Part shown: positions 1 through 34,290 of the stretch, in pieces
Layout: each line of letters opens with the position of its first letter
Position numbering within the stretch: position 1 is the first letter of the stretch
Source: a virus
DNA: 34,290 bases
Virus record (IMG/VR): IMGVR_UViG_3300037145_000024
Span: 1 to 34,290 of that record
Reading direction: 5' to 3' (one strand)
Position numbers and translations under genes: made by a program
Notes under the pieces: model-generated
The model's database searches: none
Seen by the model: the letters and a program-made list of their open reading frames with translations, nothing else
What the model was told of the DNA's origin: nothing

Positions 1-231
1 CTTGCCGTCGTCATCGCCCACAACTGCGCGCAGCCGGCTCTTGTCGGCGCCACGGCGTACAGGTTTTTCGGGAATGCCGCGCTTGCCGGCGAACAGCGCC
101 CACAGCGCATCGAGCACACTAGTCTTGCCCTGGCCGTTTTTTCCGGTGATGGTTGTGATCCGCTTCGTCGGTACGATCTCGACGATCCGGATTCGCTTAA
201 AATTCTCCGCTGAAAACTGCAATATCCTCAT
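1..231 (-). CDS. RecF/SMC-like AAA ATPase, N-terminal part (runs off window)
   Basis: The first 77 residues of an ATPase continue past the window edge. A Walker A P-loop, GKNGQGKTS, lies at residues 30-38. It follows an N-terminal strand pattern (ILQFSAENFKRI...VEIVP) typical of RecF/SbcC/SMC-type ATPases that bind DNA and form coiled-coil arms. LDALWALFAGKRG after the P-loop also fits that class. The start is set by an AAAGGGGAATC ribosome site directly before the ATG. It is the third gene of the operon that begins after the terminator at 819-842. The missing C-terminus would show whether it is a recombination ATPase, a SbcC relative or a defence-type protein. Class confident, exact function unknown. 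Confidence 0.8.
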   Translation of the reverse strand, partial: MRILQFSAENFKRIRIVEIVPTKRITTITGKNGQGKTSVLDALWALFAGKRGIPEKPVRRGADKSRLRAVVGDDDGK

Positions 232-281
232 GATTCCCCTTTCCTACACTACCCGCGCTCCAATTCGGCGAGCGTAGCCAT

Positions 282-575
282 TTACCCTGGCCAGATCCTC
301 TGGCAATCTTCCAGGCTCAGCAATCGGTTTGTGTCGGCTTCCGCCACTCTGGCAGCTTCTTCTTCTGGAATATCGATTCCCATCACTTGCCCGTGTGGAT
401 TGATTCCGCGCAGATGGCATTCCAAAACGGCGTGGCCCATGCCTCGCGCCTTGATGATGACTGCGCCGCGCCATCCTTCTTCGCCCGCAAACGAAAGATA
501 CATTAGCCGCTCTGGATGCTTTTTTTCTTCATCTAGAAGTTCTTGGGTGCGCTGCATGAACTGGAGGTAGCCCAT
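282..575 (-). CDS. hypothetical 97-aa protein
   Basis: I do not recognise this protein. It has a charged helical N-terminus (residues 1-25), a predicted beta-rich middle around GWRGAVIIKARGMGHAVLECHL, and an acidic C-terminus. Three tandem ATG codons occur at its 5' end. The third (575) sits about 6 bases after a GGGGGAG ribosome site and is preferred over the first two, which are too close. The upstream gene's stop codon overlaps these ATGs, so translation is probably coupled. It sits between a small membrane protein and the ATPase. Confidence 0.6.
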   Translation of the reverse strand: MGYLQFMQRTQELLDEEKKHPERLMYLSFAGEEGWRGAVIIKARGMGHAVLECHLRGINPHGQVMGIDIPEEEAARVAEADTNRLLSLEDCQRIWPG

Positions 576-577
576 CA

Positions 578-751
578 TCATCTCCCCCAAGCGATCGCGA
601 TGCAGGCCAGGAAGAAGCCGAGCACGATCCAGTTCGATTTATGGATCCGCGCGCCGGCCGCCAGGGCTTTGCGCGTGAAAGACTCCCCCGGCGCGGCGCC
701 GGGCCGGGGTAACTTCACCAGAGCTTGATTGCGTTCCTGCTGTGACACCAT
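578..751 (-). CDS. small single-pass membrane protein (57 aa)
   Basis: This short ORF has a clear GGGAGG ribosome site 4 bases before the ATG. The protein has a polar, basic N-terminal half (about residues 1-40) and one hydrophobic segment near the C-terminus, from NWIVLGFFLACIAIAWG. Its TGA overlaps the ATG cluster of the next gene. It is the first gene after the terminator and putative control region at 777-842. Function unknown. Position and size fit a host-takeover, superinfection-exclusion or accessory membrane peptide, but that is only inference. Confidence 0.6.
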   Translation of the reverse strand: MVSQQERNQALVKLPRPGAAPGESFTRKALAAGARIHKSNWIVLGFFLACIAIAWGR

Positions 752-780
752 GCGGCCTCCCTCGACTGCCTACATCACAT

Positions 781-807
781 TACGCGCAAAATGCCACTAC
801 GCGCAAG
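781..807 (-). promoter_or_regulatory. direct repeat, possible control region of the leftmost operon
   Basis: Two exact copies of TTGCGCGTA (minus strand) occur at 807-799 and 789-781, between the terminator at 819-842 and the first gene of the next operon. The first copy contains a -35-like TTGCGC and a TAATGT lies about 19 bp downstream, so a promoter with suboptimal spacing is possible. The repeat could equally bind a regulator. No consensus strong enough for a firm call. Confidence 0.3.
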
Positions 808-818
808 TACCAAAAGTA

Positions 819-842
819 AGCCCTGCCAGTTACGGCAGGGCT
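819..842 (-). terminator. hairpin terminator after the lysis genes
   Basis: A perfect 9-bp stem (AGCCCTGCC / GGCAGGGCT) with a 6-base loop is followed on the minus strand by TACTTTTGG. The U-tract is weak, but the hairpin lies about 130 bases past the last lysis gene and just before a new small operon, as a transcription terminator would. Confidence 0.55.
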
Positions 843-973
843 ACTTGCTCTGGCGATTCTCCGCGACCTCCTTTCCTCTCCGTATTCGTACCCGGTTACC
901 GCCGGGCACCACTCAAACCGCGTCAAATTTGGCTGGTATAGGGCATGGATGCCCCTCCATGGCACTTCTGGCC

Positions 974-1477
974 CTAGATGGTCCCTGCCACCCACGCATC
1001 GTACGCTAGCTGCAATTTAGCCGTGTAGGCGGGATCCGGCGCGATATGGCCGCGGTTCCACACTTCGCCGATATCAGCCAGGCTGACGGCATTCAGGCTG
1101 ACGGCATGCCGTACCCCGATCACGTAGCTGTTGAAGAAGTCGACGAATTCCAGCGCGCAGACGGTGAGCTGCGTCTCGAGTACTCCCGGATCCTCGGTCG
1201 TGAAGTTGTCGAACATCATCTGCCACGGTCCATAGCTGCAGGCGGCCGCCTGGCCGAATTGCTGCAATAGAAGCCGCTGGCCTTTGCCCTGCGCGAGAAA
1301 TCCTCCGACGTCATACGCTGGCTCGTGGCGCGGACCGCAATTCAGTCCGAGACTGGACTCGTTCGACGCGATCGCCGCCATCACGCCGCGGCCGTCGAGC
1401 TGGGCGATTGGATCCAGTTTTAAGCTCGGCCCGTTTTCGTTGCAAGCGATCAACACGTCCGCTTTTGCGAAATTCAT
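974..1477 (-). CDS. lysozyme/transglycosylase-like endolysin
   Basis: This is probably the peptidoglycan-degrading enzyme of host lysis. The 167-aa protein has AAIASNESSLG with the likely catalytic Glu at residue 40, then SYGPWQMMFDN (81-91), matching the conserved SYG-x-x-Q-M loop of SLT/GH23-type lysozyme folds, and a C-terminal helix YTAKLQLAYDAW (151-162) typical of such enzymes. There is no signal peptide, so it would need the holin-like protein encoded three genes upstream. Its ATG overlaps the stop of the preceding gene by 4 bases (ATGA). It is the last gene of the long late operon and is followed by the terminator at 819-842. Confidence 0.72.
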   Translation of the reverse strand: MNFAKADVLIACNENGPSLKLDPIAQLDGRGVMAAIASNESSLGLNCGPRHEPAYDVGGFLAQGKGQRLLLQQFGQAAACSYGPWQMMFDNFTTEDPGVLETQLTVCALEFVDFFNSYVIGVRHAVSLNAVSLADIGEVWNRGHIAPDPAYTAKLQLAYDAWVAGTI

Positions 1478-1857
1478 GCTATCGGGGCAACGGGCGTATA
1501 GAGCGCCGGATTAAAGCCGCTCTGCGCCTGCATGTAGGCTGCCGTGCCGTTCTGCGCGGAGATGATGTAGCCGTCGATGGTGGCAAGCGTTGCGGCTGGC
1601 AATCCCGGCGTCTGTTTCAGCGTCGTCAGCACTCCGATGATGGTCGCGTAGACGGTCATGATCTCGGTCGACGGCGTGGGCTTGGTGCCGATCGATTGCA
1701 GCAGTGGATTCACCGCGCCCTCAAGCGAAGCCAGCAGAGGCGCGACCGCAGCGCCGCCAGGGATCAGCACGCTCAAGGCGACGTTTCCCGCGAGCTCGAT
1801 GGCCGGGATCAGGTTTTTCCAGTCGAAGCCGGTTGTCGTTACGGGTGCTGTGCTCAT
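1474..1857 (-). CDS. hypothetical helical protein of the lysis cassette
   Basis: I do not recognise this 127-aa protein. It has two moderately hydrophobic alanine/leucine/isoleucine-rich segments: ALSVLIPGGAAVAPLLASL (about 27-45) and a stretch around IMTVYATIIGVLTTLK (66-81). It overlaps both neighbours by ATGA. It lies between a lipoprotein and the endolysin, so a role in lysis (membrane-associated regulator, pinholin-like or spanin partner) is possible, but no motif proves it. Confidence 0.6.
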   Translation of the reverse strand: MSTAPVTTTGFDWKNLIPAIELAGNVALSVLIPGGAAVAPLLASLEGAVNPLLQSIGTKPTPSTEIMTVYATIIGVLTTLKQTPGLPAATLATIDGYIISAQNGTAAYMQAQSGFNPALYTPVAPIA

Positions 1858-2216
1858 TGGCTCACCGCCGGGGTGGGAAGTGCCGCCTGCTTGGTCTGCA
1901 CGGTATTCACTGCCGCCTGTGCCGCCGCCTGCGTCGCTGTCCCGGCGTGGTAGGCCAGGTAAACCGACTGCGCCGCGTTCAGGCTCACGCCGAAGTCGTT
2001 GAAGGCCGTTTTCTGCGCTGCCGTCAACGTGAGTTGTCCGCTGGCCGATTGCTGCTGAATCGAGCTGTAGAAGGAGTGAGCTCCGGCCAGGATCTCGCCC
2101 ATCTGCTGATCGGCTGAATTCGAATAGCCCGGCGCCAGGGCCTGCGGTTGCGTCGAGCTGGGCGTGCAGGCCGTCAGCATCAGGCAGAGGGCCAGTGTTG
2201 CGAGTGAGCGTTTCAT
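1854..2216 (-). CDS. outer-membrane-type lipoprotein in lysis cassette
   Basis: The N-terminus is a typical lipoprotein signal: MKR, a hydrophobic core, then the lipobox LTAC with the lipidated Cys at residue 17. The mature part (about 104 aa) is Gln/Ala/Ser-rich and helical, with no known domain. Its place between the holin-like gene and the endolysin suggests an Rz1-like or unimolecular-spanin role in breaching the outer membrane. It is longer than classic Rz1 proteins, and no C-terminal membrane segment is visible. The ATG directly follows the stop of the holin-like gene. Confidence 0.68.
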   Translation of the reverse strand: MKRSLATLALCLMLTACTPSSTQPQALAPGYSNSADQQMGEILAGAHSFYSSIQQQSASGQLTLTAAQKTAFNDFGVSLNAAQSVYLAYHAGTATQAAAQAAVNTVQTKQAALPTPAVSQ

Positions 2217-2480
2217 CTAAATTCCTTTCGGTTGCGCCGGTCCCACCGGCTGTAAAGGGAGAGGAGTTTCAGGCGTGGTCATGACGGGCTTCGAATCCGG
2301 AAGCTGCGCCTTGGTCGTGGACTGGAAAAGTTGAACCGCAGCACCAATGACGCCTGCGGCGATTCCGATATCGAGGCCGCTTTTGTGGAACACGACAACC
2401 ATCGCTCCGCCGGTGAGCAGGATCAGAAAGGCCCAAACCTGCGAATTGATTGAGTTGATGGATTCGATGAAACTCTTCAT
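2217..2480 (-). CDS. holin-like two-helix membrane protein
   Basis: The 87-aa protein has a short amphipathic N-terminus and two membrane segments at about residues 15-31 (VWAFLILLTGGAMVVVF) and 35-52 (LDIGIAAGVIGAAVQLF). A polar, proline-rich tail follows. Size, topology and position before the lipoprotein and endolysin fit a small phage holin. The family cannot be named from sequence. It overlaps the acyl carrier protein gene by 4 bases (ATGA). Confidence 0.62.
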   Translation of the reverse strand: MKSFIESINSINSQVWAFLILLTGGAMVVVFHKSGLDIGIAAGVIGAAVQLFQSTTKAQLPDSKPVMTTPETPLPLQPVGPAQPKGI

Positions 2481-2746
2481 TGATGCGCCACCTTCTGGAC
2501 AGTTGCGAAGACCTGGCCAACCGTCTTCCAGGCGTCAGCCTCTTCCTCGTCGATCCCCGTGCCGGCTGGGAGCAGTTCTTCCTCGAGCTTCATCACGATT
2601 TCAATGCGGTCGAGCGAATCCATGCCGAGATCATCCTCGAGGGCCGCGTCGGGCGTGAACTGCGCTTCGTCGAACAGCAACACGCTGGCCAGGATCTCTT
2701 TGGTCCGCTGCTCGAGCTGGATCTTATTCGTGGTGACCAATCGCAT
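2477..2746 (-). CDS. acpP-like: acyl carrier protein
   Basis: An 89-aa protein with the hallmark of acyl carrier proteins. The motif DDLGMDSLDRIEIVMKLEEE (residues 38-57) puts the phosphopantetheine attachment serine at residue 44 in DSL, followed by the acidic recognition helix. Length, acidic character and the helix before the motif (LEQRTKEILASVL) all match. ACPs carry acyl chains in fatty-acid, lipid A and related synthesis in the cytoplasm, after a host phosphopantetheinyl transferase modifies them. The gene is translationally coupled to the holin-like gene and starts inside the end of the preceding basic-protein gene. No other fatty-acid gene is present here, so it would have to work with host enzymes. 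Confidence 0.88.
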   Translation of the reverse strand: MRLVTTNKIQLEQRTKEILASVLLFDEAQFTPDAALEDDLGMDSLDRIEIVMKLEEELLPAGTGIDEEEADAWKTVGQVFATVQKVAHQ

Positions 2747-2939
2747 TGTGAGGCTCGTGATTCCCGCTTTTGTGCGCTTTCAATTTGTTCTGGTATGCAC
2801 CGATCGCCGCGCCTTTGCCTTTGGCGGCCGCAATCTTTGCGAAGTTGCCGGTAGTTTTCGTGCGCCCGATCGCCCGGACTGCGGCCCGTCCGTGTGCGCC
2901 CTTCGGCGTGTGACCTTTAGAAGCGGAATTCAGCTTCAT
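2724..2939 (-). CDS. small basic protein (71 aa)
   Basis: A Lys/Arg/His/Ala-rich protein with two repeats rich in G-K and A-K (for example TTGNFAKIAAAKGKGAAIG). It has no membrane segment and no named domain. The ribosome site ACGGAGGTTAA precedes the ATG. The 3' end overlaps the acyl carrier protein start by 23 bases. The composition suggests a nucleic-acid-binding or DNA-condensing peptide, which is inference only. Confidence 0.6.
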   Translation of the reverse strand: MKLNSASKGHTPKGAHGRAAVRAIGRTKTTGNFAKIAAAKGKGAAIGAYQNKLKAHKSGNHEPHNAIGHHE

Positions 2940-2974
2940 TTAACCTCCGTGAGAATGCGGTTCAATGGGGCTCC

Positions 2975-3103
2975 CTAGTTGATCTGCCAGCAAACATTGC
3001 TCACATCCGCACTCACCCCTGCGAGAGCAGTGTAAGAGTCGATCACAAAAGGCTGCGATCCCGTCCGCCGCCAATTCGATTCATTAATTCTCCTTTTTTT
3101 CTT
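2975..3103 (-). pseudogene. orphan C-terminal coding remnant after the fibre-like gene
   Basis: Directly after the TAA of the 3104-3823 gene, the same frame stays open for 42 more codons and ends at TAG. It contains protein-like sequence such as GSQPFVIDSYTALAGVSADV. No proper start codon precedes it in this frame; a good AAAGGAG site at about 3091 only serves a 13-codon ORF in another frame. I read it as the left-over C-terminus of an earlier fibre protein. The rest of the 2940-3103 gap holds only the ribosome site of the next gene. Confidence 0.35.
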
Positions 3104-3823
3104 TTACTGTGCTGTAAAGCTAAATGTCGCACTGTTACTGAAATTCTGACCAGCGAACCCGCTAAATACAAAAGTGTTCAGGGTTCCAGTTGAGACCCAT
3201 GATCCCCAAAATTGAAACAATTGGTGACTGGAGCCATCTCTATAGCCGTCAAGAGAATTAAAAGTAACATTACTTCCACCGAGATTATGGAATGTCGCAT
3301 CGAACGATGCAGAACCTCCAGTACCTGCAAAGCTCCCGAGTTGCAGTTGGGGAGTGGTGTTAAACTGCGCCCCGTCACTCCTATCAGTATTATAGTGTCC
3401 AGTCGTAGTGTCTCCATTTAGTTGTACCTGAATCTGATCCGCCGCTGATGCTGTTAAACCCCCACCGTGAATCTCTAAGTTTAAAGGCGTGCTGCCCACA
3501 ACGACAGTCAGCGTTGAAACTCCATTAGTCGCAGTGACAAGCCCGTTTGAACAAGTACCATTAGTAACTGTTAGTGATGAGCAAGGAATTAAACCACTAC
3601 CACTACCACTACCACTATTGAATTTTGTCCAGGTATTCGCCGGTCCGCAGATCCAGGGCACGCCAAGGATCCCGACAACATCGTTGGTCGCGCACGTCGC
3701 CGGCAGCGTGGCCGCGCCGTGGAAACGATAGGCCGACTGACTGGAGATCCCGCCGCCTGGCCCCTGCGCATGCGCTGCAGCCGCGATCGCGAACAATAAG
3801 AAAGCTGCGATCTTCAGCCTCAT
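3104..3823 (-). CDS. Sec-exported fibre/adhesin-like protein
   Basis: The 239-aa protein begins with a standard Sec signal peptide ending AHAQ at about residue 20. Then follow a short domain with two Cys pairs (residues 40-60 and 80-91), a (Ser-Gly)4 linker at about 70-77, and a long beta-rich, Asn/Ser/Thr/Gly-rich C-terminal domain. The part after the linker (3104 to about 3592) is visibly AT-richer than its neighbours, which suggests that domain came from elsewhere. The ATG overlaps the stop of the previous gene by 1 base and follows a GAGGTGA site. It may be a receptor-binding tip or a secreted protein. No family recognised. Confidence 0.68.
   Translation of the reverse strand: MRLKIAAFLLFAIAAAAHAQGPGGGISSQSAYRFHGAATLPATCATNDVVGILGVPWICGPANTWTKFNSGSGSGSGLIPCSSLTVTNGTCSNGLVTATNGVSTLTVVVGSTPLNLEIHGGGLTASAADQIQVQLNGDTTTGHYNTDRSDGAQFNTTPQLQLGSFAGTGGSASFDATFHNLGGSNVTFNSLDGYRDGSSHQLFQFWGSWVSTGTLNTFVFSGFAGQNFSNSATFSFTAQ
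3593..3616. repeat. (ACCACT)4 microsatellite coding a Ser-Gly linker
   Basis: Four exact tandem ACCACT units encode (Ser-Gly)4 on the minus strand. The repeat lies on the boundary between the GC-rich 5' part and the AT-rich 3' part of the exported fibre-like gene, so it marks a domain junction and could change in copy number by slippage. Confidence 0.85.
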
Positions 3824-4173
3824 CAGCTCACCTCGACATTGACGATCGCGCCATTCGCGCTCGCCTGGATATAGCCTTTGGCGATTGTCGCCGCAGCTAC
3901 CGACCAGGTGGGCGAAAGCGGCTTAGCAAGACTTGACCCGGCATCGAGAACAAGCCCTGGTCCCGTCCCTGTGATGTTCACGTCGCCATAGGTGACCGAA
4001 GTTCCGCCATTCGAGGGATCGCTCTGCACAATCAGCGAACTCGCGGGCGCAGCGGGCACGGTGGGAGTCGTCGGGCTCAGAGTCACGCCGAGAATCGTTC
4101 CGCCCTGAAACAGCGTCCACAGGTTGAACGGCCCTTTGGTGATGTCCGTGATCGTCGCTTTAAGGCTGGCCAA
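3823..4173 (-). CDS. small structural-type protein (116 aa)
   Basis: A beta-rich protein with no signal peptide: an N-terminal segment around TKGPFNLWTLFQGGTILGV, then Thr/Pro/Gly-rich sequence. No domain recognised. The probable start is TTG at 4173, preceded by GCGAGGCGCAC with normal spacing. The gene runs into the exported fibre-like gene (1-base overlap), so the two are probably made together as tail or adhesion components. Confidence 0.55.
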   Translation of the reverse strand: MASLKATITDITKGPFNLWTLFQGGTILGVTLSPTTPTVPAAPASSLIVQSDPSNGGTSVTYGDVNITGTGPGLVLDAGSSLAKPLSPTWSVAAATIAKGYIQASANGAIVNVEVS

Positions 4174-4230
4174 AGTGCGCCTCGCTTTCGCATTTCATCC
4201 TACAGTGCCCGCGTCCCAGCTTCAAGGGTT

Positions 4231-4473
4231 TCATGCGACTTTCTCGGCTACCCGCGCTTGATAGGCGCGCCGACGATAGCGCAAGCGGAACTGTTCAATC
4301 AAAACCTCATCCCGGTGATGGATACATTCGCAAGCATCATCGGCGCAGGCATCGTGTCTGTTACAAATACAGTCCGAGCACATGCCGTGAGACATTCGGC
4401 TGGGCTTCACCCACGCTCGCTGGCGCGGTTTCCGTGGTCCGTTCTTACGCCGGCCCTGATCCCAGCCGCTCAT
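4231..4473 (-). CDS. small Cys/His-rich protein, probably zinc-binding
   Basis: The 80-aa basic protein has a central cluster of Cys and His (C32, C35, C37, H40, C43, C48, C50, H52, H53) flanked by Arg/Lys-rich arms. It fits a small zinc-binding, nucleic-acid-contacting protein. The ATG overlaps the stop of the coiled-coil gene upstream (ATGA). Family unknown. Confidence 0.6.
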   Translation of the reverse strand: MSGWDQGRRKNGPRKPRQRAWVKPSRMSHGMCSDCICNRHDACADDACECIHHRDEVLIEQFRLRYRRRAYQARVAEKVA

Positions 4474-4694
4474 AGCACTACTCCGCGCGCCTTGCAGCTT
4501 CCATGAAGGCCCGCTGCATGGTGTCGGCGGAGTAGCTGTTTTTCTAGTTCTAGCAGTTCCTCTGTCAGTGCGATTGCTCCCTTTGTTCGGTGCAGATTTT
4601 TGTCGCTGTTTCTTATCTGTCTTAGAAACAGGCTTTCCAGACGTTCCAGTTTTCTTTCCAGCTTTCCGACCCTTTCCAGTTGATAGAGACTCAC
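4470..4694 (-). CDS. small coiled-coil protein (74 aa)
   Basis: Residues 4-30 form a leucine heptad pattern (LERVGKLERKLERLESLFL), followed by a second helix TEELLELEKQLLRR. The start is GTG at 4694, with GGAG 6 bases upstream. The gene lies 22 bases after the FnIII protein gene. The DNA is slightly AT-richer than its neighbours. Function unknown; an oligomerising structural or regulatory peptide is plausible. Confidence 0.55.
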   Translation of the reverse strand: MSLYQLERVGKLERKLERLESLFLRQIRNSDKNLHRTKGAIALTEELLELEKQLLRRHHAAGLHGSCKARGVVL

Positions 4695-4716
4695 GGAGTA
4701 CTCCGGGGCATCGCGC

Positions 4717-5415
4717 TTAGTTGGTCACCGAAAGTGTCAAGTCTGTGGGCGTCGGAGGCGTCGGGAGCGACGGCGCAGCGGCCACAACCACCTGCCCCGT
4801 GTTGCTGGGCACGCTTTGGGCTCCCGCCGCGTCGACCGAAACCACATAATACTGGTAGGTCGTCGAGGCGGCGATAGTGTTGTCGGTGTAGGTTGTTTGA
4901 GTAATTGGCAGCGCCGTGGGCGTGATCTGGGCCGGCGCTGCCCCTCCCTGAATTCCTCGGAAAACTAGAAAGCCGGTCGCAGCCGGTGGCGCTGGAACCG
5001 TGGCAGTTGCGGCTGCTGGCACTCCGGCTGTCCACGTAAGCACCACGCCACATGCGGGATTCGGATCCGTCGCGCAAAATTTGACCTGAGCGGGCGGGGG
5101 AGGCGGCGGGGTGACACCGCCCACGGTCACGGGCGCCGATTGCGCCGAGGCGCCGGATGCGTTCACTGCAGCGACTGTGTACGAGGCCCCGGCCACCGGA
5201 TTGGTGACCAGCCATCCAACGTTCGGGTCACTCCCGAGCAGAGTGCCGTTGCTGTAGACGTTATAGCTGGTTGCGCCTGGCGAAGCGTTCCAGGTGAACG
5301 CGACCATCGTGCCGTCTTGGACTACCGCCGCGGCCCCTGTAGGAACGGGCGGCGCTTGCGCGTGGGCCGTGAGCACGGCCAGTGCGAGAAGTGCGAATGC
5401 GAAAAATTGTTTCAT
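4717..5415 (-). CDS. Sec-exported protein with two fibronectin type III domains
   Basis: The 232-aa protein has a clear Sec signal peptide (MKQFFAFALLALAVLTAHAQ). Two FnIII-like domains follow. Domain 1 is at about residues 23-99 (FTWNASPGATSYNVYSNG, then YTVAAVNASGASAQS). A PPPPPP linker follows. Domain 2 is at about 110-212 (VVLTWTAG, then TTYQYYVVSVDAAGAQSVPS). FnIII domains mediate adhesion on phage tails and secreted bacterial enzymes. A real signal peptide in front of such domains on a phage gene is unusual and implies export to the periplasm or surface unless the signal serves another purpose. The ATG follows AGAGAGGAAAATC. Confidence 0.76.
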   Translation of the reverse strand: MKQFFAFALLALAVLTAHAQAPPVPTGAAAVVQDGTMVAFTWNASPGATSYNVYSNGTLLGSDPNVGWLVTNPVAGASYTVAAVNASGASAQSAPVTVGGVTPPPPPPAQVKFCATDPNPACGVVLTWTAGVPAAATATVPAPPAATGFLVFRGIQGGAAPAQITPTALPITQTTYTDNTIAASTTYQYYVVSVDAAGAQSVPSNTGQVVVAAAPSLPTPPTPTDLTLSVTN

Positions 5416-5430
5416 GATTTTCCTCTCTCT

Positions 5431-6459
5431 TTACGGTACGGAGCCGACCCAGCTACTTCCGTTCCAATGGCAAAGTACAAAATCTGACCCGCCGCCGGTC
5501 GAGCAATCTGTCGTCGTCGCGCCGTCGGACACAAAGGCCACAGCCTGGAAGGGTGCGGGAGCTGGAAGCTGGGCCACAGGGTAAACATAAAGCAGATTCG
5601 GCCATCCCGCACTGATACCGAGTGCGTTCGTAGTTGGGTTATAGACCAGCGGCGGCTGGATCTGCAAGCTCGTCGTGGCTGGCGGCGCGGCCCCGGTGTA
5701 GTGCACTTCGAGCCCGATCAGCGCGATCGCCAGTGCACCTCCTCCGTTGCAGCACCGATTCGCGACCAGGCTCACCGCGGAATAGTTGGTCGGCAAGCCT
5801 GTAAACGGGGCAGTCACTTCGACTAGGCCGTAAGGGTTGAGTCCAGGGCCAGATAGATCGTGGGGCACACCGAAATAAGTTCCGCTGCCTACGCCGCCGC
5901 CGCCGGGGTTAGCGATGCCAAAGTCTTCCTGCGCGGCGCTCACCATGTTCGATTGCGAGATTGCAAACTCGTAGATCGAAGTCACGTTCGCCGGAAGAAT
6001 GTACGACGGCAGAGTGTAGTTATTCCAGTTGATCGCTGAATTCCCGCCGCCGAGCAGGTTGCCCGAATTCGCGGTACAGCTCGTGGCAGAGCTCCCGGCT
6101 GTGACCACGCATGCCTGCGCAAACACGAGCGCATACTGGCCCGATCCGGCGGGAGTGTACTGCATTTGGATCGTCGAGCCGTTGGGTCCGCAGTTCGGGC
6201 AATCGATGGTGATGTTTCCCGTCGCCGGCACGGCAGACTGCCCGTTTACCCGGATCGGTGCAGTGCCTTGCGCGGTCCCCACGCCGGCGCCCGTTCCATT
6301 CGGCACGCACTGATTCGTCGTGATGTTATAGACCGTCGACCCTGCCGCGCAGTTCGGCCACTTGATGTTTGTATTCGGGTTTATCTGCGCGTGCGCGCTC
6401 GCCGCGCCGCAAGCTATTAACAGGCCGAGCAATCCGAGTTTAAGTGATGCAAAGCGCAT
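5431..6459 (-). CDS. Sec-exported beta-rich fibre-like protein (342 aa)
   Basis: An N-terminal signal peptide (basic MRFASLK, hydrophobic core, ASAHAQ cleavage site near residue 25) precedes a Gly/Asn/Thr-rich protein with several Cys pairs (NITIDCPNCGPNG and others). The C-terminal segment (FVLCHWNGSSWVGSVP) resembles the ends of phage tail-fibre or head-fibre modules. The gene overlaps the preceding structural gene by 20 bases and lies 15 bases before the FnIII protein gene. Fibre/adhesin role inferred from composition and position. Confidence 0.65.
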   Translation of the reverse strand: MRFASLKLGLLGLLIACGAASAHAQINPNTNIKWPNCAAGSTVYNITTNQCVPNGTGAGVGTAQGTAPIRVNGQSAVPATGNITIDCPNCGPNGSTIQMQYTPAGSGQYALVFAQACVVTAGSSATSCTANSGNLLGGGNSAINWNNYTLPSYILPANVTSIYEFAISQSNMVSAAQEDFGIANPGGGGVGSGTYFGVPHDLSGPGLNPYGLVEVTAPFTGLPTNYSAVSLVANRCCNGGGALAIALIGLEVHYTGAAPPATTSLQIQPPLVYNPTTNALGISAGWPNLLYVYPVAQLPAPAPFQAVAFVSDGATTTDCSTGGGSDFVLCHWNGSSWVGSVP

Positions 6460-7042
6460 CGACGCGATCTCCCGCTTCCGTGGTGATGTTAAGAGTGATT
6501 GTAGAATCTCCGCTCTGCGTATAGCTGACTAAGGGAAGAGAAAGCCCCGGCCTAAGTTGCACACCATTGTAAAAGACGGCGCCTGGCACGATCACGCCAG
6601 GCGCGGTGTAAACCGTCCCCGGTACGGCGCCGCTGCAGGCGGCGAGCTCGAGCTGCGGGATCCCTGGCGGGTTGGGCGGATTGAAAGGCGTAGCGCACGC
6701 GAGATCGATCGTCTCCGGTGCTCCTGGATCAAAGTAATAAAGCTGCGTCTGCACCACGTTTTTGTTGGTATCGAGCACCGAAATAGCGTAGTAAGTCCCG
6801 CTCGGCGTGATCTGATCGTTGCCCCAAAGATCGATCGTGCCTTGGACCCCGATATACGGGATATCGACAAACCAACTCGATACCTCGGCGATCACTCCGG
6901 CGCCGCAGATCCGGGGGATATTTGAGCCGAAATTGCAAAGCGCCACGCGCAGCCACGCCGGATTCGTCGCATCGCCCAGCTGGTTGCCCTGGTAGTCGAG
7001 CAGGGTGAAAGTCAACGTGATTTCGGGCGTCGGCGCGGGCAT
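6440..7042 (-). CDS. tail/fibre-region structural protein (200 aa)
   Basis: A beta-rich protein without signal peptide. The N-terminal domain (about 1-105: TLTFTLLDYQGNQLGDATN ... TPSGTYYAISVLD) looks like a small jelly-roll or head-binding domain. Then come a Pro-rich linker (NPPNPPG) and a C-terminal beta domain ending in AGDRVDALCIT. The order resembles a fibre adaptor whose distal parts would be the following exported proteins. Family not identified. Confidence 0.6.
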   Translation of the reverse strand: MPAPTPEITLTFTLLDYQGNQLGDATNPAWLRVALCNFGSNIPRICGAGVIAEVSSWFVDIPYIGVQGTIDLWGNDQITPSGTYYAISVLDTNKNVVQTQLYYFDPGAPETIDLACATPFNPPNPPGIPQLELAACSGAVPGTVYTAPGVIVPGAVFYNGVQLRPGLSLPLVSYTQSGDSTITLNITTEAGDRVDALCIT

Positions 7043-7051
7043 CTCTTGCTC

Positions 7052-7492
7052 CTATTCGTACAGCATCATAAACGCGACCTGCGCGCGCATCTTGTGATTC
7101 GTTGGGTCGCTCGCAATCGTCCTCGCGAACCAATCTCGGATAGGCCGATGGATGAAGCACCAATAGAAAATGGGCGGCCGGTCCTTATCCTGCCGTGCGC
7201 ACACGCGCGAAATTTCATCATCTTCCTGGCTGTAGAAAATCATGTCGATATCGCGGGCCAGGTTCTGCAGCCGGCGATCCTCCAGGCGCAGCCGTTCGTC
7301 GAGTGGATCATTGCCGGCAACGCTTGGCGCCTCTTCAATCACCGTGAGCCAATTGCCGTCGCCCCATCCGGCCCGCTGCCGGTTACGCAGGATGTAACAC
7401 ACGGCTTTCATCTGCTCGAGGTTCCCGTCCGCGCCCACCTGGCGCGCCGCGTAGAGCACGAGTGCCGCGCGTTGGATGTCGTTGAGTGTCAC
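7052..7492 (-). CDS. SleB/Hydrolase_2-like cell-wall hydrolase
   Basis: The GTG at 7492 overlaps the previous stop (GTGA), giving 146 aa; an upstream extension of the same frame would overlap the whole Cys-rich gene and is rejected. The N-terminal half (DGNLEQMKAVCYILRNRQ, then WLTVIEEAPS) matches the pattern of SleB-type cell-wall hydrolases, where a conserved Glu precedes ...AVxxVILNR.... The C-terminal half has CFIHRPIRDWFARTI. The product may be a virion-associated enzyme for crossing peptidoglycan. Family assignment moderate; active-site Glu not confirmed. Confidence 0.55.
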   Translation of the reverse strand: MTLNDIQRAALVLYAARQVGADGNLEQMKAVCYILRNRQRAGWGDGNWLTVIEEAPSVAGNDPLDERLRLEDRRLQNLARDIDMIFYSQEDDEISRVCARQDKDRPPIFYWCFIHRPIRDWFARTIASDPTNHKMRAQVAFMMLYE

Positions 7493-7680
7493 CGGCTGAC
7501 TCCACTGCAACGCAGCTTGCGCATGCACAGCTCGGTCTTCGCGAAGCGCCGCGCGTTTTCGAGAATCCAGTAGCACGCAGCGCAACACTGGCAAATCTCA
7601 TGATCGTAGATGATGCTGCGGCTCGCTCGCCGAGAACACCACTCGCATTCACGAAACGGTTTTGAGAGATAGCACCTCAA
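7489..7680 (-). CDS. small Cys-rich protein, probably zinc-binding
   Basis: The start is chosen as TTG at 7680 because a GGAGG site lies 4 bases upstream and the codon overlaps the previous stop (TTGA). The 63-aa product contains C12-x2-C15, H27, C30, C32, C33 and C36, then basic helical sequence (ENARRFAKTELCMRKLRC). This resembles a compact zinc ribbon or treble clef. It is wedged between an internal-virion-type gene and the hydrolase gene. Function unknown. Confidence 0.55.
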   Translation of the reverse strand: MRCYLSKPFRECEWCSRRASRSIIYDHEICQCCAACYWILENARRFAKTELCMRKLRCSGVSR

Positions 7681-8666
7681 TGCACCTCCTCCGGCCGATA
7701 GTTCTGCCAATCGAAAAGCTGCTCGCGGTACCAGGAGCTCGCCGGGCCGGTTCCCAGGGGAAACGCCTTCTCCGCTTCCTTTGGTGTGATGACCTGGAGG
7801 CGGATCATGGTCAAAAGCGCCGTCCTCCAGCCCAGATGCTTCGCACTCGTCGGTACGCCGAATTCATCGAAGCGCATCACCATCCATTCGGTCGCGAGCG
7901 GGTACTGCAGGCTGCAGAGATACACCGGCTCCTCTGAATCGCGGCCCGACAACGACAGATCTACCGACTGCCGCATTGCCGCGAGCAACGGCACGCGGTA
8001 GGCGCCTTCTTCGCCGATCCTGGTCGCGTTCCGTCCGAGGAGTACTCGCCCGCTGCCAACGGTCGGAACGCGCTTTAACTCGGCGGATCCATCGGGCTTC
8101 CGCATCGTCACGGTGTAATCGCGCACGTCCCATTGCATGCCGTGGCCGATCACTCTCATGAGCCGCGCGTAAAAGTCGATCGGCTTCAAGATCAGGCCGC
8201 GGCGCATCTCCTCGTTCTCTTTGCCCTGCCAGCGCGCCTCGCCATCCCAATGCTCGCCGGCTTTGTTGGCGGCGTTCATTTCGAAAAGCATGGCCGTCTT
8301 TTCGAGATATTCCTGCGGCGTGCGCGCGGTGCGCTTTTCCTCCTCGAGCTTCGCCAGGGCTTCGATGACGCGCGGGTGCTGGCCGATCGCGAGTGAGTTG
8401 CGGGTATGGTCGAAATCGTTCAACACCTGGCGATTGAATTTTCCTCGTTCGGCGACCCGCTGCGCTTCAGCCTGCGGCCCGGCGTAGAGTGCGATATTCA
8501 TGTCGTCGACCGCCGTTTTTGCTTCGGTATTCGGAACCCATTTCCCCTCATCGATCTCCTGCGCCGCGGCGCGCACTGCCTTGTCGGCCTCCGTCTCCTT
8601 CGGCGCGCTTTGATGCTCGACGGGAATAATGACGTTCAATTTGTCGCCGTGAGTCACTTCGCTCAT
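7677..8666 (-). CDS. virion-region protein of unknown function (329 aa)
   Basis: A charged, mostly helical protein with an acidic N-terminus (residues 1-60) and a more globular middle around YTVTMRKPDGSAELKRVPTV. No domain recognised. The ATG overlaps the stop of the internal virion protein gene, and its ribosome site AGAGGGGAATCA is encoded within that gene's last codons (E-G-N-Q). Context suggests a virion or ejection protein. Confidence 0.6.
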   Translation of the reverse strand: MSEVTHGDKLNVIIPVEHQSAPKETEADKAVRAAAQEIDEGKWVPNTEAKTAVDDMNIALYAGPQAEAQRVAERGKFNRQVLNDFDHTRNSLAIGQHPRVIEALAKLEEEKRTARTPQEYLEKTAMLFEMNAANKAGEHWDGEARWQGKENEEMRRGLILKPIDFYARLMRVIGHGMQWDVRDYTVTMRKPDGSAELKRVPTVGSGRVLLGRNATRIGEEGAYRVPLLAAMRQSVDLSLSGRDSEEPVYLCSLQYPLATEWMVMRFDEFGVPTSAKHLGWRTALLTMIRLQVITPKEAEKAFPLGTGPASSWYREQLFDWQNYRPEEVH

Positions 8667-10471
8667 TGATTCCCCTCTTCTTCTTCCTGCTGCTGTTGCT
8701 GGCTGGCTTCGGTGTTGCTCTGCTGAATCATAGTCGCAAGCAACGGCCCAAACTTTTTCGGATCCGCTCCGGAGTCGATCGCGTAAGTCAGATACTGGCC
8801 GATCTTCGGATTTGCCTTCACCGCGTTCATCACCTTTTCAGCCGCCGGCTTCGCGGCCGCGCCGATCGCGTTCCCCACCAGCTCGCCGGGCAGCCCGGCT
8901 GCGTGGTAGCCGATGCGGCCGGCGATGTATGCGGGCCCTAAGTATTTTGCCACTTCACTGATTCCGCGATTGAATGTCGCCCGCTGCGCGTTGGTCCGAT
9001 TCAGCCGTGCGATGTTTTCGAGATTATCGAGCCGGCCCTGGCCGAGCGCGGCTTCAACCTTCGGCCGGCCGTGGTCTGCAACTGCGCGGCGCAGCCCGTT
9101 CATCAACACATCGCCGTTGATCCCGCGCTGCTCCTGACTTACGTTGCTTCCGCCAGGCACGCCATTCAGTGCCTTATCCCATGCGTTGCCGAAGTCTTTG
9201 AGGATGTAACTCTGCGTCCAGCTCGCTTTGACCTTGGCGAGATCCTCGGGCGACATTCCGGTGTCGTGCCGGCTGAGCAGGTCCTCCATCTCGTTCAGCT
9301 TTTCGATATACGCGCCCTTGGCGTCGTTGTCGCCGTACGCGGCCGCCTTCTGCGCTGCTTGCACTTCTTTGTTCAACGTCCGGAACGTGCCGCCGGTGGC
9401 TTTGTCCAGGTGCTCGTACACGGCATTGTTCGCCGCGCCGAGTTGATCCGAGGCGCCGGTGAAATCGTGGACTTTGTTAAGTGCTCCGTCTACATCGAAC
9501 GTCGGCGGCTTCACCGCGGCCGCTGCAGCTTCAAGGTGTGGCTTGACGGCATTGCGCGCTTCGGCTGCGTAATCTGCGGCGCCGGTTTCAACTTTAGGTG
9601 TGAGTGCCGAAACCCCGACTTTGGCGGCCGCTCCCAGCCCCTCGATCGCGCCGCCTGCAGCGCCCGTCTCGATTGCCGTCTTCGCTGCAGCGCCTGTGTC
9701 GCCTCCGGTTTTCGCGAACGTCTGCGCGCCGGCGATTCCACCCTGGCGCACAGCGTTCTGGCCGATCTTGACCAGCTTCGCAATCATCGGATGTTTTTCG
9801 AGCAGTTGCGCCGCCTGCGTCGCCGCCTTCAGTTTCTCCGCACCTTGCAGCCCTCGGCCGACCAAGCCAAGTAACTCCTCCCCCGAAAAGAATTCCCCGA
9901 CGTTCTCGCCAAACTCGCCGGCCGTCTGCAGGCCTGAAGTCGGCCGCGCCGCGTCGAGCTGGAGTTGCTCCTCTGGTCCGGTAAGCGGTCCGTTGCCGCG
10001 TACCGCACGGTCGAGGCCTGCGGCTGTCTTCTCGACGCCCGTACCGACACCGCTCAAAAGATTGAGCGCGTGGCCTGGCATGTCCCACCATGGCACGTTG
10101 TCGAGATATTTATCGACCGCACCCTCGTCAATCGGATCCGCGGCGTGATCTTTCGCGTAGCGTGCGAGCTCTCCCTGGTTCGTGAATCGATAGCCGCTCG
10201 GTCCGGCGGTCTTCACTCCTGAATACGGAATCTGCACCTGGCGGCCGTCCGGCGATTTCATCTGGTAGATGCCTTCGCTTTTTCCGCTCGTCGAGGGCGC
10301 CTCGGCCGAGGAAGGTGTCGCCGGCGCGGTAGGAGCGGCCGTGCCGGGACCGTTTTGCGCAAACCAACTTGTCGCGCTCGGAGGGGCTGCCGGAGTTTTC
10401 GCAGCCGGCGGCGCGGAGGGCGGCGGCGCGCCTGAAGGAGAATTCTGGGCGAACCATCCTGCGGTGCTCAT
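8663..10471 (-). CDS. large internal virion / ejection-type protein (602 aa)
   Basis: The N-terminal 90 residues are Pro/Ala/Ser-rich and carry the motif WFAQN twice (residues 7-11 and 36-40). Then come a compact region (IYQMKSPDGRQVQIPYSG ... RFTNQGELARYAKDH), a long Ala/Gly-rich helical body, and a Gln-rich C-terminus (TEASQQQQQEEEEGNQ). Composition, length and place after the gp14-like gene and before the hydrolase match internal core/ejection proteins of T7-like phages (gp15/gp16 positions), but no enzyme motif is visible. Both ends overlap neighbours by ATGA. Confidence 0.65.
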   Translation of the reverse strand: MSTAGWFAQNSPSGAPPPSAPPAAKTPAAPPSATSWFAQNGPGTAAPTAPATPSSAEAPSTSGKSEGIYQMKSPDGRQVQIPYSGVKTAGPSGYRFTNQGELARYAKDHAADPIDEGAVDKYLDNVPWWDMPGHALNLLSGVGTGVEKTAAGLDRAVRGNGPLTGPEEQLQLDAARPTSGLQTAGEFGENVGEFFSGEELLGLVGRGLQGAEKLKAATQAAQLLEKHPMIAKLVKIGQNAVRQGGIAGAQTFAKTGGDTGAAAKTAIETGAAGGAIEGLGAAAKVGVSALTPKVETGAADYAAEARNAVKPHLEAAAAAVKPPTFDVDGALNKVHDFTGASDQLGAANNAVYEHLDKATGGTFRTLNKEVQAAQKAAAYGDNDAKGAYIEKLNEMEDLLSRHDTGMSPEDLAKVKASWTQSYILKDFGNAWDKALNGVPGGSNVSQEQRGINGDVLMNGLRRAVADHGRPKVEAALGQGRLDNLENIARLNRTNAQRATFNRGISEVAKYLGPAYIAGRIGYHAAGLPGELVGNAIGAAAKPAAEKVMNAVKANPKIGQYLTYAIDSGADPKKFGPLLATMIQQSNTEASQQQQQEEEEGNQ

Positions 10472-12309
10472 TGCTCAGCCACCGTCGCGCCCTTATCGAG
10501 ATAGTGGCGCATCTGCAGGTACGGCACGTCGCTCAATTCGCCATTCGGAGCTTTCAGCCGGACAGTCAACCTCTGCGCATAGCTCGGATCGAGAGCTGCT
10601 CGCGCTTCTTTCGCTTCGAGTCCGATCCCCGGCAGCGGAGCCTCATAAGCTGCGCTGGGCGCGGCGTTCTTCCACTGCTGTTCGTACTGATCCATCTTGT
10701 CGCCCATCGACTTCGATTGCGTGCTGATGGCAGCCTGGCGCGTCCCCGGTAATGTTGAAGTCAATGTGCCTTTGATCGCCGCGATACCGGGAACTGTCGA
10801 ATCTCCGTAAAATTTCGCGAGCTCTGTCGATACCGTGTCCGCTTTGTTTTGGTAGGCATTGTAGGCCGGCGTTCCGGGCACATGGCTCCCGACAGTGTTC
10901 AGGGCGCGCAGCTCCTGCAGATGCTTGAATGCGACGCCGCCGGAATTGAGCGCCGTCGAAGTTTTGCCAGAGGTGAAATCCTCGTAAGTCTTGAGATAGC
11001 TCTGCACCTTGTTGCCATCGAAACCAGGGTATTTCTGCGTCACAGCTTCGAGTAGCTGCGGATTCTTCGAGAGCATGCGGGAGAGAGTTGCGAGCTGAGC
11101 CCTGCCCTGGCCGATCAGATCGACGGTGCCAGCGTCGTTTTCTCCGCCCGCTGCAGCGGCTTCGGCCCTGTCCTTACCCGCCTCGGCATAATTTTTCGCT
11201 GCTTCGCTCGGCTTGACTTGCGCGGTAGCGCGAGCCTCGGCCGCTTCGGCATTGGTCTTTCCTGGCTCAGCCTGTTTCGCGGCTACGTCGGCCGCTTTGA
11301 GCGCGTAATCCTGCGACGCGGTGCCGGCCGCCATTTCGTAAGCATTGATTTTCGATTTCGGCGTCCACTCGGTCGTCTTCTGCTCCTCAAGGCCGCCTTT
11401 ACCGCCATTCAGAATCGGATTGAAGACATGGAACACCGTGCCCGGCGGCGTCGTCTCTTCGCCATAGCCCTGCGGCATTTTGTAAATCTCGAAGCCGTTC
11501 GCTTTGCCGTCTTCGTCGTACTGCTGCACCGGCACCATGAGATCGTGCTGCGCCTGGTCCTGATGAAAGCCTGGCGTGTCGCGCATCAACTTCGTGAGCT
11601 CGGTTAATTGAGTGACATGCCCGATCGGCACCCCCCCGCTGCCTTTGAGCCAATCGGCTCGCTTCTGCGAAAAGTCGATGTCTTCCTGCGCCGCCTTGAC
11701 CTGGAGACGCGTCATCGCAAAAGCGTTCGCCGCCATCTGGTGTTTGAGCGCCTGCGAATTGGCGACGGCCAGCTGCTGCTCTTTGTAGTCGTCTTGCTTC
11801 TGCCCCTGTGCCTTGTCCCCGGCCTCTATGCCCGCCTGGAGAGCCTTGCCCTGGTTGCCTGCCCCTTTCCCCGCCGCCATGCCAGCCGCGGCGCCCCTGA
11901 GCCCTTCTACGGCGATCCTGAGCCACTGCTGGCCGCGGGTCGGCGTCTCGTGCTGCAGGTAGAGCGTTCCATCGGGTTCCTTGCGCACGCGGCTGGTGTC
12001 GGTCCCAGCCATCGAGTCGAGCATTTTGTCGACGAAGCCACGCAGCCCGCCAGGGCGCACCGGCTGCGCGGTCGGCGGCGGCGCCGCTACCGGCTGCGCG
12101 GTGGCGTTCTTCGGCGGAGGCGGCGGGGCTGCCGGCGGCTGCGCTGCGGTCATCGGCTGGCTGGCACCCGTCGCGGCGTCAGACCAGTTTGGCCCCGCGC
12201 TGGGCTGCTGTCCTGGCGTGGATGCACCATTCCCGCCGCCCGCCGCTGGCTGCGCTGGCGGAGCTGCTGCCGGTGTCTGCTGCGTGGGATCCGCTGTGGC
12301 GCTGTCCAT
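10468..12309 (-). CDS. large internal virion / ejection-type protein (613 aa)
   Basis: The first ~100 residues are low-complexity Pro/Ala/Gly/Gln. They are followed by long helical, Ala/Lys/Gln-rich sequence (for example GKALQAGIEAGDKAQGQKQ) and a repeated AEAxA/AEAAAA motif. No catalytic motif seen. It is paired with and overlaps the next large protein gene, as core-protein genes do in short-tailed phages. The ribosome site ACGGAGAGCAG precedes the ATG. Assignment rests on position and composition. Confidence 0.62.
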   Translation of the reverse strand: MDSATADPTQQTPAAAPPAQPAAGGGNGASTPGQQPSAGPNWSDAATGASQPMTAAQPPAAPPPPPKNATAQPVAAPPPTAQPVRPGGLRGFVDKMLDSMAGTDTSRVRKEPDGTLYLQHETPTRGQQWLRIAVEGLRGAAAGMAAGKGAGNQGKALQAGIEAGDKAQGQKQDDYKEQQLAVANSQALKHQMAANAFAMTRLQVKAAQEDIDFSQKRADWLKGSGGVPIGHVTQLTELTKLMRDTPGFHQDQAQHDLMVPVQQYDEDGKANGFEIYKMPQGYGEETTPPGTVFHVFNPILNGGKGGLEEQKTTEWTPKSKINAYEMAAGTASQDYALKAADVAAKQAEPGKTNAEAAEARATAQVKPSEAAKNYAEAGKDRAEAAAAGGENDAGTVDLIGQGRAQLATLSRMLSKNPQLLEAVTQKYPGFDGNKVQSYLKTYEDFTSGKTSTALNSGGVAFKHLQELRALNTVGSHVPGTPAYNAYQNKADTVSTELAKFYGDSTVPGIAAIKGTLTSTLPGTRQAAISTQSKSMGDKMDQYEQQWKNAAPSAAYEAPLPGIGLEAKEARAALDPSYAQRLTVRLKAPNGELSDVPYLQMRHYLDKGATVAEQ

Positions 12310-12338
12310 CTGCTCTCCGTTTTGACCCGCTAACTACC

Positions 12339-12350
12339 CTGTAATTACAG
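12339..12350. repeat. 12-bp perfect palindrome in short intergenic gap
   Basis: CTGTAATTACAG is a perfect palindrome lying 11 bases before the end of the 48-base gap between the gp14-like gene and the first large internal virion gene. It is AT-rich within GC-rich surroundings. It could be a protein site, or chance. Confidence 0.3.
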
Positions 12351-12357
12351 CGTACTT

Positions 12358-12978
12358 TCAGCCGAAAATGTCGCCGGGGTTCTCGCTGATGACCGATGAA
12401 CCGATCGACCCGGCTGCCCCAATCGCGGCGTTGTACCAGGAATTGTTTTCTGACGCGATCGCATTCGCCTCGCTGCCGGTTGCGTTCGCCTGGTTCGTGG
12501 CGGCGCCTTCATAACCGAGCGGGTTCTCTCCGGAGGCGATCGCCATCTCGCCCTCTTCGGCGTTCTGGAAGTTCTCTCGGCCGGTGGCGTAGTTTTGCTC
12601 CTGGATCTGCGTCTCTTCGCCGCTCTCGGTCTGCGCTGCGGAGTTGGCCACTTCCTGCTTCAGCTGCGTTTGGCCGCCAACCGATATCGGGGTATTGCCT
12701 CCGCCTTCGGCGGCCGTCTCCTCGCCAACCGCTTTCGCGGCGCCGGCATAATTTTCCGCTGTGCCCTCGACCGCCTGCGAATTCAGGGTGTTTTCCTCGC
12801 CCGTCGAAAAGCCGGTCTGGTTCGGCCCCGCAGCCAGGATCGGATCGAGAACGGAGCTTACCTTGCCATAGATCGCCTGCTGATTGGCATACTGCTGCTG
12901 GAAGGCGGAGTTGTAGTCCTGCAGCGTCTGCATGTCCTCCGCCTGGAGGTTATTCTGGGTGGATGTGGCGCCGCAGAT
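12358..12978 (-). CDS. gp14-like internal virion protein (start uncertain)
   Basis: An Ala/Gln/Glu/Asn-rich helical protein with a Gly-rich C-terminus (AAIGAAGSIGSSVISE), as in T7 gp14-type inner-core proteins. I recall relatives starting M-C-G-A/P. Here CGATSTQ is preceded by ATC (12978-12976), 7 bases after a GGGAGGG ribosome site, so an ATC start is proposed. The first in-frame ATG is at 12933, but its GGAGG lies only 2 bases away. With ATC the product is 206 aa, with ATG 191 aa. The coding region in either case is solid; only the start is in doubt. Confidence 0.65.
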   Translation of the reverse strand: MCGATSTQNNLQAEDMQTLQDYNSAFQQQYANQQAIYGKVSSVLDPILAAGPNQTGFSTGEENTLNSQAVEGTAENYAGAAKAVGEETAAEGGGNTPISVGGQTQLKQEVANSAAQTESGEETQIQEQNYATGRENFQNAEEGEMAIASGENPLGYEGAATNQANATGSEANAIASENNSWYNAAIGAAGSIGSSVISENPGDIFG

Positions 12979-12995
12979 ATGGATACCCTCCCATT

Positions 12996-13508
12996 CTATT
13001 TCTGGCCAGCCGTCGATAGCTCCAGCCGCTTTCTTAGCTGGCCGCGCTCCTCGGTGAATCCCATGCGCTTTGTGGTGAATGCTACCAACCCCGGAGAAGT
13101 GCTGTCGAAATAAATCTCGCTCACCCCCGCGCCGATCAAAATCAGCTCCAGCCACGGGCACCCTTTGAGCAACGCCTGGCCGATCCGCGTGTGATCGTGC
13201 GAAGTCGTCGCCGGCATGAATTGCATGTGGATCTCCGCCTCTTTTCGATTCGGCCCTGTCTCGAATGATGCGTTCTCGAGACTGCCGAGTATCCATACGA
13301 TGATCTTAAAAAACATCACCGGCCCGAATTCGTCCGAGACGAGGTAACTATCGCGCGATTCATCCTGCTCCAGCCAAAAGCGCGGATCGACGCAGCCGGC
13401 GTGGTCCTTATCCCACGCGGTCCACTCCTCGGCCAGGACCCGATGCGCGAAGCTGGCCGGCTCGAGCACATAGCCAGGATCGAATCGAAGTGTCTTCGTC
13501 GCTGTCAT
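12996..13508 (-). CDS. GNAT-like / T7 gp13-like virion protein
   Basis: The 170-aa protein ends with a segment typical of GNAT-fold proteins: a beta strand followed by TSPGLVAFTTKRMGFTEE (about 141-158), like the C-terminal acceptor-side motif of acetyltransferases. T7-group phages place such proteins (gp13 position) between the tail tube and gp14. The start at 13508 follows GAAGGGCGCGCG and overlaps the stop of the small gene upstream. An upstream ATG at 13550 has no ribosome site. Enzymatic activity is doubtful; a structural role is likely. Confidence 0.6.
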   Translation of the reverse strand: MTATKTLRFDPGYVLEPASFAHRVLAEEWTAWDKDHAGCVDPRFWLEQDESRDSYLVSDEFGPVMFFKIIVWILGSLENASFETGPNRKEAEIHMQFMPATTSHDHTRIGQALLKGCPWLELILIGAGVSEIYFDSTSPGLVAFTTKRMGFTEERGQLRKRLELSTAGQK

Positions 13509-13663
13509 CGCGCGCCCTTCAGGGGCTGGCTCACCGCGTGCCATCTGCATCGCATTGCCGCGAGCTTAGGAACATGTCGGAGCAATCGACATACCGGCAT
13601 GAATTCCGGTGTCCACTCGCACGCCCCTAAAACGCGAGTTGTTCCACGGTAAGCCATGCCCAT
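13505..13663 (-). CDS. hidden small Cys-containing ORF (52 aa)
   Basis: A short ORF between the long tail gene and the gp13-like gene. ATG at 13663 (a second at 13657) follows GGGGTGAGATTCTT. The TGA overlaps the next ATG (ATGA), which argues that it is translated. The product is basic with cysteines in GACEWTPEFMPVCRLLR and a later MRCRW. No family recognised. Without it, the gap of about 160 bases would be empty in an otherwise fully packed operon. Confidence 0.5.
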   Translation of the reverse strand: MGMAYRGTTRVLGACEWTPEFMPVCRLLRHVPKLAAMRCRWHAVSQPLKGAR

Positions 13664-13670
13664 AAGAATC

Positions 13671-16619
13671 TCACCCCGCAGTCGCTGCCAGTTTCAATTC
13701 GTCTTTCTTGCCCAAAATCTGGAAGTCGAGCAGCTCGTCGGCGAAGGCCTGCGTCCCATAGTCAAATTTGAGCGAGACGCAATCGCCCTTCAGCGTGAAG
13801 CTGTTTTGCAGGCAATCGTACTTGTCCGAGTAAGCTGTCGTCGACGGCTGCAAAATCGGCGGATCCTGCGAAGTCGGCTGCAGGATCGCAAACGGCAGCG
13901 CCTGCGTCGGCTGGATCTCATCCATCAAGACTCCTACCGTCGGCCGCTTACCGACCGCCGCGCTCTTGGTCGCGACCCATGCGAGCTCTGCCGTTTGGCC
14001 CGTCGTGCAAAGCAGGATGACGCCCTTCACATCCCATGCCGGATAAGGCGCGCTGCTCGCTCCGTTCGGCGCTTCATCGGTGAAAACTGCTCCCGTCGTG
14101 TCACGCATGCGAATGACTCCGCCGCCGCTTGGCGGTCCGATGAGAACTTGGAACACGCCCGGCGAAACCTCGATCGATTGCACTGCGGATGTGCCGCCAT
14201 TGATGGCCGCGCGCGGACTCCAGAGCAATCCGCTCTCGGGCGGTGCGGCATTCGACATACGCCGCCATCCTACCGCGCCATCGGCAACATACATCGCCGT
14301 GTCGGTGGTGTTCGCGATATTCCACGAAATGAAAGTTCCGCCTGGCGTGTAAAGCGATGCGGAGATCCCGCCCGTCGTCGTCTTGATGAACTGATCGCCA
14401 ACCGGGAAGCCCACCTCCGTGTAGCCGCTCTGCGGATTGAATGGATACTGGATCGCAATCGAGCTCACCTTCAGATTCGATTCCATCAGGTAGTGTGCTG
14501 TGCCGAGGGTGTCGAGCGCATCGTAGCCGGCGAGAAACACCTTGTCATAGTAGGTCGTCGCGTAGAAGGGATTGGTCGACGTGCCGGTTCCTAAAATGAT
14601 TTCAATGCCTGCGGTCGTATAGACGAGCAAGCCTCCGTTTTCAACTGTCACCGCGACCATGCGAACGGGCACGCCCTGAAAGCCGATCGCGTTCAACGGC
14701 GGAAAAGCGGTGTTGCCGTTGCCTACAACCGTACCCGGCCCTCCGGAGTAGACGACGCTGTTGCCGAGAATCATCCACACGCGGTTCAGGTGATACACGG
14801 GAGCGGTCGACTGCAGCGCCGGCGGCGCGTTCGAAAGCGCAACGGGCGCCGCGATCAAAGCATCGAGCGCGCCATTCCCATTCGTCGACGTGTCGGTGAT
14901 GCCCAGCTCGTCATAAACCAAAAAGCTATAATTGTCGGCCGGCCGCGTCCCGGTGTGATTCTGGAAATTGTCGATCGCGAGCTGATCCTCAAGGATGAGC
15001 GTTGCCTGGCCCTGCGCTGTGCGCCAGATCCACACCTGATCCGTTTGATCGAGATTCGGACTCTCGACAAAGATGCACTCCAATGCGAAATAATCGAGCG
15101 GCGAATCGGCCGCTGCGTTCATCGGTCCGAGGATTGGGCCATTCACAACCGCCAAAGGTGAAGCCGTCGAAACGCTGCCGTCGACGCCGTGCGTCGAGAA
15201 AGCGTATCGAATCGTCGCCGTGGTGAGGATCGTTCCCGGCCCCAAGCACGTCCACGTCAGACCGCCATCGGTTGTCGTTACGCCGATGGTCGTCGCCCAC
15301 GTTGGTACGGTAGCTCCGCTGGTTCCTCCGCTGCCATTGGTAACCCGCTGAAGATTGCCGTTCGAATCCAGGATGACGCAGGTTCCAGTCCCGCCGGTCG
15401 CGCCAGAAGGGAAGACATAAAAGACGGTCAATGGCGCCCACGCGCCGAGCACGCCGAGATTCAGCCACTGCGTGCCGCCGTCCGATGTGATGCCCACGGA
15501 AGTTGTCGAGATCGCGGCCCATGTCGGATAAGCCCGGCCGGTAAGGGTTGCGCCCACCGAGGGGATCTCGATATTTCCGTTGCTGTCGAGGATCGCATAA
15601 TAAGCGGTCACACTGAAATTCGGTTGCCACCACCTGGTTCCGTTCGCTGCCGTGAGGATCGGGGCTTTCGTCGGCGCCGGCAATCCCCACGCGATCACCG
15701 CCGGGCCATAGCATTTCCATTGCTGGCCGCCGTCCGCGGTCACTGCAAATTTTGTCGCGCTGAAAGTCGGAATGGTCGCGCCGGTGATTCCCGTGCCCGT
15801 CGTTCCCTGGCCTGGATCCGCTGTCTCGACGTACGCGCTCTGCGCCTGCGTCACGCGCAGAATGCCCAGCGTCGAAGAGACTACGGTCACCGCGTACGTG
15901 TTGTTATTGAGCGATGTCGCGGTGGTGAAATCGGTGAACTTTACATTCACGCCTTGCAGGTTGGCGAATTGGTCGGGAATGTCCTGCGGATCGAAGTAAA
16001 TCCAGATGTGCGTTCCGTCTGATGAAGTCGAAACAGCCGGCAGAGTGATCCCGCCGAGCGCCATCTGCAGATGGTAGGGCGAAGCGCCGGAGTTGATGAG
16101 CTGCCCCGGCTGCGTGTTCGTCGAGGCTTGCCAGGTCTGATTCGGGGTGAGCCAGGCCTCAAGATCGACGCCATCGGTGAAAAACAATTCATTGGCGACG
16201 CCGAGAAAGCGGGTTTTCTGCGTCCCTGTTTTTGTAAATATATTTACTTTGCCGCCGGCTGTTCCGTCGTAAACGTTGCCGTCCTGGCCATCCAGCATGA
16301 CGCGGATCGAGCGCGCCAGGTTCTGAATGCACGAAAAGCTATAGAAGCTCAACACCTGCGGAAACGTGTTGGTGTTGTAGACGCTCGAGCCTGGCCGGCG
16401 CACATCCGTCAGTCTCATCGAGATCTCGCGGTTGATGCCGTCGATGATCGAATCGAAGCGCGACGCTGAATAAAATTTGCTGTAGAGATACGGCACCGCG
16501 GCATCGCGGTAGGGGCTGCGCTGGGTCCACTCGCCCGTCATCTGGCGTGCGCCCATGCCGAGCGCGCCGAACGCTGTCGGCTGCTTCTCTACGCCCGCTG
16601 CGTCAAACGGTCCCGGCAA
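13671..16619 (-). CDS. large tail protein, nozzle/tubular B-like (982 aa)
   Basis: A long beta-rich protein with an N-terminus (MPGPFDAAGVEKQ ... RFDSIIDGINREISMRLT) typical of large tail-nozzle proteins of short-tailed phages. Residues about 280-462 contain three copies of a module with consensus GATxPTW...GxTxxDGGxxW..LG (280-306, 361-389, 434-462), two of them preceded by ILDSNGN. The C-terminal part (RDTTGAVFTDE ... SDKYDCLQNSFTLKG) is beta-sheet-rich. It follows the adaptor-like proteins in the order tail proteins, nozzle, gp13, gp14. The start overlaps the end of the Cys-motif gene by 17 bases. Confidence 0.7.
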   Translation of the reverse strand: MPGPFDAAGVEKQPTAFGALGMGARQMTGEWTQRSPYRDAAVPYLYSKFYSASRFDSIIDGINREISMRLTDVRRPGSSVYNTNTFPQVLSFYSFSCIQNLARSIRVMLDGQDGNVYDGTAGGKVNIFTKTGTQKTRFLGVANELFFTDGVDLEAWLTPNQTWQASTNTQPGQLINSGASPYHLQMALGGITLPAVSTSSDGTHIWIYFDPQDIPDQFANLQGVNVKFTDFTTATSLNNNTYAVTVVSSTLGILRVTQAQSAYVETADPGQGTTGTGITGATIPTFSATKFAVTADGGQQWKCYGPAVIAWGLPAPTKAPILTAANGTRWWQPNFSVTAYYAILDSNGNIEIPSVGATLTGRAYPTWAAISTTSVGITSDGGTQWLNLGVLGAWAPLTVFYVFPSGATGGTGTCVILDSNGNLQRVTNGSGGTSGATVPTWATTIGVTTTDGGLTWTCLGPGTILTTATIRYAFSTHGVDGSVSTASPLAVVNGPILGPMNAAADSPLDYFALECIFVESPNLDQTDQVWIWRTAQGQATLILEDQLAIDNFQNHTGTRPADNYSFLVYDELGITDTSTNGNGALDALIAAPVALSNAPPALQSTAPVYHLNRVWMILGNSVVYSGGPGTVVGNGNTAFPPLNAIGFQGVPVRMVAVTVENGGLLVYTTAGIEIILGTGTSTNPFYATTYYDKVFLAGYDALDTLGTAHYLMESNLKVSSIAIQYPFNPQSGYTEVGFPVGDQFIKTTTGGISASLYTPGGTFISWNIANTTDTAMYVADGAVGWRRMSNAAPPESGLLWSPRAAINGGTSAVQSIEVSPGVFQVLIGPPSGGGVIRMRDTTGAVFTDEAPNGASSAPYPAWDVKGVILLCTTGQTAELAWVATKSAAVGKRPTVGVLMDEIQPTQALPFAILQPTSQDPPILQPSTTAYSDKYDCLQNSFTLKGDCVSLKFDYGTQAFADELLDFQILGKKDELKLAATAG

Positions 16620-16830
16620 TTAACTTCTCCATTGTTTTCGCGAGCTGCATACCCATTTCAGCGGCTAGGCGATCGATGGCTTCGATTTGCTCTTTAGTGA
16701 GGAAATCTGAAAGTGGCCGCCCCTCCCGGCATAGGCGATGCGGGACGATCTCACTTTCGTAATGATTGAAGCCTTTTAATGGGCCGAGTCGGTCCCGATC
16801 CATTCCGCAACCCGGACAAATATCCGTCAT
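16603..16830 (-). CDS. small zinc-ribbon-like protein (75 aa)
   Basis: CPGC at residues 5-8, with H23, H31 and C34, suggests one zinc site in the N-terminal half. The C-terminal half is a helix (TKEQIEAIDRLAAEMGMQLA). It overlaps both the upstream tail gene (ATGA) and the downstream large tail gene. No family name. Its place inside the tail genes suggests a small accessory inserted in the operon. Confidence 0.6.
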   Translation of the reverse strand: MTDICPGCGMDRDRLGPLKGFNHYESEIVPHRLCREGRPLSDFLTKEQIEAIDRLAAEMGMQLAKTMEKLIAGTV

Positions 16831-17534
16831 TTCGCTAACCCCGCCGCGCCCAGCTTCTGCAGCGCCTGGCTATTGGCAAGCGTGTTCATGAACCGATCCC
16901 ACTCGCCTAAGAAGATTGCGATCGCCTGCACACTGAGCCCGGTTTGCGCACCCAGCAATGCGGCGACGCCTTCCTGCGACCATGCCTGCGTGCGCGGATC
17001 GCCGATGAGCTGGCCGGCCATGGCCAGATAGAGCCGCTGGAAGATGTAACCGAATTCATCTGGCACCGGCCCGAACGTCGAGCCGTAACTGGTAATGATC
17101 GGCGCCTTCTTTTGAAAATCCATGAAGGCCGAATAATTGGCATCCGGAACCGTGTTCGTCCGCATGGTGATGTTGCCGGCGTTGTCGTCGTACTGCGGCG
17201 CGACCAGTGTCGGCCGGTCCTGCGTCGCACTCTTCGGCAGCGCGACCGCGCCCTCGAGTGGCTGCACGATTCCGTTACTGTCGACAAGCCAGTAGACTTC
17301 CGGCCAAAGCAGCGTGGCAATCGCAACCGATGTGTCCGTGCCGCCGGCAGTCGAGATCGCCCATGTGGCGTTGCTGCGGTTGAAACGCCAAACCATCGGC
17401 GGCCCGAGCATTCTCTGTAAAAGCAAATTGGCGAAGGTCAGGCCTGGCTCCATGTTCGACACATTGAGCGGCTGCTGGTGGAGCACGGTCTGGATCCAGG
17501 TGATGACTTGCTGCAGGTTGACTGTAACGGCCAT
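16827..17534 (-). CDS. tail structural protein, adaptor/tubular A-like (235 aa)
   Basis: The N-terminal region (residues 1-60) is helical. A beta-rich middle (WAISTAGGTDTSV ... YWLVDSNGIVQPLEG) and a helical C-terminal half with LAMAGQLIGDPR and ALLGAQTGLSV follow. The VDSNG motif echoes the module in the neighbouring tail proteins. Position directly before the large tail protein fits a head-tail adaptor or tubular A-like component. No family proven. Confidence 0.6.
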   Translation of the reverse strand: MAVTVNLQQVITWIQTVLHQQPLNVSNMEPGLTFANLLLQRMLGPPMVWRFNRSNATWAISTAGGTDTSVAIATLLWPEVYWLVDSNGIVQPLEGAVALPKSATQDRPTLVAPQYDDNAGNITMRTNTVPDANYSAFMDFQKKAPIITSYGSTFGPVPDEFGYIFQRLYLAMAGQLIGDPRTQAWSQEGVAALLGAQTGLSVQAIAIFLGEWDRFMNTLANSQALQKLGAAGLAK

Positions 17535-17549
17535 GGATGCCCGTCCATT

Positions 17550-18569
17550 CTAATAGGGGTTGTCGGCCGTGCGGTAGCCTGCCGAATTCGGCCAGACGTT
17601 CTCTACGGGGCTCGTGGCTGGGAGCAGGCCATAGCTGTTGATTTCCTTGTCGCCCTGGCGCGCCGCCTGGAGCGTGGGAACGAGATAGGGCGGGAATTCC
17701 TCCGGATTGCGCGGCTGTCCGGCCTCCCACTCCTTTTTGTCGTTCATGTCGGGGCTGGCGCCGAGGCAGTGATACCGGAAGATGCGCCGGAAATGGCGAA
17801 CGTAGCTGTCGGGGATGGGGTTGAGAAGCTGCCCGATCGTCTCGATCTTTGGCGGATCGAGCTGATAGGTCGGCGCGATTTGATAAACCGGCCCGGTCGC
17901 ATTCGGCAGCGGGTACACGCGAAAGCCCTGGCTGGTCGGCGAAACTACCGTCCAGATGACCGATCCATCCGTCACTGTCACGCCCTCGGCCGCATTGACA
18001 GCCGCGAGCGGCGCGGCGCTGCCGGTGGTACCAAAGCCGGTCACGATGAGCAGATTGCCGTTGGCGTCGATCATGCTCATGATCGGGTTTTCCATCACTG
18101 CGCCGCCGGTGATGAGCGCATAGAAAGTCACGTTGGCGCCTGGCCAGACACCGAAACTAAGATTCTGGTTGTACATCCACTGGAGCTGCCAGCCTGGCGG
18201 CGGCGTGTAGCTTTCAAAAGAAGAGATTCGCGGGAGAGCCCGGCGCCAAGTCACGCGCCAGTTCGGTTTGGGGATCATGGTGTTATTGATGTCGGTCTGG
18301 GTGCAGTCTTCGCCCCATCCGATCACACCGTTTGGCTGCGTGGGCTGCGGATAATCCTGCTGCCAGGAGTTGGTCAGAAACGGCACAGCCAGGGCCGAAT
18401 TCCATTTCCAGTTGAAACGGTCGCAGATCAAATCTGCCATCGCATCGTTGGCGAGCTCGAGCGTGAGCGTCTGCCCTACACCTGACGGAGCTTTCGACGG
18501 GTCTTTCATCCCGCGGCCGACTAGCCCATCAAGCACCGACCGCAGCGTGTATGTGGAGTTTCCTGCCAT
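17550..18569 (-). CDS. head-tail/tail structural protein (339 aa)
   Basis: A protein rich in Trp and Pro. Its N-terminal helical part (LTLELANDAMADLICDRFN) resembles phage adaptor proteins that start with a helix bundle. Residues about 167-210 contain one copy of the module also found three times in the large tail protein (IDANGNLLIVT ... GVTVTDGSVIWTVVSP). The C-terminal part has PDSYVRHFRRIFRYHCLG, a basic segment. The ATG follows directly after the previous stop. Structural role inferred from position and shared module. Confidence 0.62.
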   Translation of the reverse strand: MAGNSTYTLRSVLDGLVGRGMKDPSKAPSGVGQTLTLELANDAMADLICDRFNWKWNSALAVPFLTNSWQQDYPQPTQPNGVIGWGEDCTQTDINNTMIPKPNWRVTWRRALPRISSFESYTPPPGWQLQWMYNQNLSFGVWPGANVTFYALITGGAVMENPIMSMIDANGNLLIVTGFGTTGSAAPLAAVNAAEGVTVTDGSVIWTVVSPTSQGFRVYPLPNATGPVYQIAPTYQLDPPKIETIGQLLNPIPDSYVRHFRRIFRYHCLGASPDMNDKKEWEAGQPRNPEEFPPYLVPTLQAARQGDKEINSYGLLPATSPVENVWPNSAGYRTADNPY

Positions 18570-18899
18570 TTAAGGTACGACCTCTTGCGTCAGAATCAGA
18601 AACTTTGCGCGCGCCTGGCCATCGGAGGCATGCCACGCGCGGAGCAGCGCGTCGAATTGGTCGTTCTGCTCCATCAGGTCCCAACGCTTCACGCTAACCA
18701 GAGGCCCCATGCCGGACAGTTGCGCCGTTCCGACTTGAATGCAGTTCACTTCGCCGATGTAGCAGCCGGTAGAGCCCGATTCCGCCCCAGTCCGAATGAC
18801 TGGCAATTTGACGTGTTCTTTGCCGCCCCAATCGAAATGCTCTCCCACTTCTAAATCGGCGAAGGTGAGATGCTTGCCCTCATGCTGATGGCTCGACAT
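18570..18899 (-). CDS. hypothetical 109-aa protein
   Basis: The N-terminus is His-rich (SSHQHEGKHLTFADLEVGEHFDWGG), and the middle has a small beta-type region (GCYIGEVNCIQVGTAQL). No domain recognised. Ribosome site AAAAGGAGAACATT precedes the ATG. It lies at the start of the tail-protein group, after an 80-base gap with an inverted repeat. Confidence 0.58.
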   Translation of the reverse strand: MSSHQHEGKHLTFADLEVGEHFDWGGKEHVKLPVIRTGAESGSTGCYIGEVNCIQVGTAQLSGMGPLVSVKRWDLMEQNDQFDALLRAWHASDGQARAKFLILTQEVVP

Positions 18900-18928
18900 A
18901 ATGTTCTCCTTTTCGGTGGAGAGCCGAA

Positions 18929-18968
18929 CGCGCGCGGCGAAAGGGGAATCAGTCCTAAACCGCGCGCG
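18929..18968. repeat. GC-rich inverted repeat in intergenic gap
   Basis: The arms CGCGCGCGG (18929-18937) and CCGCGCGCG (18960-18968) can form a 9-bp stem with a 22-base loop. No T-run follows on either strand, so a simple intrinsic terminator is unlikely. The loop carries AAAGGGGAATCA on the plus strand, the same string used as ribosome site by several minus-strand genes. Role unknown. Confidence 0.4.
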
Positions 18969-18979
18969 CCCGGTCCCGC

Positions 18980-19285
18980 TTACCCCTGAGACTCAGACCC
19001 AGGCGCAGCAGCTTTCGCAGGCTGTTCGCGCAGCAACCCGGCATCGTCCAATCTCTGCGTGAGCTCGGCAACCGAGCCCGCAGCGCCGCCGCGCTTCAAT
19101 TTCTCCATATCGGCCTCGAGCGCGGAGAGCCGATCCTCGACCGTCATCCCGGCCGTCGATCTCGCAATTTGCGGCGCGGCGCCCTCGATGGTCGAAGTTG
19201 GCTTCGGTACGCTGGCTACGGGGCGGATGATGCCGATCGGCGCTCCGGCCGCGGCCTGTCGAATGTTTTGGAGTACTCGCGCCAT
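18980..19285 (-). CDS. hypothetical 101-aa protein with short coiled coil
   Basis: The N-terminus is Pro/Ala-rich. A helical segment TVEDRLSALEADMEKLKRGG (48-67) is likely to form a coiled coil, followed by a second helix (VAELTQRLDDAGLL). It begins after the intrinsic terminator at 19309-19348. GAGG precedes the ATG in an AT-rich leader. No family recognised. Confidence 0.58.
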   Translation of the reverse strand: MARVLQNIRQAAAGAPIGIIRPVASVPKPTSTIEGAAPQIARSTAGMTVEDRLSALEADMEKLKRGGAAGSVAELTQRLDDAGLLREQPAKAAAPGSESQG

Positions 19286-19308
19286 TTTTTAAATTCCTCG
19301 TTTCTTCG

Positions 19309-19348
19309 AAAAATAAGGGAAGCAGCCCTTTGGTGGCGGCCGCTTCCC
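19309..19348 (-). terminator. intrinsic terminator inside the late operon
   Basis: On the minus strand, GGGAAGCGGCC pairs with GGCTGCTTCCC (11 bp with one G-T pair, 10-base loop), followed by TTATTTTT. It lies in the 77-base gap between two minus-strand genes and should reduce transcription of the tail genes relative to the capsid genes. Confidence 0.75.
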
Positions 19349-19362
19349 CCTCTGCAAAGTTT

Positions 19363-19842
19363 CTAGCTCAGTTGCTGGATCGCGACGCCGGTCGCCGGAA
19401 CGAACGCAGGCGGAGGCGTGCTCTGGGCAACCACCGTCAGGGTGTCGGTCGCGGTGACGGTCGAGCCGTCCTGGTTGGTGACCACCACTGTCAGAGGTAG
19501 AATCGCACCAAGCACCACAGCCGAGCTGAGAGTGAGGGTCGCCGTCAGGCCGGTAGGATCGGTGCTGATAGGAGCGACCGAGGCGCCGGGATCGCCGGTC
19601 ACACTCCATGCCACACTGGCGGCAAGGAAGGGTCCTGCGTTGACGGGTTGAAGAGAAGCCTGGAAAATGGGCGAGTTGCCGGGGGAGATGGTTTGCACGG
19701 GAGTAGTCCTAATCTGCGTGATGACCACGCTGGTTGCTGGTACGAAAGAGTCATCCGAAAAGAGCTTACGCTCGATCCGGCGGAGGAGATGGAGGATTGC
19801 TTCCAATAATTTAACGGCCTGTTCGTCGGTATGCGAGCTCAT
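19363..19842 (-). CDS. Ig-like domain protein, probable virion decoration
   Basis: Residues about 1-30 form a helix (QAVKLLEAILHLLRRIERK). About 35-150 form an immunoglobulin-like (BIG-type) beta-sandwich, with VAWSVTGDPGASVAPIS and PLTVVVTNQDGSTVTATDTLTVVA. Such domains decorate phage capsids and tails and aid weak binding to surfaces. The start follows GGCGGAGGATTTAA. The gene is followed by the terminator at 19309-19348. Confidence 0.62.
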   Translation of the reverse strand: MSSHTDEQAVKLLEAILHLLRRIERKLFSDDSFVPATSVVITQIRTTPVQTISPGNSPIFQASLQPVNAGPFLAASVAWSVTGDPGASVAPISTDPTGLTATLTLSSAVVLGAILPLTVVVTNQDGSTVTATDTLTVVAQSTPPPAFVPATGVAIQQLS

Positions 19843-19913
19843 TTAAATCCTCCGCCTGTAAGTGTCGGCTCGGCGCAACACAAGCCGATGGTCAATGTAG
19901 CACAGCCAGCAGT

Positions 19914-20264
19914 TCACTTGTGCTGGAACAAAGCAAAATTCAAAATCTCGATCCCCACTCCGATAATTACGCCGGTCGCACTCACGATGGCAAAGACGGC
20001 TGGCCAAGTGACGCACTTGTTGAGCTGCTCGTTGACGGGCTCAATCTCTTTCCGCGTAACGAAGTTTTGTTGCGCGTCGGTGATCATGGAGCGCCATTCG
20101 TTCGTATTTTCGAACTTTTTCAGCGATTCCAGCTTAGCTTCGTCGACTGCTTTTTGCGACGCCAGGAAACGTTGCTCGTAGCGGCGATCCCGCTCATCCA
20201 TGACGGCCAGGACGTGCTCGCGCACTGTTTCGATAGTCCAATCTCTCTTCTCAAAGTCAGTCAC
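19914..20264 (-). CDS. C-terminal membrane-anchored coiled-coil protein (116 aa)
   Basis: Charged helices in residues 1-80 (DERDRRYEQRFLASQKAVDEAK and following) are joined to one hydrophobic segment near the C-terminus (about 86-113: WPAVFAIVSATGVIIGVGIEI). The layout matches XhlA-like or DUF1515-like small phage proteins. It sits 2 bases after the jelly-roll protein gene. It could tether virion or lysis components to the inner membrane; function not proven. Confidence 0.6.
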   Translation of the reverse strand: MTDFEKRDWTIETVREHVLAVMDERDRRYEQRFLASQKAVDEAKLESLKKFENTNEWRSMITDAQQNFVTRKEIEPVNEQLNKCVTWPAVFAIVSATGVIIGVGIEILNFALFQHK

Positions 20265-20266
20265 CG

Positions 20267-20911
20267 TTAGTTGCCGCTTACCTCGATCTGCGCAAACAAA
20301 AGCTGCATGCTGGTCAAGCTCAACGTTGAGGCGATGGTCAGAGCCAGTGTGAGCGCCTGCTGCAGATTCAGCGAACCGATCACCGCTGTGTTGCCGTCGA
20401 GATAACTTGCCACGGCCGCGGCCGGTGTGTTCGCGGTGATATTCAACTTCACTTCGCCATGCGCTTCGATGGTCGCTGCCGATCCGCCCGCCGCCGCAAC
20501 GCTCAAGCTGAATTCAAACGAAAACGGCATATTCGTTGAGGCTGTCGTTGACAGTGCCGCGGCGGTGATCGAAACCAGATTTGTCGCCCCGAGGTTGAGA
20601 GCGAACGTCAGCACCGGCGCGGTCGTTCCCGGCGACGTGTAGATGCCGCGGCCGCGTATCCGCAATGTCCGGTTGACGCGATTCAACAGCCAGCTATTCA
20701 ACGCCTGGCTGATGAGGTTCTGCGCCGTCGTGATCGTGGTGAGCGCCGTCTGCTCCTGGAGAGTGAGAATCGCCGCCGTGAGCAGTTGCTCGCCGCCTGC
20801 GCCGATCGCGGCCAACAGGCCATTCTTGCTATCCAGCGCCAGGCCTGGCGCATTCCCGTTCTGGCCGGTCGCGTTGCTCGGTCCCTGCGTGAGTGTCTCG
20901 AATTGCGACAT
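20267..20911 (-). CDS. beta-rich structural protein, jelly-roll type (214 aa)
   Basis: After a helical N-terminus (about 30-80), residues 85-214 are regular beta strands with alternating hydrophobics (VLTFALNLGATNLVSI, MPFSFEFSLSVAAAGGS). This pattern is common in phage head-decoration and fibre jelly-rolls. It resembles in outline the protein at 30452-31039, which suggests a shared fold. AGGATCATCA precedes the ATG. Likely a head-decoration or head-fibre protein. Confidence 0.55.
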   Translation of the reverse strand: MSQFETLTQGPSNATGQNGNAPGLALDSKNGLLAAIGAGGEQLLTAAILTLQEQTALTTITTAQNLISQALNSWLLNRVNRTLRIRGRGIYTSPGTTAPVLTFALNLGATNLVSITAAALSTTASTNMPFSFEFSLSVAAAGGSAATIEAHGEVKLNITANTPAAAVASYLDGNTAVIGSLNLQQALTLALTIASTLSLTSMQLLFAQIEVSGN

Positions 20912-21009
20912 TGATGATCCTGCTTTCCGCGCCGGCGGCGCTCACGACATTGGTGCTCGAAACTTAACAGCCCGCTTGAAACTTCACAGTCTTGAGAATC
21001 TTTACGGGT

Positions 21010-21603
21010 TTACTTCCACTCGGGAATGAAGGTGTTTCCATCGTCGTCCTGATATTCCCACGTTGGACCTAGCATCGGGCGGAGTTTGTTCGTCTTCGCG
21101 TCCTTCAGCAAGTTTTCGTAAAATCTCACGTCCTCGTTGTAGAGCTTGATGCGCTCTCCGATCTGCTGCGGCGTTTCGCCGGGAAATTGGGGCTTCTTCG
21201 ATTTGCGCCCCAGATGTGGCCGCTGCTCGTGCAGATCACAGCGCGGGCATTGGATCAAAAAATTATTGGAGAAAAACACGCGGGAGATATAGAGTGCGCT
21301 TTTCCCATCGCCCTCGTACTGATCCTCGGGCCCGCCGCCCTGCTTATGGAGGCATACCTCGCGCTGAATGTAACGCTGCAGCCCCGCGGCCTTTGCGAGC
21401 AACGCCTGCCGCTGTTTGTTCTGCGCGCTCCGCTGTTCGCGGGTCTGCGTGAAAGTCTGATTTTCTTCGATCTGCCGGCTGCGCGCCAGCATCTTCGTCT
21501 GGAGATCGACGATCGCGATCGCCTTCTGGATTTCTTCGAGAGACATGTCTTGCATCTCTTCGAGCGAGATCTCTTCCAGTTTCTCAGGCTTAAAATCTTC
21601 CAT
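21010..21603 (-). CDS. zinc-motif protein downstream of the capsid gene (197 aa)
   Basis: The N-terminal half is a charged coiled coil (LEEISLEEMQDMSLEEIQ ... MLARSRQIEENQTF). The middle carries REVCLH and QCPRCDLHEQRPH, which can form one zinc site. The C-terminus is helical then extended. The ATG at 21603 lies 7 bases after GGGAG; the GTG one codon before is less likely. It is the first gene after the post-capsid terminator. No family recognised. Confidence 0.62.
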   Translation of the reverse strand: MEDFKPEKLEEISLEEMQDMSLEEIQKAIAIVDLQTKMLARSRQIEENQTFTQTREQRSAQNKQRQALLAKAAGLQRYIQREVCLHKQGGGPEDQYEGDGKSALYISRVFFSNNFLIQCPRCDLHEQRPHLGRKSKKPQFPGETPQQIGERIKLYNEDVRFYENLLKDAKTNKLRPMLGPTWEYQDDDGNTFIPEWK

Positions 21604-21616
21604 CACAATGCTCCCT

Positions 21617-21655
21617 CAAAAATCCCCCGGCGAACAGGAGACCGACTCGCCGGGG
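21617..21655 (-). terminator. intrinsic terminator after the major capsid gene
   Basis: On the minus strand, CCCCGGCGA pairs with TCGCCGGGG (9 bp, 13-base loop) and is followed by GATTTTTG. Location directly downstream of the capsid gene parallels the terminator after gene 10 in T7, where it keeps capsid mRNA levels above those of later genes. Confidence 0.75.
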
Positions 21656-21668
21656 AAGTTGCCTTGTT

Positions 21669-21690
21669 CTTCTCGCCTTTTCGCGAGAAG
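21669..21690 (-). ncRNA. mRNA hairpin just after the capsid stop codon
   Basis: CTTCTCGC and GCGAGAAG form a perfect 8-bp stem with a 6-base loop, starting 5 bases past the capsid stop codon and before the terminator. There is no U-run. It probably protects or marks the 3' end of the capsid mRNA, or serves as a processing site. Confidence 0.4.
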
Positions 21691-21694
21691 CCTG

Positions 21695-22933
21695 TTAGGT
21701 GGTCTGCGGCACAGCTTTCGCGATGCGCGCGCGACTCACATTGTCGGGGCTCGGCCCAATGCCGAGGATGGTGTTATAGCTCGTACCCGCGGCGATGACA
21801 CCGGCCGGATCGTAACTCGACCGCGCATATTCGCCAGCCCACAGGTCCATGTTCTCCCACTTCGGATGCGGGTCGGTGTGCTTGGCGCTCGGCAGGTTGA
21901 CGAACACCATTGCATCCTCGCCGGTGCAGTAGGTCGAGATGGCGGTAAGTCCCGATCCCTGCCAGTTAGCCGTGGTCGTCTGGTTGGTCGAACGCAGCCA
22001 ACGTGTGCCGGCGAGCTCGAGTACTTTGATTTCGCCGTCGTCGTCGTCGTCCATCAGCTCCTCGAGTTTGAGCTGACCCTCGGGGGTGTGCTTCAGGATG
22101 TCGACAACCGAATTGTTGGTGTTGTCGAGCGCGAACACATCGCCGACGAAGAAGGGATGGATCGAGCCATAGAAATAGCCGGTCTGCATCGGCGCAACGT
22201 TCTGGCCGAAGAGGCTGGGCGGCATCTGCTCGATGATCTGCTTGGTGAAGGCATAGAGCGGCCCCACGGTCGAATCCTGGTTCGATGTATTGGTATCCAG
22301 GGTGCGCAGATAGTCGAGGTTAATCATGATGAGCGTGTCGATCGTCTGTGCCAGGCGATAGGCCATCATGCGGCGATAATTCATCAAGTCATCCGAAATG
22401 GATGTCATGAAGGTCAAATCGCTGAAATTTGTATAGTCGGCCCACTGGCCCATCACGATATCGCGGAAGTTGCAGGTGATGGTGATCGGCTGCCCGATCG
22501 TGCCCTGCGTCTGCTGGGTGAGATTCGGGCCGATGGGCGGGGTGAGCATGAAATTACGGAAAGTCAAACCGCTCTTTTCCGGCATCGTCATGCGCGTGCA
22601 CAGTTGCAATTTATTCAGCTTCTTCGCGAGAAACTTCATAAATGCCTTGTTGTAGTGCACGGTTAGCCCAGCCTGCGGCATGTTGCCGGTCTGCTGTGCA
22701 GCCGGCGAGGCGCCATCGCCGCAGATCGCGCCGGTGGCGTAGGCTGCTGCCTCGTGGAGCGACATAGCCGAGGCGGTGTAGCTGGCCATTCCGAGCACCA
22801 ACAGCACCCAGCCCACGGCCAGGGTCAAGCGCACGCCTGGAAGCAGAATCCCGCGTACCAGCGCGCACGCTGCCACATTCACGCTATTCAAATCGAGCGT
22901 ACGTGGCCCTTTCATTCTTTGAGTATGTTTCAC
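21695..22933 (-). CDS. major capsid protein (N4-gp56 family-like)
   Basis: The 412-aa protein has the central pattern of N4-gp56-type capsid proteins: ITITCNFRDIVMGQWADYT, then SISDDLMNYRRMMAYRLAQT (helix), then a C-terminal region ending with DNVSRARIAKAV. It follows the scaffold-position gene by 18 bases and is followed by a hairpin and terminator. The GTG at 22933 has GGGAG 8 bases upstream. This start adds a 48-residue N-terminus with a strongly hydrophobic segment (LTLAVGWVLLVLGMASYTASA, about 37-57), odd for a capsid subunit. The next plausible ATG is at 22789, but it has no good ribosome site. Confidence 0.82.
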   Translation of the reverse strand: MKHTQRMKGPRTLDLNSVNVAACALVRGILLPGVRLTLAVGWVLLVLGMASYTASAMSLHEAAAYATGAICGDGASPAAQQTGNMPQAGLTVHYNKAFMKFLAKKLNKLQLCTRMTMPEKSGLTFRNFMLTPPIGPNLTQQTQGTIGQPITITCNFRDIVMGQWADYTNFSDLTFMTSISDDLMNYRRMMAYRLAQTIDTLIMINLDYLRTLDTNTSNQDSTVGPLYAFTKQIIEQMPPSLFGQNVAPMQTGYFYGSIHPFFVGDVFALDNTNNSVVDILKHTPEGQLKLEELMDDDDDGEIKVLELAGTRWLRSTNQTTTANWQGSGLTAISTYCTGEDAMVFVNLPSAKHTDPHPKWENMDLWAGEYARSSYDPAGVIAAGTSYNTILGIGPSPDNVSRARIAKAVPQTT

Positions 22934-22951
22934 TGCTTCTGCTCCCGGCCG

Positions 22952-23800
22952 CTACGCGCGCGCCTGACGGGGCGGATAGTGATAATTTGCCGCTTCGATG
23001 TAGTCCCTGTCGCGTGCACGCAGCAAGCGATCGGACTCTTTGAGCGGCATCTTATCGAATTCCTCCCGCGTCCACTTGGGTTTCCATTGAGGCAGTTGCG
23101 TCGAGCCGGTCCGGTTGATCCGGTGGCTGGTTGCAAAGGCCGCGTCGGTCTGCCGAGTACGGGAGTCCGGATTTTGGGCCGGGAGCACTGGTAGAGCTGG
23201 GGGTTGGATGCCGTCGGGGAGATCTTCCTCCGTTAAGAGGTATCCCCCTTGCTTCAATTCCTGAAAACACTGCTCCAGGATCTCCGCGGTGATGAGCCGA
23301 ATATTGCCTGTCCGGCTCCGCGCGTTGTCGAAAATTAGCTTTTTATTGTAGGGAACATCCTTTAACTCCGGATGCGTCGCGGCCCACGCGATCGCAGTCG
23401 CTTCAAAGCCTCTGGCGGCGATCTGCTCGGTATCGATGCCGGTCGCATTCTCGAAAAGTTTCACAATCGCGCCCGGCGCCTTTGCCGGATTGGTCAGTTC
23501 GCTGGTCGCCAGCATCTGCTCGTCGGCCGTCAGCGTGAGCCGGCGGGTGGGCGCAGGCTTGACCGTCGCGGGAATCGGCCCTGCAGGCTGCCTGGCGGGA
23601 CTGGCAAGATGCGCGCGTGCGTGCATGCTGGTCTTTTCGATTTTCCCGTAAACCTCATCCGGCGTCTTGCCATAAGTTCTCACTGCCTGCGAGCCGTCTT
23701 CGAGATCCGTCACGCGGCAAAAGCGGCCATCGTCGAGCGGCTTTGCTTCGTCGCTCGGCTGCTCCGCGCCTTTCTTCCCCGTGAGCCAGTAGGCTTTCAT
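22952..23800 (-). CDS. probable scaffolding protein
   Basis: The 282-aa charged, Pro/Ala/Gln-rich protein lies immediately before the capsid gene, where scaffolds are encoded. It has an N-terminal folded part (MKAYWLTGKKG), a disordered Pro/Ala linker (about 65-85), a central helical part (LTADEQMLATSELTNPAKA) and a basic C-terminus, as scaffolds use to bind coat protein. The ATG at 23800 overlaps the upstream stop (ATGA); a longer frame to 23902 runs through the upstream gene and is rejected. Assignment rests on position and composition. Confidence 0.58.
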   Translation of the reverse strand: MKAYWLTGKKGAEQPSDEAKPLDDGRFCRVTDLEDGSQAVRTYGKTPDEVYGKIEKTSMHARAHLASPARQPAGPIPATVKPAPTRRLTLTADEQMLATSELTNPAKAPGAIVKLFENATGIDTEQIAARGFEATAIAWAATHPELKDVPYNKKLIFDNARSRTGNIRLITAEILEQCFQELKQGGYLLTEEDLPDGIQPPALPVLPAQNPDSRTRQTDAAFATSHRINRTGSTQLPQWKPKWTREEFDKMPLKESDRLLRARDRDYIEAANYHYPPRQARA

Positions 23801-24141
23801 GCGGGCGGCCTCAAGTTGAAAGGTATAAAGAGAATTGGAGCATTCGGATCTGAGGCCCGCAGAAGGGGCGAATCGGGGTGGAGTCGGCAGAATTCTTCCC
23901 ACGCCGTTTTATATGGCGACGGATTACTATAATATTTCGCCAATGCTTCCGATACTTTCATGCTGCCCTCTTTGTAGCCCGCGGCGCGGGCGCACTCAAT
24001 GCACGCGGGCATGCGGGAACTTCTGTCGACGCTGCCCTGCAGATCGGTTTTGTACACGAAGCCGATCGCGAGCGCCTTCGGATGCGCGATGCAGTGGCGC
24101 TGCGTCTGATGCTCCTCGGCTTTTTTGAATCCGGCGATCAT
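23797..24141 (-). CDS. small Cys/His-motif protein (114 aa)
   Basis: The true start is ATG 24141, overlapping the upstream stop; an ORF extending to 24411 runs antilogically through the previous gene. HCIAH near residue 18 and MPACIECARAAG (about 44-55) suggest a zinc-binding fold. The C-terminal helix KTAWEEFCRLHPDSP is followed by a hydrophobic strand (NAPILFIPFNL). No family recognised. It lies in the capsid assembly block. Confidence 0.55.
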   Translation of the reverse strand: MIAGFKKAEEHQTQRHCIAHPKALAIGFVYKTDLQGSVDRSSRMPACIECARAAGYKEGSMKVSEALAKYYSNPSPYKTAWEEFCRLHPDSPLLRASDPNAPILFIPFNLRPPA

Positions 24142-24497
24142 GCTCGCTGATCCCTTCCTGTTTCGAGGCGGCGCGCGATGCGCTCCATCTTCCCCGGATC
24201 GCCCGGCGGCAGCGCGGCGATCCGCGCGGCGAGCCGCTCGCTGCAACCTGGTCCCGCTTCGATCATGCCGTCGTGCTCTGAGTAGTAATCGGCATATTGG
24301 CCGATCACAGCCTTGATGACTCCCGAATGCGGCGGAAGAGGTTGCGAGGGATCTAAGACGAAGTAAGCAGCCTGAGTGGGCGCCCGGTAGATGAGATTGC
24401 CTGGTCGCCAATATCGCGTCCAGTCTGAGATTTTGGCCCGCGGCGCCACGAGGAAGCCAGCCAGTAATCCGAGAAATCCGCGCCTGCCGATATTCAC
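24138..24497 (-). CDS. protein with twin-arginine-type N-terminus (119 aa)
   Basis: The start is GTG 24497 (GTGA overlap with the previous stop). The N-terminus reads VNIGRRGFLGLLAGFLVAPRA: an R-R-x-F-L motif followed by a hydrophobic segment, as in Tat signal peptides. I recall similar N-termini in other phage structural-region proteins. The rest has ...QAAYFVLDPSQPLPPHSG... and charged helices. Whether it is exported or the hydrophobic helix is virion-internal is unknown. Confidence 0.58.
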   Translation of the reverse strand: MNIGRRGFLGLLAGFLVAPRAKISDWTRYWRPGNLIYRAPTQAAYFVLDPSQPLPPHSGVIKAVIGQYADYYSEHDGMIEAGPGCSERLAARIAALPPGDPGKMERIARRLETGRDQRA

Positions 24498-24952
24498 TGC
24501 GTCTGCCTCTTCTTCTTCGGCTCGAGCTTTTGGAGCTCCGCCTGGATCAGTCCGCTTTCGCTGTCGAGGATCTGCCGGTAGATGGCCATGTACGCCCAGC
24601 CGGCGGCGATTTTGTCCGCATTTCTGAGCGGATCCTGCTGGGACACGAGTGTAGCCGCCTTCTCCGCCTCGGCGCAAGTCCTTTTGCGCAGCCGGCACAG
24701 TACTTCCCAGCCCGGCTCCTGGATGAGTTTCCGAAGCGCGTTGCGATCGGCGTCATTGAGAGCCCGCAAGGGATCGAACGGATCCGTCGATAATTCGGCT
24801 TCGGCTGTCTCGGGCTCGCCCTCTTCCATCACATCGCGGGCGAGCTGCTCCATCTCGGCATTCAGCGGCACGCCGGCGAGGAAGTTTTCTAGCGTCGGCT
24901 TTCGATCGGGGATTTCTTCTTCGCCTGTCATCAGTTGATTCGCTTGGGTCAT
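24494..24952 (-). CDS. hypothetical acidic protein in capsid block (152 aa)
   Basis: A very acidic N-terminal half (EEGEPETAEAELSTDPFDPL) and a helical C-terminal half with two Cys (VLCRLRKRTCAEAEKA), ending in a basic tail KKKRQTQ. The ATG at 24952 follows two bases after the previous stop; a TTG at 24973 is also possible. No domain recognised. It may be an assembly cofactor. Confidence 0.55.
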   Translation of the reverse strand: MTQANQLMTGEEEIPDRKPTLENFLAGVPLNAEMEQLARDVMEEGEPETAEAELSTDPFDPLRALNDADRNALRKLIQEPGWEVLCRLRKRTCAEAEKAATLVSQQDPLRNADKIAAGWAYMAIYRQILDSESGLIQAELQKLEPKKKRQTQ

Positions 24953-24954
24953 TT

Positions 24955-25149
24955 TCAGAGCGACTTGAGCCAAGCCAAAAACTGCTCAAAAAGGGTCGGA
25001 TCGTGAATCACAACTTCGAGGGCTGGGGCCTCTTTCGAGGCGGTCTCGTGCAGGTCGAGCGACACTGGAACCTTCTTCACTTTCTTCTTGCTCGCTGCTT
25101 TCTTCAGAGCTTTCCTGGCTATTGCAACTTTTGCCTTTGGCGTCGTCAT
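24955..25149 (-). CDS. Lys-rich histone-like N-terminus peptide (64 aa)
   Basis: Residues 4-29 are Lys/Ala-rich (PKAKVAIARKALKKAASKKK), like histone H1 tails. The C-terminal half is an amphipathic helix (PTLFEQFLAWLKSL). AAAGGGGAACCA precedes the ATG, one of the repeated ribosome sites of this phage. It lies just after the portal gene. A DNA-condensing or portal/DNA-associated role is a guess. Confidence 0.6.
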   Translation of the reverse strand: MTTPKAKVAIARKALKKAASKKKVKKVPVSLDLHETASKEAPALEVVIHDPTLFEQFLAWLKSL

Positions 25150-25162
25150 TGGTTCCCCTTTC

Positions 25163-27328
25163 CTATTCTGCCAGCGCGTCGGGCACGCCGCCCTTCAAAA
25201 ATCCCTCATCCTGATTGCGCTCGACCAGGCCCTCGGCGCGTTCCAAGGGTATCGCGCCAGCCATGTGCTCGGCTGCAATCTCGGTGATCTTGTTGGTCTG
25301 ATCCACCTGGCCCTGCGCCTGGATCGCCTGCTGTTTGTTCTGGCCGCGCTTATCCTCGACCTGGAGCTGGCCCTGCACCTTTTGCGCGCCGGGCGAATTT
25401 TGTTTGTAGCTCTGCATCTCCTGCGGCGTCATGTCGCGATAGATGTTGTCGGCGTTGCCGTCGAGCTCGCTCATGCGAATGAAGAGATCCTCAATCGAAG
25501 TAAAGTCGATGGTCCGGCCGGTCTGGTGCAGCGCATCGAGCGCCTGCGGTTGCTGGATGATCTGCAGCAAGAATGGAATGAGCTGCTGAATCGCCTGGCG
25601 CGCCATCATGCGCTGGCCGGCAAGCACGTTCACCGTGAATTCGGCGGCGAAAATCTTCTCGACGTTGAGCTCACCCTTGGGTCCGATCAGCGCATCGGAG
25701 TACTTCTTTTTGAGAATCCTGCGCACTTCGGCCGGCGGCATCTTCAGTCGCACGACGTCAATCAAAAAATAGATGAACCGCTCGAGCGCGTTCGCCTGCC
25801 AGCGCACCGGCCCGGCGACGTTCTCATCGGCCTTGCCGCCCACGCGATTGACGCCCGCGGCCGTACGCATGGCGGAGCTTCCGGGGCCGCCGAGGTTGCC
25901 TTGCATCGTGGTCGCGTTCGCGCCAACCAGATCCTGGCCGCCCTGCTTCGCTTCCTGATAGACCGTCCACGCTTCTTTCGGAATCGCCGGCTTTTCGATG
26001 TAGCCCACGGCGTCGCGAACGTGTTCGCCTGGCGCGGTATCGACCTGGAGGAAGGTCGCCAGGCCTGCGATCACGTTCTGCGTCGGGGCATTCATGCCGC
26101 GGCGGATGAGGAGCGGCGTGTTAAACCACATCCCGATCATCTTCAAAACTTCGTTGAGTACGCCCTGCTCCATGCGCTGATCGCCGGAGTTGAGCCGGCC
26201 GATCCCCATGCCGTAGCCCATATTTGGGATATTCCACCAATTCATGGTGTAGTGCAGCGCGTGGTCGCCCATGTCGTGTTCTTCGTTGCGGATCACGATG
26301 TAGCGGCCTTCGACGCACCAAACCACGGTGACGCGCTCGGCGTCCCATTTGGTTATTAGTGGGTACGGCTTGACGAATGGATCCGCGCTCATCTGGCGCT
26401 GTTCGCCTTCGGCGTGCGCGACAACGCTCGATTGATTGGTGAACTGGTCGGCGGTCATCGACGCCGGCGCCGCGTCGCCTTGCGGCCGATCGAGGAAAAA
26501 CTTTTCGAGCTCCTCGCGGTTGGGAATGTTCTTGTAGCACGAGAGTTTTGAGAGCTGCTGCAGGCCCTGGAAATCGACAACTTCGTAGTCGATCACATAG
26601 CGTGCGCTCTCCTCCGGAGCATTCGGCGTGCGCCAGTCCGGATCGAATAGCGCGGTGCCGAGGCGCATGTATTCGATGAAGGGCCAGGTCTCTTCGATCT
26701 CCTCGGGCACGATTTTGAAATCGTCGCTTTCCTCGGTCGGCACGGATTCGGTCCCACCGAGTGGCAGCGGGATTTCCGCCTCCGGTTTTTGTCGTTTACG
26801 GATTTTCTTGATGACCTTCTTCGTTTCGACGCCGGGGCGGAGAATGCCGGTTCCATAGAGCGCCGCCGACTCGTTCGCCAGGCTGAAGTGGTATTCGGCT
26901 TTCGCGCGCTTCATCAATACCCAAAGCAGATGCGTCCACGCCTGCATCTGGAGCTCGGTCGAATCACCCTCCGGCTGCAGCACGAACGGTTTTTGATTCC
27001 CCCATACGCCGTTGTGGACCTGGCCCGCCATGGTCACGGTGTTCTTCGCAACCAGGAAGCGCGAGATCCTCACGGGCCGTCCGTCTGCCACGCGCACCCA
27101 CCGATCGTTCACTGGCGATTGGTACAAAATGTCGGCCGCTTGCCATTCGAGTAACCAGCTGTTCGTTTCGAGGTACGCTTTTGCCTTTTGGTAATCCGAA
27201 ACTACGATGGAGGCTGCGGCATCGTCATCAAATGCTGGCTTTTTCACACCGCCGTCGGTCGTTGTTACCTGGCTGGGCTGAATCTGTGGGTTGATATCTG
27301 CGGCGAGCTCTAGAACGCTAGCTGACAA
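25163..27328 (-). CDS. portal protein
   Basis: The 721-aa protein lies between the terminase region and the capsid assembly genes. It forms the dodecameric ring through which DNA enters the head. Sequence features fit podovirus portals: an early helical region with SDYQKAKAYLETNSWLLEWQ, a wing part with WPFIEYMRLGTALFDPDWR, and a long helical barrel region containing IYFLIDVVRLKMPPAEVRRILKK, followed by a Gln-rich C-terminal barrel (QGQLQVEDKRGQNKQQAIQAQ). The start is TTG 27328, with GGAGG 6 bases upstream, overlapping the HNH remnant by 11 bases. Confidence 0.82.
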   Translation of the reverse strand: MSASVLELAADINPQIQPSQVTTTDGGVKKPAFDDDAAASIVVSDYQKAKAYLETNSWLLEWQAADILYQSPVNDRWVRVADGRPVRISRFLVAKNTVTMAGQVHNGVWGNQKPFVLQPEGDSTELQMQAWTHLLWVLMKRAKAEYHFSLANESAALYGTGILRPGVETKKVIKKIRKRQKPEAEIPLPLGGTESVPTEESDDFKIVPEEIEETWPFIEYMRLGTALFDPDWRTPNAPEESARYVIDYEVVDFQGLQQLSKLSCYKNIPNREELEKFFLDRPQGDAAPASMTADQFTNQSSVVAHAEGEQRQMSADPFVKPYPLITKWDAERVTVVWCVEGRYIVIRNEEHDMGDHALHYTMNWWNIPNMGYGMGIGRLNSGDQRMEQGVLNEVLKMIGMWFNTPLLIRRGMNAPTQNVIAGLATFLQVDTAPGEHVRDAVGYIEKPAIPKEAWTVYQEAKQGGQDLVGANATTMQGNLGGPGSSAMRTAAGVNRVGGKADENVAGPVRWQANALERFIYFLIDVVRLKMPPAEVRRILKKKYSDALIGPKGELNVEKIFAAEFTVNVLAGQRMMARQAIQQLIPFLLQIIQQPQALDALHQTGRTIDFTSIEDLFIRMSELDGNADNIYRDMTPQEMQSYKQNSPGAQKVQGQLQVEDKRGQNKQQAIQAQGQVDQTNKITEIAAEHMAGAIPLERAEGLVERNQDEGFLKGGVPDALAE

Positions 27329-27578
27329 GATGCGCCTCCGCGGGGAAATTTAGGAGTGCGAATTGTCCGAAGTGTAGCAGGGCCGCTCGATCGTACGCTA
27401 AGATCACGCGGTGCATCCAGAGCGTCTTCTGCTTGCCGGCAGCCCACACGTGCCGAATCGCGTAAAAGGAGTGGGTGTAATCATTCCAATAAGCATGCCA
27501 CTTACTCTGATTCAAAAACTCGAAATCCTCATCATCGACGATGGCCACTTGCCTCTGCGTGAGCGGAATTATCTTCAT
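27318..27578 (-). pseudogene. truncated phage HNH/AP2-type endonuclease
   Basis: The N-terminal 55 or so residues (MKIIPLTQRQVAIVDDEDFE, then FLNQSKWHAYW, then KTLWMHRVILA) match the conserved start of phage HNH endonucleases carrying an AP2-type DNA-binding domain. In intact members MHR-I-L is followed by the HNH core with D-H; here the sequence changes to unrelated residues and stops 29 codons later, over the portal start. The endonuclease is therefore a remnant. Its position between terminase and portal is a classic site for free-standing homing endonucleases. Confidence 0.72.
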
Positions 27579-27580
27579 CG

Positions 27581-30001
27581 TCAACCGTCCAAACCTCCGG
27601 GCAGCGGCGGCAGCCCGTTCGAAGTCACTGCCGATTCCATGGCCATCATACTCGCCTGCGCGATCCGCTTCGCCTCTTCGTCGATCAGAGGCACGCCCTG
27701 CTGTTCGAAAATCTGATTCCACTGCTGCTCCTCGCGGAGCTGCTGCTGCCACAAAATTTCTTCCTCGGTCATTTGCGCGCGGATGAGCGAGATATGCGAA
27801 TTCTCGGCGATCCGGCGGATGGCGTCGATGATGCCGTTCTGGCCGATCATGCCGAAGCGGGTAAATTGCCGGTGGCACTCCTTCATGTTGGTCATGCCCT
27901 GCGACATCAAAAGCCGGCCGGCTTTCATAATCGGCTCGAGGTTGAGGATCGCCTGCGCCCGCACATGGTCGTCTTCTTCGAAAGGAACCCACTCGACCCG
28001 CGTCGAGACGTTGCGGCGAAGCATTTCGGTGCGGATGATCGAACCCATGTACTCTGAGCCCGGCATCTCTTCGATGATGAGCGCGTCGGGTTCGTGGAGC
28101 TTCAGCGTCTTCACGATCTTTTCGCCGAGTCCGCTTGGCGCATAACTGCCCTGCCAGGTGTCGAGCACGAAAACTTTGCCGCCGACGATGCGTGCCGCTG
28201 CGCCTTCAGCCTGGTCAACCATGTACGGCTTGCCGCCGTATGGCAGGCGCCAGCAAACATAGGTGCCGTCGCCGATCGCGGGGATCTTATCGACGGGATA
28301 GAGCGAGGCCTGCCACATCTTTTCGGGAAACTTCGACACCGATGCGCCGATCGGGTCGTTCTGCTGCTGGCAGTTGTGGACCGCGAACCCGTCACATACG
28401 AAGTTGTGCGTGCCCGTCTCAAAATCGTAGACTTGCTCCTCGCCCATCGATTCCATCGCTGCAACGATGGGATGCCTACCTCCTCCGGCTCTCCCGGTCG
28501 TTTCGGAAATTTGACTAGCGCCCCAGAGGGTCGCGAGAATCCGGCCTTGTTTTGCCATGCGCGCATTTTGGAGTAATCGAATCAGGAAAGATCTGCCGCC
28601 TCCGAGCGCAAAGCGGTCAGTTGTATGGGTCATTCCCATTCCGTGGCTAATTCCAAGCCGTTGAAGTACCCTCAAGAGCTCGGCATGCACTTCTGGATTT
28701 TCGGTCTGTTTCTGATAGATCACGGTGCCGGCCCGACTTATCGACCCTTCGCCATCAAACATGCCGCCTAACCAGTCGAAATCGCGCTGCCCTTCACGTT
28801 CGCATGGTTGCGATGGTGTGTAGACGGATACCATTTTGGTTCCGACCTTCAGAGGGCGATATTGAAGTTCCCCCCCGTTTGGCGGACGGAGAAATCTGTG
28901 GTCGAAAGTTGGGTGGGTGACGCGACCCGAATCCGTCGTGACTCTGGCTACCTCGGCACGCCGCGTGAATATTTTACTCACGGTGGTTTTTCTGAGTTTG
29001 ATCGCGTAACGCGCCGTTCGCTCAAACCCTATAACCTCGTCGCCTATCTTGATCTGCTCGATCGGTCTTTCTGTCCAATCGGCCATGAGAACGCGGCAGC
29101 CAGCTCGGAAGCACATGAAGGTTTCGAATTCAGCCATGAAGAGATCGCGCAGTGAGTCGTAATCCATCTCCGGCAGCTCGGCGAAATTGCAAATGAGATC
29201 CTCTTCGGCGGGGAATTCGCCTCGCACTAGCGCCTCGCCGCTGATGACTTTGACTGACGCGCGGATGAGCACTTTCCACTTTTTCGGATTCAGCGTTTCG
29301 AGCTCGTGGCCGTAATAGTCTTCGGGGTGGTAGCGAGTACCGCGGATGTTGAAGTAGCCGCCGGCGCGCAGCGTGTTCTTGTTGGTGGTGCATACGCTGA
29401 TGAGAGCTTTGCGCACATCGTCTGTGGCGTGCTTGCCGGAGTTGATCGCATCGACAACGTCATCATTGTTGAGCAAAAGCGGATGCCAGCCGGCCTGCGC
29501 TGTCTTCGGCGAGGTATAGCCGATGGAGGGATCAATCGACGGGTCGCGCCTGGTCGAGCAGTCGTAGCAGTCCTCCCGTTTGCGTTTGTTGAAGCCGATT
29601 TCCGGATACAACCGACCAAGTATTCCACGACCAAAGTGCTGAACCGTCACTTCCATCATGCCGGCGGCGAGCGGCTGTGTGGCCGTCTCGTAGAGCGCAG
29701 TGAGCCTTTCCGAGTGGGCCGCGAACCATTGCGCGGTGTCGACCAGGCCGAGGGTGGTTTTGAAAGTCTTTCGTGGATCGAGATGCATCCTGGAATGGAT
29801 CGGATCCTGCTCCTCGATCGGGAGGGATCGGTTTTTCGGAAAGAAGAGGTCGACAGCAGGGCCGTGCAATTTGCGGTTGAACTGGTTGAAGCCCATCGCC
29901 GCGGCTGCGAAGAAGTGATCGGTCTCGAAACGGAAGCGTATCTCTTCGCGGTAAGCGGGGTCTGTGTCCAGCCGGGCTGAGTCGACGATCGCCTCGATCA
30001 A
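27581..30001 (-). CDS. terL: terminase large subunit interrupted by an intein
   Basis: The 806-aa ORF encodes the DNA-packaging motor. The ATPase part holds a Walker A-like segment (DPRKTFKTT, about 75-83) and a Walker B-like segment (LLLNNDDVVD, 175-184). The nuclease part includes KVFVLDTWQGSY (609-620), DALIIEEMPGSEY (639-651) and EEDDHVRAQAI (675-685). An intein occupies residues 297-543; the exteins (FETFM / CQQQND) rejoin to a normal terminase of about 559 aa. The start is TTG 30001, just after the previous stop. The segment coding LETLNPKKWKVLIRAS (234-249) is duplicated at 34057-34117. Confidence 0.9.
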   Translation of the reverse strand: MIEAIVDSARLDTDPAYREEIRFRFETDHFFAAAAMGFNQFNRKLHGPAVDLFFPKNRSLPIEEQDPIHSRMHLDPRKTFKTTLGLVDTAQWFAAHSERLTALYETATQPLAAGMMEVTVQHFGRGILGRLYPEIGFNKRKREDCYDCSTRRDPSIDPSIGYTSPKTAQAGWHPLLLNNDDVVDAINSGKHATDDVRKALISVCTTNKNTLRAGGYFNIRGTRYHPEDYYGHELETLNPKKWKVLIRASVKVISGEALVRGEFPAEEDLICNFAELPEMDYDSLRDLFMAEFETFMCFRAGCRVLMADWTERPIEQIKIGDEVIGFERTARYAIKLRKTTVSKIFTRRAEVARVTTDSGRVTHPTFDHRFLRPPNGGELQYRPLKVGTKMVSVYTPSQPCEREGQRDFDWLGGMFDGEGSISRAGTVIYQKQTENPEVHAELLRVLQRLGISHGMGMTHTTDRFALGGGRSFLIRLLQNARMAKQGRILATLWGASQISETTGRAGGGRHPIVAAMESMGEEQVYDFETGTHNFVCDGFAVHNCQQQNDPIGASVSKFPEKMWQASLYPVDKIPAIGDGTYVCWRLPYGGKPYMVDQAEGAAARIVGGKVFVLDTWQGSYAPSGLGEKIVKTLKLHEPDALIIEEMPGSEYMGSIIRTEMLRRNVSTRVEWVPFEEDDHVRAQAILNLEPIMKAGRLLMSQGMTNMKECHRQFTRFGMIGQNGIIDAIRRIAENSHISLIRAQMTEEEILWQQQLREEQQWNQIFEQQGVPLIDEEAKRIAQASMMAMESAVTSNGLPPLPGGLDG
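28373..29113 (-). mobile_element. intein with a LAGLIDADG-type motif in terminase
   Basis: The intein is 247 aa. Block A begins with Cys (CFRAGCRVLMADW, then IKIGDEVIG). Block B contains TTDSGRVTHPTFDHRF. The end is block F/G, VYDFETGTHNFVCDGFAVHN, with the splice Asn followed by extein Cys544. DWLGGMFDGEGSI (409-421) is one LAGLIDADG/DOD motif; a second motif is not evident, and the length is short for a bifunctional intein, so the endonuclease may be reduced. Splicing residues (Cys1, His-Asn, Cys+1) are all present, so protein splicing is expected. Confidence 0.9.
29244..29304. repeat. dispersed repeat, copy 1 (inside terminase gene)
   Basis: Source copy of a 61-bp repeat shared with 34057-34117: the first 47 bases are identical and 59 of 61 match in total. 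It codes terminase residues around 233-252. See copy 2. Confidence 0.9.
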
Positions 30002-30003
30002 GG

Positions 30004-30333
30004 CTACATCCCTGGCTCGCCGCCGCCGGGTGCTGGAGCTGCTCCACCGGCTGCTGGAGCGCCTTCGCCTGGCTCGGCCTCGCCTGACCCTGGGCCCTGG
30101 CCCATCGCCTCCTGCAGCGCGCCCGTAGTGGCTTCGCCGGCATCTTCCGGATTGCTGTGGACTCCGGCGACCCGTTCCGGCTCGGCGTGGGGGTCCGTGG
30201 GGTTGGTTTTGTACTGGTGGTGCATGACTGATTCGCCGGTCGGCTTGCCGTGCTTGTCGCGCACGACTTCATGGGTGACGCGGTGCAGGTGCTTTTTCGC
30301 CGCCTTCGGCTTCGTCTCTTTTTCTTCAGCCAT
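30004..30333 (-). CDS. low-complexity charged protein before terminase (109 aa)
   Basis: The first 60 residues are Lys/His/Glu-rich (MAEEKETKPKAAKKHLHRVT ... GESVMHHQYKTNP); the rest is Gly/Ala/Pro/Glu low complexity. ATG 30333 lies 5 bases after GGGAG; the GTG one codon before is less likely. It ends 2 bases before the terminase start. No domain recognised. It could be a packaging accessory. Confidence 0.58.
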   Translation of the reverse strand: MAEEKETKPKAAKKHLHRVTHEVVRDKHGKPTGESVMHHQYKTNPTDPHAEPERVAGVHSNPEDAGEATTGALQEAMGQGPGSGEAEPGEGAPAAGGAAPAPGGGEPGM

Positions 30334-30451
30334 CACCGCTCCCTTGGATTTATCGCGGAGCTGCTGCTTCAGCCCCGCGCTTCAGTTTTTCTTCCTACTC
30401 GCTTCGGCCCGGTTGGGAGCCTACACACTTTTGGATACTCAACTGAGAGTT

Positions 30452-31039
30452 CTAACCGCAGGTGAAATTCTGCGTGTTGATGGTTGTCGGCGTGCCGCTG
30501 GCGGCGCCGCTCGATGTGATCGAAGCGCAGAACTGCACCACTGGATCGTCTGCGGTGTTCGAAAATCCGGTGAGCACATTCGAAATCGCGACCGTGGCAA
30601 CCAGGCTGCCGTTGATGAAGAAGCCGATCGTGCCTTCGAGTTTGCCCGAAACCGAATCGAAAATAAATTTACCGTTAGCCCAGAATGGCGCGCTGGCGGT
30701 GTTCTGAGCGATGGCGCCGCTCGATCCCATCAGGTTCCCCGACACGATGGCCGTGCCTTCGTAGAGCTTGAGGGTGATGTTTCCGTTGGCGGTGGTCTTG
30801 ATGTAACCGGACCATTCGAATTCCCATGGGACCTGTTCGAGATTGGTATTCGGCGGGATGGCGCAGGAAAGAGCGAGAGCGGTGTTGGCGGGGTTGGTGA
30901 GCAGCGTTTCCGCCGTTGACGTGATCGATTGCAGCGCCGGAATCGGCCCTGGACCTTCTCCCTGCACGCTCTGCGCAATTGTGTTCTGGACATTGGGCAG
31001 ATTCGAGGCGGGACCAAACGGCCTTTGATGAAGAGACAT
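30452..31039 (-). CDS. beta-rich structural protein, jelly-roll type (195 aa)
   Basis: The N-terminus is extended, followed by regular beta strands (VPWEFEWSGYIKTTANGN, KLEGTIGFFINGSLVATVAI) and a Cys near each end of the C-terminal region. The outline resembles the protein at 20267-20911, so both may be decoration or fibre proteins of one fold. AAGGAG lies 9 bases before the ATG. Position in the packaging region suggests a head protein. The 118-base gap to the next gene shows no clear signal. Confidence 0.58.
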   Translation of the reverse strand: MSLHQRPFGPASNLPNVQNTIAQSVQGEGPGPIPALQSITSTAETLLTNPANTALALSCAIPPNTNLEQVPWEFEWSGYIKTTANGNITLKLYEGTAIVSGNLMGSSGAIAQNTASAPFWANGKFIFDSVSGKLEGTIGFFINGSLVATVAISNVLTGFSNTADDPVVQFCASITSSGAASGTPTTINTQNFTCG

Positions 31040-31086
31040 GGGGGAGGGCTCCTTTTTGGCGGATGACGCTCGCGGACAAGTCTAAC

Positions 31087-31623
31087 TCACTCCGCCGCTT
31101 TTTGGTCAACAGCTTTTTCCGGAAGTAACTCATGAGCCGAAATCAGCAGTTCCCGCCAGGTGCCGGTGAGCTTGTCGAGGCCGATCACTTCGTCGAGCGC
31201 CTTTTCGGGCAGCGTGCTCATGTCCGGTTCTCCTGCTTTGAGGAGTGCGGATTGGCCAAGAATGATCTTGCGCCGCTCCTCCAGCTGGCCTACAGCCGCG
31301 CCGAGGGCTTTGGCGAGGCTGCGAGCCAGGGCGCGCAAGGTGAGGCCGTGCGTGGCTTTCATGAAGCTCTGGAGCGTCGTGTCGTCCTGGTTCGCCTTCC
31401 ACTGGCGCCACTGGCGAAACTCGGCCCACTCCTCCGGCGTCGAGGGGTGGTAGCAGTGCGGGCATTTGCCGGCGGTCATCACCGCAACGCGGAACCTGCG
31501 CAGCGCGTTCACGCATTCGGTCTTGCGGCAGGTGTTGCTCCGCCGCTTGGCGCTGTCGTCGGGGATAGGCTGCTGGCAGATCTGGCAGAAGAGAGCTGCC
31601 GGTACCGGGGTGGTGTCCTTCAA
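31087..31623 (-). CDS. zinc-finger protein in the small-terminase position (178 aa)
   Basis: The start is TTG 31623, overlapping the previous stop (TTGA); the longer frame to 31758 lies over the upstream gene. Zinc ligands C13-x2-C16, C32, C37 and C54-x2-C57 with H59 form one or two zinc sites, the last in AGKCPHCYHPSTPEEW. Helices follow (LRALARSLAKALGAAVGQLEERRK). Its place ahead of the large terminase suggests DNA recognition during packaging, but it is not a recognised small terminase. Confidence 0.6.
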   Translation of the reverse strand: MKDTTPVPAALFCQICQQPIPDDSAKRRSNTCRKTECVNALRRFRVAVMTAGKCPHCYHPSTPEEWAEFRQWRQWKANQDDTTLQSFMKATHGLTLRALARSLAKALGAAVGQLEERRKIILGQSALLKAGEPDMSTLPEKALDEVIGLDKLTGTWRELLISAHELLPEKAVDQKAAE

Positions 31624-31841
31624 TTCACACCGGCTTTCTTCTGTGCGTCGATCTCCGCTTTGTTGGCTTCCATCTGCGCCAGGGCATCCTTGGCCCGGTA
31701 CCACATTTCGCGCAGCTCCTCGAGTTGCCAGAGCTGCTCGCGCAGGATCCGCTCGCATACTGCCAGCTGCTCGCGCGTGAAGTCAATCCGCTGCTCCGGC
31801 GTCATCGCCCGGATGTCCGGCATGGTCTTCGGTGTGCTCAT
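31620..31841 (-). CDS. small helical protein at the head of the packaging operon (73 aa)
   Basis: Almost entirely helical and charged (MTPEQRIDFTREQLAVCERI, LREQLWQLEELREMWYRAKD). It has the repeated ribosome site AAAAGGGGAATCA before its ATG. It is the first gene after the hexamer array and hairpin. Helical, oligomerising proteins at this place are often small terminase or regulators, but no motif proves this. Confidence 0.6.
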   Translation of the reverse strand: MSTPKTMPDIRAMTPEQRIDFTREQLAVCERILREQLWQLEELREMWYRAKDALAQMEANKAEIDAQKKAGVN

Positions 31842-31865
31842 TGATTCCCCTTTTCTTGTTTTTGA

Positions 31866-31904
31866 GAAAGCCCCGCGCGATCAGCGTGGGGCTTTCGATT
31901 TTTT
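31866..31904 (+). terminator. strong plus-strand intrinsic terminator at the array edge
   Basis: GAAAGCCCCGCGC pairs with GCGTGGGGCTTTC (13 bp with one G-T pair; loop GATCA, 31879-31883) and is followed by GATTTTTT on the plus strand. It is therefore an intrinsic terminator for plus-strand transcription. On the minus strand no T-run follows. It lies between the hexamer array and the minus-strand packaging genes. Confidence 0.72.
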
Positions 31905-32292
31905 ACCCGGACCCGTCCCCGTCCCCGGACCCGTCCCCGGACCCGTCCCCGTACCCGGACCCGTCCCCGGACCCGTCCCCGTACCCGTACCCGGACCCGT
32001 CCCCGTACCCGGACCCGTCCCCGGACCCGTACCCGTACCCGTCCCCGTACCCGTACCCGTACCCGTACCCGTCCCCGTACCCGTCCCCGTACCCGTCCCC
32101 GGGCCCGTCCCCGTACCCGTCCCCGGGCCCGTCCCCGTACCCGTCCCCGGGCCCGTCCCCGGACCCGTACCCGTACCCGTCCCCGTACCCGTCCCCGGGC
32201 CCGTCCCCGGGCCCGTCCCCGGACCCGGACCCGTCCCCGGACCCGGACCCGTACCCGTCCCCGGACCCGTACCCGGGAAAAATTTTCGTCAC
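31903..32292 (-). CDS. Gly-X dipeptide-repeat ORF (129 aa)
   Basis: The GTG at 32292 overlaps the stop of the DUF6948-like gene by 4 bases (GTGA), so the ORF is probably translated by coupling. After a short leader (VTKIFP) it is purely G-X, with 61 X residues drawn only from Tyr, Asp, Ser and Pro (codons TAC, GAC, TCC, CCC); Pro occurs only in the first half of the array. It ends at TAA right after the last GGG. All Gly codons are GGG. The frame is open in every direction because of the repeat, so the case for coding rests on the coupled start. A flexible, acidic, Tyr-rich product is predicted. Confidence 0.45.
   Translation of the reverse strand: MTKIFPGYGSGDGYGSGSGDGSGSGDGPGDGPGDGYGDGYGYGSGDGPGDGYGDGPGDGYGDGPGDGYGDGYGDGYGYGYGYGDGYGYGSGDGSGYGDGSGYGYGDGSGDGSGYGDGSGDGSGDGDGSG
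31906..32274. repeat. GGG-N3 hexamer array, 62 G-triplets (C-rich on plus)
   Basis: A 369-base block made solely of GGG triplets alternating with TAC, GAC, TCC or CCC on the minus strand. All 62 GGG triplets are intact while the spacer triplets vary. A local higher-order pattern appears (P-D-Y-D in translation). Such regular G3N3 tracts should form a long chain of G-quadruplexes in minus-strand DNA and in RNA transcribed from this direction, and i-motif-type structures on the plus strand. Assembly could have collapsed or expanded the copy number. Confidence 0.95.
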
Positions 32293-32585
32293 GCCGTCCA
32301 CGGCGTGACTCCCTTGATGCTCTTTTCGGCGATTTCGGTTACGGGGATGATCTCGATCGCCTCCAAGAGCAAGACTGAATCCATGGGCGCCGGAAATTTA
32401 CAATGGGCTGGTCTTGAAACTCCTTTCATCGCCAGTTCCGAGCATGAGGCTGCGCCTTTCCAATACCAGAGCCTCCGCGCGTCACTGAGTTCTACTTCAC
32501 GGCCATTGCGAGCCACAAGCGTTCCGGCAAAAACCCCGGCGCTGTAAGTGCGGACAATCACATACTTGCCATTCATTTCGGTCAT
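32289..32585 (-). CDS. DUF6948-like phage protein (98 aa)
   Basis: The protein has the run KYVIVRTYSAGVFAGTLVAR, ARRLWYWKGAAS, HCKFPAPMDSVLLLEAIEII and a C-terminal VTPW, which match the small phage family I know as DUF6948. Function unknown; common in accessory regions of tailed phages. ATG 32585 follows AAAGGGGATCAAACTGG. The frame is also open back to an ATG at 32678 that overlaps the previous stop (ATGA), giving a 31-residue longer form. Confidence 0.68.
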   Translation of the reverse strand: MTEMNGKYVIVRTYSAGVFAGTLVARNGREVELSDARRLWYWKGAASCSELAMKGVSRPAHCKFPAPMDSVLLLEAIEIIPVTEIAEKSIKGVTPWTA

Positions 32586-32674
32586 CCAGTTTGATCCCCT
32601 TTCATTTACGATTCTGAGCGGCGGCCCTTTGTATCCTGGCCATGGCATCTTTTGTTTCAGCCATTCGCGCGCGG

Positions 32675-33046
32675 TCATTGCTCGAATTTCCATGCGATCC
32701 ATCGGCGCTGCAACTCGGCCTTTGCTTCCGGCGTTTGGAGGTTGCTGAAGCACCCGGTTGTCAGTTTCGAGAATGCCTCGGCGCCGTCGAAGTCTTCCCA
32801 AAAGTTGCCATGCGTGCGCCCATTGCAACAGAAAGCCGCCGCTATTTCCGCGCAGATGAGGCAGGTTTTTGAATTCCAGTGCGAGCCTTCGGTAAATCCG
32901 CTGGCCAGTTCGTAGCGCGTCGCCTTGGGGATTTTGCAGCCACACTCGATGCACTCCCATTCTTGGCGGGCGTGCACAATCACACACCTATAACCCGTAG
33001 TCTCGAAATCGTAGTTGCCGCCGACACATACACCGCAGTCGCTCAT
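32675..33046 (-). CDS. multi-zinc-ribbon phage protein (123 aa)
   Basis: MSDCGVC at the start (C4, C7), ECIECGCKIP (C32, C35, C37), TCLICAEI (C62, C65) and CC at 73-74 give up to three zinc half-sites. The order, with KATRYELASG then TCLICAEI and a WED...F segment, matches a small protein common in tailed phages near recombination genes; function unknown. The ATG overlaps the RusA stop by 4 bases. Confidence 0.7.
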   Translation of the reverse strand: MSDCGVCVGGNYDFETTGYRCVIVHARQEWECIECGCKIPKATRYELASGFTEGSHWNSKTCLICAEIAAAFCCNGRTHGNFWEDFDGAEAFSKLTTGCFSNLQTPEAKAELQRRWIAWKFEQ

Positions 33047-33441
33047 AGAGCCTCGATGATGACGCGCATTTCAGGGCCGGTTTGCCGCTCTTTTCCTTCG
33101 TCGTGGATCTCGATAATGAGCCGTTTCACCCATGCGTCGGAGAGCACGTCGCCCTTGCTGTTGCGAAACAGGCAGGCTTTTGCGCAGCAATCCAGGGGGA
33201 GTTTGTTGCGATTGTCCACGTCGCCCTTTCCTTTCGGGCCGGGCCAGTAGTGGAGCTCGACCTGGAAGCGATCCGCAATCACGTACGGCTGCGGGGTTTT
33301 TAACTTCCGGATCAGCAGGGCAAATGTATCGCAGAAGAGAATCGATTCCGGCGTTTTGCCGTGCTGCCCCTTCGCGTGATCCAAATAGTGATTCACGGAC
33401 GGCGGCAGCAGATCCATGATGAAGTCGAGCCGGTTACTCAT
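33043..33441 (-). CDS. rusA-like: RusA-like Holliday junction resolvase
   Basis: A 132-aa enzyme cutting four-way DNA junctions. GPKGKGDVDNRNKLPLDCC (68-86) carries the acidic D-x-D of RusA proteins (D74, D76), with further acids at D84 and D102 before LSDAWVKRLIIEIHD. The family usually has about 120-140 aa. ATG 33441 overlaps the upstream stop by 8 bases. It points to phage recombination or branch removal before packaging. Confidence in the family is high, in each ligand moderate. Confidence 0.78.
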   Translation of the reverse strand: MSNRLDFIMDLLPPSVNHYLDHAKGQHGKTPESILFCDTFALLIRKLKTPQPYVIADRFQVELHYWPGPKGKGDVDNRNKLPLDCCAKACLFRNSKGDVLSDAWVKRLIIEIHDEGKERQTGPEMRVIIEAL

Positions 33442-33565
33442 GTTCCAGCCGCTTTTTGAGATCGACGAGCCGGTAAAATGTCCACGATTCATGGATCTCG
33501 ATGCCTGCCCAGACGCCGAGAGCCAGGCCGATGACGAAGGCTGCGGCGATGTAGGCGATGTGCAT
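33434..33565 (-). CDS. very small membrane protein (43 aa)
   Basis: One membrane helix at about residues 3-21 (IAYIAAAFVIGLALGVWAG) with a short charged cytoplasmic tail. The ATG lies 21 bases from the divergent plus-strand ribbon-helix-helix gene; the intervening bases hold the inverted repeat at 33570-33582. A longer reading frame (to 33682) is rejected because it would cover that gene. Function unknown. Confidence 0.55.
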   Translation of the reverse strand: MHIAYIAAAFVIGLALGVWAGIEIHESWTFYRLVDLKKRLEHE

Positions 33566-33569
33566 TAGT

Positions 33570-33582
33570 GGTATAGTACACC
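33570..33582. promoter_or_regulatory. inverted repeat between divergent genes, possible operator
   Basis: GGTATA-G-TACACC is a 13-base inverted repeat with 5 of 6 matching base pairs, centred between the divergent starts. It contains TATAGT (plus) and TACTAT (minus), which could serve as -10 elements for near-leaderless mRNAs. A ribbon-helix-helix protein commonly binds such a site at its own promoter. Not proven. Confidence 0.4.
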
Positions 33583-33586
33583 TACG

Positions 33587-33775
33587 ATGACGAACGCGAA
33601 GAAGAAAAGAAAATTTATTCTGCTCCAGATCCGATTCGGCTCCGGGGCCGATCACCGCCTGGTCAGACGCGCCGCGAAGCACGCGCGGTTGAGTATGAAC
33701 GCCTGGCTCGTTCGGGTTGCACTGGCCGCCGCAGACCGGGAGTTGGCTTCTGGGAAATTGACTCCTGGCGAGTGA
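33587..33775 (+). CDS. ribbon-helix-helix transcription regulator (62 aa)
   Basis: The only plus-strand gene I support. Basic N-terminus, then a beta strand LLQIRFGSG followed by helix DHRLVRRAAKHARLS and second helix MNAWLVRVALAAADRELA: the Arc/MetJ-type RHH fold, a dimeric DNA-binding repressor. No ribosome site precedes the ATG, so translation may be leaderless or weak. It overlaps a minus-strand ORF at its 3' end. It might repress its own promoter and the divergent operon that includes the RusA gene. Confidence 0.68.
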   Translation: MTNAKKKRKFILLQIRFGSGADHRLVRRAAKHARLSMNAWLVRVALAAADRELASGKLTPGE

Positions 33776-33893
33776 GCTTCGAATCTCGCTGCTCCTTTGC
33801 GATCGCGGTCGCGAGCCGGTTGGCTTCGAAAACTTCCAGTTCCATCGGCGGCTTTACCGCGCCGTCAAGCGTTCCCACTACCCACAGTTGCAT
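33663..33893 (-). CDS. small ORF overlapping the RHH gene on the opposite strand
   Basis: The ATG at 33893 lies 8 bases after GAGAGGA. The first 35 or so residues (MQLWVVGTLDG ... LEVFEANRLATAIAKEQ) lie outside the RHH gene and look like the start of small phage proteins that begin M-x-L-W-V-x-G. The remaining 38 codons overlap the RHH gene antisense and are Arg/Ser-rich, as non-selected sequence is. It is probably a truncated gene running into the regulator. Confidence 0.42.
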   Translation of the reverse strand: MQLWVVGTLDGAVKPPMELEVFEANRLATAIAKEQRDSKLTRQESISQKPTPGLRRPVQPERARRSYSTARASRRV

Positions 33894-34029
33894 AACATTT
33901 CCTCTCCGCTGGCCGGTTCGTGCCCGGTGAGGGGCTAGTTGAAATCCTCAAGCTGCGTGCGCCGATTCTTCCGAGTCCCGTAACGCCGAGTGGCGAATCA
34001 CCCAAGATCAACAATGGTACTTGCTTCAT
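33865..34029 (-). pseudogene. broken glycosyltransferase start
   Basis: The first 26 residues (MKQVPLLILGDSPLGVTGLG, then RIGARS) match the N-terminal signature of GT4-type glycosyltransferases, in which L-x-GDSP...TG-x-GR contacts the nucleotide sugar. After residue 26 the match ends and low-complexity sequence leads to a stop at residue 54, against several hundred residues in an intact enzyme. The ATG overlaps the previous stop (ATGA). A deletion near 33950 has removed the rest. Confidence 0.55.
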
Positions 34030-34274
34030 TCTTGCGCCTCGTGCGTCACGCAGAGCATGACTTTGACTGACGCGCGGATGAGCACTTTCCACTTTTTCGG
34101 ATTGAGCGTCTCGAGCTTCGGCTTGAATCCTGAGCAGGGACAGCCTACACAAATTCCGCCCCACTGTTCCTGATGGCAGCTTTTCCCGTGGCCGCACTCG
34201 GCGCAAACGGGTTCGTGAATAGTCCCGCTCGTCACTGGCTGCTTTGGCGCTTCAATTTTTACATTTCCGTTCAT
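34026..34274 (-). CDS. Cys/His-rich protein fused to a copy of a terminase segment (82 aa)
   Basis: Residues 24-47 hold eight possible zinc ligands (C24, C27, H29, C33, H34, C42, C45, C47; CAECGHGKSCH and CVGCPCSGF). From residue 54 to 72 the sequence is identical to terminase residues 234-252, then a ten-residue tail (MLCVTHEAQE). AAGGAG lies upstream of the ATG. The fusion is in frame with no stop. Small zinc proteins of this kind normally end soon after the last Cys, so the tail is acquired. Confidence 0.62.
   Translation of the reverse strand: MNGNVKIEAPKQPVTSGTIHEPVCAECGHGKSCHQEQWGGICVGCPCSGFKPKLETLNPKKWKVLIRASVKVMLCVTHEAQE
34057..34117. repeat. dispersed repeat, copy 2 (in Cys-rich gene)
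   Basis: A 61-base copy of terminase DNA 29244-29304 with two mismatches (34104 and 34110), both synonymous in the shared reading frame (Leu CTG/CTC and Glu GAA/GAG). The frame is conserved in both copies. Confidence 0.9.
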
Positions 34275-34290
34275 TTCCCCACTCCTTCTC

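Follow-up and report, generated by a model that had tools for sequence, protein, structure and literature searches.

A predicted acyl carrier protein gene at the upstream edge of a probable lysis cassette in a soil-type phage

Acyl carrier protein (ACP) genes carried by phages raise the question of what a carrier of acyl chains contributes to infection, a question made more pointed where such a gene overlaps a holin-like gene, as at the locus described here. This locus lies in a virus record from IMG/VR (IMGVR_UViG_3300037145_000024), the whole 34,290-base stretch of which is referred to as the window. The window belongs to a soil-type phage, with a gene content that includes terminase, head-tail adaptor and RusA-like genes and a weak match to a major head protein. 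Near its left end, the minus strand encodes in order a small basic protein, the ACP, a holin-like protein, a lipoprotein-like protein, a 127-aa unknown protein (p127) and a lysin-like protein, followed by a terminator-like hairpin (Table 1). One close relative with the ACP region was found, IMG/VR 3300014168_000008 (40,789 bases), hereafter the sister; scans with the lysin-like protein, the lipoprotein-like protein and TerL identified only the sister and one fragment, and the phages collection gave no DNA match. Searching genome contigs with the ACP returned only weak matches to ACPs of Dependentiae/Babeliales, and no host can therefore be inferred for this phage.

Table 1. Coordinates of the predicted ACP gene, its neighbours and the terminator-like site in the window.
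Feature	Position	Strand	Basis or remarks
Small basic protein, 71 aa, net charge +11	2724..2939	-	3' end overlaps the ACP start by 23 bases
Acyl carrier protein (predicted), 89 aa	2477..2746	-	PF00550, phrog_5934, AF2/PDB, conservation in sister
Holin-like protein, 87 aa	2217..2480	-	Hydropathy gives two hydrophobic stretches, at 13-31 and 34-52; homologue near GH24 lysozyme in a third phage (L160)
Small lipoprotein-like protein, 120 aa	1854..2216	-	Signal sequence, LTAC lipobox; 96% aa identity in sister
Unknown protein p127, 127 aa	1474..1857	-	One hydrophobic segment; 4-base overlap with the neighbour on either side
Lysin-like protein, 167 aa	974..1477	-	ESSLG...YGPWQMM, transglycosylase/lysozyme-like by eye; 93% aa identity in sister
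Terminator-like hairpin, 10 pairs	819..842	-	After the cassette; same place in sister

The ACP open reading frame begins with ATG and ends with TGA, and its product matches the Pfam PP-binding family PF00550 with an E-value of 3.8e-10 and 40.3 bits, above the family cut-off of 20.8; the best PHROG match is phrog_5934, annotated as acyl carrier protein (5.4e-14). Ser44 lies within a D-S-L motif (LGMDSLD) that is identical in the sister, and the recognition helix around it, DSLDRIEIVMKLEEE, is similar to that of E. coli AcpP. An AlphaFold (AF2) model built from an input of 37 viral ACP sequences has a mean pLDDT of 90.5, and among its Foldseek matches listed from the PDB the great majority are ACPs of solved structure (TM to target 0.78-0.88, rmsd 1.4-2.0). 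Solved ACPs were also found by phmmer, the best being that of Aquifex aeolicus (6.6e-11). The ACP models TIGR00517 and NF002148 are the best NCBIfam matches, with scores below their curated cut-offs (59 versus 71 bits, and 52.8 versus 70.45 bits, the latter for the AcpP equivalog TIGR00517), so the product is described as a carrier protein or ACP-like rather than as a proven AcpP equivalent. The gene is thus predicted to encode an intact carrier fold of the ACP type, and Ser44 is the predicted site of 4'-phosphopantetheine attachment. A sequence-only reading of the window had proposed a complete ACP with the serine in place, which is upheld by the Pfam match, the position of Ser44 in GMDSLD and the confidently modelled fold.

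Comparison with known carriers places this protein closest in kind to the PHROG 5934 family of phage ACPs, of the moron/AMG class, which are likewise single-domain carriers with the DSL serine. Identity to the other phage ACPs aligned is only about 20-43%, the sister excepted, and the loop after helix II (LLPAGTG) is three residues longer than in these proteins or in E. coli AcpP. The window ACP is 40% identical to E. coli AcpP, the carrier of bacterial type II fatty acid synthesis (FAS; TIGR00517/NF002148), and shares its fold, however it differs in having an N-terminal extension and no fab genes beside it. The fabG-acpP-fabF arrangement of prophages (PMC8224337), in which the ACP is linked to fab genes, also contrasts with the window, where no fab or lipid genes adjoin the ACP.

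The sister ACP shares 91% amino acid identity with that of the window. Its serine and the first residues of helix II (DSLDRIEIVMK) are unchanged, and the genes for the holin-like, lipoprotein-like, p127 and lysin-like proteins follow it in the order seen in the window. Substitutions between the two ACP genes fall mostly at third codon positions (3/3/14 by position), with a dN/dS of 0.18; together with the conserved open reading frame, this argues that the frame is not a chance one and indicates that the ACP is under purifying selection. The conserved block spans positions 945-2775 and includes both the ACP and the lysis genes, while for positions 2776-3619, just upstream, blastn finds no counterpart in the sister, suggesting that the ACP is retained together with the lysis block. 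The C-terminal NHEPHNAIGHHE of the small basic protein is also kept in the sister while the remainder diverges, conservation that is perhaps owed in part to the last codons doubling as the start of the ACP gene. The sequence NH(E/D)PHNA(I/V)G closes one small basic protein in the window (2724-2762) and two in the sister (locus L001, 5589-6023 and 7671-8039).

The holin-like gene, preceded directly by AAGGTGG, is a holin candidate on the basis of its small size and two hydrophobic segments; its product has no family-profile match in Pfam or PHROG. A homologue of 54% identity was found in a third phage, contig 3300044679_000032, which encodes a GH24 phage lysozyme (Pfam 6.1e-38) three genes downstream of it; the cassette in the window is therefore probably a real lysis cassette. 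The N-terminal part of the lipoprotein-like protein weakly matches a PHROG of Rz-like spanins (E 0.026), consistent with a possible spanin-like role. The lysin-like protein is a putative lysin that resembles lytic transglycosylases only by eye; Pfam, NCBIfam, PHROG, PDB and SLT searches returned no meaningful match, and its AlphaFold model, made from two sequences, was too poor for use (pLDDT 35.8). The hairpin after the cassette is one of three terminator-like sites found versus 3.5 expected.

In the third phage, no PP-binding protein was found and the gene preceding the holin-like gene encodes a different small protein, indicating that the ACP is optional. The sequence-only reading had proposed a survey of ACP-holin linkage in related phages; the sister, the only close relative, retains the linkage, and in the third phage the holin-like gene stands without an ACP. 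The ACP is probably an optional gene at the upstream edge of the lysis cassette and not a core lysis part, and the description of it as embedded in the cassette went too far. The reported 4-base overlap is real, with the holin-like gene beginning within the ACP stop codon (ATGA), and is kept in the sister. However, overlaps of the same length occur at the lipoprotein/p127 and p127/lysin-like junctions and for 10 of 71 called downstream neighbours of viral ACP genes, none of the ten being recognised as a lysis gene, and the overlap alone therefore says little. As evidence by itself it was rejected as ordinary spacing.

Phage ACP genes are also not as rare as had been supposed. At a permissive threshold, tblastn with the window ACP matched 83 phage records, a large share of them with weak E-values, including phages of Prochlorococcus, Caulobacter, Serratia, Vibrio, Olleya and Rhizobium; a single ACP query from a Kuttervirus matched 270 records, almost all belonging to phages of enteric bacteria, and a scan of viral contigs gave 311 candidate stretches. 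The 17 phage ACPs compared were too divergent for one scanning profile. ACP-like genes are thus present in hundreds of phage records and are fairly common, and the window ACP adds a well-supported case to a known kind of phage gene rather than representing a new system. Published work treats phage ACPs as auxiliary metabolic genes whose function is unclear (PMC5463345, PMC8224337, PMC10152775, PMC11705849), and an ACP has been predicted among tundra-soil viral genomes linked to Acidobacteriota (PMC11924767); the literature searched contained no demonstrated function for any phage ACP. Pseudomonas phage HRDY3 (L153) has two adjoining genes annotated as acyl carrier proteins.

No lipid-gene Pfam match was found among the window ORFs tested, in line with the earlier description of an ACP standing without other lipid genes, and no phosphopantetheinyl transferase (PF01648) was found in the window or the sister record by a search that was positive in 10 of 14 control genomes. 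A functional phage ACP would consequently depend on the host AcpS and host fatty-acid enzymes. The explanation taken as most likely, to which we give an even chance of being correct, is that the protein is an accessory type II FAS-like carrier, made late and added to the acyl-ACP pool of the host. It would be translated together with the lysis genes, converted to the holo form by host AcpS, and would serve in the pool as an extra carrier, supplying acyl chains or drawing them off, with a possible shift in lipid or membrane synthesis at the end of infection. Several results count against this explanation: no partner enzyme for the ACP was found in the phage, the third phage has the holin-like gene but no ACP, and the ACP dN/dS is the highest among the 14 genes compared, although the gene is small (the holin-like, lipoprotein-like and lysin-like genes have values of 0.07-0.10).

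The ACP may instead be a metabolic moron that boosts the host fatty-acid or lipid supply and has nothing to do with lysis, having settled at the end of a late operon that tolerates extra genes. We consider this somewhat unlikely. In its favour, when 59 genes lying downstream of viral ACP genes were scanned against PHROGs, only two, from one clade (L027/L030), matched Rz-like spanins and five matched RusA-like resolvases, counted from the best 25 of 32 families; in annotated phages the ACP adjoins gyrase, methylase, tail, capsid or hypothetical genes, and the 4-base overlaps with other neighbours mentioned above are common. Against a mere passenger stand the retention of the ACP with the lysis block in the sister and the recurrence of ACP-spanin adjacency in two unrelated lineages. 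In Cronobacter phage GAP32 an Rz-like spanin directly follows the ACP, and in Xanthomonas phage XbC2 a structural-protein gene separates the ACP from an o-spanin gene downstream; proximity of an ACP to a spanin-like gene has already been noted in Eneladusvirus phages (PMC7760394). In these Mimasvirus/Eneladusvirus jumbo phages the ACP is near or before lysis genes as in the window, however the genomes are large and unrelated and the neighbours are spanin genes rather than a holin-like gene. A lysis neighbour is thus unusual for a phage ACP but not unique, and with the window the three lineages are suggestive. Taken further, ACPs beside holin or spanin genes could form a convergent lysis-accessory class, in which drawing on the acyl-ACP pool or binding ACP partners alters membrane or lipid synthesis and so tunes holin triggering or outer-membrane disruption, a speculation that we rate as quite improbable.

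An improbable alternative to the extra-carrier explanation is that the ACP acts as a decoy, occupying host partners of ACP (e.g., SpoT, MukBEF, AcpS or acyltransferases) with acyl chemistry secondary or unneeded. The ACP-like proteins of Ackermannviridae, carrier-like in sequence and often annotated as ACP, have glutamate in place of the serine (DELD) in every example examined, and no phosphopantetheine could be attached there; some phage ACP-like proteins must therefore act in another way, possibly through a phosphomimetic or binding role, which counts against the acyl-carrier explanation. A divergent eukaryotic ACP reported to be decoupled from fatty acid synthesis (PMC8547962) offers a precedent. 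The window ACP and its sister, however, keep both the serine and the recognition helix. Homologues lacking the serine, which the sequence-only reading had taken as telling against its proposal, are thus confined to these distant proteins, the close homologue having retained it. A virion-borne ACP, inside the particle or on its surface, that takes part in entry or assembly is very unlikely indeed: mass spectrometry detected ACP in jumbo phages of the Eneladusvirus group infecting Erwinia (PMC7760394) and in Sajous1 (one retrieval; PMC10892097), but these ACPs are distant from that of the window, trace detection may reflect carry-over, and nothing in the window indicates packaging. A phage protein or lipoprotein had also been put forward as a possible recipient of acyl groups from the ACP. 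Lgt and Lnt draw acyl groups from phospholipids and not from acyl-ACP, and a role for the ACP as acyl donor to a phage lipoprotein was therefore rejected as unlikely.

The window combines a small genome, an intact ACP whose gene overlaps that of a holin-like protein, and a sister for comparison, which makes it a tidy case in which to ask whether phages draw on the host acyl-ACP pool late in infection; set beside the serine-less Ackermannviridae proteins, it would allow acyl chemistry to be sharply distinguished from protein binding. The DELD sequence is found in every one of L040, L048-L056, L065 and L067 (Ackermannviridae or close matches), and the ACP-like protein of the unclassified contig L058 also has glutamate in place of the serine. 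A count of serine versus glutamate over all viral ACP loci was set aside as a measure of frequency, since the pattern behind it allowed no third residue. In five viral loci (L023, L070, L075, L112 and L129) the ACP adjoins a 163-aa protein of one family with an overlap of 1-8 bases; this family probably accounts for the RusA-like/Holliday junction resolvase matches of the PHROG neighbour scan. In viral contigs L059-L062 a fatty acid desaturase gene (Pfam 3.8e-11) comes immediately after the ACP gene, suggesting a lipid role for some phage ACPs.
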